A program made the translations under genes and the position numbers. Of a stretch of 64,000 bases of DNA, positions 1 to 64,000 are shown piece after piece. The notes under the pieces are model-generated. The model was not told the origin of the DNA. It did no database searches and was given only the letters and a program-made list of their open reading frames with translations. Positions within the stretch are counted from its first letter, which is position 1; each line of letters opens with the position of its first letter. The DNA is from Massilia psychrophila (GTDB lineage Bacteria > Pseudomonadota > Gammaproteobacteria > Burkholderiales > Burkholderiaceae_D): assembly GCF_002760665.1 (NCBI RefSeq), contig NZ_PDOB01000010.1, positions 62,001 to 126,000 of the forward strand. The letters run 5' to 3'.

Positions 1-1
1 C

Positions 2-697
2 CAGTACGGGCTGACCCGGCTACTGCCGAAGATCGATTATGAGGCCATCGCGGCGAGCGGCAAGATCTTCGTCGGCTTTAGCGACATGACCGCTTTCCAC
101 ATGGCGCTGATGGCGAAAACCGGTGCGAAAAGTTATTGCGGGCCGATGTTCGCCGGCGACTTCGCCGTCGAACAGGCGGTCGACTTCACGCTCGACAATT
201 TCTGGCAATGCCTGGCCGGACCCACCCACGTCATTACGCAATTGGCGGCGGGCAATCCCAGCGTCAATCTGTCCGGCACGATCTGGGGCGGCAACCTGGC
301 GATGCTGGTGTCGCTGCTCGGCACCGAGTATTTTCCGCTGGTCGAGGACGGCATCCTGTTTATCGAGGACATCAACGAGCATCCCTACCGCATCGAACGG
401 ATGCTGTTGCAATTGATGCAGGCCGGCGTGCTGGCCAGGCAAAAAGCACTGGTGATCGGCGATATTTCGGGCTACCGCCTGACCCCGTCCGACCACGGCT
501 ACGATATCGACGTCATGCTGGCCTACCTGCGCAGCACGCTGCCGTTGCCGGTGCTGACCGGCTTGCAGTTCGGCCATATCGCGAGCCGCGTGACGATTCC
601 CTTCGGCGCCCAGGCCAACCTGGTGTCGGATGGCGAGCGGTTTCAGTTGACCATGAGCGACTATCCAACCATTGGCGCCATCCAGGGCGATGCCTGA
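2..697 (+). CDS. ldcA: LD-carboxypeptidase, 3' part (start lies before the window)
   Basis: Murein tetrapeptide LD-carboxypeptidase (peptidase S66), which removes the terminal D-alanine from recycled cytoplasmic muropeptides. The frame is open from base 2, so the N-terminal part is missing and 231 residues are visible. Three family motifs place the Ser-Glu-His triad: GFSDMT (nucleophile Ser about residue 27 of the visible part), the acidic segment FIEDINEHPYR, and QFGHI (catalytic His) near the C-terminus, where the family has them. The stop codon overlaps the ATG of the following oxidoreductase by 8 bases, so the two were probably co-transcribed. The family assignment is firm; the exact peptide specificity is inferred. 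Confidence 0.9.
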   Translation, partial: QYGLTRLLPKIDYEAIAASGKIFVGFSDMTAFHMALMAKTGAKSYCGPMFAGDFAVEQAVDFTLDNFWQCLAGPTHVITQLAAGNPSVNLSGTIWGGNLAMLVSLLGTEYFPLVEDGILFIEDINEHPYRIERMLLQLMQAGVLARQKALVIGDISGYRLTPSDHGYDIDVMLAYLRSTLPLPVLTGLQFGHIASRVTIPFGAQANLVSDGERFQLTMSDYPTIGAIQGDA

Positions 698-1972
698 ACC
701 GCTGCCCGGCGAACATTATTACCGGGCCACTTCGGTAGCCGACACCTATCCGCCATTGAGCGGCGCCACCGAATGCGCGGTCTGCATCATCGGCGCCGGC
801 TTTGCCGGGCTCGGCACCGCAATGTCGCTGATGGAGCGCGGCCGGTGCGACGGCGACGTCATCGTGCTCGAAGCCGAGGCCGTCGGCTTTGGCGCCTCGG
901 GGCGCAACGGCGGCTTCGTCTTCGGCGGCTTTTCGCTCGGCGAGCGCAGCCTGGTCGACGCGGTCGGTCTGGATAGCGCGCGCAAGCTGTACCGCCTCAC
1001 GCTCGACGCCGTGGACCTGATTCGGCGCCGGGTCGAACGCTACGGCATCGAATGCGAAGCGCGCGAGGAGGGCGTCTACCGGCCAACTGGTTCGGCGACG
1101 AGCGCATCCTCGATCGCCAGCAGCGCTTCATGGCGGACAGTTTAGGCGTCCAATGGCACAGGATCGGCCGCGCGGAACTGGCCGGCCGTCTGCTGACGAA
1201 ACGCTACTCCGGCGCCCTGTTCGAGCCGGGCGCCTTCCATTTTCATCCACTTAAGTACGCGCGGGGCCTGGCGCGCGCGCTCACCGACGGCGGCATCAAG
1301 GTGCACGAGCAGAGCCGGGCGATCCGGATCGCGCCTGAGGGCAAGGGTTGGCGGGTGACGACGGCGCAGGGCGAAGTGCGCGCGCGCGACGTCGTCGTGT
1401 GCTGCGGCGGCTATCTCGAGCGGCTGATGCCCCGGCTGGCCGGCGCCATGCTGCCGATTGCCACTTATGTGATGGCGACCGCGCCGCTCGGCGCGCGGAT
1501 GGACAGCGCGATGCGCGCCGGCGCGGCCGTCTACGACACCCGTTTCGCCTTCGATTACTACCGGCCGCTGGCGGACACCCGGCTGCTGTGGGGCGGGCGC
1601 ATCGCCGTGCGCGAACGCGGCGCCGGCGACGTCGCGCGGCTGCTGTATCGCGACATGCTGCGGGTTTATCCGCAACTGGCCGGCGTGAAAGTCGACTATG
1701 CCTGGAGCGGCAAGATGAGTTACGGACGCCACAAGATGCCGCAACTCGGGCGCTTGCCGGATGGTCAATGGTATGCAATGGGCTTCGGCGGCCACGGCAT
1801 CGGCCCCACCACGCTCGGCGGCGAAGTGCTGGCGCAAGCCCTGTGCGGCAACGACACCGCTCTTGCCCGCTTCGCGCCCTGGCAACTGCCGTCGACGGGC
1901 GGCCCGGCCGGCTTGTTCGCCGCCCAGCTGACGTACTGGTATTACGCCCTGCGCGACCGCCTGCGCGAGTAA
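690..1972 (+). pseudogene. FAD-dependent amine/amino-acid oxidoreductase (DAO family), frameshifted
   Basis: The N-terminal half has a Rossmann FAD site (IIGAGFAGLGTA) and the segment ASGRNGGFVFGG typical of DAO-family oxidases such as gamma-glutamylputrescine oxidase. From base 690 the frame runs to about base 1080, then continues as junk to a stop at 1145. The true continuation (ANWFGDERILDRQQRF onward, then FDYYRPLADTRLLWGG and the C-terminal GFGGHGIGPT) is in the frame ending at 1972. The switch fits loss of one base between about 1076 and 1086. It could be a real inactivating mutation or a sequencing error. Without the shift the protein would be about 427 residues, normal for the family. 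The start ATG overlaps the ldcA stop. Confidence 0.75.
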
Positions 1973-2075
1973 GCCAGAAGGAGCGTGGTTGCTTCGTTTG
2001 GGACCGCCCACCCGATATGCATCGCGCAATGGTAAAATCACCGGTTAATAGAAATCTTCATTAAAGGCTTCATCC

Positions 2076-3674
2076 GTGCTCTCTACCGCGAATATCACCA
2101 TGCAGTTCGGCGCCAAGCCGCTGTTCGAAAACATCTCCGTCAAGTTCGGCGACGGCAACCGTTATGGCTTGATCGGCGCCAACGGCTGCGGCAAGTCGAC
2201 GTTCATGAAAATCCTCGGCAACGACCTCGAAGCGTCGGGCGGCACCGTCATGCTCGATCCGAACGAACGCCTCGGTAAATTGCGCCAGGACCAGTTCGCG
2301 TTCGAAGAGATGCGCGTGCTCGACGTCGTCATGATGGGCCACACGGAACTGTGGAACGCGATCTCCGAACGCGACGCCATCTACGCCAACCTCGAGGCGA
2401 CCGACGACGATTACATGCACGCGGCCGAACTGGAATCGAAAGTGGCCGAGTACGATGGCTATTCGGCCGAAGCGCGCGCGGGCGAACTGCTGCTCGGCGC
2501 CGGCGTCTCGATCGAGCAGCACCAGGGCCCGATGAGCGCGGTTGCGCCAGGCTGGAAGCTGCGCGTGCTGCTGGCGCAGGCGCTGTTCTCGAACCCGGAC
2601 ATCCTGCTGCTCGACGAGCCGACCAACAACCTCGACATCAACACCATCCGCTGGCTGGAAGACGTGCTCAACGACCGTAACTCGACGATGATCATCATCT
2701 CGCACGATCGTCACTTCCTCAACCAGGTCTGCACCCACGTCGCCGACATGGACTACGGCACGCTGAAGGTCTACCCGGGCAATTACGACGAATACATGTT
2801 TGCCTCGACCCAGGCGCGCAACCAGCTGCTGTCGAACAACGCGAAAGCGAAAGACAAGGTCGCCGAACTGCAGGAGTTCGTGCGCCGCTTCGCCGCCAAC
2901 AAGTCGAAGGCGCGCCAGGCAACGTCGCGCGCCAAGCAGATCGAGAAAATCAAGGTCGAGGATCTCAAGCCGTCGTCGCGCGCCTACCCGTTCGTGCGTT
3001 TCGAGGCCGAAAAGAAGCTGCACCGCCTGGCGGTCGAAGTGGAAGGCATCTCGAAAAAATACGAGCACCAGCTGTTCAAGAATTTTTCCATCATGGTCGA
3101 GGCGGGCGAGCGCATCGCCATCATCGGCGCCAACGGCGCCGGCAAAACGACGCTGCTGCGCACCATCGGCGGCGACGTGAGCGGCCTGAAGCCCGATACC
3201 GGCCGCGTCAAGTGGGCGGAAAACGCCAACGTCGGCTACATGCCGCAGGATCCGACGGAAGAATTCCCGACCGACGCCGTGCTGACCGACTGGATCGGCC
3301 AGTGGACGAAAGAGGGCGACGACGACCAGGCCGTGCGTTCGATCCTGGGCCGTCTGCTGTTCGGCGGCGACGACGTCAAGAAATCGGTGAAGGTGCTGTC
3401 CGGCGGCGAAAAGGGCCGCATGATGTACGGCAAGCTGATGCTTGGCCGCCACAACGTGATGCTGCTCGACGAGCCGACCAATCACATGGACATGGAGTCG
3501 ATCGAGTCGCTCAACATCGCGCTGGAAAAGTACACCGGCACCCTGATCTTCGTCTCGCACGACCGCGAGTTCGTGTCGTCGCTGGCGACCCGCATCCTCG
3601 AGATCAAGGAAGACGGCATCACGGATTACCTGGGCAACTACGAAGATTACCTGAAAAGCCAGGGCATCGACTAA
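2076..3674 (+). CDS. ybiT: ABC-F family ATPase, YbiT-like
   Basis: Soluble ABC-F protein of 532 residues with two ATP-binding cassettes and no membrane segment; family members act on the ribosome as translation factors. Cassette 1 has Walker [10 protein letters not shown] (about 35-43), the unusual signature region [15 protein letters not shown] characteristic of YbiT, and Walker [13 protein letters not shown]. Cassette 2 has [17 protein letters not shown] and [11 protein letters not shown]. The charged linker between them (about 240-320) is the P-site tRNA interaction region in this family. The start is GTG at 2076, with AAAGG 8 bases upstream and TAAAAT at about 2034 as a possible -10 element. 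Family confidence is high; the precise role in the cell is not established. Confidence 0.92.
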
Positions 3675-3697
3675 CCGAGGCGGAGAGCCAATCAGCA

Positions 3698-4831
3698 ATG
3701 AACATCATGCCGATAACGAAGTTCGAATACGACCATCCGCAGGCAGGCCAGAGCTGTACCGCGCAGGCCTGGGCGCGCGCGCCGGAGACGCCATCCGCCG
3801 ACGAGCGCAGCATGCTGAAGGACAAAATCCGGCGCCTGCTCAAGCAACGCGAGGCGGTGCTGGTGGCCCATTATTATGTCGACGCCGACCTGCAGGACCT
3901 GGCCGAAGAAACCGGCGGCTGCGTCTCCGACTCGTTGGAAATGGCGCGTTTCGGGCGCGACCATCCGGCCAAAACCCTGGTCGTGGCCGGCGTGCGTTTC
4001 ATGGGCGAGACGGCCAAAATATTGAGCCCCGAAAAGCGCATCCTGATGCCAGATCTCGACGCCACCTGTTCGCTCGACCTGGGCTGCCCGGCTGACGAAT
4101 TCGCGCAATTTTGCGACCAGCATCCGGACCGCACGGTGGTGGTGTACGCCAACACCAGCGCGGCCGTGAAAGCGCGCGCCGACTGGATGGTGACGTCGTC
4201 GATCGGCCTGGACATCGTCGCCCACCTGCACGCGCAGGGCAAGAAGATCCTGTGGGCGCCGGACCGCCACCTCGGTTCCTACATCCAGAAGAAGACCGGG
4301 GCCGACATGCTGCTGTGGCAGGGTTCCTGCCTGGTGCACGACGAATTCAAGGGCATTGAACTCGATTTGCTGAAAGCTGACTACCCGGCCGCAAAAGTGC
4401 TGGTGCACCCGGAGTCGCCGGCCAACGTGGTGGCGCTGGCCGACGTGGTCGGCTCGACTACCCAGTTGATCGACGCCGCCCGCAGCATGGATGCGACCAC
4501 TTTTATTGTCGCCACCGACAACGGCATCCTGCACAAGATGCGCCTCGCCGCGCCCGGCAAGCACTTCATCGAGGCGCCGACCGCCGGCAACAGCGCCACC
4601 TGCAAGAGCTGCGCGCATTGCCCGTGGATGGCGATGAACGGCCTGCGCAACCTGGCCGACGTGCTGGAAAACATGAACAACGAAGTGTTCGTCGAGCCCA
4701 ATATCGGCAAGCAGGCGGTGCGTTCGATCGACCGCATGCTCGATTTCGCGGCGGCGAAAAAAGCCCGTGCCTTGCCAAGCGGCGAACTGGCGAAAGAAGC
4801 CGTATTGTTTTCAGGAGTCGGTCCCGCATGA
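3698..4831 (+). CDS. nadA: Quinolinate synthase A
   Basis: Condenses iminoaspartate (made by NadB) with dihydroxyacetone phosphate to quinolinate, the second step of de novo NAD synthesis, using a [4Fe-4S] cluster. The 377-residue protein has the cluster cysteines in their usual contexts: [10 protein letters not shown] (Cys124), [11 protein letters not shown] (Cys211) and the [10 protein letters not shown] block (302-308), which supplies the third ligand. The substrate-binding region [17 protein letters not shown] is intact. The ATG at 3698 lies 23 bases after the ybiT stop, with GGCGGAGAG upstream. The stop overlaps the nadC start in an ATGA arrangement, indicating translational coupling. 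Confidence 0.96.
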
Positions 4832-5715
4832 ACTACTTTAACAATATGAGCAGCAATTTACGTAATCCCTACAATGCATTCGACGCGGCGCTGCAGTCGG
4901 CGTTCGAATCGAACCTGCTGGCAGCATTACTGGAAGACATCGGTAGCGGCGACGTGACCGGCCTGCTGGTACCAAGCGACACCCGCGCGCGCGCGCGCGT
5001 GATCGTGCGCGAGGACGCGGTGCTGTGCGGCGCGCCGTGGTTCGACGGCGTGATGCAGGCGCTGGACGACAATACGCAAGTCGAATGGAATTATGCTGAA
5101 GGCGACCTGATGCTTGCCGGTAGCGTCGTGTGCAGCATCGACGCGGCGCCGCGCTCGCTGCTGACGGCCGAACGGGCCGCGCTCAATTTCCTCCAACTGA
5201 TGTCGGGCGTGGCGAGCGCGACCCGCCGTTACGTCGACGCCGTGGCCGGTACCAAGGCGGCGATCCTCGACACCCGCAAGACGCTGCCGGGCCTGCGCCA
5301 GGCGCAAAAGTACGCGGTGCGGGTCGGTGGCGGCAAGAACCAGCGCATGGCCTTGTTCGATGGCATCCTGATCAAGGAAAACCATATCGCCGCGGCCGGC
5401 GGCGTTGGCCGCGCACTGGCGGCAGCTGCCGCGTTGAACTCCGGCAAACCGGTGCAGATCGAAGTCGAGACGCTGGCGCAATTGTCGGACGCGCTGGCGG
5501 CCGGCGCCACCTCGGTGCTGCTGGATAATTTCGAGCTCGACGCGATGCGCCAGGCGGTGGCGCTAAATGCCGGGCGCGCGCTGCTGGAAGCTTCCGGCGG
5601 CGTCAGCTTGGACAGCGTGCGGGCAATCGCCGAGACCGGCGTCGACCGCATATCGGTCGGCAGCCTGACCAAGGACGTCAAGGCGACCGACTACTCGCTG
5701 CGGATCGTCGATTAA
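4828..5715 (+). CDS. nadC: Nicotinate-nucleotide pyrophosphorylase (carboxylating)
   Basis: Converts quinolinate and PRPP to nicotinate mononucleotide. The 295-residue protein shows [10 protein letters not shown] near the N-terminus, the phosphate and quinolinate-binding [10 protein letters not shown] and [12 protein letters not shown], the catalytic lysine region LIKENHI, and the C-terminal [23 protein letters not shown] barrel end. It overlaps nadA by 4 bases (ATGA). An alternative Met seven codons in (MSSN) is possible, but the coupled ATG is the better choice. Function is certain from motifs and from pairing with nadA. Confidence 0.96.
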
Positions 5716-5832
5716 GAGGCAACACTGCAGAGGTTGTATTAAAAAACGATCATGGCAGGATCAGTGTCAGCTCAACCGGAAGATTGCCACTCTGCACCGA
5801 CCGCACCACGCTATCACCCTCACCCCCCGACC

Positions 5833-6708
5833 TCACCACGCTCGCCGCTGCCCAGCGCGCAGCGCCGGCAGCAGCCGTTCGGCCGAGCCGTCGATCTTCA
5901 GGCTGAACAAATCGTCGGCGCGGGTGATGCCGAGGTTGATCGCGGCGATCGGTTTATTCATTGCCGCCGCCATCCGGCAAAAGCGGAAGCCTGAGAACAC
6001 CATCAGCGACGAACCGACCACCAGCAGCGCGTCGGCCGCTTCCATCGCCGCCAGGGCCTGCGTGGTGCAGGCGGGGGCGACGCCGTCGCCGAAGAACACG
6101 ACGTTTGGTTTCAGCGTGCCGCCGCAATGGACGCAGTCGGGAACGTGGAATCGGGCCAGCGCATCGGGCTCGAAGTGGGCGTCGCCGTCCGGCGCGGCGC
6201 CAATGTCGGCGCCAGAGGCTGGTATCCCCGGGTTGAGTTCTTCCAGCAAATCTTGCACGAACCGGCGCGAAAAGCCGGCGTGGCAGTCGAGGCAGACGAC
6301 GCCGTGGATATTGCCGTGCAATTCGATGACGTCATGGCTGCCTGCACGCTGGTGCAGGCCGTCGACGTTTTGCGTGATCAAGCCGCCGAGCCTGGCGTCG
6401 GCCTGCAGCTCGGCAATCGCCTGGTGGGCCGGGTTCGGCGCCGCGCGCGCGAGGGCAGGGTAGCCGACCATGCTGCGCGCCCAGTAGCGCTTGCGCACCG
6501 CCTCGAACTTGCGGAACTCCGGCCCTTGTATCGGCGCCTTGCCGCGCCGGATACCGTCGGGGCCGCGGTAATCGGGAATGCCCGACGCGGTGCTGATGCC
6601 GGCGCCGGTCAGCACCAGCACGCGGCGCAGCGGCGCCAGGAAGCGGGTCAATTGATCGACCTGGCCTTGTTCATCCGGGCCGGTCGGGCGCATGTGCATA
6701 TATTGCAT
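5833..6708 (-). CDS. NAD-dependent sirtuin deacylase (class II, SIR2 family)
   Basis: Sirtuins remove acyl groups from lysine using NAD+, releasing nicotinamide and O-acyl-ADP-ribose. The 291-residue form from the ATG at 6708 has GAGISTASGIPDYRGPDG (from 35, the class II signature), TQNVDGLH (112-119), the catalytic His131 in ELHGN, zinc cysteines 139, 142, 192 and 195, and PNVVFFGD. The frame is open to 7005, but upstream residues are not sirtuin-like. ATGs at 6699 and 6693 are alternatives, and none has a strong ribosome site. It lies convergent to nadC and between NAD biosynthesis genes. Whether it acts on protein lysines or mainly as a lipoamidase or ADP-ribosyltransferase, as some class II members do, cannot be told. 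Confidence 0.88.
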   Translation of the reverse strand: MQYMHMRPTGPDEQGQVDQLTRFLAPLRRVLVLTGAGISTASGIPDYRGPDGIRRGKAPIQGPEFRKFEAVRKRYWARSMVGYPALARAAPNPAHQAIAELQADARLGGLITQNVDGLHQRAGSHDVIELHGNIHGVVCLDCHAGFSRRFVQDLLEELNPGIPASGADIGAAPDGDAHFEPDALARFHVPDCVHCGGTLKPNVVFFGDGVAPACTTQALAAMEAADALLVVGSSLMVFSGFRFCRMAAAMNKPIAAINLGITRADDLFSLKIDGSAERLLPALRAGQRRAW

Positions 6709-6792
6709 ATTAGTCAAATTTAACCTAGGATCGGATCTTTCCAATTTAACAGAAAGCTTCAACATGCGCTGCTTCGTCCTGGCCTCGATCCT

Positions 6793-6944
6793 TGGTTCCA
6801 TATCGACGGCAAGGCGCAAAATTACGGCGTCGAGGTGTGGCAGATGATCAAGGTCGCCGACGACAAATGGAAAATCGCCAGCGTGATGCGGCCGAGGCCC
6901 TGGGCAAATCCTTCGACATCGTTGACGCGGTCGGCGAACTATAG
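6793..6944 (+). pseudogene. Remnant of an NTF2/SnoaL-like protein
   Basis: A short stretch reads WFHIDGKAQNYGVEVWQMI followed by KVADDKWKIASV (6793-6885), the C-terminal strand pattern of NTF2/SnoaL-like (DUF4440-type) small proteins. The frame is then lost, and a second frame from about 6882 reads DAAEALGKSFDIVDAVGEL with a stop at 6942-6944. No start codon with a ribosome site and no N-terminal half can be found. It is therefore a degraded tail rather than a gene. The family label is tentative. It fills most of the sirtuin-EamA gap. Confidence 0.4.
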
Positions 6945-7026
6945 GCTCCGGGCAATTGCGGCAGCGTGCGTTTGATTGGCACGGCAGGGCGGTTCTTGCG
7001 GTCAAAAATGAAAAACTCGCGGCAGC

Positions 7027-7938
7027 CTAACGTGAAGCCCATGCAATGCCGCCGACGATCAGGGCAAAAGCGGCAATGTGGTACAGCTGCGGCAGTTCAC
7101 CCAGGAAAGCCGACGACATTAGCGCCGCGAACAGCGGCGTCAGGTTGGTGAAGAAGGCGCCGACGGTGGGTCCGGCACGCTGCACGCCGGCGCCCCAACA
7201 GCGCATTGCGATCACCGCCGGGCCGATGGCGACGAACAGCAGCGCCGCCACCACCTGCCAGCTCCAGTCTATGTGAACGTCCCGCACCGACCATTCGATC
7301 CCGGCCAGCGCGCCGGACCAGAGCACGCCGTAGATCACTTGCGCCAACAGGAAGGCGGCCCAGTCGGCGCGCACGCCCGGCCGGTCCCTGGAATGCAGCT
7401 TGCCAGATTGAAGCAGCAACCAGCTGTAGAACGACCAGCAGATCGTCGCCAGGATCATGTAGCCGTCGCCGGCGACGAGCCGCAGCGCCGCCAGCTGGCG
7501 CCATTCGCCGCGCGAGAGCACCAGCAGCACGCCGGCAATCGACAGCGCGGCGCCGACCAGCTGGCGGGGCCGCGCCGGCATGCCGAAAAACAGCCCGCCG
7601 ACCAGCAGCATCCACACCGGCATGCCGGCCGCCACCAGGGTGACGTTGATCGGCGTCGAGGTTTGCAGTGCCAGGTATTGCAACGAGTTGTAGAGGCCAA
7701 CGCCGAGCAGGCCGAGCAGGCTGTAGCGGCGCCAGTGTTGCCACAGCCCGCTGCCGGGCCGCAGCATGGCGCGCCCGAGCGGCAGCAGGATCAGCAGCGC
7801 GATCGACCAGCGCAGCAGGTTCAGCGTCATCGGCGGCACCGCATCGCGCACCAGCCGCCCGACGATGGCGTTACCGGCCCACAGCAGCGGTGGAACGGTC
7901 AGCAGCAACGCGGTGGAAGCGGTCAATGTGCGGTTCAT
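7027..7938 (-). CDS. EamA/DMT-family transporter
   Basis: An inner-membrane protein of 303 residues with about ten hydrophobic segments in two EamA repeats (first about 10-145, second about 160-300), the drug/metabolite transporter architecture. Features include PPLLWAGNAIVGRLVRD at the start of repeat 1 and the ending NLTPLFAALMSSAFLGELP. Such proteins usually export amino acids or other small metabolites; the substrate is unknown. It is 59 bases downstream of nadB on the same strand and could share its transcript, but no functional link is evident. Confidence 0.88.
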   Translation of the reverse strand: MNRTLTASTALLLTVPPLLWAGNAIVGRLVRDAVPPMTLNLLRWSIALLILLPLGRAMLRPGSGLWQHWRRYSLLGLLGVGLYNSLQYLALQTSTPINVTLVAAGMPVWMLLVGGLFFGMPARPRQLVGAALSIAGVLLVLSRGEWRQLAALRLVAGDGYMILATICWSFYSWLLLQSGKLHSRDRPGVRADWAAFLLAQVIYGVLWSGALAGIEWSVRDVHIDWSWQVVAALLFVAIGPAVIAMRCWGAGVQRAGPTVGAFFTNLTPLFAALMSSAFLGELPQLYHIAAFALIVGGIAWASR

Positions 7939-7997
7939 GCATTCTCGAAATTAAAAAACCCGCCGGTCAGCGGGTTGGGTCTCGGTAGCGAAGTCGT

Positions 7998-9617
7998 TCA
8001 GCGCCGCGGCGGCGTCAGCACGCTGGGCAGCGCCTTCGGCAAGGTGGCCGGATAATCGCGACTGAAATGCAGGCCGCGGCTTTCGTGGCGCGACAGCGCG
8101 CTGTTGACGATCAGCGAGGCCACCTCGACCAGGTTGCGCAGTTCGAGCAAGTCGTGCGAGATGCGGAAGTGGTGATAATACTCGTCGATTTCTTCCTTCA
8201 GCAGCGCGATGCGGTGCTGGGCGCGTTCGAGCCGCTTGGTGGTGCGCACGATGCCGACGTAATTCCACATAAAGCGGCGCAGTTCGTCCCAGTTGTGCGA
8301 GATGACCACTTCTTCGTCGGCATTGGTGACCCGGCTTTCGTCCCACAGCGGCAACGCGGGCAGCGTGAATTTCGGCTGGGCGGCGACGAACTGGGCGCAG
8401 GCGCGGCCGACCACCAGGCATTCGAGCAGCGAGTTGCTGGCCAGCCGGTTGGCGCCGTGCAGGCCGGTGCAGGCGGTTTCTCCGACCGCGTACAAGCCTT
8501 CGAGGTCGGTGCGCCCGGAAAGATCGGTGACCACGCCGCCGCAGGTGAAGTGCACCGCCGGCACCACCGGGATCGGCTGCTTCGTGATGTCGATCCCGAG
8601 TTCGAGGCAGCGCGCGTAAATGGTCGGGAAGTGTTCGATGAGGAAATCGGCCGGCAGGTGGCTGATGTCGAGGTTGACGTAGTCGACGCCGCGCTTTTTC
8701 ATCTCGAAGTCGATGGCGCGGGCGACGACGTCGCGCGGCGCCAGTTCGCCGCGCTCGTCATGCATCGGCATGAAGCGGGTGCCGGCGGCGGCGCCCGCTT
8801 CGGGCGGCAGCAGCAGCCGCCCGCCTTCGCCGCGGATCGCCTCCGTGATCAGGAACGACTTGGCGAACGGATGGTACAGGCAGGTCGGGTGGAACTGGAT
8901 GAATTCCATGTTCGACACGCGGCAGCCGGCGCGCCAGGCCATCGCAATGCCGTCGCCGGTGGCGGTGTCGGGATTGGTGGTGTACAGGTAGGTCTTGCCG
9001 GCGCCGCCGGTGCACAGCACGGTGTGCTCGGCTTCGAACGTGAGCACCGCGCCGGTTTTTTCATCCTGCACGTACAGGCCGAGGCAGCGCGGCGCCACCG
9101 GATGGCCGGCTTGCGGGTGTTTGGCGACCAGCTTGTCGGAGCTGATGACGTCGATCGCGCAGTGCTGCTCGAACAGCGAGATATTCGGATGGGCGCGCAC
9201 CTTTTGCTCGAGCGTGAGCTGCACCGCGTGGCCGGTGGCGTCGGCGGCGTGGATGATGCGGCGCTGGCTGTGGCCGCCTTCTCGCGTCAGGTGGAAGCCC
9301 ATCTCCGCGTTGGCGTCGCGGGTGAACGGCACGCCTTGCTCGATCAGCCATTCGATCGCTTCGCGGCCATGCTCGACGATGTAGCGGGTGGCCGCCTCGT
9401 CGCACAGGCCGGCGCCGGCGACCAGGGTGTCGTCGATGTGTTCCTGGAAGCTGTCGCCCGAATCGAGCACGGCGGCGATGCCGCCCTGGGCCCAGTTGCT
9501 GGCGCCATCTAACAGGGCGCGCTTGGAAATGATGGCGACTGTACGGGTCTGCGCCAGGTGCAGGGCGACCGACAGGCCGGCCAGTCCGCTGCCGACAATT
9601 GCGACGTCAAATTTCAT
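7998..9617 (-). CDS. nadB: L-aspartate oxidase
   Basis: FAD flavoprotein of 539 residues oxidising L-aspartate to iminoaspartate, the first step of de novo NAD synthesis. It shows the N-terminal FAD dinucleotide fold VGSGLAGLSVALHLA, the NadB signature DGASNWAQGGIAA, TREGGHSQRRIIHAADATG, the active-site loop around HFTCGGVVTDLSGRT, and GANRLASNSLLECLV. The C-terminal helical domain is complete. It is separated from nadA-nadC by the sirtuin and EamA genes and lies on the opposite strand. A TATAGT element lies about 40 bases upstream in the divergent sense. Confidence 0.96.
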   Translation of the reverse strand: MKFDVAIVGSGLAGLSVALHLAQTRTVAIISKRALLDGASNWAQGGIAAVLDSGDSFQEHIDDTLVAGAGLCDEAATRYIVEHGREAIEWLIEQGVPFTRDANAEMGFHLTREGGHSQRRIIHAADATGHAVQLTLEQKVRAHPNISLFEQHCAIDVISSDKLVAKHPQAGHPVAPRCLGLYVQDEKTGAVLTFEAEHTVLCTGGAGKTYLYTTNPDTATGDGIAMAWRAGCRVSNMEFIQFHPTCLYHPFAKSFLITEAIRGEGGRLLLPPEAGAAAGTRFMPMHDERGELAPRDVVARAIDFEMKKRGVDYVNLDISHLPADFLIEHFPTIYARCLELGIDITKQPIPVVPAVHFTCGGVVTDLSGRTDLEGLYAVGETACTGLHGANRLASNSLLECLVVGRACAQFVAAQPKFTLPALPLWDESRVTNADEEVVISHNWDELRRFMWNYVGIVRTTKRLERAQHRIALLKEEIDEYYHHFRISHDLLELRNLVEVASLIVNSALSRHESRGLHFSRDYPATLPKALPSVLTPPRR

Positions 9618-9661
9618 GGTTGCTCACGCTGGGGTGCACAAAAGCACCACTATAATCTATT

Positions 9662-9710
9662 TGCCCGGGCGCCGCCGACCCGCATGGAGCTCGTGGGTCG
9701 AGCCCGGGCA
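9662..9710. repeat. Long inverted repeat / hairpin between hydrolase 1 and nadB
   Basis: GCCCGGGC occurs at 9663-9670 and again at 9702-9709, with a second pair of arms inside (CGACCC at 9676-9681 and GGGTCG at 9695-9700). This makes a strong cruciform or RNA hairpin. It follows the stop of the upstream gene on the minus strand but lacks a U-tract, so it is at best a weak or Rho-assisted terminator. Confidence 0.5.
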
Positions 9711-9744
9711 GGGCGCTTGACCGCGCATGCTCCGGAACTCGGGC

Positions 9745-10455
9745 TTACCAGGACATGATCCAGTTGGCGCTCGCTTCGGCGACCTGGGCGCGCCACTTGT
9801 GGCTGGCGAAGGTGTGGCTGGCGCCGCTGACGTCGATCCGCCTGGCGCGCACCTCGTGGCGTGCCATCACGCGGGCAAATTCGGCCGCCATCAGGTCGTC
9901 GCCGGAAAGGATCACCAGCACCTGGCCCGCGTACCTGGCCAGGCTGTCGGCCACTCGCTGCGGCAGCGGCGCGGCGCCGGCGAACACATTGCGCTTGCCG
10001 TCCGGGACCTTGTTCCAGACCGCCACGTCGTCCAGCTGCGTGCGGACCCACGGATTGAGCAGCACCAGGCCGCACACGCGCTCGTCGGTGGCTACGTAGA
10101 GAGCGGCGGCGGCGGCGGCATCGCACAGGCCCCAGATCACCACCTCCCGCAATTCCGGCATCTGCATGAAAAATTCTTTCATGGCAGCGCGGATGTCGTC
10201 GTCGATCCGTTCGAAGCCGCGCGGCTCGCCTTCGCTGTCGCCCATGCCGCGGCGATCGAAGCGCATCACGGGCAGGCCCCGCTGCGACAGGCCGCGCGCC
10301 AGCATGGTGAACTGGCGATGGCTGCCGACCCGGTACTGCGGCCCGCCGGTGACGACCAGCACGCCGCGCGGCAGCGGGCGTTCGGGCACCTCGACAATGC
10401 CGACCAGGCCGCTGCCATTGCAGTTGAACCTGAGCGCGCGTCCCTCGGCATTCAT
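9745..10455 (-). CDS. Exosortase A system-associated hydrolase 1
   Basis: An alpha/beta-hydrolase fold protein of 236 residues matching the exosortase A-associated hydrolase 1 family (TIGR03100-type). Visible are VVTGGPQYRVGSHRQF after strand 1, MRFDRRGMGDSEGE, the nucleophile-elbow equivalent IWGLCDAAAA with Cys111 where a serine normally sits, the acid region ILSGDD and the His region SGASHTFAS. The start overlaps the end of hydrolase 2 (ATGA). These hydrolases always accompany PEP-CTERM/exosortase A exopolysaccharide loci; their substrate is unknown. The frame stays open upstream through hydrolase 2, but that part is a shadow. Confidence 0.85.
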   Translation of the reverse strand: MNAEGRALRFNCNGSGLVGIVEVPERPLPRGVLVVTGGPQYRVGSHRQFTMLARGLSQRGLPVMRFDRRGMGDSEGEPRGFERIDDDIRAAMKEFFMQMPELREVVIWGLCDAAAAAALYVATDERVCGLVLLNPWVRTQLDDVAVWNKVPDGKRNVFAGAAPLPQRVADSLARYAGQVLVILSGDDLMAAEFARVMARHEVRARRIDVSGASHTFASHKWRAQVAEASANWIMSW

Positions 10456-11303
10456 GATGGGGCGGGGGCGAACACGCTGGAGGTGGCGGCCAGCAGGGCC
10501 GGGCATTCGGCAACGTCGTTGATGGCCCAGAACGGCGCGCCGTCGATCGCGTGGAAGTGCAGCGTCACGCCGAGCGGGGTCCAGTGTCGGGCCAGCCGCG
10601 CGGTGCCGGCCGCCAGTTTGCGCGCGGCCCGCGCCCCGCTGGCAAACCAATGCACATCGCAAGGCAGCGGCCTGATGTTGACCGCGTCGCAGGCATCGAT
10701 CCCCTTGACCATCGTGCTGTCGAGTTCGTAGCCGGCCACTTCGAGCCGCCCGCGTATGACCAGTTCCGCGCGCAAGGCGGAAGTGCTGCGCGGCGCCAGG
10801 GGGGCGCCGTGGTCGGTGCCGGCGGCCAGCCGCAGCCGCAGGAACTGGTTGATGCAAGTGCGTCCGTTCATGAACGGCTGCCACAGGATGATGGATTCGA
10901 CCTTGCGGGTGGCGGCGAAATCGAGCGCCAGCAAGCCGCCCAGGCGCACGCCCCACAAGTGCAGCGGCTGTCCGCTGGTGCGTTCGGCCAGCCATTCGGC
11001 CGCCACCGTGAGGTCGCGCTTCCATTGCTCCCAGCGGCCGGAAGAAAATTCGCCGCAACTGTCGCCGCAGCCGAACAAATCCATCTGCAGCACCGCATAA
11101 CCCATCGCGGCAAACGCGCGCGACTGCTGCGCGGCCATGCGACGGCTCCTGTTCATTTCTTCGGCAAACGGGTGCACGTACAGGATGGCGCCGCGCGCCG
11201 GCAGGCCCGGATTGGGCGGGTAATACAGGCAGAAGCGCGTGCCCGGATCGACGTTGAAGAAAAACGGCAAGGCGTGCGGCGTGGCGGGAAGTGGGGCATT
11301 CAT
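10452..11303 (-). CDS. Exosortase A system-associated hydrolase 2
   Basis: An alpha/beta-hydrolase-like protein of 283 residues matching the exosortase A-associated hydrolase 2 family (TIGR03101-type). It has LYVHPFAEEMNRSRRM (about 41-56), MDLFGCGDSCGEF (about 74-86) and LWGVRLGGLLALDF, where Arg120 occupies the nucleophile position, so classical serine-hydrolase chemistry is doubtful. GGAG sits about 12 bases before the ATG. It overlaps the small gene upstream and hydrolase 1 downstream, each by 4 bases, so all three are translationally coupled. An exosortase, epsH or acyl carrier gene is not present in the window. Confidence 0.86.
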   Translation of the reverse strand: MNAPLPATPHALPFFFNVDPGTRFCLYYPPNPGLPARGAILYVHPFAEEMNRSRRMAAQQSRAFAAMGYAVLQMDLFGCGDSCGEFSSGRWEQWKRDLTVAAEWLAERTSGQPLHLWGVRLGGLLALDFAATRKVESIILWQPFMNGRTCINQFLRLRLAAGTDHGAPLAPRSTSALRAELVIRGRLEVAGYELDSTMVKGIDACDAVNIRPLPCDVHWFASGARAARKLAAGTARLARHWTPLGVTLHFHAIDGAPFWAINDVAECPALLAATSSVFAPAPS

Positions 11304-11497
11304 GACTGACGCATCTCCAAGACGATTGTGGCCAGGCTGCCGACCGTGACGATGACACCGATCACGGCCGTCGAACCGGTTTTCGGCACACTACCGGGCG
11401 GCACACTACCGGGCGGCAAAAAATCGGCGCCCGAGGGGGCAGTGGCAACCCCGAGCGGGTCGCCGAGGATCAGCTTGACGGTGTCAAGGTGTTTCAT
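11300..11497 (-). CDS. Small membrane-anchored protein coupled to the exosortase hydrolases
   Basis: A 65-residue ORF with a strong ribosome site (AAAAGGAAGCGT directly before the ATG) whose TGA overlaps the ATG of hydrolase 2. The N-terminal half is soluble. It is followed by a proline-rich PGSVPPGSVPKTGS segment, one hydrophobic helix of about 17 residues (AVIGVIVTVGSLATIVL) and a short tail EMRQS. The layout resembles a C-terminal sorting signal (a VPxTG-like motif, a helix and a short charged tail), but the tail is not the arginine-rich end of PEP-CTERM proteins. I do not recognise the family. Coupling and the ribosome site argue for a real gene. Confidence 0.55.
   Translation of the reverse strand: MKHLDTVKLILGDPLGVATAPSGADFLPPGSVPPGSVPKTGSTAVIGVIVTVGSLATIVLEMRQS
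11385..11414. repeat. 15-base tandem duplication inside the small gene
   Basis: The unit GGCACACTACCGGGC occurs twice in direct succession (11385-11399 and 11400-11414). In the minus-strand gene it adds an in-frame five-residue repeat (PGSVP twice) just before the VPKTG segment. Confidence 0.85.
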
Positions 11498-12040
11498 ACG
11501 CTTCCTTTTCGCAAAGGTTTGATGATTTTTGTCTATCTATAATATGAATTAGACACCCCTCAAATTGCGCCGTTCTTGATAGCGCACAAGCAAGCGACTC
11601 AGCGGTATTGATGGGTCAGTGTCGATCAGCGAGCGGGGCTTGTTCTCAATCATGGATTCTTTACGCAAGGCATTTTCAAGCAAGCCATGCTCGGCACCGG
11701 CTGCAAAATTGACTCGTAGGCACTCTATAAGCACCGGTACCTGCACCCGGTGCCGGCGCCGTCCGCGATCTACAAGGGACGCAAGCGCGAAGATCTGCCG
11801 GCGCCTGCTGTATGGCGAGTAATGGGATGCGGCGGCGCCCTTGATCCGCATCACGTGTTTCCCGTCCGTCATCTATAGCATGTCCAGCATGTCACGCTAT
11901 TTTTGCTTGCGATCGGTTAGGTCGGGGCGCCGTGGGCGGTGGACGGCGAGCAGCGAGCAGCGCCAGCGTGCTGGATTGACGAACTGAACTCGCGCGCCGC
12001 AAGCTGGCCGCGGCCCTGTCGCACTGAACGAAAGAAGCCG
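11498..12040. other. Intergenic stretch without a convincing gene
   Basis: About 540 bases separate the divergent small peptide gene and the glycosyltransferase. A 107-codon minus-strand frame (11549-11872) and short plus-strand frames exist, but none has a recognisable family, a good ribosome site or sustained coding character. The part nearest 11520-11550 is AT-rich and could hold the promoter of the hydrolase operon. Given the pseudogenes nearby, part of this may be decayed exosortase-locus sequence. Confidence 0.4.
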
Positions 12041-13141
12041 ATGCGTGTAGGCATATTGTCATACCCGATGCTGTTCCAGCGCGACGGCAACCTGCAGGTA
12101 CAGGTGCGCGCGACCGTGGCCGCGCTCAACCGGCTGCCGCCGCTACCGACCGGCGCGCGGATCGAGGCCGAACTGGTCGACCCGTTCCGTTCGCGTCTCG
12201 ACGACTACGACGTCGTGCACGTGTTCGCCGCGGTCAACGGCAACCACCGCATCGTCGAGGAAGCGGCCCGGTTGCAGGTGCCGGTGGTGCTGTCGGCGCT
12301 GGTGGCGCCCGGCTGGAGCCGGTCCGACGGCACCCGCGCGCGGATCGCCGACCGGCTGCTCGGCAACCTGATCGGCGCGGATGTGCAGACCAGCTATTCG
12401 CAGATCCGCCATGCATTGCATTTGGCCAGCCTGGTGGTGGCGCAGGGCGAGCCGGAACGGCAGGCGATCCGCACCGCTTTCCTGATCAATCCGGCCAAGG
12501 TGCGCGTGCTGCCGAACGGGGTCAGTCCCCACTTTTTCGACGCCGAGCCCGCGCTGTTCCGTTCGCGCACCGCGATTCATGGCCGCTTCGCGCTGATGGT
12601 TGGCCCGGTCTCTCCCTACAAAAACCAGCTTGGCATCGCCCAGGTGTTGTCCGAGATGGCACTGCCGTTCGTCGTCATCGGTGAAGCGCTCGAGCGCGAT
12701 ACCGACTACCTGCGCCAGTTGCGCGCTGTGCCCGGCGTGATTTGCATGGGCGCGCTGCGCCAGCAGCAGCGCATGCTGGCCAGCGCCTACGCCGCGGCCA
12801 CCGTGTTCGTGCTGCCCAGCCAGGGCGAGCCGCAGCCTCAGGCGGTGCTCGAAGCGCTGGCAGCCGGCACCCCGGTCATGATGACGGAGGAAAGCGGGAT
12901 CGCGCTGCCGCACAGCGAATTCGCGCTGCGCATGGTGCGTTGGGACGACAGCCGGGCCCAGAAAAGCGCGCTGCTCGACCTGCTCGACGCGCCGCCGCAG
13001 CGCGAGCGGGTGCGCACGCTGGTGCGCTCGCATACCTGGGACAGCGTGGCCCTGCAGCTGGCCGATTGCTACGCCGATGCGCTGGCGCAGCGCGCTCACT
13101 GTCGACTCAGTGCGGGTTTGCCCCAGCAGGCGCCGGTATAG
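12041..13141 (+). CDS. Glycosyltransferase (GT4-like, GT-B fold)
   Basis: A 366-residue protein with a GT-B organisation. The N-terminal acceptor half starts MRVGILSYPMLFQRDGNLQ. The C-terminal half contains a linker-region Asn-Gly (LPNGVSPHFF), the strand LMVGPVSPYKNQLGIAQ and the nucleotide-sugar site SQGEPQPQAVLEALAAGTPVM. ATG 12041 is preceded by AAAGAAG. It is divergent from the exosortase hydrolases and probably belongs to the same exopolysaccharide locus. Donor and acceptor are unknown. Its 3' end overlaps the decayed glycosyltransferase on the other strand. Confidence 0.8.
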   Translation: MRVGILSYPMLFQRDGNLQVQVRATVAALNRLPPLPTGARIEAELVDPFRSRLDDYDVVHVFAAVNGNHRIVEEAARLQVPVVLSALVAPGWSRSDGTRARIADRLLGNLIGADVQTSYSQIRHALHLASLVVAQGEPERQAIRTAFLINPAKVRVLPNGVSPHFFDAEPALFRSRTAIHGRFALMVGPVSPYKNQLGIAQVLSEMALPFVVIGEALERDTDYLRQLRAVPGVICMGALRQQQRMLASAYAAATVFVLPSQGEPQPQAVLEALAAGTPVMMTEESGIALPHSEFALRMVRWDDSRAQKSALLDLLDAPPQRERVRTLVRSHTWDSVALQLADCYADALAQRAHCRLSAGLPQQAPV

Positions 13142-13550
13142 CGGCCCATAGCGTCCCACACTGACCATCGGGCAGCCACGCGCCATCGCCCCGAGCAGGC
13201 GCTGCACGATGACGCCGGCCGCCGCGGTTGCGGTCGGGCTCGACCAGGCCCGGGTGCGGGCCGGTCAGTTGGGTAGTGCGCCAGCCCATTGCGCGCTGCT
13301 GGCGCAGGATCGCCATGGTGCGCCGCGCGTAGGCGCTGTTGCGCGGTGGCGAATGGTCCGGCATGTCGCGGCCATGCGCCCTGATCTGGGCGTGCTGCTC
13401 GCTGCTGCCCCTCAGGCAGACGATGGCATGGCGGTAGCGCTCTGGCGGCATGTGCCGGATCAGGTTGAACAGGCCGTGTTCCAGCGCGCCTGCTTCGAGC
13501 TGGTGGACCAGATGCACTACCAGCCTGGATTGTCCTGCTGTCGCTGCCAT
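13107..13550 (-). pseudogene. Hybrid remnant of two exosortase-associated glycosyltransferases
   Basis: The frame has a good ribosome site (CGGAG 6 bases before the ATG) and begins like the PEP-CTERM/EpsH1 sugar transferase family (TIGR03088-type): LVVHLVHQLEAGALEHGLFN and HMPPERYRHAIVCLRG. Near residue 60 it switches to text typical of the start of the Daro_2409-type exosortase A glycosyltransferase (TIGR04063-type): DHSPPRNSAYARRTMAILR, then GWRTTQLTGPHPG. After about residue 108 coding character moves to another frame (VQRLLGAMARGCPMVSVGRY, about 13140-13220) and ends. Neither enzyme retains its catalytic half. This looks like an in-frame deletion joining two adjacent genes, followed by further decay. 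Confidence 0.65.
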
Positions 13551-13990
13551 GATCTACTCCGCAGTTGAAGGTTGTACTTCGCAAGGAACCGAAGGCGGGT
13601 CAGCGGCGGCAGCCGCCGCGGCGAATCGATAATGACCATGCGCCAGCCCGCGCAGAGGAACGGCTTGAGCATGCTTGGGGTATCGGAGAAGTTCTCTGTG
13701 TTGGGCGGCAAAACCCGCAATGACCTCGGCTGCGCCACAGACTGATGATAAAACCGGCAAGCTTTCGGACTTGCTTAACTGCGGCGCCGTTGATTGGCAT
13801 CAAGAATTTCTTGTCGAACCGTTGCGTCGGCACCGGCCTGGCCGCGAACTTATTCCCGGTGTTGGCCGCGATTTGTCTAAAGGCAAACAATGTTGTCGTC
13901 GCGCGAACTCGACTACGCATGACTCTGTCTCACCCTCACAACGTACGTGCGCCCGATATCGGCGCGGGTCGACAACCGGAGGACGACAAC
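13551..13990. other. Decayed/intergenic region upstream of the FeeM-like gene
   Basis: On the minus strand the frame around 13557-13710 contains a coding-looking stretch (PSMLKPFLCAGWRMVIIDSP), with no identifiable family and no clear start. It may be a third fragment of the exosortase locus. The remainder to 13990 should hold the promoter of the FeeM-like operon. The frame open from 13745 is not supported as coding because the strong ribosome site lies at 13978-13982. Confidence 0.35.
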
Positions 13991-14770
13991 ATGATGCAAG
14001 AAGAATTGCCGATTGCAACGTTCGCGGCGCCCGCCTGCGTGCGCAAATTGTGTACGGGCCAGCGCGCCAGTGGTGCCGCGCCCGCGACCGCGCCGGGAAC
14101 CGGACTCGACGCTGAACTGGAACGACGGCCCGACATGCAGGTTTTCCATATCCGGATGGCTAATTCGACGGGTCGGCGCGAGGAGGCCAGTGTGCTGATC
14201 CGCAAGATGTACGATTGGCGCGGTTACGCTTTCGAGCCGTCGCTGCTCAAGGAACCGAGCAAGATCACGCTGTACGCCGAGACCGGCGGCGCGGTCGTGG
14301 CCACCATGAGCCTGTGGCTGGACAGCCCGATCCTGCTGCCGGCCGACGACAACTTCCGCGACGTGCTCGACCATTTGCGCGCCGAGGGCCGGCGCCTGTG
14401 CGAGCCGTCGCGGCTGGCGATCGACAAGGGCGTGACGAAACGCGTGTTTGCCGCGCTGATCCATATTTCCTACCTGTATGCCCGAGTCGTCCATTGCTGC
14501 TCGGACTACGTGATCGAGGTCAATCCGCGCCACGTGATGTTTTATCAGCGCATGCTCGGCTTCGAAGGCGTTGGCACCGAGCGCCCCTGCACCCGGGTTG
14601 GTGCGCCGGCAGTGCTGCTGCGCCTGCCTTTGGCGCGGATGGGCGACCAGATCCGCACGTGGGGCGGGCGCATGGAGCAGCAAGGCGAGGACCGTTCGTT
14701 CTACTCCTATTTTTTCCCGGCCAGCGACGAGCCGGGCCTCACCGGGCGGCTGCGTGCCGGCCTCAATTGA
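13991..14770 (+). CDS. FeeM-like N-acyl amino acid synthase (GNAT/autoinducer synthase fold)
   Basis: The 259-residue product resembles the FeeM catalytic core, which transfers a long-chain acyl group from acyl carrier protein to an amino acid and is related to homoserine-lactone synthases. Marks are SVLIRKMYDWRGYAFE (about 67-82), AETGGAVVATMSLWLDSP, GRRLCEPSRLAIDKGVTKRV and the acyl-CoA/ACP-binding end VNPRHVMFYQRMLGFEGVGT. A related group is annotated as exosortase-system acyltransferases, which fits the neighbourhood. GGAGG lies 8 bases before ATG 13991. The FAD oxidase follows 11 bases later. The amino acid and acyl chain used are unknown. Confidence 0.72.
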   Translation: MMQEELPIATFAAPACVRKLCTGQRASGAAPATAPGTGLDAELERRPDMQVFHIRMANSTGRREEASVLIRKMYDWRGYAFEPSLLKEPSKITLYAETGGAVVATMSLWLDSPILLPADDNFRDVLDHLRAEGRRLCEPSRLAIDKGVTKRVFAALIHISYLYARVVHCCSDYVIEVNPRHVMFYQRMLGFEGVGTERPCTRVGAPAVLLRLPLARMGDQIRTWGGRMEQQGEDRSFYSYFFPASDEPGLTGRLRAGLN

Positions 14771-14781
14771 AGGAGGGCGCG

Positions 14782-16491
14782 ATGGCTGAACAGGACGTTG
14801 AAAAGGACGCTGACGACGGCGGCCGCGGCGCGGCGCTGCTGCGGGCGATGCGCGCGGCAGTCGGCGCCGCCTACGTGCGGAGCGATGCCGCCACCTTGAA
14901 CCGCTATGCGCGCAGCACTGCCTCGCGCAGCACGCTGGCGCTGGCGGTGGTCAGCCCCGGCTCGCGCGCCGACGTCATCGCGCTGGTGGCGCTGGCGCGC
15001 ACCCACCACACTGCCGTCTATCCGGTCAGCACCGGCAAGAACTGGGGCTACGGCGACGCCTGCGCAGTTACCGATGGCCAGGTGGTGCTCGATCTGTCGC
15101 GCATGAACCGCATCATCTTGGTCGATCCCGAGCTGGCGTACGCGGTAATCGAGCCCGGCGTCACCCAGCAACAGCTGGCCGACTACCTGCACGCGCGCGG
15201 CATTGCGCTGCAGATCGACTGCACCGGCGCCGGCCCCGACACCAGCTTCATCGGCAATATTCTCGAGCGCGGCTTCGGCCATTCGCCGTACGGCAACCGG
15301 CTGCAGTATATCGCCGGGATGCAGGTGGTGCTCGCCAGCGGCGAGGTACTCGACACCGGCTTCGGCCATTATCCCAACGCGCGCACCACCCACCTGTTCC
15401 CGTACGGCGTCGGGCCTTTCCTCGACGGCTTGTTCAGCCAGTCCAACTTCGGCGTCGTGACCCAGCTGGGCATCTGGCTGATGCCCAAGGCGGAATGCGT
15501 CAACCATTTTTTATGCATGGTGCCGGCGCATGCCGACATCGGCCCCGTCGTCGATGCGCTGCGCCCGCTGCGGCTGGACGGAACCTTGCGCAGTATTGTC
15601 CATATCGGCAACGACTTGCGGGTCATCTCGGGCGGCATCACCTTTCCGCGCGACCAGGCCGCCGGCCAGGCGGCGCTGCCGGAGGACCTGCGCCTGCAGC
15701 TGCGGGCCAGGGCGGGCGCCGGTGCATGGACCGTGTCGGGTGCCTTGTACGGCAGCAAACTGCAAGTGGCGGCGGCGCGCGCCGCGCTGCGCCGGGCGCT
15801 GCGCCCCACAAAGGCAAGGTCGACATTTCTTACGCCGCAAACACTGAGCCGCGGCGCGCTGTTGGGACGGTTGCTCGGCATTGTCGGCTTGGGCGCCCCC
15901 CTGCGCGCCAAGGTGGGGCTGGGCGAAGCGCTGTTTGCCATCAACCGCGGCGAGCCGAACGGGCGCTTCCTGGCCGGGGCTTACTGGCGCCGGCGCGGCG
16001 GCCTGCCGGCCGGTTTCCCGCAACAGGCCAACCCCGCTGTCGATAACTGCGGCCTGCTGTGGGTGTCGCCGATCCTGCCGATGCGCGGCGCCGACGTGCT
16101 GGCCCTGCATGCGCTGGCGGCGCCGATCTTCGCCAACTACGGCTTCGACCTGTTTGTCACGTTCAGCATGATCAACGAGCGCGCGCTGGGCGGCGTGCTG
16201 ACGGTGGCGTACGACAAGGAAGACCCGGCCGAGACCGAGCGCGCCAAGGGGTGCTACCGCGCGCTGTTCGATGCCGTGATGACAGCGGGCTACATTCCCT
16301 ACCGGGTCGGCATCCAGTCGATGGCAGGGCTCGACCCGCACGGCGACGTATTCTGGCGCGTCGTCAGCCGCATCAAGGCGGCCCTGGACCCGGACGGCAT
16401 CATCGCGCCGGGGCGCTACGAGCCGGCGCGGGCCGGGGCGCGGGTATGTCAATTTCCCCAACAAGGAAGAGGGCCGGCGCCGCGTGCATAA
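14782..16491 (+). CDS. FAD-linked oxidase (vanillyl-alcohol oxidase-type fold)
   Basis: A 569-residue FAD_binding_4 flavoprotein. The PP-loop region HHTAVYPVSTGKNWGYGD (about 75-92), the FAD-contacting DCTGAGPDTSFIGNILERGFG and the C-terminal DPDGIIAPGRYEP are typical of the VAO/4-cresol dehydrogenase group. No signal peptide is seen. AAGGAGGGCGCG precedes ATG 14782. The gene is 11 bases after the FeeM-like gene, so both are probably one operon. A role oxidising an N-acyl amino acid is inference from this pairing only. Confidence 0.82.
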   Translation: MAEQDVEKDADDGGRGAALLRAMRAAVGAAYVRSDAATLNRYARSTASRSTLALAVVSPGSRADVIALVALARTHHTAVYPVSTGKNWGYGDACAVTDGQVVLDLSRMNRIILVDPELAYAVIEPGVTQQQLADYLHARGIALQIDCTGAGPDTSFIGNILERGFGHSPYGNRLQYIAGMQVVLASGEVLDTGFGHYPNARTTHLFPYGVGPFLDGLFSQSNFGVVTQLGIWLMPKAECVNHFLCMVPAHADIGPVVDALRPLRLDGTLRSIVHIGNDLRVISGGITFPRDQAAGQAALPEDLRLQLRARAGAGAWTVSGALYGSKLQVAAARAALRRALRPTKARSTFLTPQTLSRGALLGRLLGIVGLGAPLRAKVGLGEALFAINRGEPNGRFLAGAYWRRRGGLPAGFPQQANPAVDNCGLLWVSPILPMRGADVLALHALAAPIFANYGFDLFVTFSMINERALGGVLTVAYDKEDPAETERAKGCYRALFDAVMTAGYIPYRVGIQSMAGLDPHGDVFWRVVSRIKAALDPDGIIAPGRYEPARAGARVCQFPQQGRGPAPRA

Positions 16492-16532
16492 GCCGCCGGC
16501 ACGCGCCGCGCGCCGGGTGCCGGGCTGAGGGC

Positions 16533-17963
16533 TTAGGGCGGATTACGCCGTGTCGGCAACACCCGTATCACGCCGCGAAAATCCACCGTGTGCAGCGACA
16601 CCGGGCGGCGCCAGATGCGGGCGACATACTCGACTACCCGCTCGGCCTGCGCCAGGTCGAGCCCGCGGCCGTCGCGCAGGTGATCGTGGCGCAGCTCGAG
16701 GCAGCCGTCGGCACCGACGCTGGACACGGTAACGCAGGGCGCGCCAAAGTTGAACTTTGGCGCCAGGATTGCTTCACGGATCGCGTGCAGGTCGCGGCTG
16801 ACGATGCTCGTGTCGCCATCCTTGCGGGCTTGGTAGACAAACAGGTCGAGTTGCTCGGCCAGCTCGCTGTCGAGGTAGTTGCGGATGAACCCGCAATCGT
16901 CTTCCTCGCGGCAAATCTGGCGCGCTTTTTCGATGCCGTGGCGCTCGATGATGTGTTCCCACATCGAAAAGCCCAGGTGATACGGATTTAGCGACAGCGC
17001 CAGCTGCTGGCCGCTGGCGAACGGGCGCACCACGTCGGAGTGGGCCTTGATGGCCGACAGGTACAGGTCCGGCGGCAGGAAGTGCGCTTCGCGCAGCAGG
17101 CGCGCATGCCAGTACGAAGCCCAGCCTTCGTTCATGATCTGGCAGGCGTGGATCGGCTGAAAATAGAAGGCTTCCTCGCGCACCGCCAGCAAGATGTCGC
17201 GCTCCCAGTCTGCCATCTCAGGAGCGTACTGGGCCAGGAACCACAGCAGGTCGGGTTCCGGCCGCGGCGGCAAAGGCATACGCTGCGCAGCGCCCTGGGC
17301 TGCGTGCGGGGATGCGCACTGAGCTGCCGGGTGGTTGGCCGGCACGTCGGCTTCACCCGCCAGGCGCGCGTAGCGATCGCCGAACCGGTCCGCTGGCGCT
17401 GCCGATTTCAACCCGACGAATTCGGCGTAGCGGTCGCGGTGCAGCGGCTGGTCGACGTCGATGTGGGTTTCCAGCGCCAACGCCGCGTCGAGCACCGCTT
17501 CGACCCGTTGCTGCCCGTGGGCGGCCAGCGCGCGCTCGAGCCGATTGGAGCGTGCCGCGCTTTGTTCGAGGATGTTGCTGCCAGCCATCGCGATGAAACG
17601 GGTGAACAGGGCGTTGTTCTTGGCAAAGTCGGCGTGACCGAGCACGTGGGCGGTGACCAGCGTGTTTTCGGCCAGTGAATTTTGTTCGAGCATGAAGGCG
17701 CGGCAAGGGTCGCCCGGGAACATGACTTCGAAAATTTTCGAGTGGCCCATGTGCTGACGCACTAGATGGTGAAGGTAGCTCACCCCGAACGACCAGTGGC
17801 GCATGCGAACCGGCAGTCCGTACACGGCGATCTCGAGCATGAAACTGGCCGGCACCAGGTCGAAATGGACTGGGTAAAAATCCATGCCGAGTTCGATTGC
17901 CAGCGCCTCCAGCCGGGCGGTGTAGTCCGCCAGCTCGCCGTTGCCGCCGCGGCAGGCGCTCAT
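16533..17963 (-). CDS. spoVR: SpoVR family protein
   Basis: A 476-residue member of the SpoVR/YcgB family, cytoplasmic proteins encoded with PrkA kinase and YeaH in stationary-phase or stress operons; the biochemical activity is unknown. Conserved blocks include GMDFYPVHFDLVPASFMLEI, MRHWSFGVSYLH, the His/Glu-rich EGWASYWHARLL and the C-terminal LELRHDHLRDGRGL. It overlaps yeaH by 4 bases and is the last gene of the operon. Residues 190-225 form a variable linker. It is convergent with the FAD oxidase, 41 bases away. Confidence 0.93.
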   Translation of the reverse strand: MSACRGGNGELADYTARLEALAIELGMDFYPVHFDLVPASFMLEIAVYGLPVRMRHWSFGVSYLHHLVRQHMGHSKIFEVMFPGDPCRAFMLEQNSLAENTLVTAHVLGHADFAKNNALFTRFIAMAGSNILEQSAARSNRLERALAAHGQQRVEAVLDAALALETHIDVDQPLHRDRYAEFVGLKSAAPADRFGDRYARLAGEADVPANHPAAQCASPHAAQGAAQRMPLPPRPEPDLLWFLAQYAPEMADWERDILLAVREEAFYFQPIHACQIMNEGWASYWHARLLREAHFLPPDLYLSAIKAHSDVVRPFASGQQLALSLNPYHLGFSMWEHIIERHGIEKARQICREEDDCGFIRNYLDSELAEQLDLFVYQARKDGDTSIVSRDLHAIREAILAPKFNFGAPCVTVSSVGADGCLELRHDHLRDGRGLDLAQAERVVEYVARIWRRPVSLHTVDFRGVIRVLPTRRNPP

Positions 17964-19168
17964 CGGGCTGGCCCCCCCGGCGCATCGACGGCAACGGCGC
18001 CCGCTTCCTGCACAAAAAACTTGCGCAGCGCGCGCCAGACATCGTCAGGATTGGCCAGCACGCTGCTGGCAATCGGCAGGCCGCGCCGCTGCAGTTCGCC
18101 GCACAGCCGCCGCATCTCGGTGTCGACAGTACGCGGCATGCCGGGCAGGGTTTCGATGTAGCCGATGTAGTTCAGCATGCCGCCCAGTTCGGTCAACGCG
18201 GCGCTGGCGGGGCCGCGGTCTTCGGTAAAGTTCTCGCCGTCGGAAGCGTAGAACAGGTAGACGTTATCAATTGCCGCGTCGAGTTCGGCGCGCACCAGTT
18301 CCAGCGTGAGCCGCATCGCGCTCGAGGCGATGGTGCCGCCGCTGCCGGACACCTGGAAAAATTCGGCTTCGGTAAATTCCCACGCCCGCGTGGTGTGGGC
18401 GATGAAGCGGGTCGCCACCTTGGCATACTTGCGGCGCAGGCCATGGAGCGCGAAAAAAAAGAAGGACTTCGCCAGTTTGCGCTCGAGCTCGGTCATGCTG
18501 GCCGAAACGTCGATGACGAAAAACACTACCGCCGAAGTGCTGGGGCGCGATCGCGCGACGACCTGGCGAAACCGCAGGTCCCCGTTGACATACGGCACCG
18601 GGTTCTCTTGCGCGGCACGTCGCTTGATCGCCTCCTTGGCGGTGCGGCGCCGGTCCAGGCGCGACGGCGCGCCGTGCTTGTCCAAGCCTTCGCGCACCAG
18701 TTCCGGGGTATCGACGCGGGTGTTGGGCTTCGGTTTCAGGTCAGGGAGCTTGAGTTCCTCCCAGATCCAGTCCATCACTTCGTCGACCGAGAATTCAAGC
18801 AGCAGGCTCACTTCGCCGTCCGCACTGCCACCCTTGCCGCCATCGCCCCCCTTGCCCGGTTCGGCCGCGCCGGCGCGCGCCGGGTCAAGGGTCTGCAGGA
18901 CGTCGCCGGGCTGGCCCCGGCCTTGGCCGACGCCGGCCCTGGCACGGCTGTCGGCCAGTCGGAAACGCGCGTGCTCGAGCATGCGCAGCGGCACCTGCAC
19001 GGTGCGCGTGGCCGAGCCGGTAATCAGGTCCGGGCCGGCGATCAGCTCGGGCAGGTGGTCGTGCACCGCCTCGCGCACCTTGCTATTGTGGCGCAGCAAG
19101 TCGCGCGCTCCGCGCGAGAACAGGTCGTACCAGGCCGTGTCGATCGTTGCCGTCACCCGCTCCTCCAT
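17960..19168 (-). CDS. yeaH: YeaH/YhbH family protein with VWA domain (DUF444)
   Basis: A 402-residue DUF444 protein. A Gly-rich linker (about 98-118) separates an N-terminal region from a C-terminal von Willebrand A-like domain whose metal-site motif is DVSASM (220-225), with FYASDGENF as another MIDAS element. Family members act with PrkA kinase in stress signalling. It lies 26 bases after prkA and overlaps spoVR. Confidence 0.92.
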   Translation of the reverse strand: MEERVTATIDTAWYDLFSRGARDLLRHNSKVREAVHDHLPELIAGPDLITGSATRTVQVPLRMLEHARFRLADSRARAGVGQGRGQPGDVLQTLDPARAGAAEPGKGGDGGKGGSADGEVSLLLEFSVDEVMDWIWEELKLPDLKPKPNTRVDTPELVREGLDKHGAPSRLDRRRTAKEAIKRRAAQENPVPYVNGDLRFRQVVARSRPSTSAVVFFVIDVSASMTELERKLAKSFFFFALHGLRRKYAKVATRFIAHTTRAWEFTEAEFFQVSGSGGTIASSAMRLTLELVRAELDAAIDNVYLFYASDGENFTEDRGPASAALTELGGMLNYIGYIETLPGMPRTVDTEMRRLCGELQRRGLPIASSVLANPDDVWRALRKFFVQEAGAVAVDAPGGPAR

Positions 19169-19194
19169 ACAGGACAGTAAAACCAGTAACCCTG

Positions 19195-21213
19195 TTACTC
19201 TTGCGCCAGCAAGGTCGTCACGTAGTTCAGCGCTTCGCGCGCGCTGTGGCTGTCGTAACCGTATTCGTCGACCAGCCGTTTTTCCACCGCCGACACCTTG
19301 GTACGCACGTCATCGTCGGGGCGCCTGGCGGAACTGACCAGCCGCAACACGTCGCGGCGCTGTTCGAACAGGTAATGCTGCACCGCATCGTTGAGCTGCA
19401 AATGGCTGTCGAGGCCGAATTTGAGTCCGCGCTTGTAGGCGCCCATTGCCTTGCGCACGACTTCCTGGCGGAACGAGTGCTTGCCCGATTCAGAGACATG
19501 GATTTTTTCTTCGACCGCGCGCAGGAAGCGCTCGTCAGGGCGCCGCTCCTCGTTGGTGATCGGGTCCGTGACCTGGCGGTTGTCGAGCGTCGCCTCGACC
19601 TCGTCGAGGTATTTGTCGAGCAAGTCTTGCGCTTCCTGTTCGAACGACACGAACAGCGCCTTGTGGACGTCTTCCTTGACCCAACGGTTGTAGAAATCCT
19701 TGCGCGTGACGATCAGGTAATCGACCCACTTGCGCTTTTTCTTCGGGTCGATCCGGGCGTCGTTCTCGATGCCGTCCTTGAGCGCGAGCAGCACGTCCAT
19801 CGTCGACAGGCTTTTCTGGTCCGACTGGATGATCGCGTTCGACAAGGCGTTGATGACGAAGCGCGGCGACACCCCGGCCAGGCCCTCGTCGGGCGCCTTT
19901 TCCCTTTGCTTGAGGCGGCGCGCGTCGGCGCGCGTCATGCCTTCGACTTCTTCGCCGGCGTGGGTGCGCACCTTGCGCACCTGTTCGATTTCCTTGTCGT
20001 CGCTGTCCTGGATGCGGCTGAGGATGGCGAACACCGCCGCCGCGTGCAGCACGTGGGGATCGAGGTGGACATCGCGGAACGCCGGCGCCGCCGACGCGAT
20101 GAGTTTGTGGTAAATGCGCGCTTCCTGCTTGTAGTCGAGGGTGTACGGCACCTGGATGATGACCATGCGGTCGAGCAGGGCTTCGTTTTCGCTCTCCTGC
20201 AGGAACTTGCGGAACTCGGCCAGGTTGGTGTGGGCGACGATGGTTTCGTCGAGGTAGATCAGCGGGAAGCGCGACACCTTGACGTTTTTCTCCTGCGTCA
20301 ACGTCAGCAGAAGGTAAAGAAATTCGCGCTTGACCTTGAGGATCTCGATCATTTCGAGCACGCCGCGGCTTGCCGCGTACACCGCGCCCGACCACGACCA
20401 GGCGCGCGGGTCGCCCTCGTCGCCGTATTCGGCCACCTTCGACAGGTCGACCGAGCCGACCAGGTCGGCCAGGTCGGCGGTGGTGGGGTCGTGCGGCGCA
20501 TAGGTGCCGATGCCGCTGCGCCCGGCCTCCGAGATGAACAGGCGTTCGACCGGCATCTGCATGAAGTCGCCGCCGAAATCGTCTTCGAGGCGGACCCGGC
20601 AGTGCGGGCATAATTGGCCGGCGATGTCGATGCCGTAGGTGCCGCGGCAACTGGCGCGCATGCTGTGCGGCACCAGGTGCAAGGGCGATTCGTGCACCGG
20701 GCAGCCGGCGATGGCGTACTGCGCGCCGTCGTCGGTGTAGCTGTAATCTTCGAGCCCGCGCTTGAGCAGGATCACCAGGGTCGACTTGCCGCCCGACGGC
20801 GGCCCGAGCAGCAGCAACAGGCGCCTGCCCACTTCGGAACCGGCGCTGGCGGCCTTGAAATAATCGATGACCCGGTCGATGGCCTCGTCGATGCCGAACA
20901 GCTCGTCCTCGAACAGCTTGCAGTGGTAGTGACCGTCATTGTCTTGGATAAAGGTAGCGCGAATCATGTCCCAGATGTACTGGTGCGAGCTGCGCGCGAC
21001 GCGCTCGGGCGCCTTGGCCAGGATTTCCTGCATGAAGGCTGAAAACTGCCCCGACCAGTGACGAGCCCGGTGCTGCCTGGCATGCAGGCCGAGGCTTTCG
21101 ATAAAGCTGTCTTGCCGGTCCGATGGACAAGATTGAAGATCCTCGCTTGACGACGTCACGGTTCCTCCAGTATCGAATGAAAGTGACGACAGACCGCGGC
21201 CGCGGTCACTCAT
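19195..21213 (-). CDS. prkA: PrkA family serine protein kinase
   Basis: A 672-residue PrkA protein, AAA-type ATPase plus kinase, the first gene of prkA-yeaH-spoVR. It shows Walker A GPPSGGKS (137-144), the CPHC pair in AGQLCPHCRVRLEDDF, FPLIYLDETIVAHTN, and the PrkA C-terminal domain (VRKAMGAYKRGLKFGLDSHL). The start used gives about 30 residues of low-complexity leader before the conserved part; later starts are possible. PrkA is linked to starvation and stress responses in enterobacteria and Bacillus; targets here are unknown. Confidence 0.94.
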   Translation of the reverse strand: MSDRGRGLSSLSFDTGGTVTSSSEDLQSCPSDRQDSFIESLGLHARQHRARHWSGQFSAFMQEILAKAPERVARSSHQYIWDMIRATFIQDNDGHYHCKLFEDELFGIDEAIDRVIDYFKAASAGSEVGRRLLLLLGPPSGGKSTLVILLKRGLEDYSYTDDGAQYAIAGCPVHESPLHLVPHSMRASCRGTYGIDIAGQLCPHCRVRLEDDFGGDFMQMPVERLFISEAGRSGIGTYAPHDPTTADLADLVGSVDLSKVAEYGDEGDPRAWSWSGAVYAASRGVLEMIEILKVKREFLYLLLTLTQEKNVKVSRFPLIYLDETIVAHTNLAEFRKFLQESENEALLDRMVIIQVPYTLDYKQEARIYHKLIASAAPAFRDVHLDPHVLHAAAVFAILSRIQDSDDKEIEQVRKVRTHAGEEVEGMTRADARRLKQREKAPDEGLAGVSPRFVINALSNAIIQSDQKSLSTMDVLLALKDGIENDARIDPKKKRKWVDYLIVTRKDFYNRWVKEDVHKALFVSFEQEAQDLLDKYLDEVEATLDNRQVTDPITNEERRPDERFLRAVEEKIHVSESGKHSFRQEVVRKAMGAYKRGLKFGLDSHLQLNDAVQHYLFEQRRDVLRLVSSARRPDDDVRTKVSAVEKRLVDEYGYDSHSAREALNYVTTLLAQE

Positions 21214-21385
21214 CGCCCGTCACAAGTATCAACGCAGCCGCGTTTGGGCCGGTGAGGAGCGTCAACAAGCCGGGCCGAACCTGTTGGCGGTTTGGCAGCC
21301 TAATGTCGAGAAAACGCATCGATGAAAGAGGTCACCGCGAAGGACCCGGTCCTGCGCGGTGAAGGCGGCAACATGTCAGTGAGGC

Positions 21386-22441
21386 CTAAGCCGGGTGCAG
21401 GAACCTGGCCGCGGCCAGAAAATCGGCGGCGCCGATGTCGGCCAGTTCGAGCGCTTCGGCCGCGCCATACTGCGCGAAATTGCGGTCGATCGAGCGCACG
21501 TAGGCCGGGTCGTAATGGTCGACCAGCAGCTCGTCGACCAGTTGCGGCATCCGGCCGCCGTTGGCCATCGCGTGCCAGCGGTCGATTTTGTCGCGCCCGT
21601 GCAGCTGCACCAGGCAGTCAAGCTGGGTGTTCAGCGTCGCCGGATCAAAGCAGAAATGATGGTAGTCCTCCATCAACAGCCGCACCCGGTTCGGCCGCGA
21701 CAAGGTCAATGCGATGCAGGGCGAGGCCCGCATCTGCTCCATCACCGCGTCCGGTACGCGCAGGTTGCCGACCTTCTTGCTTTCGGACTCGACGAACACG
21801 GGGCGCGCGGGATCGACATGGCGCAGCTTGTCCCACACGCGCGTCTCGAACCTCTTTTGCGAAGGCTGCGGTTCGCCCGGCAAATTGCCCAGCACCGAGC
21901 CGCGGTGGGCAGCCAGCTGTTCCAGGTCGAGCACCTGGGCGCCGATCGCGTCGAGCACTTCGAGCAGCCGGCTCTTGCCGCTGCCGGTGGTGCCGCAGAT
22001 TACCCTGAAGTCAAGCCGCGGCGGCTGCGTCAGCTCGGTGCTGACGTGGGCGCGGTAAGCCTTGTAGCCGCCGTCGAGCTGGATCGCCGGCCAGCCGATC
22101 TTGGCCAGCACGTGGGCCATCGCGCCGCTGCGGTTGCCGCCGCGCCAGCAATACACCAGCGGCTTCCAGTCGCGCGGCTTGTCGATCCACGATTGCTCGA
22201 TATGACGGGCGATGTTGCGCGACACCAGCGCGGCGCCGACCTTCTTTGCCTCGAAGGCGTTGACCTGCTTGTACGTGGTGCCGACGCGGATGCGCTCGTC
22301 GTCATCCAGCACCGGACAATTGATGGCGCCCGGAATGTGATCGAGGGCAAACTCGGATTCGCTGCGCACGTCGATGATCGCATCGAACTGGCCAAGCACA
22401 GGCAATACGTCGGTGAAAGGGAGTAGTGCCGGATATTTCAT
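21386..22441 (-). CDS. mnmH: tRNA 2-selenouridine/geranyl-2-thiouridine synthase
   Basis: A 351-residue MnmH (SelU/YbbB). The N-terminal rhodanese domain carries the active Cys98 in YCWRGGNRSG. The C-terminal P-loop domain has GTTGSGKS (150-157). It replaces sulfur in the wobble 2-thiouridine of tRNA Lys, Glu and Gln, first by geranylation and then by selenation using selenophosphate. The start overlaps the arylesterase stop (ATGA), so the two are co-translated. No selD or selA lies in the window. Confidence 0.93.
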   Translation of the reverse strand: MKYPALLPFTDVLPVLGQFDAIIDVRSESEFALDHIPGAINCPVLDDDERIRVGTTYKQVNAFEAKKVGAALVSRNIARHIEQSWIDKPRDWKPLVYCWRGGNRSGAMAHVLAKIGWPAIQLDGGYKAYRAHVSTELTQPPRLDFRVICGTTGSGKSRLLEVLDAIGAQVLDLEQLAAHRGSVLGNLPGEPQPSQKRFETRVWDKLRHVDPARPVFVESESKKVGNLRVPDAVMEQMRASPCIALTLSRPNRVRLLMEDYHHFCFDPATLNTQLDCLVQLHGRDKIDRWHAMANGGRMPQLVDELLVDHYDPAYVRSIDRNFAQYGAAEALELADIGAADFLAAARFLHPA

Positions 22442-23085
22442 CGTGCCTTGACAAGTGGGAGGAACTTTGGCCAGATATTGGCAAGAATGATCGGATGGGC
22501 CTGGGCCGTCGGATGCAGGCGGTCGGCCTGGAACAGCGCGGGCTTTTCCGCCACGCCTTCGAGCATGAACGGCACCAGCGGTGCTTTCAGTTGCGCCGAC
22601 AGCGTCTTGTACATCGAAAAAAACTGTTCGGTGTAGGCGCGGCCGTAATTGGGCGGCATGCGCATGCCGACCAGCAGCACCTCGGCATCGTTTTTTTGCG
22701 CCAGCTCGACCATCGCCCGCAGGTTCGCTTCGGCGGCCGCCACCGGCAAGCCGCGTAAACCGTCGTTGGCGCCCAGTTCGATGACCACCAGCGCCGGGCG
22801 ATGCTGCTGTATCAGGGCCGGCAGGCGTGAACGGCCACCGCTGGTGGTCTCGCCGCTGATGCTGGCGTTGACGATGGCGGCATTGATTTTTTCGGTCTTC
22901 AGTTTCTGGTCCAGCAGCGCGACCCAGCCGCTGCCGCGCGTCAGCCCATACTCGGCTGACAGGCTGTCGCCAAGCACAAGCACCGTTTTTGGTGCAGAAT
23001 GGACGATCGTCGCGGCCAGCATCAGCACCGCGCCAAATATTGTTGAGCCTAGATACCTGGTGAGAAAAGCAAGCATGCGTGACAT
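22438..23085 (-). CDS. Secreted arylesterase / lysophospholipase (GDSL family, TesA-like)
   Basis: An SGNH hydrolase of 215 residues with an N-terminal signal peptide (hydrophobic core LGSTIFGAVLMLAA, ending about IVHSA), so probably periplasmic. Block I is VLGDSLSAEYGL (nucleophile Ser), the Gly block is SGETTSGG, the Asn block GANDGLRG, and Asp-His is DRLHPTAQAH. The E. coli counterpart TesA hydrolyses acyl esters and thioesters. The start is ATG 23085 or 23076. Both overlap the divergent ABC ATPase start at 23075, as in the usual tesA/ybbA divergent pair. Confidence 0.88.
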   Translation of the reverse strand: MSRMLAFLTRYLGSTIFGAVLMLAATIVHSAPKTVLVLGDSLSAEYGLTRGSGWVALLDQKLKTEKINAAIVNASISGETTSGGRSRLPALIQQHRPALVVIELGANDGLRGLPVAAAEANLRAMVELAQKNDAEVLLVGMRMPPNYGRAYTEQFFSMYKTLSAQLKAPLVPFMLEGVAEKPALFQADRLHPTAQAHPIILANIWPKFLPLVKAR

Positions 23086-23824
23086 CCCGGAAGACTTTAA
23101 AAATTTAAATTCGAAAGATTTAAAAACAGTTGCGATCGACGTTGCGCCAGCGCCGGCCGCGATCGAAGTGCGCCAGCTGTCGAAACGCGTTGCCGACGCC
23201 AGCGGCGAACTTACCATCCTGCACAATGTGAATTTTACAGTGCAACCGGCCGAGACGCTTGCAATCGTCGGCGCCTCCGGTTCAGGCAAGTCGACGCTGC
23301 TGGGGTTGCTGGCCGGGCTCGACAGCCCGTCGAACGGCACCGTGATCCTCGATGGCGTCGACATCTTCGCGCTCGACGAGGACGGCCGCGCCCGCCTGCG
23401 GATGGCCAAGCTGGGCTTCGTGTTCCAGTCGTTCCAGTTGCTGGCCCACCTGACGGCGCTCGAAAACGTCATGCTGCCGCTCGAATTGCGCGGCGACGCC
23501 GGCGCGCGCGGCAGGGCCACCGAGATGCTGGGACGGGTCGGGCTGTCGAGCCGGCTCAAGCATTATCCGAAATTTTTGTCGGGCGGCGAGCAGCAGCGTG
23601 TCGCTTTGGCGCGTGCTTTCGTCACCGAGCCGCCGCTGCTGTTCGCCGACGAGCCGACCGGCAGCCTCGACGCTGCCACCGGCGAAGCGGTAATCCAGTT
23701 GATGTTCGAACTGAACCGCGAGCGCGGCTCGACCCTGGTGCTGGTCACCCACGACACCTCGATCGCGGCGCGCTGCGACCGCACCATCACGATTGCGGCA
23801 GGGCGCCTGGTCCAGAACGCCTGA
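23075..23824 (+). CDS. ybbA: ABC transporter ATP-binding protein, YbbA-like
   Basis: A 249-residue LolD/MacB-type ATPase: Walker A GASGSGKS, signature LSGGEQQR, Walker B LLFADEPTGSLD, H-loop VTHDTS. In relatives it partners a large permease (YbbP) encoded immediately downstream, but here the next sequence is a truncated integrase and no permease gene is present. It may be non-functional alone or use a permease elsewhere. The ATG at 23075 is within the arylesterase start region, so the first few codons are shared on opposite strands. The first 35 residues are a lysine/asparagine-rich leader. Confidence 0.88.
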   Translation: MRDIPEDFKNLNSKDLKTVAIDVAPAPAAIEVRQLSKRVADASGELTILHNVNFTVQPAETLAIVGASGSGKSTLLGLLAGLDSPSNGTVILDGVDIFALDEDGRARLRMAKLGFVFQSFQLLAHLTALENVMLPLELRGDAGARGRATEMLGRVGLSSRLKHYPKFLSGGEQQRVALARAFVTEPPLLFADEPTGSLDAATGEAVIQLMFELNRERGSTLVLVTHDTSIAARCDRTITIAAGRLVQNA

Positions 23825-23833
23825 CAAAACCTC

Positions 23834-23959
23834 TTAAGACGGTTGGTGTACCGGAAGGCGGCTCCAAATCTCCTTCAGCTTCAACGGCGATTTCTGGCCA
23901 AGCAATTTCCCCTTGTTCCAGGCGACTTGAAGAGCCGGCGTTTGTGTATTCGGTTTCAT
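23834..23959 (-). pseudogene. N-terminal stub of a small tyrosine integrase
   Basis: A 41-codon frame with a perfect ribosome site (AAAGGAGG, 5 bases before the ATG). Its residues ALQVAWNKGKLLGQKSPLKL and KEIW match the conserved N-terminus of a widespread family of about 200-residue tyrosine recombinases. After the tryptophan the family sequence stops and eight unrelated codons lead to TAA. The catalytic Arg-His-Tyr domain is absent. It ends 10 bases from the ybbA stop, marking a rearrangement scar where ybbP would be expected. Confidence 0.65.
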
Positions 23960-24077
23960 GAGGTCCTCCTTTAGGATCGAACCTCATTCTGGCGTGCTCA
24001 TGCTTCCGAACTTCACGATTTTTTGGAGTGACGGACGGCAGCACCCGACCCACACCGGACATTCGCTGTCAACACGT

Positions 24078-24566
24078 CTAACTTTGACGGCGAAATGCCA
24101 TCGTCCAGTTGGTTTCCCATGATTCTCCTGCATCGACAGAAAAAGCTTGGTCCCAATGTAGCAGGTCCTCACCAATTTGGCGCCAAACGAATCTGACGGT
24201 AATCGGGATTTCTTGGAACCTATCGTTGGCGAAGAAGGTACCAACGCCATCAACGAAACTACCTATTACTGGAACGTCGATCTGACCCGGAAAACGTCCG
24301 TCAAGCCACCAAATCGACCATTTCCTCGTGTTTTGATCGTAGGAGCGTAACGCTATGGCGCGGACGTCCTCGCCAGGTAGTTGCAAGAGGTTGTCTTCGA
24401 TGTTGCCAAACCCGCCTAGGATTTTTTTGGTGGACATCTTTCCATCAAACTCAACCCATTCATTGCAACTTGCTAGGCGTTCCTTAAGCCGCCGATGTGT
24501 GACAAACCAGTCCCCAATAACAAAGTCGAAGTCTGTTGGTGCAGAAATCATCAGTTCCAGTGCCAT
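24078..24566 (-). CDS. DUF1579-like conserved hypothetical protein
   Basis: A 162-residue soluble protein of a beta-barrel, DUF1579-like type. It begins with FDFVIGDWFVTHRRLKERLA and continues with LGGFGNIEDNLLQLPG, KWSIWWLDGRFPGQ and a C-terminal HWDQAFSVDAGESWETNWTM. No catalytic residues are known for the family, which often travels alone as accessory cargo. Base composition is visibly less GC-rich than the flanking genes, and it lies between the integrase stub and nnr, suggesting acquisition. Confidence 0.7.
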   Translation of the reverse strand: MALELMISAPTDFDFVIGDWFVTHRRLKERLASCNEWVEFDGKMSTKKILGGFGNIEDNLLQLPGEDVRAIALRSYDQNTRKWSIWWLDGRFPGQIDVPVIGSFVDGVGTFFANDRFQEIPITVRFVWRQIGEDLLHWDQAFSVDAGESWETNWTMAFRRQS

Positions 24567-24688
24567 GCTATTCCTTGAATACGTAAGTGGAATCTCGCCA
24601 TGCTATTCGTTCGCTTCGGGCCGAAAGCAGTCCTCCGTCAATGCCCAGTGTACGGCGAATATTGCCATAATAGCAAGCCAAGATTTCG

Positions 24689-26191
24689 TTAGCCGTTCTT
24701 CGCCGTACCGTAGACCAGTTCATTGAGCACAGCGCGCACCGCCTGCGGCAATTCGCTGGCGCACAAGCCGATCGGGCCGATGCCTTGTGATACCAGTCGG
24801 TCGGCGGCAGTGCCGTGAATCCACACCGCGCCCAGCGCCGCCTCGCGCGCCGGCCATCCCTGCGCCAGCAGGCTGCCGCAGATGCCGGCCAGGACGTCGC
24901 CGGTCCCGGCGCTGGCCAAGCCCGGGTTGCCGCTGGTATTGATGACCGCCGCGCCGCCGGGAGCGGCAATCACGCTGCCCGAACCCTTGAGCACGACGAT
25001 GGCGTTGAAACGATTGGCAATCGCGCGCGCGGCGGCCAGCCGGTCACGCTGCACCTCCAGGCTGCTGATGCCCAGCAGGCGCGCCGCTTCCAGCGGATGC
25101 GGCGTCAATATTGTCGGCGCCGTGCGCGCGCCAAGCCGTTTCTGCAAATCAACGCTGGCGCCGATCAGGTTCAGCGCGTCGGCGTCGAGCACCAGCGCCG
25201 CGGCGCCAGGCAGCGCGCGCGCCAACATGTCCATCGCCAGTGCGGAGCCTCCCATCCCGGGCCCCATCACCAGCGTGCCGACGCCCAGCGGATAGGTGGC
25301 GCCGTCGCGGAACATGATTTCAGGCTGCACGCTGTCGAACGCGGGGCCAGGGTCGAGCGCGGCGACCAGCACCCGGCCGGCGCCGCTGTAGAGGGCCGCG
25401 CGCGCCGTCAGCATCGCCGCGCCCGCCATGCCGCGGGCGCCGCCGACAATGGCGACATCGCCGAAGCTGCCTTTATGGGAATTGTTGGCGCGCGGTTTCA
25501 ATTGGTTCGCAAACAGCGCCGCCTGGTTCAATTCGGCGCTTGCGGGCGGAAAATAGTGCGCATCGATGGCAAGCGACGCGACCTCCACCTCGCCTGCCAC
25601 GTCGCGCCCTTCGAAGGTATGCAGGCCGATCTTGTTGCCGATAAAGGCGAGCGTGCGGCCGGCGCGCAGCGCGACGCCGTCCGGGCCGACGATGGCGCCG
25701 GTGTCGGCGTCCAGCCCGCTCGGCACGTCCAGCGCCAGCACCGGCCAGCCCAGCGCGTTGAGCGCTTCCACCATCACGCGCGCGGCGCCGTCCAGCGCCC
25801 GCGCCAGGCCAATGCCGAACAGGCCGTCGACCACCAGTGCCGGCGCGCTGTCGGGCAGGGCGTCGAGAAAGCGCACCTGGGCGTCGTGGGCACGGCCCAA
25901 GGCCTGCGCGGTCTCGGCCGACGCCAGGGCGCTGCCCGCCAGGTAAATCACCGCGACGTCGATGCCGGCGCCGGCGCCGGCCAGGTTGGCCGCCGCTTCG
26001 AGGGCGTCGCCGCCATTGTTGCCGGGACCAGCCAGCAGCAGCACGCTGCGGTTGGCCTGGCCGGCCAGCAGCGCCAGAACGCCGTTGGCCGCGGCCTGGC
26101 CGGCGCGCTGCATCAGTGCGCCCGGTTCAAGTGTGGCGGCTACCAATTGTTCAACCGCCCGGATTTGTGCAACGCTATACAGAGGTTTCAT
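24689..26191 (-). CDS. nnr: Bifunctional NAD(P)HX epimerase/dehydratase
   Basis: Repairs hydrated NADH and NADPH. The 500-residue protein has an N-terminal YjeF epimerase domain (LLLAGPGNNGGDALEAA, FGIGLARALDG, ALDVPSGLDADTG) and a C-terminal ADP/ATP-dependent dehydratase domain (SHKGSFGDVAIVGGARGMAG, LVMGPGMGG, and the conserved TSGNPGLASAGTGDVLAGI). It is divergent from the 5-oxoprolinase gene. The 120 bases after its stop contain no supported gene. Confidence 0.94.
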   Translation of the reverse strand: MKPLYSVAQIRAVEQLVAATLEPGALMQRAGQAAANGVLALLAGQANRSVLLLAGPGNNGGDALEAAANLAGAGAGIDVAVIYLAGSALASAETAQALGRAHDAQVRFLDALPDSAPALVVDGLFGIGLARALDGAARVMVEALNALGWPVLALDVPSGLDADTGAIVGPDGVALRAGRTLAFIGNKIGLHTFEGRDVAGEVEVASLAIDAHYFPPASAELNQAALFANQLKPRANNSHKGSFGDVAIVGGARGMAGAAMLTARAALYSGAGRVLVAALDPGPAFDSVQPEIMFRDGATYPLGVGTLVMGPGMGGSALAMDMLARALPGAAALVLDADALNLIGASVDLQKRLGARTAPTILTPHPLEAARLLGISSLEVQRDRLAAARAIANRFNAIVVLKGSGSVIAAPGGAAVINTSGNPGLASAGTGDVLAGICGSLLAQGWPAREAALGAVWIHGTAADRLVSQGIGPIGLCASELPQAVRAVLNELVYGTAKNG

Positions 26192-26220
26192 GGTGTCCTG
26201 GGGAAGTGAGGGTGGGCGTT

Positions 26221-26236
26221 TGCGTGAGATTACGCA
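26221..26236. promoter_or_regulatory. Inverted repeat in the nnr / oxoprolinase divergent promoter region
   Basis: TGCGT-N6-ACGCA is a perfect 5-base-arm inverted repeat 30 bases upstream of nnr and 68 bases before the oxoprolinase start. It is placed where an operator would control one or both genes. No regulator is known; short arms make chance possible. Confidence 0.3.
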
Positions 26237-26304
26237 TTTTCGCTAAAATTTTGTCTTATGACGAATAGAATAGCCAAAACAGAAAAACCTGGACGGGAGA
26301 CGGC

Positions 26305-29300
26305 ATGGATTGGCAGTTCTGGATTGACCGCGGCGGCACATTCACCGACATTGTCGCGCGCCGGCCCGACGGCACGCTAGCGACTTGCAAGTTGCTGTCC
26401 GAAAACCCCGGGCGCTATCGCGACGCTGCGGTGGCCGGCATCCGCCACCTGCTGGGGCTAAGCAGCGACGAAGCGATCGCCGTCGCGCGCATCGAGGCGG
26501 TAAAAATGGGCACCACCGTTGCAACCAACGCGCTGCTCGAGCGCCGCGGCGAACCGACCGCGCTCGCCATCACGCGCGGCTTCGGTGACGCCTTGAGAAT
26601 CGCCTACCAGAACCGCCCGCGCCTGTTCGACCGCCACATCGTGCTGCCCGAACTGCTGTATGCGGCCGTCATCGAAATCGACGAGCGGGTCGGCGCCGAC
26701 GGCGAAGTCCTGCGCGCGCTCGACCAGGCGGCTGTCCGTTCAGCACTGCAAACGCAGTACGACAGCGGCCTGCGCTCGCTGGCGATCGTCTTCATGCACG
26801 GTTACCGGTATACCGAACACGAGGCGGCCTGCGCGCGCATCGCCCGCGCCATCGGCTTTACCCAGGTGTCAAGCTCGCACCAGGTCAGTGCCTTGACGAA
26901 ACTGGTCGCGCGCGGCGACACCACGGTCGTCGACGCCTACCTGTCGCCGATCCTGCGCCGCTACGTCGACCAGGTCGCGGCCGATCTGCCTGGCGTGCAG
27001 CTGCAGTTCATGCAATCGAACGGCGGCTTGACCGACGCCCGCAGTTTCCAGGGCAAGGACAGCATCCTGTCGGGCCCGGCCGGCGGCATCGTCGGTATGG
27101 TGAAAGCGAGCCGGCTGGCCGGGTTCGAGCGGGTAATCGGTTTCGACATGGGCGGCACCTCGACTGACGTGTCGCATTTTTCGGGCGAGTTCGAGCGCGT
27201 GTTCGACACCCAGGTGGCGGGCGTGCGGGTGCGCGCGCCGATGATGAGCATTCACACGGTGGCCGCCGGCGGCGGCTCGATCCTGCATTTCGACGGCAGC
27301 CGTTACCGGGTAGGGCCCGACAGCGCCGGCGCCAACCCGGGCCCGGCCAGTTACCGGCGCGGCGGCCCGCTCACCGTCACCGACTGCAACGTCATGCTCG
27401 GTAAAATCCAGCCAGCGTATTTCCCGCGCCTGTTCGGCGTTGACGGCCGCCAGGCGCTCGACCGGGCGACGGTGCTTGCCCAGTTTTCAAGCATGGCGCG
27501 CGCGATCGGCTCCGCCACCGGCAATACGCCCACCGCCGAGCAGGTCGCCGACGGCTTCATCCGCATCGCGGTCGGCAACATGGCCAATGCGATCAAGCAG
27601 ATTTCGGTGCAGCGCGGCCACGACGTCACCCAATACGCGCTCACCAGTTTCGGCGGCGCCGGCGGCCAGCATGCCTGCCTGGTGGCCGACGCGCTCGGCA
27701 TGACGACCGTGTTCGTCCACACGCTCTGCGGCGTGATGTCAGCCTACGGCATGGGCCTGGCCGACCAGGTGGCGATGCGCGAGGCGGCGGTTGAACTGCG
27801 GCTGGACGACATCGCCGAGATGGCGCTGGCGCAGCGGCTGGACGCGCTTGGCGACGCGGCGCGCCAGGCACTGCTGGCACAAGGCGTCGGCGCCGAGCGC
27901 ATCACGCTGGTGCGCCGCGTCCACCTGCGCTACGAAGGCACCGACTCGGCCATCATCGTGCTGTTCGACGCGCCGGCGGGCATGAAGCGGCAGTTCGATT
28001 GCGCCTACAAAAAGCGCTTCTCGTTCCTGATGGCGGCAAGAAAGCTGGTGGTCGAAGCGGTGTCGGTCGAGGCCATCGGCGCGTCGAACGCGCCGCCCGA
28101 ATCAGCCGCGCAGGAGGCTGCGGGCGATAGTTCTCCGATACCCTGTGCATCGGTGCGCATGTTCGGCGGCGAGACATGGATTGACACAGCCCTGTACCAG
28201 CGCGCCGACCTGCGCGTCGGCGATTGCATCCCGGGCCCGGCCATCATCGCCGAAGACAACGCCACCACCGTCATCGAGCCGGGCTGGCAGGCGAGCGTCA
28301 CGCCGTATCGGCACATCGTCATTCAGCGCGTCGAGGCACTGCCGGCGCGGCGCGCGATCGGCACCAATGCCGACCCGGTAATGCTCGAAATCTTCAACAA
28401 CCTGTTCATGTCGATCGCCGAGCAGATGGGGCTGCGGCTGCAGAACACCGCCCATTCGGTCAACATCAAGGAGCGGCTCGACTTCAGCTGCGCCCTGTTC
28501 GACGCCGACGGCAACCTGATCGCCAACGCGCCGCACATGCCGGTCCACTTAGGCTCGATGGGCGAGAGCATCAAGACAGTCATGCAGCGCAATGCCGGGA
28601 TCATGCGCCCGGGCGACGTCTACATGCTCAACGACCCGTATCACGGCGGCACCCACCTGCCCGACGTGACGGTGATCTCGCCGGTGTTCGACGATTTGGG
28701 CGCCACCATCCTGTTCTACGTCGGCTCGCGCGGCCACCATGCCGACATCGGCGGCACCACGCCCGGCTCGATGCCGCCGGACTCGAGCTCGATCGAAGAG
28801 GAGGGGGTCTTGATCGACAACTTCAAGCTCGTCGATGGCGCCACCGGCCTGCTGCGCGACGTCGAAGCGCGCGCCTTGCTGACGGGCGCCCGCTACCCGG
28901 CGCGCAATCCCGACCAGAACATGGCCGATTTGCGCGCCCAGGTGGCGGCCAACCAGAAGGGCGTCGACGAACTGCGCAAGATGGTCGCGCACTTCGGCCT
29001 GGACGTCGTGCGCGCCTACATGGGCCACGTGCAGGACAACGCCGAAGAAGCGGTGCGGCGCGTCATTACGGCATTAAATGACGGCCAGTTCTGCCTGGAA
29101 CTCGACAACGGCGCGCGCATCGTGGTGGCGATCCGGGTCGACCAGGCCACGCGCAGCGCGGAAATTGACTTTACCGGCACGTCAACGCAGCAGGCCAACA
29201 ATTTCAACGCGCCGTCGGCGGTGTGCATGGCCGCCGTGCTGTACGTGTTCCGCACGCTGGTGAAGGATGACATCCCGCTCAACGCCGGCTGTCTGAAACC

Positions 29301-29898
29301 TTTGCGGGTGATCATCCCCGAGGGCTCGATGCTCAGGCCGCGCTATCCGGCGTCGGTCGTGTCGGGCAATGTCGAGACCTCGACCTGCATCACCAATGCC
29401 TTGTATGGCGCGCTGGGGGTGATGGCGGCGGCCCAGGGAACCATGAACAATTTTACGTTCGGTAACGCGCGCTACCAGTATTACGAGACGATATCGGGCG
29501 GGTCGGGCGCGGGGGAAGGGTTTATTGGTACCGACGTGGTGCAGACCAACATGACCAATTCACGGCTGACCGATCCGGAGATCCTCGAGTTGCGTTTTCC
29601 GGTGCGCCTGGAATCGTACGCGATCCGGCATGGGTCGGGCGGGGCGGGGCGCTGGCACGGCGGCAATGGCGCCGTTCGCAAGGTGCGCTTTCTCGAACCG
29701 ATGACGGCGGCGATCCTGTCGAACAACCGGATTTATCCGCCGTTCGGCATGGCCGGCGGCAGCGCCGGCGCGCTCGGGCGCAATTGGGTCGAGCGCGCCG
29801 ACGGCAGCGTGGAGCCGCTGGCGCATATCGGCAAGGTCGAAATGGCAGTAGGCGACGTGTTCGTCATCGAAACCCCGGGCGGCGGTGGCTACGGATAG
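26305..29898 (+). CDS. oplaH: 5-oxoprolinase / fused hydantoinase A-B family protein
   Basis: ATP-dependent opening of 5-oxoproline to glutamate is the activity of full-length members; some act on hydantoins. The 1197-residue protein fuses a HyuA part (about 1-690) and a HyuB part (about 700-1197). HyuA shows [16 protein letters not shown] with the ATPase-like phosphate loop, [25 protein letters not shown] and [15 protein letters not shown]. HyuB shows [57 protein letters not shown] and [12 protein letters not shown] at the end. This is the full length expected of single-chain oxoprolinase. The start follows GGACGGGAGACGGC. Confidence 0.9.
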
Positions 29899-29901
29899 CC
29901 G

Positions 29902-31521
29902 CTAAGCCGACATGCCGTACTTGCGCTTCGCCGCCGTGTAAGCGTTGTTCAGCCGCGCCAGTTCCGGGTGCGCCGAATCGAGTTTGCGGATGGTGTCGAG
30001 CATGCCGGCGCAGTGTTCGGCGAGCTTGGGAGCCCAGCCCATCGCGTCGATCTGGCGCAAGATGGCGCCGGCGGCGGCGATCATCACCGGCAGGTTGCCA
30101 GGGGACAAGTGGCGCGCTTCGAGCAGGGTTTGTACCGCGCCCTTGAAGTCGCCGGCGCCGGTTTTTTCGAGCGCCACTTCGAGCCGCTGCTGGGCCTGCG
30201 CCTTGAGCTGCAGCTTGACCGAATCGGCCAGGTCGGGCCGGCCGGCCTTGACGAAGACGCTGGTTGCCTGCTGCACCGTGACGCCGCTGCCGGCGTCGTT
30301 GATTACCGACAGCACCACTTCCGACGCTCGCGTGTCGAGTTGACTGGCCAGGCAGCTGCGCGCCAGCGCGAGCTTGAGCTTGCCCGACAAGCCGGCGCCG
30401 GCGCGCACCGCCGCATGCAATTCTTCGTGCACGGCGTCGGCGTTGCCGGTCGCCTCAGCCAGCATTGCCTTTGAAAAGGCCTTGCATGCTTCGGTATTCG
30501 GATTGCCGCGCAAGGATTTTTCCAGGTCGCGAATGATTGCGCCGGCCTGCGCCGCGTCGCCTTTACGGATCAGGGCCTTGATCAGGTTGACGTGGTCTTC
30601 CGGATCGCGGAACTCGGAATACCTGGCCTTGGCGACGACCTGCCTGAACGATTTCTCGGCCACTGCCAGGTCGCCGGCTTCAAGCGCGACCTCGCCCAGT
30701 TTGCGCAGCCGGCGCACCATGTGCGGCGAGATCGCCACCGCGTCCTCCAGCGCGCTCTGGGCCAGCTTCGGAGCGCCGGTCATTTCCAGGCAGCGCGAGC
30801 GCAGGTCGTAGGCAGCCATCAGTTTCGGATGGTCGGCCACCAGGGCGGCCAGCAGCGCTTCGGCTTCGTCGAATCGCTGCTGCGCGGCCAGGGTGCGCGC
30901 CAGGCCAAGCCTGGCCCAGCCCGCCGGCTTTGCGGCGAGCACGGCGCCATACAGCACTTCGGCTTCGGCCTGCTCGTTCAGGCTGGCGTGCAGTTCGGCG
31001 CGCAGGCGCACGAATTCGGGCGCGTAGCGCGGATGCGATGCTTCGCCTCGCACGCAAGAGGCGATCGCTTCGCGGGCGTTGTCCTGGCCGATCAGCTGGA
31101 ACGCCGGGAGGAAGACGCTGCGCCGTTCGAGCGCGCGGGCAATCCGCCCGGCCAGGGCATCGACCGTGAACGGCTTGAGGATGTAATCGGTGGGCGTCAG
31201 TTCGGCGGCGCTGACGACCTTGCTGTAGACGCCTTCGGAAGTGATCATGATGAAGATGGTCAACAGGCCGATCAGCTTGTGGTGGCGCAGGTCTTCCAGC
31301 AGTTGCTGGCCGTCCTGGCCGTCGTCAAGACCGCTGCCAAGGTCGTATTCGCACAGGATGATGTCGTAAGATCGCTTGGCCAGCTGCTTGATGGCGGTAC
31401 CGGAACTGACGGCGAAGTCGATCTTGCTGATGCTTGCGAGCGTCAGCATGTTGTGCAGGCTGGCGCGCATGACCGGATTCGGGTCGATCACCAGCACTGT
31501 CAGGTTGGCATTTTCTTGCAT
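29902..31521 (-). CDS. Receiver-domain protein with TPR-like C-terminus
   Basis: From ATG 31521 the product is 539 residues. Residues 7-130 form a CheY-like receiver with Asp13, phospho-acceptor Asp60 (CEYDLGSG), Thr94 and Lys116 (ILKPF). The rest (about 150-530) is helical and alanine-rich with tetratricopeptide-like repeats, for example AELHASLNEQAEAEVLYGAV and DPEDHVNLIKALIRKGDAAQ. There is no DNA-binding or enzymatic output domain, so signalling is probably by protein contact. No histidine kinase is adjacent. The frame extends 25 codons further upstream, but those residues are not receiver-like. It ends 3 bases from the convergent oxoprolinase stop. Confidence 0.85.
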   Translation of the reverse strand: MQENANLTVLVIDPNPVMRASLHNMLTLASISKIDFAVSSGTAIKQLAKRSYDIILCEYDLGSGLDDGQDGQQLLEDLRHHKLIGLLTIFIMITSEGVYSKVVSAAELTPTDYILKPFTVDALAGRIARALERRSVFLPAFQLIGQDNAREAIASCVRGEASHPRYAPEFVRLRAELHASLNEQAEAEVLYGAVLAAKPAGWARLGLARTLAAQQRFDEAEALLAALVADHPKLMAAYDLRSRCLEMTGAPKLAQSALEDAVAISPHMVRRLRKLGEVALEAGDLAVAEKSFRQVVAKARYSEFRDPEDHVNLIKALIRKGDAAQAGAIIRDLEKSLRGNPNTEACKAFSKAMLAEATGNADAVHEELHAAVRAGAGLSGKLKLALARSCLASQLDTRASEVVLSVINDAGSGVTVQQATSVFVKAGRPDLADSVKLQLKAQAQQRLEVALEKTGAGDFKGAVQTLLEARHLSPGNLPVMIAAAGAILRQIDAMGWAPKLAEHCAGMLDTIRKLDSAHPELARLNNAYTAAKRKYGMSA

Positions 31522-31699
31522 CGGTTTCTGTTCTCGGGTCGGGTTTGCCGCGGTGCCACGCCAGCGGTTTGTTTCCATATCGGCCGGCGCGGGCAAGTCT
31601 TGAAGCTGGACGATACGCTATTACCAATATGTTACGCAATAGCCCCGGCCGCTGGCAGCGCGCCAACGACAGGGCCGGGCCGCCGATGGTGCGACGCGG

Positions 31700-31705
31700 T
31701 ATAAT
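31700..31705 (+). promoter_or_regulatory. Candidate -10 element upstream of purL
   Basis: A perfect TATAAT lies 100 bases before the purL start, in the region divergent from the receiver-TPR gene. No good -35 hexamer is seen 16-18 bases upstream. Confidence 0.35.
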
Positions 31706-31804
31706 GTCGGTCCGAGCGACATTGCTTCACCGATCACCAGCACCACCTCGATTCGCACCCTCTATTTAACCCGCAGCCACGCTGCATCAACCACCCTCAC
31801 AACC

Positions 31805-34800
31805 ATGTTGATTCTGCCGGGTTCCAATGCCCTGTCCGCATTTCGTAGCCAACGCCTCCTGGACCAACTTCAAGCGGCCGTTCCCAACGTCGCCGCGGTG
31901 CAGGCGCGTTTTGTCCATTTCATCGACGCCAGCGCGCCATTGACACCTGACGACAGCGCCCGTCTCGAGGCAATGCTGACCTACGGCGAACCGGCCCACG
32001 GCCAGGCGAGCAGCGGCGCGACCGAGCAATTTTTCGTCATTCCGCGTTTCGGCACGATCTCGCCGTGGGCCTCAAAGGCCACCGACATCGCCCGCAACTG
32101 CGGCATGGCGCACATCCACCGGATCGAGCGCGGCATCGCTTTTACGTTGACGCTCAAGACCGGATTGCTGGGGACCAGCATCGGCGCGGCGAAGAAACTG
32201 CCTGAGCTCGAGGTGGACGCCGTGGCGGCCCTGCTGCACGACCGCATGACCGAGTCGGTGCTGCGCAGCGCCGACCAGGCCGCGCTGCTGTTTCGCGAAC
32301 TCGACGCCAAAGCGCTCGAATCGATCGACCTGCTCGGCTCGGGCAGGGCGGCGCTGGCCTCTGCCAACATCGACCTTGGCCTGGCCTTGTCGAGCGACGA
32401 GATCGACTACCTGGTCGAGGCGTTCACGCGCGCGCAGCGCAATCCGACCGACGTCGAACTGATGATGTTCGCGCAGGCGAACAGCGAGCACTGCCGCCAC
32501 AAGATCTTCAACGCCGACTGGGTGATCGACGGCGAAGCCCAGGCCATGTCGCTGTTCGCCATGATCAAGAACACCCACCAGCTGCAGCCCAAGGGCACCA
32601 TCGTTGCCTACAGCGACAACTCGTCGATCATGCAAGGCGCCGTCGTCTCGCGTTTCTATCCGCGCGGCCCAAGCCACGAATATGGCGGCTCGTCCGAACT
32701 GACGCACACCCTGATGAAGGTCGAAACCCACAACCACCCGACCGCGATCTCGCCGTACCAGGGCGCCTCGACCGGCGCCGGCGGCGAAATCCGCGACGAA
32801 GGCGCGACCGGCCGCGGCGCCAAGCCAAAGGCCGGCCTGACCGGTTTTACCGTGTCGAACCTGTCGATCCCCGGCTTCGTGCACGACTGGGAAAACGCCG
32901 CCAGCGTGACGGCGCCGCTCACCGGGCGCGCCGCTGTCGCGGCCACCGCCTACGGCAAGCCGGCGCGCATTGCCTCGCCACTGCAAATCATGATCGACGG
33001 CCCGCTTGGCGGCGCCGCGTTCTCGAATGAATTCGGCCGCCCCGTGCTGGGCGGTTTTTTTCGCACCTATGAACAAAACGTCGGCGCCCTCGCGGCCGGC
33101 GGTTCGGACACCCTTGAAACGGTGTTCGGCTACCACAAGCCGATCATGATCGCCGGCGGCATTGGCAGCATCTCTGATAGCCACACCCACAAGAACGACA
33201 TCCCGGTGGGCAGCCTGCTGGTCCAGCTGGGCGGTCCCGGCATGCGCATCGGCATGGGCGGCAGCGCCGCCTCGTCGATGGCGACCGGCGCCAATACGGC
33301 CGACCTCGACTTCGACTCGGTCCAGCGCGGCAATCCCGAGATGGAACGGCGCGCCCAGGAAGTGATCAACGCCTGCTGGCAGATGGGGCTTGACAACCCG
33401 GTCATCTCGATCCACGACGTCGGCGCCGGCGGCCTGTCGAACGCTTTCCCGGAAATTACCAACGACGCCAAGCGCGGCGCGATCTTCGATTTACGCCGCG
33501 TGCCGCTGGAAGAAACCGGCATGGCGCCGAAAGAAATCTGGAGCAACGAGTCGCAGGAACGCTACGTGCTGGCGATCGCCCCCGGCGACCTGCCGCTGTT
33601 TGCCGCCCTGTGCGAGCGTGAGCGCTGCCCGTTCGCCGCGGTCGGCGTCGCCACGGAGGAGCGTCAGCTCAAGCTGGTCGATCCCCTGAACGGCAACGAC
33701 CCGGTCGACATGCCGATGGACGTTTTGCTCGGCAAGCCGCCCAAGATGCTGCGCGACGTCCAGCACGTCGAAAACAGCTTTCCCGCGGTCGAGCTGACCG
33801 GCTTCGAGCTGGCCGGCGTCGCGCACAAGGTGCTGCAGTTGCCGGCGGTGGCCGACAAGTCGTTCCTGATCACGATTGGCGACCGCAGCGTCGGCGGCAT
33901 GACCATGCGCGACCAGATGGTCGGCCCGTGGCAGGTGCCGGTGGCCGACTGCGCGGTGACCGCAATGAGCTTCGAGGGCTTCCTCGGCGAAGCGATGGCG
34001 ATGGGCGAGCGCACCCCGCTGGCGGTGATCAACGCTAAAGCCTCGGGCCGCATGGCGGTGGGCGAGGCGATCACCAACATCGCGGCGGCGCCGATTGCCG
34101 ATATTTCCGACATCAAGCTGTCGGCCAACTGGATGGCCGCCTGCGGCCAGCCGGGCCAGGACGCGGCGCTGTTCGACACCGTCAAGGCGGTCGGCATGGA
34201 GCTGTGCCCGGCACTCGGCATCAGCATCCCGGTCGGCAAGGACTCGCTGTCGATGCGCACTACCTGGAACGACGGCGACGCTGCAAAGGCTGTGATGTCG
34301 CCGGTGTCGCTGATCGTCTCGGCGTTTGCGCCAGTCGTCGACGTGCGCCGCACGCTTACGCCGCAGTTGCGGACCGACGCGGGCGACACCGTGCTGATTT
34401 TGGTCGACCTCGGACGCGGCAAGAACCGCCTCGGCGCCTCGGCACTGGCGCAGGTGACCCAGCAGCTGGGCAACGACACGCCGGACGTCGACAGCGCCGA
34501 CGACCTGAAGGCGTTTTTCGCGGCGATCCAGCAATTAAACAAACAAGCGATGGTGCTGGCTTACCATGACCGCTCCGACGGCGGGCTGTATGCGACGCTG
34601 TGCGAAATGGCGTTTGCCGGCCGCTGCGGCCTGTCGGTCAATCTCGACATCCTGGCGATGGAGAGCGAACACGCCGCCGACTGGGGTGACGCCAAGAACT
34701 GGGCCGGCCAGGTGGCGGAGCGGCGCAACGAGCTGACCTTGCGCGCGCTGTTCGCCGAGGAACTGGGCGCGGTGATCCAGGTGCGGGCGGCAGACAAGAC

Positions 34801-35866
34801 GGCGGCGATGAACGTGCTGCGCCACTACCAGTTGGGCGCGTGCAGCCACATCATCGGCAAACCGAACGAGCGCGGCGTGATCGAGTTCACCCGCGACGCC
34901 AAGATCATCTACAGCGAGAAGCGCGCCAGCCTGCACCGGCTGTGGAGCGAAACGAGCTGGCGCATCGCGCGCCTGCGCGACAATCCGGCCTGCGCCGACG
35001 CCGAATACGACCGCCTGCTCGACGAACTCGATCCGGGCATGTCGCCGGTACTGACGTTCGACCCGAACGACAACGTGGCGGCGCCCTATATCGCCGGCGG
35101 TGCGCGTCCGCGCGTGGCGATCCTGCGCGAGCAGGGCGTCAACTCGCACGTCGAGACGGCATACGTGATGCACCAGGCCGGGTTTGCCGCGGTCGACGTC
35201 CACATGAGCGACCTGATTGCCGGCCGCGCCAGGCTGGACGACTTCCAGGGCGTGATCGCGGTGGGCGGCTTTTCGTACGGCGACGTGCTGGGCGCCGGCG
35301 AAGGCTGGGCCAAGACGATCTTGTTCAACAACCTGCTGGCCGACCAGTTCGCGCGCTTTTTCTCGCGCGCCGACACCTTCGGCCTGGGCGTGTGCAACGG
35401 CTGCCAGATGATGAGCAATCTCAAATCCATCATTCCCGGCGCCCATGCATGGCCGAAATTCACGCGCAACAAGTCGGAGCAGTTCGAAGCGCGCTTCGGC
35501 ATGGTCGAGGTGCTCGATTCGCCGTCGATTTTCTTTGGTGGCATGGCCGGCACCATCACGCCGATTGCGATCGCCCACGGCGAAGGCTATGCCGACTTCT
35601 CGCAGACCGGCAACATCGACGAGGTGATCCGCGCGATGCGTTTCGTCGACAACCGCGGTGTGCCGACCGAAGCGTATCCGTTCAATCCGAACGGCTCGCC
35701 GCAAGGCCTGACGGCGGTGACGACGGCGGACGGCCGCTTCAGTGTCTTGATGCCGCACGCCGAGCGCGTGTTCCGCACGGTGCAGCAGTCGTGGTATCCG
35801 CCATCGTGGGGCGATGATTCGCCGTGGATGCGGATGTTCCGCAACGCCCGCACCTTCGTCGGGTAA
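31805..35866 (+). CDS. purL: Phosphoribosylformylglycinamidine synthase (large single-chain form)
   Basis: Catalyses the ATP- and glutamine-dependent conversion of FGAR to FGAM in purine synthesis. The 1353-residue length is that of the fused PurL-PurQ type. The synthetase part shows [41 protein letters not shown] and [17 protein letters not shown]. The C-terminal glutaminase domain has the nucleophile Cys in [11 protein letters not shown] and a His-containing region near PHAERVFR. The ATG has no strong ribosome site, but homology starts there ([14 protein letters not shown]). Confidence 0.96.
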
Positions 35867-35908
35867 GGGCGGCAGCATATAAAATAGAGGTCCGAAAATA
35901 GAGGTCCG

Positions 35909-35941
35909 AAAAAAAGCGCTTCAATTGAAGCGCTTTTTTTT
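35909..35941. terminator. Bidirectional terminator between purL and katG
   Basis: A perfect hairpin with 7-base GC-containing arms (GCGCTTC / GAAGCGC), loop AATT, and A- and T-tracts of about seven bases on each side. It can end both converging transcripts. A short direct duplication (AAAATAGAGGTCCGA) lies just before it at about 35880-35910. Confidence 0.9.
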
Positions 35942-35973
35942 AGTTGCCGGCGTCGTTTAAGGTTCGGCGCCTC

Positions 35974-38283
<2,310 letters not shown>

Positions 38284-38373
38284 TCAAATCATCCGGACGG
38301 CAGCGTATGCTTCTCCCGCCATACACAGCGCCCGTCCTCTAGACAACGTTGCCGCCGTCTGCGCGGATAACTC

Positions 38374-38400
38374 AGTATAGACATTCCTGGTTGTTTGTAA
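38374..38400 (-). promoter_or_regulatory. Candidate katG promoter
   Basis: On the minus strand TTACAA and TATACT are separated by 15 bases, about 130 bases upstream of katG. Inverted AGACA/TGTCT arms surround it at about 38379-38412. Spacing is short, so this is tentative. Confidence 0.35.
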
Positions 38401-38581
38401 GATTGATTGTCTAAATGAATTCGATCAACAACTTCTATCTGCGGGGGCAAGAGGCAACGCCTGCGCCTTTTATCCTGCTGCTGCCTGTTTTGTCTTCGCG
38501 GCGGTGCAGTAACAAACCAGGCAACGATACAGGTAAGCCGGACATCGTGTTCAGCCGCTCTCGTGCCGTGAAAAAGCGCGC
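38401..38581. other. Spacer between the katG promoter and the PPIase terminator
   Basis: An 87-codon plus-strand frame from 38415 covers this stretch but lacks a ribosome site, runs through the terminator and resembles no family. I see no gene here. Confidence 0.5.
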
Positions 38582-38613
38582 AAAAAAAAGGCGCTCCGAA
38601 CGAAGCGCCTTTT
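38582..38613 (-). terminator. Terminator of the PpiC gene run
   Basis: On the minus strand AAGGCGCT and AGCGCCTT form a perfect stem around a TCGTTCGG-type loop, followed by a run of eight U residues. It lies 45 bases after the stop of the second PpiC gene and closes the operon. Confidence 0.88.
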
Positions 38614-38657
38614 GTATAACGTTTTTTAGTAACCCCTGCCTGTCGCCAGGACCGAGC

Positions 38658-39434
38658 TTACTGGACTTTGGCTTTTAACAGCAGCTGCTCGCGGAACGCT
38701 TGCAGCTTTTTTTGCTGCAGCGACTCGGCCACTTGGGCCTTGACTTCGTCGAACGCCGGAATTTTTGCCGCGCGGGTGTCTTCCAGCTTGATCACGTGGA
38801 AGCCGAACTGGGTCTTGACCGGGGTATCGGTGACCTGGCCCTTGTTCAGCTTGACCATCGCTTGCGAGAACTCGGGGACGTAGGACGCCGCGCTAGCCCA
38901 ATCAAGGTCGCCGCCGTTGGCTGCCGAACCGTCTTTCGAGCCCTTTGCCAGTTCTTCGAACTTGCCGCCCGCCTTCAACTTGACGATGATGGCCTTCGCT
39001 TCGTCTTCCGTGGCGACCAGGATGTGGCGCGCATGGTATTCCTTGTCGCCGACCTGGGATTTGTACCTGTCGTACTCGGCCTTGATCTCGGCATCCTTGA
39101 CCGGATTCTTCTTGACGTAATCGGCCAGCATCGCGTTGACGATGATGGCCTGGCGCGCGTTGTCGATCGCCGTCTTGACTTCAGGACGGGTGCCGAAGCC
39201 TTGCTTGTCGGCTTCCTGGATCAGCACTTCACGGCCGATCAAGTCCTTCTTGATTGCTTCGCGCAATTGCGGGGAATCGGTTTGTTTGCCTTGTGCAACC
39301 ACTTGCTTGACGATCTGGTCGACTTTTGTCGACGGGATTGGCTTGCCGTTGACGGTCGCGACGTTTTGCGCGAATACCGGGGCGGCGACCAGGGCGGTCA
39401 GGGCTAACAACAGGCTGGCTGGCTTTAAAGTCAT
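38658..39434 (-). CDS. Periplasmic parvulin peptidyl-prolyl isomerase (second copy)
   Basis: A 258-residue foldase. It has a signal peptide ending VFAQ, a SurA/PrsA-like N-terminal helical region (SPQLREAIKKDLIGREVLI) and a parvulin domain (about 135-230: EYHARHILVATEDEAKAIIVKL, GGDLDWASAAS, FGFHVIKLED). It probably assists outer-membrane protein folding. It is a tandem paralogue of the gene 109 bases upstream. ATG 39434 (MTLKPAS) is chosen because it begins the signal peptide; the frame extends 21 codons further. Confidence 0.92.
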   Translation of the reverse strand: MTLKPASLLLALTALVAAPVFAQNVATVNGKPIPSTKVDQIVKQVVAQGKQTDSPQLREAIKKDLIGREVLIQEADKQGFGTRPEVKTAIDNARQAIIVNAMLADYVKKNPVKDAEIKAEYDRYKSQVGDKEYHARHILVATEDEAKAIIVKLKAGGKFEELAKGSKDGSAANGGDLDWASAASYVPEFSQAMVKLNKGQVTDTPVKTQFGFHVIKLEDTRAAKIPAFDEVKAQVAESLQQKKLQAFREQLLLKAKVQ

Positions 39435-39542
39435 TGTTCGATTCCTATAAAAACTCAAAATGAGGTCACGTCTCGCGACGGGGCGCGCCAGCGCCAAGCT
39501 GGCGCCGGCCGGTCCTGCCTACTTCCTTGCTTCCTTAAATGC

Positions 39543-40322
39543 TTACTGCACCTTGGCTTTGGTGACCATGGCATCTTGGTACGCTTGCAGCTTCTTCTGC
39601 TGCAGCGCTTCTTCGATCTGGCCCTTGACTTCTTCGAGCGCCGGCATCTTGGTCGGGCGGGTGTCGTCGAGCTTGACGACGTGGAAGCCGTTCGGGGTCT
39701 GCACCGGGTTCTCGGTCACAGCGCCTTTTTGCAGGCCGACAAAGGCGTCGCTGAATACTTTCGGGAACGACGACGGCGCTGCCCAGTCGAGGTCGCCTCC
39801 GGTGTTCGCGGTGCCGGTGTCTTTCGACGTCTTGGCCAGTTCTTCGAACTTGGCGCCGCCCTTCAGCTTGGCGATGATGGCCTTCGCTTCGGCTTCGGTG
39901 CCGGCCAGGATGTGGCGGACATGGTATTCCTTGTCGCCGGCCTGGGCCTTGTAAATGTCGTACTCGGCTTTGATGTCGGCTTCCTTGACCGGGTTCTTGG
40001 CCATGTAGTCACGTACCAGCGCGTTGATGATGATGGTCTGGCGGGCAGTGTCCATCTGCGACTTGACGGTGGCGTCTTTCTCGTACCCTTGCTTGACCGC
40101 TTCCTGCATCATCACTTCGCGGGCGATCAGGTCTTTTTTGATGGCTTCGCGCAACTGCGGCGAATCCGGCTGCTGGCCCTGGGCGACGACTTGCTTGACG
40201 ACTGCATCGGCACGCGACGACGGGATGGCTTTGCCATTGACTACGGCGAGGTTTTGCGCGAATGCCGGCATGGCGGTGATGGCAAGGAGTGCTAACAGCA
40301 AGCGGGCTGGCTTTAAGGTCAT
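39543..40322 (-). CDS. Periplasmic parvulin peptidyl-prolyl isomerase (first copy)
   Basis: A 259-residue paralogue of the following gene with the same design. Signal peptide MTLKPARLLLALLAITAMPA and beyond, the same SPQLREAIKKDLIAREVMM helix, and a parvulin domain with EYHVRHILAGTEAEAKAII, GGDLDWAAPSSF and NGFHVVKLDDTRP. The two proteins are alike over their full length but differ in charge of the domain surface, so substrates may differ. It follows bolA by 127 bases on the same strand. Confidence 0.92.
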   Translation of the reverse strand: MTLKPARLLLALLAITAMPAFAQNLAVVNGKAIPSSRADAVVKQVVAQGQQPDSPQLREAIKKDLIAREVMMQEAVKQGYEKDATVKSQMDTARQTIIINALVRDYMAKNPVKEADIKAEYDIYKAQAGDKEYHVRHILAGTEAEAKAIIAKLKGGAKFEELAKTSKDTGTANTGGDLDWAAPSSFPKVFSDAFVGLQKGAVTENPVQTPNGFHVVKLDDTRPTKMPALEEVKGQIEEALQQKKLQAYQDAMVTKAKVQ

Positions 40323-40449
40323 TATTAAACTTCCTGGAAAAGTTGCTTGGACAAGATAAGGTTCGTTTTTTTACTTTTACTGTGCAGTACGATTGTCAAG
40401 CAGATTTCTTAAGAATCCCTGAAAGATGCGCCTGAAGTCACAGCCGACT

Positions 40450-40734
40450 TTACAGTTCCGACGGCGCCAAAGCGGTGATGGCAAGGGCATGAATTTCAGT
40501 GTGCATCATATCGTGCACGGAATCATACACGAGTCGATGGCGCATGACGAGCCTGAGGCCTTCGAAGCGGGACGAGACAATTTTCACGCGGAAATGACTA
40601 CCGCCGGAAGCGGCGCCGGCATGGCCGGCATGCAACGCCGACTCGTCCGTCAGCTCGAGCACGCCGGGCGCCAGCGCTGCGTTCAACAGGTCGCGGATGC
40701 GGGCAGCGCGTGAGGATGCGGCGGGCGCGCTCAT
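40450..40734 (-). CDS. bolA: BolA family protein
   Basis: A 94-residue BolA-like protein with the usual fold marks: an N-terminal helix ([16 protein letters not shown]), [20 protein letters not shown], and [15 protein letters not shown] with the conserved invariant His near [12 protein letters not shown]. BolA proteins bind monothiol glutaredoxins and take part in Fe-S or stress responses. The start overlaps the yciB stop by 4 bases. Confidence 0.92.
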
Positions 40735-41363
40735 GCCTCCTCCTCGATGATGTGCTTCGACAGCATCACGGTCTGGCCGACGATAAAGGCGAAAAAGATG
40801 CCGGTGAAGCCAAACAGCTTGAAGCTGACCCAGGCGCTGGTGTTGCCCTTGAAGATGACGAAGGCGACGAACAGGTTCAGCAGGCCCATCAAGAAGAAGA
40901 AGCACATCCATGCGTAGTTCAGGCGCGGCCAGACCGGGTCGGGCAGCTTCATGGTTTTTTCCATTGCAGAGCGCATCAGGTTCTTCTTCATGAACACCTG
41001 GCCGCCCAGCAGCACGAGGGCGAACACCCAGTACAAGATGGTCGGCTTCCACTTGATGAAATTGTCGTCGTGGAAGTAAACGGTGGCGCCGCCCATGATG
41101 CCGATGACGCCGAGCGACATCCACAGCAAGCCGTCGACCTTGCGGCCGCGCACCAGCAGGTAGCCGATCTGCAGCACCGTGGCAACGATGCCGACCACGG
41201 TTGCCAGGATGATCGGGGCCTGCGCCGCCGTCACCGCGCCGCCCGAAATAAGGCCGCTGAAATACTGCGACACCACCCCGTGGGCGGCGTCCTGGTGGCC
41301 TTCGCCCCATTTGAAGACGGCAAAAAACAGGATAACGGGAAACAAGTCGAACAAGAATTTCAT
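40731..41363 (-). CDS. yciB: Inner-membrane septation protein A family
   Basis: A 210-residue integral membrane protein with about five helices. It begins [19 protein letters not shown] and contains the family blocks [60 protein letters not shown] and [20 protein letters not shown]. YciB is required for normal intracellular septation in Shigella and affects envelope integrity. It lies 19 bases after msrB and overlaps bolA. Confidence 0.95.
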
Positions 41364-41382
41364 GGTCTGTCGTAGGTTAAGG

Positions 41383-41778
41383 CTATTGTGGATCGAAGCG
41401 CAACGACGCCGAATTGATGCAATAACGCAGGCCGGTCGGCGGCGGGCCATCCGGGAACACGTGTCCGAGGTGGGCGTCGCACACTGCGCAAATGATCTCG
41501 GTGCGCAGCATACCATGGGTGCGGTCGGCCTTTTCGATCACATTGGCCGGGTCGAGCGCCGTAAAATAGCTCGGCCAGCCGCAGCCGGAATCGAACTTGG
41601 CGTCGGAGGCGAACAACGGCGTGTTGCAGCACACGCAGGTGTAGATGCCATGCTCGTGGTGGTCCCAGAATTTGCCGGTAAAGGCGCGCTCGGTGGCAGC
41701 CTGACGCGCTACCTGAAACTCCATTGGATCGAGCATGGCGCGCCATTGCTCGTCGGTCTTGCTTACTTTGTCGGTCAT
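41383..41778 (-). CDS. msrB: Peptide methionine-R-sulfoxide reductase
   Basis: A 131-residue MsrB reducing methionine-R-sulfoxide in proteins. Zinc ligands are in [10 protein letters not shown] and [12 protein letters not shown], the fold signature is SGCGWPSYF, and the catalytic Cys is in [10 protein letters not shown] near the C-terminus. No signal peptide. It is 12 bases after selO, so both are probably one operon. Confidence 0.96.
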
Positions 41779-41790
41779 GGTATGAGGCTT

Positions 41791-43284
41791 TCAGGAAGAA
41801 CAGCTGACTTCAAGTTCGCTGGCCCAATCGGGCGGCAGCGCGGCGTAGGCTTCGTGCTCGGTCTGTTCGTCGAACGGATGCTCGAGGATGGCGAGCAGCT
41901 TGGCGATTTCGGAAAAATCCTTCTTGTCGGCCTTGTCGATCGCGACCTGGGCCAGGTAATTGCGCAGGATGTATTTGGGGTTGGCGCGGTCCATCTCTGC
42001 CTTGCGGGTGGCGTCAACGCTGTTTTCACGCCGCAGCCGCTGGCGGTATTGCAGCGCCCAGGCGTCGAAGGCTTCGCGCTCGATGAACATGTCGCGCAGC
42101 GCGCGGTCCGGATGGGGCGTGCGCGCGGTGTCGGCCTCGATCGTAAAATTGCCCAGCGCCCGGAAGAAATTGGTGAAGTCGACGTGGCCGGCCTGCATCA
42201 GCTTGAACATGGCGTCGAACAGCAGGCGGTCGTCGTCCTGCGCAGTGGACAGGCCAAGCTTGGCATGCAGCAGGCCGTCCTGGGTCCGCTCGAACTCCGG
42301 CTGGTAGACGCCGAGCGCTTCCTGCGCGGCGTCGACGTCGCCGATCAGCGGCAGCAAGGCCTGGCCCAGCGCGTAGCAGTTCCAGTGACCGACCTGCGGC
42401 TGGTTGGCGTACGAATAGCGGCCGGCCTGGTCGGTGTGGTTGCAGATATGGCCGGCGTCGAACGCTTCCATGAAACCGAACGGGCCGTAATCGATGGTCA
42501 GGCCGAGAATCGACATATTGTCGGTGTTCATCACGCCATGCATGAAGCCGACCGCCTGCCAGTGCGCGACCATGCGGGCGGTGCGCCGCGTCACCTCGGC
42601 CAGCAGCGCCTTGTACGGGTTCGCTTCGGCCGTCAGTTCGGGGTAGAAGGTGGAGATGACGTAGTCGGCCAGCGTGCGCAATTGTTCCGGTTTATCGCGG
42701 TAAAACCAGTGTTCGAATGAGCCGAAGCGTACGAAACTGGGCGCCATGCGGGCCACCACGGCGGCGGACTCGGGCGTTTCGCGCATGATGCGCTGGTCGG
42801 AGCCGGTCACGCTCAACGCGCGGGTGGTCGGGATGCGCAGCGCGTGCATCGCTTCGGAGCACAAAAATTCGCGAATCGACGAGCGCAGCACCGCGCGGCC
42901 GTCGCCCATGCGCGAGTAGGGCGTCAGGCCGGCGCCCTTGAGCTGAAGCTCCATCGGGCCAGCCGGGCCGTTCAGTTCGCCCATCAGGATGGCGCGGCCG
43001 TCGCCAAGCTGGCCGGCCCAGGCGCCGAACTGGTGGCCGGAATACACCGCCGACAGCGGCTGGGAAAGCGCCGGCACGCGATTGCCGCTCAAGAATTCGA
43101 CGAAGTCAGCGCTGGCCAGCTGCGCGGCGTCGAGCCCGACCAGGGCCGCGGCCTTGGCGCTGGCGGCAACGAAATACGGCGCCGGCAGGGGCGTCGGCAT
43201 CAGCCTGGTATAGAAGACGGGCGGCAGCGCGGCGAAGGAGTTGCCCAACCGCAGGTCGTCGATATTGATGATGGTTCCAGTCAA
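41791..43284 (-). CDS. selO: Protein adenylyltransferase SelO (YdiU family)
   Basis: A pseudokinase-fold enzyme transferring AMP to proteins, active in redox stress. The 497-residue protein has [58 protein letters not shown], the active-site [20 protein letters not shown] and the metal-binding DYGPFGF. The end is SELEVSCSS: Cys495 (codon TGT) sits where animal SelO carries selenocysteine. It heads the selO-msrB-yciB-bolA run. Confidence 0.94.
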
Positions 43285-43388
43285 AGTGTGTTGTAGTAAA
43301 TTTCAGTATTTTACCGTGACCGGCGATGTTGGGGGCGCGCGCCTGTCGCCGGTTGGTGCGCCGCAGCATCGAAATGCATTGACGGAAA

Positions 43389-43404
43389 TAGAACGGTCGT
43401 ACGA
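43389..43404. promoter_or_regulatory. Shared palindromic operator, copy 1 (acyl-CoA synthetase promoter)
   Basis: TAGAACGGTCGTACGA lies 63 bases before the acyl-CoA synthetase start. It matches the two other copies at 53494 and 57739 in 11-12 of 12 central positions. The design (ACGGTCGT core with mirrored flanks) is that of a dimeric TetR-type repressor site. Confidence 0.6.
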
Positions 43405-43467
43405 AACTCAGGTTTAAGTTGCCTTGAAATACTGACGAAACAAACTTGAAACAAAACAGGAGAGCCG

Positions 43468-45120
43468 ATGACGTCTTACCCAATGAGTCCAGTAAGAGGG
43501 CAAATGATGGACCAGCCCCTGCTCATTTCCAGCATCATTCAATTCGCCGCCCGCCATTACGGCCAAGTCGAGATCGTCTCGCGCCGCGTCGAGGGCGACA
43601 CGCACCGCTACACCTATGCCGATTGCCACGCGCGCGCGCGCCGCGCCGCCAATGCCTTGGCAGGCCTGGGCGTGCAGATGGGCGATCGCGTCGCCACCCT
43701 GGCGTGGAACGGCTACCGCCACTTGGAACTGTATTACGCCGTGTCCGGCTCGGGCGCGGTGCTGCACACGATCAATCCGCGCCTGCATCCGGAACAGATC
43801 GCCTACATCGTCAACCACGCCGAAGACCAGGTGCTGTTTTTCGATTTGACCTTCCTGCCCCTGATCGAGGCGGTCGCCGCGCATTGCAAGACGGTCAAGG
43901 CGTTCGTGCTGCTGGCCGAGCGCGAGCGCATGCCGCAAGAGAGCGTAATCCCCAACCTGTTGTGCTACGAAGAGCTGCTCGCCGGCAGCTCGGACGATTA
44001 CGAATGGCCGCTGTTCGACGAGAACTCAGCCGCCTCGCTGTGCTATACCTCCGGCACTACCGGCAATCCGAAAGGCGCGCTGTACTCGCACCGGTCCACC
44101 GTGCTGCACTCGTATGGTTCGGCGATGCCCAATGCGCTCAACGTGGCCTCGATCGACACCGTGCTGCCGGTGGTGCCGATGTTCCACGTCAACGCGTGGG
44201 GCTTGCCATATTCGGTCCTGCTGTCGGGCGCCAAGATGGTGTTTCCCGGCGCAGCGCTCGACGGCAAGTCGCTCTACGAGTTGTTCGAAACCGAAAAAGT
44301 CACCTTCTCGGCCGGCGTGCCGACGGTCTGGCTCGGCCTGATCAACTACGTGCTGCAGAACGGCCTGACATTTTCCACCTTTCGCCGCACCGTCATCGGC
44401 GGCTCGGCCTGCCCGCCGGCGATGATGGATACGCTGATCGACAAGCTCGATGTGCAGGTCATCCATGGCTGGGGCATGACTGAAATGTCGCCGCTCGGCA
44501 CCACCGGCGGCTTGCAGGCGAAGCATCTTGCGCTGCCGAAGGACGAACAGCGCAAGATCCTGCAAAAGCAGGGCCACGCCATTTACGGTGTCGACATGAA
44601 GATCGTCGACGACGCCGGCGTCGAACTGCCGTGGGACGGAGCAACTTACGGTCACTTGCTGGTCAAGGGCCCGTGGATCATCGCGCGCTACTTCAAGAAC
44701 GAGGGCGGCGACGTGCTGCAGGACGGCTGGTTCCCGACCGGCGACGTCGCCACCATCGATTCGGACGGCACCATGCAGATCACCGACCGCAGCAAGGATG
44801 TGATCAAGTCGGGCGGCGAATGGATCGGCACCATCGACCTGGAAAACATCGCGATGTCGCACCCGGCGGTGCTGCAGGCGGCCTGCATCGGCATCGCTCA
44901 TCCAAGGTGGGATGAGCGGCCGTTGCTGCTGGTGGTCAGGCGTCCGGGCCAGGAAGTGAACCGCGAAGACTTGCTAAAGTTTTTTGAAGGCAAAATCGCC
45001 AAATTCTGGATGCCGGACGACGTCGCCTTCATCGAGGCCTTGCCGACCGGCGCCACCGGCAAGATCCAGAAGAACAAGCTGCGCGAGCAGTTCAAGGAGT
45101 ACAAGCTGCCGACCGCATAA
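43468..45120 (+). CDS. Acyl-CoA synthetase (medium/long-chain, ANL superfamily)
   Basis: A 550-residue AMP-forming ligase. P-loop motif [18 protein letters not shown]5 motif [14 protein letters not shown]7 [11 protein letters not shown], hinge [15 protein letters not shown] and the C-terminal catalytic lysine in [15 protein letters not shown]. Most similar in style to the fatty acid/3-methylthiopropionate CoA ligase group. ATG 43468 has AGGAGAGCC before it; a Met-Met at 43507 is a weaker alternative. It is followed at 55 bases by a liv transporter, so transport and activation of a branched or aromatic acid are plausible. Confidence 0.9.
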
Positions 45121-45175
45121 GCTTTTCAGCCGTACCCGCCGTACCCACCAAAACTACAACGAAGGATGGAGACAC

Positions 45176-46420
45176 ATGAAGATGCACATTCGCCCACTGG
45201 CCGCTGCAGTATCGCTTGCTTTGTTCGCCGCGCCATTTGCGGCCCGGGCCGAGACGGTAAAGATCGCTTTCATCGACCCGCTGTCGGGTCCGTTTGCACC
45301 GGTGGGGCAAAACCAGTTGCGCAGTTTCCAGACCATTGCCGACCTGGCGACGCAGCAGAAGTGGGCGGGCGAGCACAAGATCGAGGTGGTCGGTTTCGAT
45401 AACAAGGCTAGTCCTCAGGAGTCGCTGACCCAGTTAAAGGCCGTCATCGACCAAGGTTACCGCTACATTACGCAGGGCAACGGCTCGGGCGTCGGCCTAG
45501 CCCTGCTCGACGCGGTCAACAAGCACAACGAGCGCAATCCGGGCAAGGAGGTAGTGTTTCTGAACTACGCCGCCATCGATCCGGACATGACGAACAGCAA
45601 GTGCAGCTTCTGGCATTTCCGCTTCGACGCCAATTCCGACATGAAAATGGAAGCGCTGACGAGCTACATGGCGCCCAACCAGGACATCAAGAGCGTCTAC
45701 ATCATCGGCCAGAATTATGCCTTCGGCCAGGCGGTGAGCCGGGCCGCGAAGGAGTACCTGAAACGCAAGCGGCCCGATATCAAGATCGCCGGCGACGACC
45801 TGCACCCGATCGCGCAAGTGAAGGATTTCTCGCCCTACATCGCCAAGATCAAGGCGTCGGGGGCCGACACTGTCATCACCGGCAACTGGGGCGCCGACCT
45901 GGCGCTGTTGATCCGCGCCGCCAAGGACGCCGACCTGAAGGCCAATTTCTACACGTACTATGCGGTGACGACCGGGGTGCCGACGGCGATGGGCGCGTCC
46001 GGTGTCGATCGCGTCAAGGTAGTCGGCAACTGGCTGATCAATACCGACGCCTTCAAGGGCAAGGAAATCGTCGAAGGCTACAAGAAGAAATACAACGACG
46101 ACTACTACACCGCCCAGACCCACAGCAGCATCGGCATGCTGGCGCAGGCGATCAAGGCGAGCAAGTCGACCGATCCGGTCAAGGTCGCGTTCGCGATGGA
46201 AGGCGCCAAGTTCACCAGCCTGAACGGCGAAGTGACGATGCAGAAGGTCGACCACCAGTTGCAGCAGGCGCTGTACATCGGCACCTGGAGCAAGGTCAAT
46301 GGCAAGGACGTCAAATACGACCAGGAAAACACCGGCTACGGCTGGAAGATGGAGAAAAAGATCGACGCGTATATGGCCGGGCAGCCGACGTCGTGCCAGA
46401 TGAAACGGCCGGGGGTCTAG
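45176..46420 (+). CDS. livK: ABC transporter substrate-binding protein (branched-chain amino acid type)
   Basis: A periplasmic type I binding protein of 414 residues. Signal peptide MHIRPLAAAVSLALFAAPFA ending at AARA, mature start ETVKIAFIDPLSGPFAPVGQ, and the later NYAFGQAVSRAAKEYLKRK and VITGNWGADLALLIRAA. Ribosome site GAAGGATGGAGACAC. First gene of livKHMGF. True ligand unknown; not necessarily an amino acid given the acyl-CoA synthetase before it. Confidence 0.88.
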   Translation: MKMHIRPLAAAVSLALFAAPFAARAETVKIAFIDPLSGPFAPVGQNQLRSFQTIADLATQQKWAGEHKIEVVGFDNKASPQESLTQLKAVIDQGYRYITQGNGSGVGLALLDAVNKHNERNPGKEVVFLNYAAIDPDMTNSKCSFWHFRFDANSDMKMEALTSYMAPNQDIKSVYIIGQNYAFGQAVSRAAKEYLKRKRPDIKIAGDDLHPIAQVKDFSPYIAKIKASGADTVITGNWGADLALLIRAAKDADLKANFYTYYAVTTGVPTAMGASGVDRVKVVGNWLINTDAFKGKEIVEGYKKKYNDDYYTAQTHSSIGMLAQAIKASKSTDPVKVAFAMEGAKFTSLNGEVTMQKVDHQLQQALYIGTWSKVNGKDVKYDQENTGYGWKMEKKIDAYMAGQPTSCQMKRPGV

Positions 46421-46484
46421 GCCGGCCACGCCGGGCGAGTTTGCGCGGGGCATTTCAGCCCCGATTCTTTCCACTACCTAAAGA

Positions 46485-46564
46485 CCGTCATCCTCGCGAC
46501 TGCGGAGATCGAATTTTCGTCGCTCATCGGCGCAATGAGATTGCCGTCTTCGCGGGCATGACGG
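46485..46564. repeat. REP-like imperfect palindrome between livK and livH
   Basis: CCGTCATCCTCGCGA (46485-46499) is mirrored by TCGCGGGCATGACGG (46550-46564), 13 of 15 positions pairing, enclosing 50 bases. Arms of the form CCGTCATnCCCGCG are common in dispersed extragenic repeats. A smaller GGGGC/GCCCC hairpin sits just before it at 46447-46462. Together they may reduce transcription from livK into livHMGF. Confidence 0.6.
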
Positions 46565-46581
46565 GCATGAGCTGATCACAC

Positions 46582-47526
46582 ATGGAATTCACGCTATTCA
46601 CACTGCTGAACGGCGTCAGTTACGGATTGCTGCTGTTCATGCTCTCGTCCGGGCTGACGCTCATTTTCAGCATGATGGGCGTGCTCAATTTTGCGCACGC
46701 TTCGTTTTACATGCTGGGCGCCTACATCGCCTATACCATCAGTGCCAAGCTCGGCTTCTGGCCGGCGCTGGTGCTCGCGCCCCTGGTGGTCGGCCTGGCC
46801 GGCGCGCTGGTCGAGCGCTACGGCTTGCGGCCGCTGCATAGATTCGGCCACATCCCCGAATTGCTGTTCACCTTCGGCCTGTCTTACCTGATGGTCGAAC
46901 TGGTGCAGCTGGTCTGGGGCCGCGCGGCGGTGGCGTATCCGATCCCGAAAGAACTGGACCGGCCGCTGTTTACGCTGTTCGCCACCAGTTTTCCGATGTA
47001 CCGCGGCTTCATGATGCTGGTCGCGCTGTCGATGCTGGCGGCAATCTGGCTGGTGCTTCAGCGTACCCGCATTGGCCTGGTGATCCAGGCTGCGCTGACG
47101 CATCCCGAGGCGGCCGAGGCGCTCGGCCATAACGTGCCGCGCATCTTCATGTGGGTGTTCGGCGGCGGTTGCGCGCTGGCGGGCCTGGCCGGCGTCATCG
47201 GCGGCAATGCTTTTGTCACCGAGCCGGGCATGGCCGCCACCGTCGGCACCATCATTTTTGTGGTGGTCGTCGTCGGCGGCATGGGCTCGCTGGCTGGCGC
47301 CTTTGTCGCCTCGATCCTGATCGGCGTGCTGCAGACGTTCGCGGTAGCCCTCGATTACTCGATCATGAGCTTGCTGAACTGGGCCGGCGCCGGCATTACC
47401 GCCGCTACCCCGGGCTACAGCCTGTTGACGGTGACGATCGCGCAGAGTGCGGCGATCCTGCCCTTCTTGCTGCTGGTGCTAATCCTGATTTTCCGCCCCA
47501 AGGGCTTGATGGGAACGCGCGAATGA
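46582..47526 (+). CDS. livH: Branched-chain amino acid-type ABC permease LivH
   Basis: A 314-residue inner-membrane permease with about eight helices: LLLFMLSSGLTLIFSMMGVL, NFAHASFYMLGAYIAY, and the conserved Liv loop VVVVGGMGSLAGAFVASILIG before the final helices. Ribosome site weak. Its stop overlaps livM (ATGA). Confidence 0.92.
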   Translation: MEFTLFTLLNGVSYGLLLFMLSSGLTLIFSMMGVLNFAHASFYMLGAYIAYTISAKLGFWPALVLAPLVVGLAGALVERYGLRPLHRFGHIPELLFTFGLSYLMVELVQLVWGRAAVAYPIPKELDRPLFTLFATSFPMYRGFMMLVALSMLAAIWLVLQRTRIGLVIQAALTHPEAAEALGHNVPRIFMWVFGGGCALAGLAGVIGGNAFVTEPGMAATVGTIIFVVVVVGGMGSLAGAFVASILIGVLQTFAVALDYSIMSLLNWAGAGITAATPGYSLLTVTIAQSAAILPFLLLVLILIFRPKGLMGTRE

Positions 47527-48836
47527 AACCGACTCACATAGCCAATCCAAGGCGCCACCGCACGCTGACTTACGCCCCCCTGAATCTGTCGCGCTATCTG
47601 GTCTGGACCTGCTTCGCCCTGGTGCTGCTTGCCGCGCCGCTGGTTTTTTCCAAGGGCGCGGCGCTGTCGATCCTGTGCGTGGTCGGCACCGTGACGATCC
47701 TCGGCCTGTCCTACAACATGCTGCTGGGGCAGGGCGGCATGCTGTCGTTTGGCCACGCCGTGTATTCCGGGCTGGGCGCATTTTTCGCCATCCACACGAT
47801 GAACCAGGTTGGCACCGGCATCCACGTGCCGACCAGCCTGATCCCGCTGGTGGGTGGCGTTGCCGGCATGTTCTTCGGCGTGCTGTTCGGTTACGTCACC
47901 ACGAAAAAATCCGGCACCACCTTCGCCATGATCACGCTGGGCCTGGTCGAACTGGTGTTTGCCGCCTCGTTGATGTTCCCGGGCTTTTTCGGCGGCGAGG
48001 GCGGCGTGACGACCAACCGGGTGATCGGCCAGCCTTTTCTGGGCATCACGTTCGGGCCGCAGATCGAGGTGTACTACCTGATTGCGGCCTGGTTGTTTGC
48101 CAGCACCGTCGCCATGTTCGCATTTACCCAAACGCCACTGGGGCGCATCCTCAACGCCGTGCGCGACAACCCGGAGCGCGTCGAGTTCATCGGCTACGAC
48201 ACACAGTGGGTGCGTTACCTGACCTTGATCCTGTCGGCCTTCTTTGCCGGCGTTTCCGGCGCGCTGGGGGCGATCAATTTCGAGATCGTCAGCGCCGAGA
48301 ACGTCAGCGCGATCCGCTCCGGCGCCATCCTGCTGTTCGTCTTCATCGGCGGCATCGGCTTCTTCTTCGGTCCGTTGGTGGGCGCGGTGGTGGGCGTCTT
48401 TTTCACGGTGATGCTGTCGGAATACACTGCCGCCTGGCAGCTGTACCTGGGCCTGTTCTTCATCGCGGTGGTGCGCTTTGCGCCGGGCGGGCTGTCGAGC
48501 TTGCTGATGCTGTTGCTGCGGGTGGCCAAGTTCGGCAAGTTTTCCCGCCTGTGGAAGCCGCTGCTGGCGGTCGCGATTCCGGCCGTGTTCGGCGTGCTCG
48601 GCCTGGTGTTCGGCACCGAGCTGCTCTACCACCTGACGCTGGAATCGGCCAACGGCAGCGTCACGCGCGTGTTCGGCATGCAGTTCGACACCCACACGGT
48701 GACGCCGTGGCTGGCGGCGACGGTGGTGATGCTGGCCGCGTATGCGAGCTACCGTCGAACCCAACCCGTCTACATGGCCGAATGGGACGAAGTCAATGCC
48801 GAAATCGTTGCACATTTGAAAAGAGGCACCGCATGA
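47523..48836 (+). CDS. livM: Branched-chain amino acid-type ABC permease LivM
   Basis: A 437-residue permease with the LivM marks GLSYNMLLGQGGMLSFGHAV and AVRDNPERVEFIGYDTQWVR. Compared with many LivM proteins it has an extended C-terminus (about 60 residues with a last helix and a soluble tail YMAEWDEVNAEIVAHLK). It overlaps livH and livG by 4 bases each. Confidence 0.92.
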   Translation: MKPTHIANPRRHRTLTYAPLNLSRYLVWTCFALVLLAAPLVFSKGAALSILCVVGTVTILGLSYNMLLGQGGMLSFGHAVYSGLGAFFAIHTMNQVGTGIHVPTSLIPLVGGVAGMFFGVLFGYVTTKKSGTTFAMITLGLVELVFAASLMFPGFFGGEGGVTTNRVIGQPFLGITFGPQIEVYYLIAAWLFASTVAMFAFTQTPLGRILNAVRDNPERVEFIGYDTQWVRYLTLILSAFFAGVSGALGAINFEIVSAENVSAIRSGAILLFVFIGGIGFFFGPLVGAVVGVFFTVMLSEYTAAWQLYLGLFFIAVVRFAPGGLSSLLMLLLRVAKFGKFSRLWKPLLAVAIPAVFGVLGLVFGTELLYHLTLESANGSVTRVFGMQFDTHTVTPWLAATVVMLAAYASYRRTQPVYMAEWDEVNAEIVAHLKRGTA

Positions 48837-49573
48837 ACGCGCTCGAACTTAAGGACGTGCGCAAGAGCTTCGGCAAGTCCGAGATCATCCGTGGCGCCAG
48901 CCTGGCAGTGGCAAAGGGCGAGCGCTGCGCCATCATCGGGCCGAACGGGGCCGGCAAGTCAACCCTGTTCAACCTGGTGTCGGGCCGCTTTCCCGCGACT
49001 GGCGGCGACATCTGCCTGAACGGGCGCAGCGTGGCCGGCCTGCGGCCGTTCGAGATCAACCGGCTCGGGCTGGCGCGCAGTTTTCAGATCAGTAACCTGT
49101 TCGAGAAACTGAGCGTGATCGAAAACCTGCGCTGCGCGGTGCTGTACTCGCTCGGCTACAAGTATTCGTTCTGGCAGCGCCTGGGCGGCTTGCGCGACGC
49201 CCACGAGCGCGCTTTGCAGGTGCTCGAGGAAATCGGCCTGCAGCGCCAGCGCGACGTGCCGGCCGGGGTATTGACGTACGCCGAGCAGCGCGCGCTGGAA
49301 ATCGGTATCACGATTGCCGGCGGCGCCAGCGTGATCCTGCTCGACGAACCGACTGCCGGCATGAGCCGCTCGGAATCGGACGCCGCCGTCGAACTGATCC
49401 GCAAAGTCACGGTCGGCAAGACCCTCATCATGGTCGAGCACGACATGAGCGTCGTGTTCGGCCTGGCCGACCGGATCGCGGTACTCGTCTATGGCGAGGT
49501 GATCGCCTGCGATACGCCGGCCAACATCCGCGCCAACAGCGCGGTGCAGGCCGCCTACCTGGGGGAGCCATGA
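48833..49573 (+). CDS. livG: ABC transporter ATP-binding protein LivG
   Basis: A 246-residue ATPase: Walker A GPNGAGKST, Walker B VILLDEPTAGMS, H-loop MVEHDM. The signature position reads LTYAEQRALEIG, as is usual in LivG proteins instead of LSGGQ. The start overlaps livM and the end overlaps livF, so the set is translationally coupled. Confidence 0.93.
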   Translation: MNALELKDVRKSFGKSEIIRGASLAVAKGERCAIIGPNGAGKSTLFNLVSGRFPATGGDICLNGRSVAGLRPFEINRLGLARSFQISNLFEKLSVIENLRCAVLYSLGYKYSFWQRLGGLRDAHERALQVLEEIGLQRQRDVPAGVLTYAEQRALEIGITIAGGASVILLDEPTAGMSRSESDAAVELIRKVTVGKTLIMVEHDMSVVFGLADRIAVLVYGEVIACDTPANIRANSAVQAAYLGEP

Positions 49574-50286
49574 GCGCGCTGCTGGAACCGTTGTTGGAAA
49601 TAAAGCAACTGAACGCCTGGTATGGCAAGAGCCACATCCTGCACGGGGTCGACCTGCGGGTCGGCCAGGGCGAAATCGTCAGCCTGCTGGGGCGCAACGG
49701 CGTCGGCCGCTCGACGCTGGTAAAAGCGGTGATGGGCCAGGTCAGCGCCACCGGCTCGGTGTGCTTCAAGGGCGGCCAGCTGCTGGGACTGAAGGCGTTC
49801 CAGATCGCCCACAAGGGCGTCGCCTACGTGCCGGAGAACCGCGATATCTTCCCGACCCTGACGGTCGAGCAGAACCTGGTGCTCGGCCAAAAGCGCGCGG
49901 GCGGGGGCGGGCGGTGGACGCTGGCCGACATGTATGGCATGTTTCCGCGACTCGAGGAAAGGCGATCGGCGCCGGCCGGCGTGCTGTCGGGCGGCGAGCA
50001 GCAGATGCTGACCCTGTGCCGCAGTCTGATGGGCGACCCTGACCTGATCATGATCGACGAGCCGACCGAAGGGCTGGCGCCGAAAATCGTCGCGCTGGTA
50101 GCGCAATACCTGCTGGCGCTGAAGGAAAAGGGGGTGTCGGTGCTGCTGGTCGAGCAGAAACTGGCAATCGCCCTCGACATCTCGGCGCGCGTGTATGTGA
50201 TGGGCCATGGCGCCATCGTGTTCGAAGGCACGCCGGCGGCGCTGCGCGCCGATGCGGGCGTGCGCAAGGAGTGGCTGGAGGTATAG
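49570..50286 (+). CDS. livF: ABC transporter ATP-binding protein LivF with variant Walker A
   Basis: A 238-residue ATPase with signature LSGGEQQM, Walker B LIMIDEPTEGLAP and H-loop equivalent LVEQK (Gln in place of His, as usual in LivF). The Walker A motif reads GRNGVGRST (41-49): Arg47 (codon CGC) replaces the normally invariant lysine. LivF proteins of some Burkholderiales share this variant, so the site may be degenerate while LivG drives transport. Last gene of the liv operon. Confidence 0.9.
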   Translation: MSALLEPLLEIKQLNAWYGKSHILHGVDLRVGQGEIVSLLGRNGVGRSTLVKAVMGQVSATGSVCFKGGQLLGLKAFQIAHKGVAYVPENRDIFPTLTVEQNLVLGQKRAGGGGRWTLADMYGMFPRLEERRSAPAGVLSGGEQQMLTLCRSLMGDPDLIMIDEPTEGLAPKIVALVAQYLLALKEKGVSVLLVEQKLAIALDISARVYVMGHGAIVFEGTPAALRADAGVRKEWLEV

Positions 50287-50303
50287 GCTTGCTCACTTTG
50301 CCA

Positions 50304-50540
50304 TCATGGGAAGGTCAAGTCCAAACCGAGCTTCCTGCTAAGGAAGAAGGTGAAGAGCAACAGGCCCAAGAGCGATAGCACGAAGACGGCGGCCACCTTG
50401 CCGACCGCGCGTAGCACCGCGCGCTTCTCCTTCTCCTCCACCTTCTTGCCTTGATCGTAATGCCACTTGATGGCGAAGAACATGCCCGTGCCTAACACGA
50501 GAACCTTGAACGTAGCTAAGACTATAGGGACCCAGTCCAT
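50304..50540 (-). CDS. Small two-helix membrane protein of unknown function
   Basis: A 78-residue frame with two predicted helices (about 4-23 and 47-67) linked by a charged segment DQGKKVEEKEKRAVLR. It is convergent with livF, 17 bases away. The ribosome site is weak (GGAA about 14 bases before the ATG). The hydrophobic-charged-hydrophobic pattern is unlikely by chance, but I do not recognise a family. Confidence 0.5.
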   Translation of the reverse strand: MDWVPIVLATFKVLVLGTGMFFAIKWHYDQGKKVEEKEKRAVLRAVGKVAAVFVLSLLGLLLFTFFLSRKLGLDLTFP

Positions 50541-50738
50541 AATTTTTGAGTATTTCCAGGCTATGAAATGACAATGGCATCCAGCGGAGTGACTTGCCGA
50601 ATGCAGATGAGAGAGGAGAAAACGTCAGCGACTGCCATGCAAGGATGGTGTTGCTGCGACTTCCGAAGCATACTACTTTAAAACAATTTCCATACATTGA
50701 GACAAACTGTCCCAGTTGAAAACCATACAAGAAGAAGA

Positions 50739-50888
50739 GTGCGGCTGGACATGATCGCCGAGCTGTGCTCGCTCACAAACCGGGACGCCATGCTGCGCCT
50801 GCGCGACGGCAGTGTGCTGCGCGCCAGCCGCTCCTATATGCCCGCTCTGGCGGAGGCACTACAACACCTCAACAAGAACCCCGAATGA
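50739..50888 (+). pseudogene. C-terminal remnant of a LytTR DNA-binding domain
   Basis: The residues VRLDMIAELCSLTNRDAMLR and LRDGSVLRASRSYMPALAEAL correspond to the last half of a LytTR domain (the segment following the His-Arg-Ser motif up to the C-terminal helix). No receiver domain or start region precedes it. A 63-codon frame from 50697 covers it, but its first 14 codons look random. Probably a decayed response regulator. Confidence 0.5.
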
Positions 50889-51009
50889 TGCAGGAATGGG
50901 CCGGGCAAGCGCGCACGCAATAACTTCTTCTCAGAAGCAATTTTTAATGCTAACATTGTAGCAATGTTTATATTTAGATAATTTCCACGCAGGTTTGCCA
51001 GGGGCTGCT

Positions 51010-53247
51010 TTGAAACACCTGTTTTCTAATTCATCCATGCATATGAACGTACTTGCCGCAGCCGTCGCGGCCACCTTGTCCATGACGCTGGCCGCCGCAC
51101 CAGCGCATGCCCAGCAATCCGCGATCACCAAGAGCGATGGCGCGGCCAAGGACGGCAAGGACGCGAAAGACAACAAAATGCAGCAGGTCGAGGTGCACGG
51201 CGCGATCGACGCCTACGATCCGCGCCGCGACGACACCGCCAGCAAGATCGTGGTCAACCGCGACGAGATCGTTAAGTATGGCGATTCCAATGTGCTCGAT
51301 GTGCTCAAGCGCGTGCCTGGCGTGACGGTGAGTGGCAACGGCGGGCGCGGCAGCGAGGTGCGCATGCGCGGCCTGGGCGCCGGCTACACGCAGATCTTGC
51401 TCAACGGTGAAAAAGTCCCGCCCAGCTTCACCCTCGATTCGCTGGCCCCGGACCTGATCGAACGCATCGAGGTACTGCGCGCCGCCAGCGCCGAGTTCTC
51501 GACCCAGTCGATTGCCGGCAGCATCAACATCGTGCTGAAGAAGACGGTCAAGGCCGGGCAGCGTGAAGTGAAGGTCGGCTATTCGCACTCCCACGACACC
51601 AAAGGGCCGAACGTCAACCTGCAACTCGGCGACAAGGCGGGCCGCCTGGCTTGGTCGGTCGCGGCCAATGTCATGCGCGAGCACTTCTCGCGCAAGGTGT
51701 ACAACGTCGAGGAACACGTCGATCCGGCCGGCATCCAAAACGGCCTGCGCTTGGGCAACCTGCCCCAGGACGGGCACGTCACGCGGCTCAGCCTGAGCCC
51801 GCGCCTGATCTGGAACCTCGAGAACGGCGACACGCTGATCTTCCAGACCTTCGTCAACGACAACCACTTCCAGAACCACGTCCACACGCTGGTCTATACG
51901 GGGCTGGGCCCGCCGCCGGCCTATCCGAACCTCGACCAGACCATGAGCAATGATAGTTGGCTCCTGCGCCAGGAAGTCAACTGGACGCGCAAGTATGCCT
52001 CCGGCGCCAAGCTCGACGCCAAACTGAGCGCGACCGCCGGCGCCGCCTCCAACGCGATGTACCGCGCCGGCGCCGGCAGCCCGGGCGTGGGCGCGCTGCA
52101 TGAGCTGGTCCAGTCGGACAATAACGTGCGCGGTGTGAACACGGTGGGCAAGATCACCAACGCCAGCTGGGAAGGCCACGCGCTCGCCTTCGGTTGGGAC
52201 GGCGGCTACCTGGTCTCGCATGACGCGCGCCGTGTCCGCGACTCCTATCAGCCCGATGTGTCGCCACCGGGCGGCGACGAGTTCTACACCGCCAATGTCG
52301 CGCGCATGGCGGTGTACAGCCAGGACGAATGGAACGTCACGCCGCAGTGGTCGGTGTACCTGGGCGCGCGCTGGGAAGGCATCCAGACCCGGGTCGAAGG
52401 CAATACGTTCGCGGCCGCGCAAAACCGCTCGACCGTGTTCAGTCCGTTGTTCCAGACCCTGTACAAGCTCCCCAATACGAAGGGCGACCAGCTGCGCTTC
52501 GCGCTCACCCGCACCTACCGCGCGCCCGTCGTGCAAAGCCTGATCCCGCACCGCTTCAACTCGGCCAACAACAACCAGACCGATCCCGATGCGATCGGCA
52601 ACCCGAACCTGAAGCCGGAACTGGCGCTTGGCGTCGACGCAGGCTGGGAGCATTACTGGAGCGAGGGCGCGCTGGTATCGGTGAGCGCGTCGGCCCGCAA
52701 CATCGACAACAGCACGCGCAACCAGACCGTGTTCGACGGCAGCCGCTGGGTCTCGCTGCCCATGAACACTGGCCGCGCGCGCGCGCGCGGGCTCGAGCTC
52801 GAGACCAAGTTCCCGCTGAAGGCCGTGATCGACACCACCACCGCGCTCGATCTGCGTGCTAGCCTGTCGCGCAACTGGTCGAGCGTCGACTCGATCCCTG
52901 GACCGAACAATCGCCTGCAGAACCAGACCCCGCTGTCGGCCACGCTGAGCGCCGACTACAAGCTCGCTGCATTCACCACCGGCGGCAGCTTCGTCTTCAA
53001 GAACGGCGGGGAAGTGCGCGTGTCGGCCGACCAGGTCACCTACGAGAGCGTGCGCCGCGATCTTGACCTGTACGTGCTGTGGAAGTTGATCCCCAAGACC
53101 CAGCTGCGCGTGGCAGCATCCAATCTGCTTGGCCAGGACTATATCTACGAAAGCAGTTACACCGTAGCGGGCAGCGGCACCCAGCGCAGCCGCACCGTCT
53201 ATCCGGGTTCGCCGACCGTGCGTGCGACGCTGGAGATGAAGTTCTGA
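51010..53247 (+). CDS. TonB-dependent receptor
   Basis: An outer-membrane active transporter of 745 residues from the TTG at 51010. Signal peptide VLAAAVAATLSMTLAAAPAH then AQQ; a TonB-box-like VEVHG; plug domain (VLDVLKRVPGVTVSGNGGRG, RMRGLGAGYTQILLNGEKVP, IERIEVLRAASAEFSTQSIA, GSINIVLKK); a 22-strand barrel ending in RATLEMKF with terminal Phe. TTG 51010 is chosen because AGGGG lies 6 bases before it; ATG 51037 or 51043 would still leave a signal peptide, and TTG 50995 is further upstream. Ligand unknown. No Fur box was identified. Confidence 0.88.
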   Translation: MKHLFSNSSMHMNVLAAAVAATLSMTLAAAPAHAQQSAITKSDGAAKDGKDAKDNKMQQVEVHGAIDAYDPRRDDTASKIVVNRDEIVKYGDSNVLDVLKRVPGVTVSGNGGRGSEVRMRGLGAGYTQILLNGEKVPPSFTLDSLAPDLIERIEVLRAASAEFSTQSIAGSINIVLKKTVKAGQREVKVGYSHSHDTKGPNVNLQLGDKAGRLAWSVAANVMREHFSRKVYNVEEHVDPAGIQNGLRLGNLPQDGHVTRLSLSPRLIWNLENGDTLIFQTFVNDNHFQNHVHTLVYTGLGPPPAYPNLDQTMSNDSWLLRQEVNWTRKYASGAKLDAKLSATAGAASNAMYRAGAGSPGVGALHELVQSDNNVRGVNTVGKITNASWEGHALAFGWDGGYLVSHDARRVRDSYQPDVSPPGGDEFYTANVARMAVYSQDEWNVTPQWSVYLGARWEGIQTRVEGNTFAAAQNRSTVFSPLFQTLYKLPNTKGDQLRFALTRTYRAPVVQSLIPHRFNSANNNQTDPDAIGNPNLKPELALGVDAGWEHYWSEGALVSVSASARNIDNSTRNQTVFDGSRWVSLPMNTGRARARGLELETKFPLKAVIDTTTALDLRASLSRNWSSVDSIPGPNNRLQNQTPLSATLSADYKLAAFTTGGSFVFKNGGEVRVSADQVTYESVRRDLDLYVLWKLIPKTQLRVAASNLLGQDYIYESSYTVAGSGTQRSRTVYPGSPTVRATLEMKF

Positions 53248-53493
53248 ACGTCCACGTGGCCGTAACGAAATCGCTGGCAGACTGGGCTGCCCAAAAGGAG
53301 TGCTACGGCGTCTTCGGAGCGGCGGCAATAATATACCGACCTCTAAAAATGTGCGGGTCGCGCGTTTTTACACAGTCTGGGTCGAAAGCGGCCTGCCGTC
53401 TGGGTTGGAAGACCCTTCAAAGTCGCGCCGTAGGCTTAGCGTGCTATTTTTTTCCGTTTTCCCTCTTCTCCCCCTCATGGCTGTGAAACAAAA

Positions 53494-53511
53494 TAATACG
53501 ACCGTACTATT
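53494..53511. promoter_or_regulatory. Shared palindromic operator, copy 2 (hydratase/dehydrogenase promoter)
   Basis: TAATACGACCGTACTATT, whose complement contains TAGTACGGTCGTATTA, lies 48 bases before the gene. The other 240 bases between the TonB receptor and this site hold no supported gene. Confidence 0.62.
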
Positions 53512-53558
53512 CTCGGGTATAGTCGAGCATTGCTGGTTCAACTGACAAAGGAATAAAC

Positions 53559-55658
<2,100 letters not shown>

Positions 55659-55676
55659 CCGGGCGCTTGTAGAATG

Positions 55677-55708
55677 AAAAATGCCGCTGTTTCAGCGGCA
55701 TTTTTTTT
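55677..55708 (+). terminator. Terminator of the hydratase/dehydrogenase gene
   Basis: AATGCCGCTG and CAGCGGCATT pair perfectly around a TTT loop, with a run of eight T after. Rho-independent, for the plus strand. Confidence 0.93.
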
Positions 55709-55742
55709 GACAAATATTCGTCGCGGGCATATGTTGAAAAGC

Positions 55743-55769
55743 AAAAATGCCGCTATCGCTAGCGGCATT
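55743..55769 (-). terminator. Terminator of the MFS gene
   Basis: AATGCCGCTA and TAGCGGCATT form a stem; on the minus strand it is followed by TTTTTGC. It lies 41 bases after the MFS stop. Its stem is nearly the same as that of the neighbouring terminator. Confidence 0.85.
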
Positions 55770-55809
55770 CTTGTTGTTGCGGACGAACCGCTGCAGATGC
55801 TGATGCTAA

Positions 55810-57513
55810 TTAGTCGGCAGCGTAGATATCGTTGTCCTTCGTTTCCTTGACGAACAGCGTGCCGATAACCACCGTAATGAGGGCGATGATGATCGGGTAC
55901 CACAGGCCGTAGTAGATGTTGCCGTTCGACGCCACCAGCGCGAACGAGATGGTTGGCAGCAAGCCGCCAAACCAGCCGTTACCGATGTGATACGGCAGCG
56001 ACATCGACGTGTAGCGAATTTTGGTCGGGAACATTTCGACCAGCATCGCGGCGATCGGGCCGTACACCGCCGTTACGTAGAGCACCAGCACGAACAGCAG
56101 CGCGACGACCATCGGCTTGTTGATCTGCTCCGGATCGGCGCTGGCAGGGTAGCCGGCCGCCTTGATAGCGCTGCCGATTTCCTTCTTCAGTGCCGCTTCA
56201 CGGGTTTTGCTGTCGGCGTCAAAGTTCAGGCCGGCCGCGTCCATGCTGGCATTGAACGAGGTGAATTCCTTGTCGCCGATCTTGACCTGGGCAATCGTAC
56301 CGGCAGGTGCGTCCTGGCGGGTGTAGTTGACCGATTGCGCCGTCAGCATGGCGGAGGCGATATCGCATGACGAAGGGAACTTCTTCTGGCCCGTCAGGTT
56401 GAACTGGAAGTTGCAGGTTGCAGGATCGGCCACCACAACGACTGGCGAGTTCTTCAACGCACTTTCCAGCGCCGGGTTGGCGTAGTGGGTGATGGCGCCA
56501 AAGATCGGGAAGTAAGTCAGCGCGGCGATCAGGCAACCGCCGAGGATGATGTACTTGCGGCCGATCTTGTCGGACAAGATACCGAAGAAGACGAAAAATG
56601 GCGTTGCCAGCAGCAAGGAGATTGCAATCAGGACGTTGGCCGTCGCGCCGTCCACTTTCAGCGTTTGCGTCAGGAAGAACAGTGCGTAGAACTGGCCGGT
56701 GTACCAGACTACCGCCTGGCCCATCGTCAGGCCGACCAGCGCCAGGAAAACGATCTTGGCGTTTTTCGGCTTGAGGAAGGATTCGGTCAGCGGCGCTTTC
56801 GAGGTCTTGCCTTCGGCTTTCATTTTGGCAAACGCCGGCGATTCATGCATCGACATGCGAATCCAGACCGATACGGCCAGCAACAGCACCGATACCAGGA
56901 ACGGCACGCGCCAACCCCACTCGAGGAACGCCGCTTCACCCGTTGCCTTGCGGGTGCCGAGAATGACCATCAGCGACAGGAACAGGCCGAGCGTTGCGGT
57001 GGTCTGGATCCACGAGGTGAAAAAACCGCGCCGGCCTTCCGGCGCGTGCTCCGCCACATAGGTCGCCGCACCGCCGTATTCGCCGCCCAGCGCCAGGCCC
57101 TGCAGGATGCGCAGGGTGACCAGGATGATTGGCGCGGCGATGCCGATTGAGGCGTAATTGGGCAGCAGGCCGACAATGAAAGTCGAGGCGCCCATCAGCA
57201 AGATGGTGATCAGGAAGGTGTACTTACGGCCGATCATGTCGCCGAGCCGGCCGAATACCAGCGCGCCGAATGGACGCACGATGAAGCCGGCAGCAAAGGC
57301 GAGCAGCGCGAAAATGAACTTGGTGGTCGGGTCGCCAATGAAAAACTGGGTGGCGATGATCGGTGCGAGTGCGCCGTACAGGTAGAAATCGTACCATTCG
57401 AAAACGGTACCGAGGGACGAGGCAAAAATGACTTTGCGCTCTTCCTTGGTGATGCCCGCGGACGCGGGCACTGCCTTGCGTCCGTTGGCGGCGATGCCGG
57501 GTGTAGTTGCCAT
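55810..57513 (-). CDS. MFS metabolite:H+ symporter with periplasmic insertion
   Basis: A 567-residue major facilitator of the metabolite:H+ symporter group (ShiA/ProP-like): EWYDFYLYGALAPIIATQFF in helix 1, the loop motif GRLGDMIGRKYT, LQGLALGGEYGGAATYVAEH and the second-half repeat SDKIGRK. Between two helices of the second half, residues about 343-466 form a 124-residue soluble insertion with two cysteines (367 and 383), likely periplasmic and disulfide-linked. Substrate is probably a small carboxylate. It lies convergent with the hydratase/dehydrogenase gene and divergent from the thiolase. Confidence 0.88.
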   Translation of the reverse strand: MATTPGIAANGRKAVPASAGITKEERKVIFASSLGTVFEWYDFYLYGALAPIIATQFFIGDPTTKFIFALLAFAAGFIVRPFGALVFGRLGDMIGRKYTFLITILLMGASTFIVGLLPNYASIGIAAPIILVTLRILQGLALGGEYGGAATYVAEHAPEGRRGFFTSWIQTTATLGLFLSLMVILGTRKATGEAAFLEWGWRVPFLVSVLLLAVSVWIRMSMHESPAFAKMKAEGKTSKAPLTESFLKPKNAKIVFLALVGLTMGQAVVWYTGQFYALFFLTQTLKVDGATANVLIAISLLLATPFFVFFGILSDKIGRKYIILGGCLIAALTYFPIFGAITHYANPALESALKNSPVVVVADPATCNFQFNLTGQKKFPSSCDIASAMLTAQSVNYTRQDAPAGTIAQVKIGDKEFTSFNASMDAAGLNFDADSKTREAALKKEIGSAIKAAGYPASADPEQINKPMVVALLFVLVLYVTAVYGPIAAMLVEMFPTKIRYTSMSLPYHIGNGWFGGLLPTISFALVASNGNIYYGLWYPIIIALITVVIGTLFVKETKDNDIYAAD

Positions 57514-57738
57514 GTTTGTCTCCGTGTATTAATTATGTCGATGTCATCGGATTAGCCGTGAATTGATCAGCTGTGACTAATTGTGGACCGTTAAACTTAC
57601 GACAGGCTTGCTTCAAACTTACGCCAAACTTACAATGAGTCTTGGTTCACACTCGCAGCCGGTGCGCATGGCTGCGGCTGGGCATCGCTTGCTGCATCGC
57701 TTGCCGCATCGAACGCCCGTTTCGGGCCCGATAATTTG

Positions 57739-57754
57739 CGAACGACCGTACTAA
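57739..57754. promoter_or_regulatory. Shared palindromic operator, copy 3 (thiolase promoter)
   Basis: CGAACGACCGTACTAA lies 68 bases before the thiolase start in the 309-base region divergent from the MFS gene. Its complement, TTAGTACGGTCGTTCG, aligns with copies 1 and 2. The rest of this intergenic region holds no supported gene. Confidence 0.62.
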
Positions 57755-57822
57755 ATCGTGCTATTCTCATCCGTGCCGTGCCGCGCCCGTCGTCAGCCAC
57801 CCTACCCATTCAGGAGATCCAC

Positions 57823-59001
57823 ATGTTAGATGCCGTCATCGTCTCGACCGCCCGCACAGCCTTGGCCAAATCGTGGAAGGGCGGGTTCAACATGACGCAT
57901 GGCGCCACCCTCGGCGGCCACGTGCTGCAGGCGGCAATCGCGCGCGCCGGGATCGCTCCCGGCGAAGTCGAAGACGTCATCATCGGCTGCGCCAACCCGG
58001 AGGGCGCCACCGGCGCCAACATCGCCCGCCAAATCGCGCTGCGCGCCGGCTGCCCGGTGTCTACCGGCGGCATGACGGTCAACCGTTTCTGTTCGTCCGG
58101 CCTGCAAACCATCGCCCTCGCGGCGCAGCGCATCCTGGCCAACGAAGGCGACATCTATGCCGCCGGCGGGGTCGAATCGATTTCCTGCGTGCAGCAGGAA
58201 ATGAACCGTCACATGCTGGCCGATCCATGGCTGCAGGAGCACAAGCCGGCACTCTACTGGCCGATGCTGCAGACGGCCGAAAACGTCGCCCGGCGCTACA
58301 ACATCAGCCGCGAGCGCCAGGACGAGTACGGGGTGCAAAGCCAGCAGCGCGCCGCCGCCGCCCAGGCCGCCGGCCGCTTCGATCTTGAAATTGTGCCGAT
58401 GACGACGATCATGGGAGTGGCCGACAAGGCTTCCGGCACCTTGACGACGCGCGCAGTAACGGTGTCGTTCGACGAGGGCATCCGCGCCGACACGACGTTG
58501 GAAGCCGTGTCGAAGATCCGCCCCGCGGTGCCAGGTGGCGTGATCAGCGCTGGCAACGCCAGCCAGTTTTCGGACGGCGCCTCGGTATCGATCGTGATGA
58601 GCGCGCAGGCAGCCCAGGCCCGGGGCCTCACGCCACTCGGCATCTTCCGCGGCTTCGCCGTGGCCGGTTGCGAGCCGGACGAAATGGGTATTGGCCCGGT
58701 GTTCGCGGTGCCGAAATTGCTCAAAAAGGCCGGCTTGACGGTGCAAGATATCGGCTTGTGGGAATTGAACGAAGCGTTTGCCGTGCAGGTGCTGTATTGC
58801 GCCGACAAGCTCGGCATTTCGATGGATCGCCTGAATGTGAATGGCGGCGCGATTGCGGTGGGCCACCCGTACGGCGTGTCCGGCGCGCGGCTGGTCGGCC
58901 ATGCGCTGATCGAAGGCAAGCGGCGCGGCGTAAAGTTTGTCGTCGTCACGATGTGCATCGGCGGTGGCCAAGGCGCGGCGGGGCTGTTCGAAGTCGTCTG
59001 A
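57823..59001 (+). CDS. Acetyl-CoA C-acyltransferase (thiolase)
   Basis: Cleaves 3-oxoacyl-CoA in the last beta-oxidation step. The 392-residue protein has the nucleophile Cys90 ([11 protein letters not shown]), the [10 protein letters not shown] block, the catalytic His in [17 protein letters not shown] and the second Cys in [15 protein letters not shown] lies 7 bases before ATG 57823; the upstream extension to 57736 is not conserved. First gene of a run with the acyl-CoA dehydrogenase and two SDRs. Confidence 0.95.
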
Positions 59002-59016
59002 CCGCGAACATATCAC

Positions 59017-59045
59017 GGTCTGACCCCGGGGTCGGACTTCAGACC
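59017..59045 (+). other. GGTCTGA-type hairpin followed by a T-tract between thiolase and acyl-CoA dehydrogenase
   Basis: GGTCTGA...TCAGACC outer arms enclose GACCCCGGGGTC. Seven T residues follow after five bases, 12 bases before the ribosome-binding region of the next gene. It could act as a partial terminator that lowers expression of the downstream genes, or be one of the dispersed GGTCTGACCCC hairpins. Confidence 0.5.
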
Positions 59046-59068
59046 CGCACTTTTTTTGGAGCCCACCC

Positions 59069-60937
59069 ATGCAATCAAAGATCCTGTCGCGCCGCGACCT
59101 CGATTTCCTGTTGTTCGAGTGGCTCGACGCCGAGTCGCTGACCAGCCGCGCGCGCTTTGTCGACCACAGCCGCGAAACTTTTAGCGCGGCGCTTGATACC
59201 GCCGAGCAGATCGCCACCGACCTGTTCGCGCCGCATAACAAGAAGAGCGACTGCAACGAGCCAACTATGTGTGAGGCCGGTGCTGGCGCAGCAATCGTGG
59301 CCATCATCCCCGAGGTAAAAACCGCGCTCGACGCCTTCGCCGCGGCCGGCCTGATGGCCGCCGGCCAAGACTACGAGTACGACGGCATGCAGCTGCCGTG
59401 CGTGGTGGAAAAAGCGGTGATGGCATGGTTCACCGCCGCCAACGTCGCCACGTCGGCGTATATCTTTCTTACCATCGCCAACGCCAATACCTTGCTTAAA
59501 TGCGCGACGCCGCGCCAGGTCGAACAATTCGTGCGGCCGATGCTGGCCGGCCGGTTTTTTGGGACGATGTGCCTGTCGGAGCCACAGGCAGGTTCCAGCC
59601 TGTCCGACATTACCACCCGCGCCGAGCCGGATCCTGCTGACGGCCCCGACGGCGAGCGCCAGTACCGGCTTACCGGCAACAAGATGTGGATCTCGGCCGG
59701 CGAGCACGATCTTGCAGGCAACATCGTCCACCTGGTGCTGGCCAAGATCCCGGGGCCGGACGGGTGCCTGATCCCCGGCGTCAAAGGCATATCGCTGTTC
59801 ATCGTGCCGAAGTTCCTGCTCGATGAGCATGGCGCGCCGGGCGAACGCAATGACGTCGTCCTGGCCGGCCTGAACCACAAGATGGGCAACCGCGGCACCA
59901 CTAACTGCCTGCTCAACTTTGGTGAGGGCAAGTACCAGCCGGGCGGCAGGGCAGGCGCGGTCGGCTACCTGGTTGGCGCGCCCCACCAGGGCCTGGCCAA
60001 CATGTTTCACATGATGAACGAGGCGCGCATCGGCGTCGGCCTGGGCGCGGCGGTGTTAGGGGTGACCGCTTACCTGCATGCCCTCGATTACGCCCGCAAT
60101 CGCCCGCAAGGACGCCATCCGACCGAAAAAGACCCGGTCAAGCCGCAAGTGGCGATCATCCGGCACACCGATGTGCGGCGCATGTTGCTGGCGCAAAAAG
60201 CCTACACCGAAGGCGCGATGGCGCTGGTGCTGTATTGCGCCCGGCTGGTCGACGAGCAGCACAGCGCCGACACGCAGGCAGCGCGCCGCGACGCCGGCCG
60301 CTTGCTCGATTTCCTCACGCCGATCGCCAAGTCGTGGCCGGCGCAATGGTGCGTGGAAGCGAACAGCCTGGCGATCCAGGTACACGGCGGCTACGGCTAC
60401 ACGCGCGAGTACAACGTCGAACAGTTTTACCGCGATAACCGGCTCAACGCGATCCACGAGGGCACCCACGGCATTCACGGCCTCGACCTGCTGGGCCGCA
60501 AGGCGTCGATCCAGGACGGTGCGCTGTTGCGCTCCGTCAGCGCGGCATTGACCCGGACCGTCGCCGGCGCGCACCTGCCCGGGGTGGCGGCCGAATTGTT
60601 GGCGTACGCAGCACAGCTCGAAGCGAGCTGGCAGCAGGTCGAGGCCGTCACCACGGCGCTGTACGCTTGCGGCGACCTGAACAAGACGCTGGCCAACGCC
60701 AGCGTCTACCTCGAGGCGGTGGGCCATGTGGTGGTGGCGTGGATGTGGCTGGACCAGGCGCTGCTGGCCTCAACCCGACTGGCCGGCGCGGCCGCGCTCG
60801 ATGCCGATTTCTACCGCGGCAAACTGCAAGCGTGCCGCTATTTCTTCCACTGGGAATTGCCGAAGGTTCAGCCCCAGCTCGAACTGCTCGCCAGTATCGA
60901 CACCACCACGCTGGACATGCAAGACGCGTGGTTTTGA
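59069..60937 (+). CDS. Acyl-CoA dehydrogenase (long form, C-terminal extension)
   Basis: A 622-residue flavoprotein introducing the alpha-beta double bond in acyl-CoA. N-terminal helices (about 1-150), middle domain TMCLSEPQAGSSLSDITTRA and GNKMWISAGEHDL, helical domain with EARIGVGLGAAVLG and GGYGYTREYNVEQFYRDNR, and the catalytic Glu in NAIHEGTHGIHG. An extra C-terminal domain of about 120 residues is typical of the 600-residue branch (DmdC-like, some aromatic or long-chain substrates). TTGGAG lies about 8 bases before the ATG. Confidence 0.94.
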   Translation: MQSKILSRRDLDFLLFEWLDAESLTSRARFVDHSRETFSAALDTAEQIATDLFAPHNKKSDCNEPTMCEAGAGAAIVAIIPEVKTALDAFAAAGLMAAGQDYEYDGMQLPCVVEKAVMAWFTAANVATSAYIFLTIANANTLLKCATPRQVEQFVRPMLAGRFFGTMCLSEPQAGSSLSDITTRAEPDPADGPDGERQYRLTGNKMWISAGEHDLAGNIVHLVLAKIPGPDGCLIPGVKGISLFIVPKFLLDEHGAPGERNDVVLAGLNHKMGNRGTTNCLLNFGEGKYQPGGRAGAVGYLVGAPHQGLANMFHMMNEARIGVGLGAAVLGVTAYLHALDYARNRPQGRHPTEKDPVKPQVAIIRHTDVRRMLLAQKAYTEGAMALVLYCARLVDEQHSADTQAARRDAGRLLDFLTPIAKSWPAQWCVEANSLAIQVHGGYGYTREYNVEQFYRDNRLNAIHEGTHGIHGLDLLGRKASIQDGALLRSVSAALTRTVAGAHLPGVAAELLAYAAQLEASWQQVEAVTTALYACGDLNKTLANASVYLEAVGHVVVAWMWLDQALLASTRLAGAAALDADFYRGKLQACRYFFHWELPKVQPQLELLASIDTTTLDMQDAWF

Positions 60938-60989
60938 CTTGAGCCCGCCCCCCGGGGTGGATTTTGCAACTAACCAAGGAATCATCGCC

Positions 60990-61772
60990 ATGCGTACTTC
61001 CCAACAATTGTTTTCACTGGCCGGCAAGACGGCACTGGTCACCGGCGGCTCGCGCGGGCTCGGCCTGCAGATGGCGGAGGCGCTCGGCGAGCAGGGCGCG
61101 CGTATCGTGCTGTCGGCGCGCAAGCAGTCCGAACTCGACGAGGCGCTTGCCCACTTGGCGGCGCGCGGGATCGACGCCTCGGCCATCGCCGTCGACCTGT
61201 CGATCGACGCCCAGGTCCAGCCTTTGGTCGACCGGGCGATGGAGCGCCTCGGCCACATCGATATCCTGGTCAATAACGCTGGCGCAAGTTGGGGGGCGCC
61301 GGCCGAGGATTATCCGCTCGAGGCCTGGGACAAGGTAATGAACCTGAATATCCGCAGTATTTTTATGCTCACCCAGGCGGTCGGCAAGGCGTCGATGATC
61401 CCACGCCGGTACGGGCGCATCATCAATATTTCGTCGATTGCCGGCCTCGCCGGCAACCCGCCGAATACGATGAACACGATCGCCTACAACACCTCGAAAG
61501 GGGCGGTCGTCAACTTCACCCGCACGCTGGCAGGCGAGTGGGGCCGTTACGGCATCACGGTCAATTCGATCGCGCCGGGTTTTTTTCCGTCGAAAATGAC
61601 CAAGGGCGTGCTGGCGGCGATCGGCGAAGAGACGCTGACGAAGGAAGCGCCGTTGGGGCGGATCGGCGACGATGAGGACCTGAAAGGCGTCACGGTGCTG
61701 TTCGCTTCAGACGCGGGCAAGCACATCACCGGCCAGACCCTGGCCGTCGACGGCGGCGTGTCGGCCGTATAA
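60990..61772 (+). CDS. SDR family oxidoreductase (3-oxoacyl reductase-like)
   Basis: A 260-residue classical short-chain dehydrogenase. Cofactor site TGGSRGLGLQMAEALG, NNAG, catalytic Ser in IINISSIAGLAG, Tyr-Lys in IAYNTSKGAVVNFTR, and PGFFPSKMT. Glycine-rich loop with Arg suggests NADP. Start ATG 60990 after CCAAGGAATCATCGCC. It lies 52 bases after the acyl-CoA dehydrogenase. Substrate unknown; likely a hydroxyacyl intermediate. Confidence 0.9.
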   Translation: MRTSQQLFSLAGKTALVTGGSRGLGLQMAEALGEQGARIVLSARKQSELDEALAHLAARGIDASAIAVDLSIDAQVQPLVDRAMERLGHIDILVNNAGASWGAPAEDYPLEAWDKVMNLNIRSIFMLTQAVGKASMIPRRYGRIINISSIAGLAGNPPNTMNTIAYNTSKGAVVNFTRTLAGEWGRYGITVNSIAPGFFPSKMTKGVLAAIGEETLTKEAPLGRIGDDEDLKGVTVLFASDAGKHITGQTLAVDGGVSAV

Positions 61773-61794
61773 CGCGATAACGCGAGCCAAGCGA

Positions 61795-62697
61795 ATGAAA
61801 AACTTCAACGGGAAAGTGGCCGTCATCACCGGCGCAGCTAGCGGCCTCGGCCTTGAATTTGCCAACCGCGCGGCCGCCCTCGGCATGCAGCTGGTGCTGG
61901 CCGACGTCGACCTGGACGGGCTCGACAAGGCCAGAGCCGAACTCGAGGGCGGCGGCGCCACGGTGCTGGCGATGCCTTGCGACGTGCGCAAGGGCGTCCA
62001 GGTGCAGGCGCTGGCGGACGCGGCGATGGCGCAATTCGGCGCCGTCCACCTGGTATTTAATAACGCCGGCGTCGGCTCGGGCGGCTTGATTTGGGAGAAT
62101 TCCGAAGCCGACTGGGAGTGGGTGCTGGGCGTGAACCTGTGGGGCGTGATTCATGGCGTGCGCATCTTTACGCCCTTGATGCTCGAATGCGCCGCGCGCG
62201 ATCCCTCGTTCGAGGGTCACATCGTCAACACGGCGTCGATGGCGGGCCTGCTCAATGCGCCGGCGATGGGCGTCTACAACGTCTCCAAGCATGCCGTGGT
62301 GTCGCTGTCCGAAACCCTGTACCACGACCTGCAACTGGTCGGCGCGCCGATTGGCGCTTCGGTGCTGTGCCCGTATTTTGTGCCGACCGGAATCAGCCAG
62401 TCGCACCGCAACCGGCCCCTCGACGTCAAGATGACGGCCGGCCCGACCGCCAGCCAGGTGGCGGCGCAGGCAATGACCAGCAAGGCGGTGGAGTCCGGCA
62501 AGGTGTCGGCGTTCGATGTCGCCAGGCTGACTTTCGAGGCGATTGCCGATGGCCAGTTCTACATCTACTCGCACCCGGCAGCGCTGGGCAACGTCGCCGA
62601 GCGCATGGACCAAATCGTGCACCAGCGCAATCCAAGCGATCCCTACAAGGCGGCGCCGCACATCCGCGACATGCTGCGCGCCAAGATGAAGTTGTAA
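61795..62697 (+). CDS. SDR family oxidoreductase (second)
   Basis: A 300-residue short-chain dehydrogenase, 22 bases after the previous SDR. TGAASGLGLEFANRAA cofactor site with an acidic residue after strand 2 (VLADVDLDGLDKA) suggesting NAD, NNAGVGSGGLIWE, catalytic Ser in VNTASMAGLLN, YNVSKHAVVSLSE. The C-terminus is longer than usual (about 40 residues, HQRNPSDPYKAAPHIRDML). Probably the last gene of the thiolase operon; role in catabolism is inferred from context. Confidence 0.9.
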   Translation: MKNFNGKVAVITGAASGLGLEFANRAAALGMQLVLADVDLDGLDKARAELEGGGATVLAMPCDVRKGVQVQALADAAMAQFGAVHLVFNNAGVGSGGLIWENSEADWEWVLGVNLWGVIHGVRIFTPLMLECAARDPSFEGHIVNTASMAGLLNAPAMGVYNVSKHAVVSLSETLYHDLQLVGAPIGASVLCPYFVPTGISQSHRNRPLDVKMTAGPTASQVAAQAMTSKAVESGKVSAFDVARLTFEAIADGQFYIYSHPAALGNVAERMDQIVHQRNPSDPYKAAPHIRDMLRAKMKL

Positions 62698-62704
62698 GCT
62701 GAAT

Positions 62705-63442
62705 TTACTGCAGCACGCGCTCGTGCAGTTCGGCCGGCGCGGCCGCATACAGTGTGACGACGGTCGAGGTGCGGGTGCCGTAGCCGGGCGTTTCGATGCA
62801 GACCGCCGACAGCATGCGCTCGATCTCGATCGCGATGCCGGTGTCGGGCAGGCGCACGTCGGGGGCGCGGGTGGTGTCGGCCAGCATCTCGAAGTAGGCA
62901 TCCTCGGGCGCGCCCTGGCACAGCAGGCTGGCGAACTGCGCCTTGGTACGCAGCACTTTCGGCCATGGCGAATCGAGCAAACCGTTTGAAATGCCGTAGA
63001 TGCCTGGCTGCAGTGCCTGGCCGTTGCGCTCGTCGCCGTCGCCGCGGTTGGAAAACCAGTACAGGCTGTCGCGGTCTCCCAGCACCAGGTTGAAGCCGTT
63101 GTAGGCCCCGGCGACATCGGCAATGCTGGCGATGTACTCGGGCGCGGACAATTCGCCCGCCAGGTAGTCGGCCACCAGCGCGCCGCGCGACGGCGCGTCG
63201 GTGCGCCGCTCGAGCGGGCCGCGGATGTTGGTCAGCGCCGCGAACCTGGGCCCGCCCGGGCCCTCGCGGGTGATGCCCATCCAGCTGCCGCCGCCTTTCA
63301 AGTCGCGCCCCGCGTACACCCGCGGGTGCTCGGGCCAGCTGGCGGCGGCGCTGGCCGGACGGTCGTAAAACTCGTCGCGGTTGGCGGCGGCAATCAGCGG
63401 GGCGCCGGGCACGACGTGCCAGGCAAAAACAATCAAGCACAT
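62705..63442 (-). CDS. NRDE family protein (TANGO2-like)
   Basis: A 245-residue member of the family named for the Asn-Arg-Asp-Glu motif, here AANRDEFYDRP (about 19-29). It begins MCLIVFAWHVVPGAPLI, with Cys2 as the conserved nucleophile-like residue of the Ntn-type fold, and contains GGSWMGITR and NLVLGDRDSLYWFSNR. Function not firmly known; the human relative is linked to heme or acyl-CoA handling. It overlaps the DUF4936 gene by 10 bases and is convergent with the SDR gene. Confidence 0.93.
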   Translation of the reverse strand: MCLIVFAWHVVPGAPLIAAANRDEFYDRPASAAASWPEHPRVYAGRDLKGGGSWMGITREGPGGPRFAALTNIRGPLERRTDAPSRGALVADYLAGELSAPEYIASIADVAGAYNGFNLVLGDRDSLYWFSNRGDGDERNGQALQPGIYGISNGLLDSPWPKVLRTKAQFASLLCQGAPEDAYFEMLADTTRAPDVRLPDTGIAIEIERMLSAVCIETPGYGTRTSTVVTLYAAAPAELHERVLQ

Positions 63443-63723
63443 GTCGGTAGATCCATGAAAAATTCGGTGTGACGCTTGCCGGCGGTCAATTGCGCCAGTG
63501 CGGCGTGCGCTACCGCCGCCTCAAGGACGGCGTCGAAGCCCGGGAGGGTCGCGGGATAAATCTCCATCCAGGTTTGCAAGCCGTCTTTCGCCTCAGGGCG
63601 CCGCTTGAGCTGGCCGGCGACGCCGTGCTCGACGACTAGGCGCGCCTGCATTGCCCGCACCCGCGACGACAGTGCAGCGGCGTCTTCCATGCGCACCTGA
63701 TAGTAAATGTACAGGTCGAACAT
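63433..63723 (-). CDS. DUF4936 family protein
   Basis: A 96-residue ferredoxin-like-fold protein of the DUF4936 family: MFDLYIYYQVRMEDAAALSS, RVRAMQARLVVEHG, LQTWMEIYPATLPGFDAVLE and the end KRHTEFFMDLP. Common in Burkholderiales between ygfZ and an NRDE gene. Function unknown. It starts 7 bases after the ygfZ stop. Confidence 0.88.
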   Translation of the reverse strand: MFDLYIYYQVRMEDAAALSSRVRAMQARLVVEHGVAGQLKRRPEAKDGLQTWMEIYPATLPGFDAVLEAAVAHAALAQLTAGKRHTEFFMDLPTCA

Positions 63724-63729
63724 GCCGGC

Positions 63730-64000
63730 TCAGAGCACGAGGGCGTCGAGCGGGTAGGGCATGGCCAGGAACGTCAGCGGCGCGCCGGTTGCCGAGCCGA
63801 GCCGGATGTTTCCTGTTTCGCCAGCGGCCAGCGCGGCCAGCTTCATTTCAACCAGGACATCGGTGCCCCCGAGGCCGTTGGGCGCGCCATTGACCACCAT
63901 GCCGCAGGGCTGGCCCGGATCGGCCTCGGCGAACACCTCGTCGCCTGCTTGTGCGTTCGCATCGGCTATGGTGGCGAGGGTCGTGCGCCGCTTGAGCGTG
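63730..64000 (-). CDS. ygfZ: Folate-binding protein YgfZ, C-terminal part (continues beyond the window)
   Basis: About 90 C-terminal residues are visible on the minus strand: the RRTTLATIADANAQAGDEVF region, GMVVNGAPNGLGGTDVLVEM and the end FLAMPYPLDALVL. In YgfZ the family motif KGCYxGQE lies just before the KRRT segment and so is outside the window. YgfZ uses tetrahydrofolate and helps iron-sulfur cluster maintenance. The identification relies on the C-terminal barrel and the usual ygfZ-DUF4936-NRDE order. Confidence 0.75.
   Translation of the reverse strand, partial: TLKRRTTLATIADANAQAGDEVFAEADPGQPCGMVVNGAPNGLGGTDVLVEMKLAALAAGETGNIRLGSATGAPLTFLAMPYPLDALVL

Follow-up and report, generated by a model that had tools for sequence, protein, structure and literature searches.

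A two-gene unit in the 64,000-nucleotide stretch of DNA analyzed here (hereafter the window) probably makes a fatty-acid-capped tyrosine and then oxidizes it. The upstream gene belongs to the FeeM family of N-acyl amino acid synthases. Its partner encodes a flavoprotein of the vanillyl-alcohol oxidase (VAO) family. The branch to which it belongs appears not to have been described before, and genes of this branch often lie beside acyltransferase genes in several phyla. Judging from sequence, we lean toward a lipid-tailoring operon in which FeeM would make N-acyl-tyrosine and the oxidase would convert this product through a quinone methide to an enamide. The features that define the unit are as follows.

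13978 to 13982, plus strand: GGAGG, ribosome-binding site serving the FeeM gene, read from the sequence itself
13991 (ATG) to 14770 (TGA end), plus strand: N-acyl amino acid synthase of the FeeM family, 259 aa, identified by PF21926, by 2g0b in sequence and fold, and by the own-genome match G000:C10
14771 to 14777, plus strand: AGGAGGG, ribosome-binding site serving the oxidase gene, within the intergenic gap, likewise read from the sequence
14782 (ATG) to 16491 (end), plus strand: VAO/PCMH-type flavoprotein of 569 aa with a long cap, predicted to oxidize the side chain of acyl-tyrosine, identified by family, sequence, model and fold
Flanks of the pair: a glycosyltransferase remnant and SpoVR, from a Pfam scan of the neighbors

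The intergenic gap spans 11 nt (14771 to 14781) and a strong ribosome-binding site precedes each gene, which supports the two-gene operon layout proposed in the initial annotation. The GGAGG site is spaced 8 nt from the FeeM ATG. A further in-frame ATG lies 5′ of this start, at 13745. We prefer the start at 13991 because the closest FeeM relatives, whose own starts were chosen by script for this comparison, share an (E/D)-x-PIA(T/S)F-like motif just past it. No ThiF or nitroreductase was found beside the pair among the neighboring proteins scanned with Pfam, and an operon of the TyzC/ThiF type was therefore rejected for this locus.

The first gene product matches PF21926 at 172.1 bits (cut-off 27), covering profile positions 2–157 of 158. 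A sequence search of solved structures matched it to FeeM (2g0b) at E 2e-10, and a fold search with its structure model (pLDDT 88.0) ranked 2g0b first at E 2.3e-16. Six 2g0b chains topped that search, with TM-scores by target of 0.80–0.86. By family and fold, gene 1 is thus a FeeM-family N-acyl amino acid synthase, as had been annotated from the sequence alone, and acylation of an amino acid is its predicted activity.

Assignment of the second gene to the VAO-type FAD oxidases also held. Its product scores 102.2 bits against PF01565 (FAD_binding_4; cut-off 26.4), and its best match among solved structures by sequence is PCMH (1dii, E 9e-81), followed by VAO and EUGO. The oxidase model (pLDDT 90.3) superimposes on 1dii with Z 42.7 over 501 aligned residues (rmsd 1.8); EUGO 5fxd (Z 42.2) and nsVAO 9ffk (Z 42.1) tie with 1dii by the rule of the fold tool. 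Three elements of the protein bear on its substrate.

15049 to 15051, plus strand: codon of Tyr90, phenolate triad (PCMH Tyr95, EUGO Tyr91), from alignments
15814 to 15975, plus strand: cap insert, residues 345–398, 54 residues versus 34–35 in the PCMH, VAD and nsVAO references
16300 to 16305, plus strand: codons of Tyr507 and Arg508, phenolate triad (PCMH Tyr473-Arg474, EUGO Tyr471-Arg472), from alignments

In EUGO the triad is formed by Tyr91, Tyr471 and Arg472 (PMC11148156). Arg508 is invariant in all 25 sequences of our alignment A1, and Tyr90 and Tyr507 are each conserved in at least 90%. On this evidence the protein is of the 4-phenol-oxidizing type, with an intact Tyr/Tyr/Arg phenolate triad. 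Family members are reported to follow subgroup rules: oxidases combine a His-FAD anchor with Asp or Glu by flavin N5, and dehydrogenases combine a Tyr-FAD anchor with Pro or Ile at that position (PMC7617285). In our alignment the window oxidase carries neither set of marks. Leu425 and Gly149 replace the VAO-type anchor His and Asp/Glu, and Ala400 and Ala150 occupy the PCMH Tyr384 and Pro columns, with Gly149 and Ala150 read off the alignment. Tyr401 adjoins Ala400. Because the window oxidase lacks the anchor His and Tyr in the alignment, FAD is probably bound non-covalently, as it is in nsVAO, a functional family member (PMC7617285). Gly149 stands where oxidases have Asp or Glu, and rates and mechanism may therefore differ from theirs.

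The extra length of the cap amounts to about 20 residues and is modeled as two helices (352–366 and 372–388). Their hydrophobic moments are modest, at 0.31 and 0.18, and we rejected a description of the insert as strongly amphipathic helices. For the same reason, contact between the insert and lipid is a proposal only.

We built a quick tree of 109 oxidase rows, leaving out rows with fewer than 470 of the 538 columns and near-duplicate loci (L049, L050, L054–L056, L065, L067, L069–L073 and L110). A clade with SH-aLRT support of 100 contains 104 of the 109 rows, and all linked oxidases that the tree includes fall within it. Outside this clade are PCMH, VAD, nsVAO and two PCMH-like proteins from the family sample (L063 and L066). 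The tree has one long branch, L149_2948. The insert region is short (13–34 residues) in clade members L061, L117, L127, L142, L147 and L153; L117 has a short cap (34 residues) yet lies 4.4 kb from a FeeM gene, so the insert is not a perfect marker of linkage. Two other short-insert members have different neighbors: L142 lies near an NRPS condensation-adenylation-carrier protein and L153 near a gene of the tryptophan-halogenase family. The chondrochloren context is reportedly similar to these NRPS and halogenase neighborhoods, and the arrangement fits acylated tyrosines from other suppliers as substrates of the clade.

Conservation of the pair was examined in 294 Oxalobacteraceae genomes, using an oxidase match threshold of E 1e-30. 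Oxidase matches were present in 47 genomes, 39 of which carry an orthologue with 57–80% identity to the window's protein. In 37/37 orthologues for which upstream sequence is available, the window's genome included, the gene immediately upstream is a co-directional FeeM; the contigs of G091 and G070 (loci L008 and L033) end upstream and were left out of this count. The closest named organism among the matches listed is Massilia eurypsychrophila (L074), at 84% over 476 columns. More diverged oxidases, with 32–41% identity, occur at 19 places in the family sample, and FeeM lies within 6 kb at 14 of these. Nine were found by locus analysis (L051, L052, L053, L058, L059, L060, L062, L064 and L065) and five by comparison of coordinates (G147, G110, G191, G202 and G180:C210). 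L061, L063, L066 and L067 have no FeeM within 6 kb, with less than 2 kb available on one side of L067, and the L068 locus is cut by a contig end. Several of the 14 linked loci are convergent (for example, L060, L062 and L064). The association therefore goes beyond a single inherited locus and has arisen in more than one arrangement.

FeeM also occurs without the oxidase. We collected FeeM loci from 20 family genomes that lack an oxidase match, and in 7/20 a FeeM with 61–68% identity to the window's has neither an oxidase nor a ThiF gene within about 5 kb of it (L178, L180, L181, L183, L186, L188 and L189). The surroundings of these loci resemble the XrtA locus in gene size and order only. These seven loci led us to reject an obligate FeeM–oxidase partnership; FeeM forms the core, to which the oxidase is an optional addition. 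FeeM–ThiF pairs were found in 13/20 of the same oxidase-free genomes. The window's own genome encodes a second FeeM on contig C19, between PrsT and a ThiF gene. We sampled the second FeeM of 20 other oxidase-bearing genomes, chosen for having one, and including the window's genome ThiF lies within about 3 kb of the second FeeM in 20/21 (the exception is L173). Thus, where a second FeeM is present, the oxidase branch and the ThiF branch usually occur together.

To look beyond the family, we scanned named genomes and analyzed the best 80 of more than 80 oxidase relatives, using a FeeM model built solely from family sequences. FeeM lies within 6 kb in 23/80 of these best relatives, comprising 10/10 whose titles give Oxalobacteraceae names and 13/70 others. 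Clustering of neighbors around the best 80 revealed a second acyltransferase, alignment A4. The A4 member that was scanned is a TIGR03694 PEP-CTERM/exosortase-associated acyltransferase (246.7 bits, cut-off 111.95), and profile comparison relates the group to FeeM (E 9.7e-8). FeeM or A4 lies within 6 kb at 22/70 of the non-Oxalobacteraceae loci among the best 80, a count whose A4 part is after the fact because the A4 model was built from those loci. At 11 loci of the best 80, all with Acidobacteria-type titles, the oxidase has an unnamed neighbor, A3, of about 290 aa. Kinship between A3 and FeeM was not supported (hhalign probability 1.4%, E 0.038), and A3 was left out of the 22/70; the one member scanned matched nothing in Pfam at 0.001 or in NCBIfam at 0.0001. 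FeeM, A4 and A3 are all absent within 6 kb at 37/70 of the non-Oxalobacteraceae loci among the best 80, some of them cut by contig ends. For the 48 listed relatives without a nearby FeeM or A4, FeeM scores over its cut-off in 24/47 genomes and does not do so in 23/47. The corresponding figure in a phylum-wide sample is 28/200, a comparison that is suggestive only because the two sets differ in phyla. Together, the 37/70 loci without an acyltransferase neighbor and the 23/47 genomes without a FeeM over the cut-off indicate that the clade may have several substrates.

That phylum-wide sample, 200 Pseudomonadota genomes drawn evenly and including the window's, served as a control. At E 1e-40 or better, the oxidase model found 12 places in 9 genomes, and we examined flanks of about 1.5 kb. 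Five of the 12 oxidases have long caps (53–54 residues) and neither His nor Tyr at the FAD-anchor columns. The other seven are ordinary phenol oxidases, one with a PCMH Tyr anchor and six with the VAO/EUGO His. Of the long-cap oxidases 5/5, and of the ordinary ones 0/7, have an acyltransferase of the FeeM type or the exosortase-associated type beside them (Fisher probability 1/792), although the five long-cap cases are not independent because the window is among them and L199–L201 come from one genus. The partner is FeeM at L198 (the window) and, by the A4 model, an exosortase-type enzyme at L199, L200, L201 and L203. The initial annotation had named conservation of the pair as its own refutation test, and the linkage was borne out in 37/37 orthologues and in 5/5 long-cap oxidases. 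We rejected a chance neighborhood on the same 37/37 and on the 5/5 versus 0/7 split in the phylum sample.

In the pathway that we propose, FeeM would join a long acyl chain, presumably from acyl-ACP, to the amino group of what is presumably L-tyrosine. A phenol-reading oxidase beside an amino acid acylase points to tyrosine and N-acyl-tyrosine. Tyr90, Tyr507 and Arg508 would hold the tyrosine ring as a phenolate, with the helical cap insert shaping an entry for the long acyl chain, and FAD, probably non-covalent, would take a hydride from the benzylic carbon to give a p-quinone methide. This intermediate would most likely lose CO2 to yield an N-acyl-4-(2-aminovinyl)phenol, an enamide, as is reported for FeeG and for CndG, the chondrochloren decarboxylase. 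Loss of CO2 is expected because the α-carboxylate is free. The reduced flavin would probably be reoxidized by O2, since inspection by eye found no apparent signal peptide in the oxidase and its gene is flanked by FeeM and SpoVR rather than by a cytochrome. FeeG is reported to convert N-acyl-L-tyrosines to N-acyl-4-[(E)-2-aminovinyl]phenols (PMC8762209), and the chondrochloren enzyme is described as an FAD-dependent oxidative decarboxylase whose quinone methide loses CO2 (PMC3039461). The FeeG precedent supports the earlier suggestion of oxidative tailoring toward an enamide. By contrast, the claim that the pathway is wholly unknown does not stand, because oxidative decarboxylation of N-acyl-tyrosine is already in print. 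A signaling role for the product is unsupported.

The precedents of FeeG and chondrochloren, with the NRPS and halogenase contexts in the clade, make the enamide our first choice and dehydrotyrosine our second. In the latter case, the oxidase would desaturate N-acyl-tyrosine to N-acyl-2,3-dehydrotyrosine with CO2 kept, as a VAO-type counterpart of the nitroreductase-type TyzC. We regard this as unlikely, although several observations speak for it. Massilia produces kyonggic acids 4 and 5, whose core is a 2,3-dehydrotyrosine (PMC12479983), TyzC is reported to desaturate N-acyl-Tyr (PMC10404671), and no nitroreductase adjoins the FeeM–ThiF module of the window's genome, in which the two matches to that family lie on other contigs. 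However, a quinone methide with a free α-carboxylate is reported to lose CO2 (PMC3039461), and the FeeM–ThiF pairs of 13/20 oxidase-free genomes indicate that ThiF does not need an oxidase of the window type.

Alternatively, the enzyme could serve to break down or detoxify phenols and lie beside FeeM by accident, which we consider improbable. FeeM orthologues do exist without it, and its fold and triad are those of lignin-phenol oxidases, but the acyltransferase linkage recurs across arrangements and phyla (in the phylum sample for long caps only, 5/5 versus 0/7) and the protein falls within a distinct clade. Clade and cap insert likewise disfavor an ordinary lignin-phenol enzyme. There is a similarly slight chance that the oxidase acts on N-acyl-tyramine or N-acyl-DOPA, or that it β-hydroxylates N-acyl-tyrosine by addition of water to the quinone methide. 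Water addition is the normal fate of the quinone methide in PCMH-type hydroxylases, which counts for hydroxylation, and the amino acid choice of the window's FeeM is predicted only. Against another phenol, Pfam found no amino acid decarboxylase or ring hydroxylase among ten neighboring proteins.

Oxidation of N-acyl-tyrosine to an enamide thus has relatives among known systems, and the chemistry has precedent, whereas the oxidase subfamily and its acyltransferase linkage appear to be new. The fee cluster from eDNA is reportedly larger than two genes; the window unit, by contrast, consists of two genes and in several relatives lies within an XrtA/PEP-CTERM locus. The synthases of the two systems share Pfam family and fold, and FeeG is likened to the window oxidase by its reported reaction alone, the oxidative decarboxylation of N-acyl-L-tyrosine (FeeM + FeeG; Brady et al. 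2002, cited in PMC8762209). The chondrochloren enzyme, with its FAD-dependent quinone-methide route on an acylated tyrosine, is also likened by reaction alone (PMC3039461); its substrate is an NRPS product, whereas we propose a FeeM product for the window oxidase. The tyzABC and oxzAB clusters and those proposed for kyonggic and thalassotalic acids likewise place an acyltransferase beside a flavoenzyme for N-acyl-tyrosine, but the tyz- and kyonggic-type clusters are described as carrying a nitroreductase-superfamily flavoenzyme and ThiF (PMC12479983, PMC10404671), neither of which is present in the window operon. TyzC-like desaturation has also been proposed for the kyonggic acid pathway (PMC12479983). 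PCMH, EUGO and nsVAO share the fold (Z about 42) and the phenolate triad of the window oxidase, which differs from them in its identity of about 31–33%, its lack of an anchor His or Tyr, Gly149/Ala150 by flavin N5, the cap insert of about 20 residues and the acyltransferase neighbor. Paper searches in one open-licence library, which does not cover the key older papers, listed no report that pairs FeeM with a VAO-type oxidase.

For the N-acyl-tyrosine lipids of the kyonggic, thalassotalic and stieleriacine families, tailoring genes are described as largely unresolved (PMC12479983). With its predicted product, a two-gene operon from a genus that includes known producers makes part of this problem open to direct mass-shift testing. 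If correct, our proposal would add lipid biosynthesis to the role of VAO-type oxidases in phenol breakdown, and would provide a sequence signature for finding similar operons.

What N-acyl amino acids do physiologically is described as still not clear (PMC4897644), and FeeM-type genes for exosortase-linked synthases have been described at PEP-CTERM/exosortase loci (Craig et al. 2011, via PMC4897644). When nine proteins of the window were scanned, a single XrtA-system family scored over its cut-off.

10452 to 11303, minus strand: exosortase A (XrtA) system-associated hydrolase 2 (TIGR03101, 265 bits, cut-off 202.75)

In relatives such as L036, L038 and L040, PrsT (TIGR02917) flanks the pair on one side, and on the other are XrtA-system genes for a PEP-CTERM protein (EDSAP-1), a chain-length protein and a tyrosine kinase; the neighbor families in relatives are TIGR02917, NF041538, TIGR03007 and TIGR03018. 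These neighbors are absent from the close relative L037. Because the operon lies among XrtA/PEP-CTERM and exopolysaccharide genes in several relatives, its product may serve the cell surface. More broadly, we suggest tentatively, and with slightly less than even confidence, that a cross-phylum VAO/PCMH clade, mostly with a long cap, without a covalent anchor and with an intact triad, is dedicated to N-acyl-tyrosine oxidation. Its suppliers would be FeeM, TIGR03694 or NRPS enzymes, and in Oxalobacteraceae it would form a tailoring branch that operates alongside the FeeM–ThiF branch within one cell and is linked to cell-surface loci of the PEP-CTERM type. A protein of the PEP-CTERM cluster that neighbors the pair in relatives such as L036 was also found at 5/70 non-Oxalobacteraceae loci among the best 80 relatives listed. 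The window's genome has two exosortase matches, and the one listed is on contig C19, as is the second FeeM.

The FeeM-family N-acyl amino acid synthase gene and its VAO/PCMH-type oxidase partner lie between two other features of the window:

13242-13592, minus strand: glycosyltransferase remnant, recognized by alignment to its homologue at L037, a related locus that carries the pair
16533-21213, minus strand: consecutive SpoVR, YhbH-like and PrkA genes, adjoining the FeeM-oxidase pair

The remnant matches only residues 36-152 of the 438-residue L037 homologue (47.9%); the remaining part of the homologue is absent at this site, which adjoins a convergent glycosyltransferase gene (11939-13141). 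The order of SpoVR, YhbH-like and PrkA is kept near the pair in several relatives, including L036, L037, L038 and L040.

FeeM also occurs without the oxidase. At loci L178, L180, L181, L183, L186, L188 and L189, FeeM shares 61-68% identity with the window protein and the gene surroundings are similar, but the oxidase gene is absent. The window's own genome (G000) carries another FeeM module on a different contig:

C19, locus L034, 9024-10772: second FeeM gene and ThiF-family gene

Here, the XrtA TPR protein gene prsT is followed by the second FeeM gene and then directly by the ThiF-family gene, an arrangement that resembles a tyrazolone or kyonggic acid module. No nitroreductase gene lies beside it, the genome's two nitroreductase matches being on C12 and C2.

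Beyond Oxalobacteraceae, a protein of ~290 residues is encoded near the oxidase, often directly upstream, in Acidobacteria-type genomes (L095, L096, L098, L099, L104, L105, L106, L108, L109, L111 and L113). The one member scanned had no Pfam or NCBIfam match, and the profile match to FeeM was not significant; the protein is possibly another acyltransferase. Two oxidases of one subclade (L118 and L122) have GMC oxidoreductase genes nearby, and no FeeM-type gene within 6 kb. The Planctomycetota MAG that contains oxidase locus L151 (G339) has 23 FeeM-family matches. Directly upstream of the Acidobacteria oxidase at L114 is a gene for a small PEP-CTERM-motif protein (5360-5869), which provides another link between the oxidase clade and the PEP-CTERM system.
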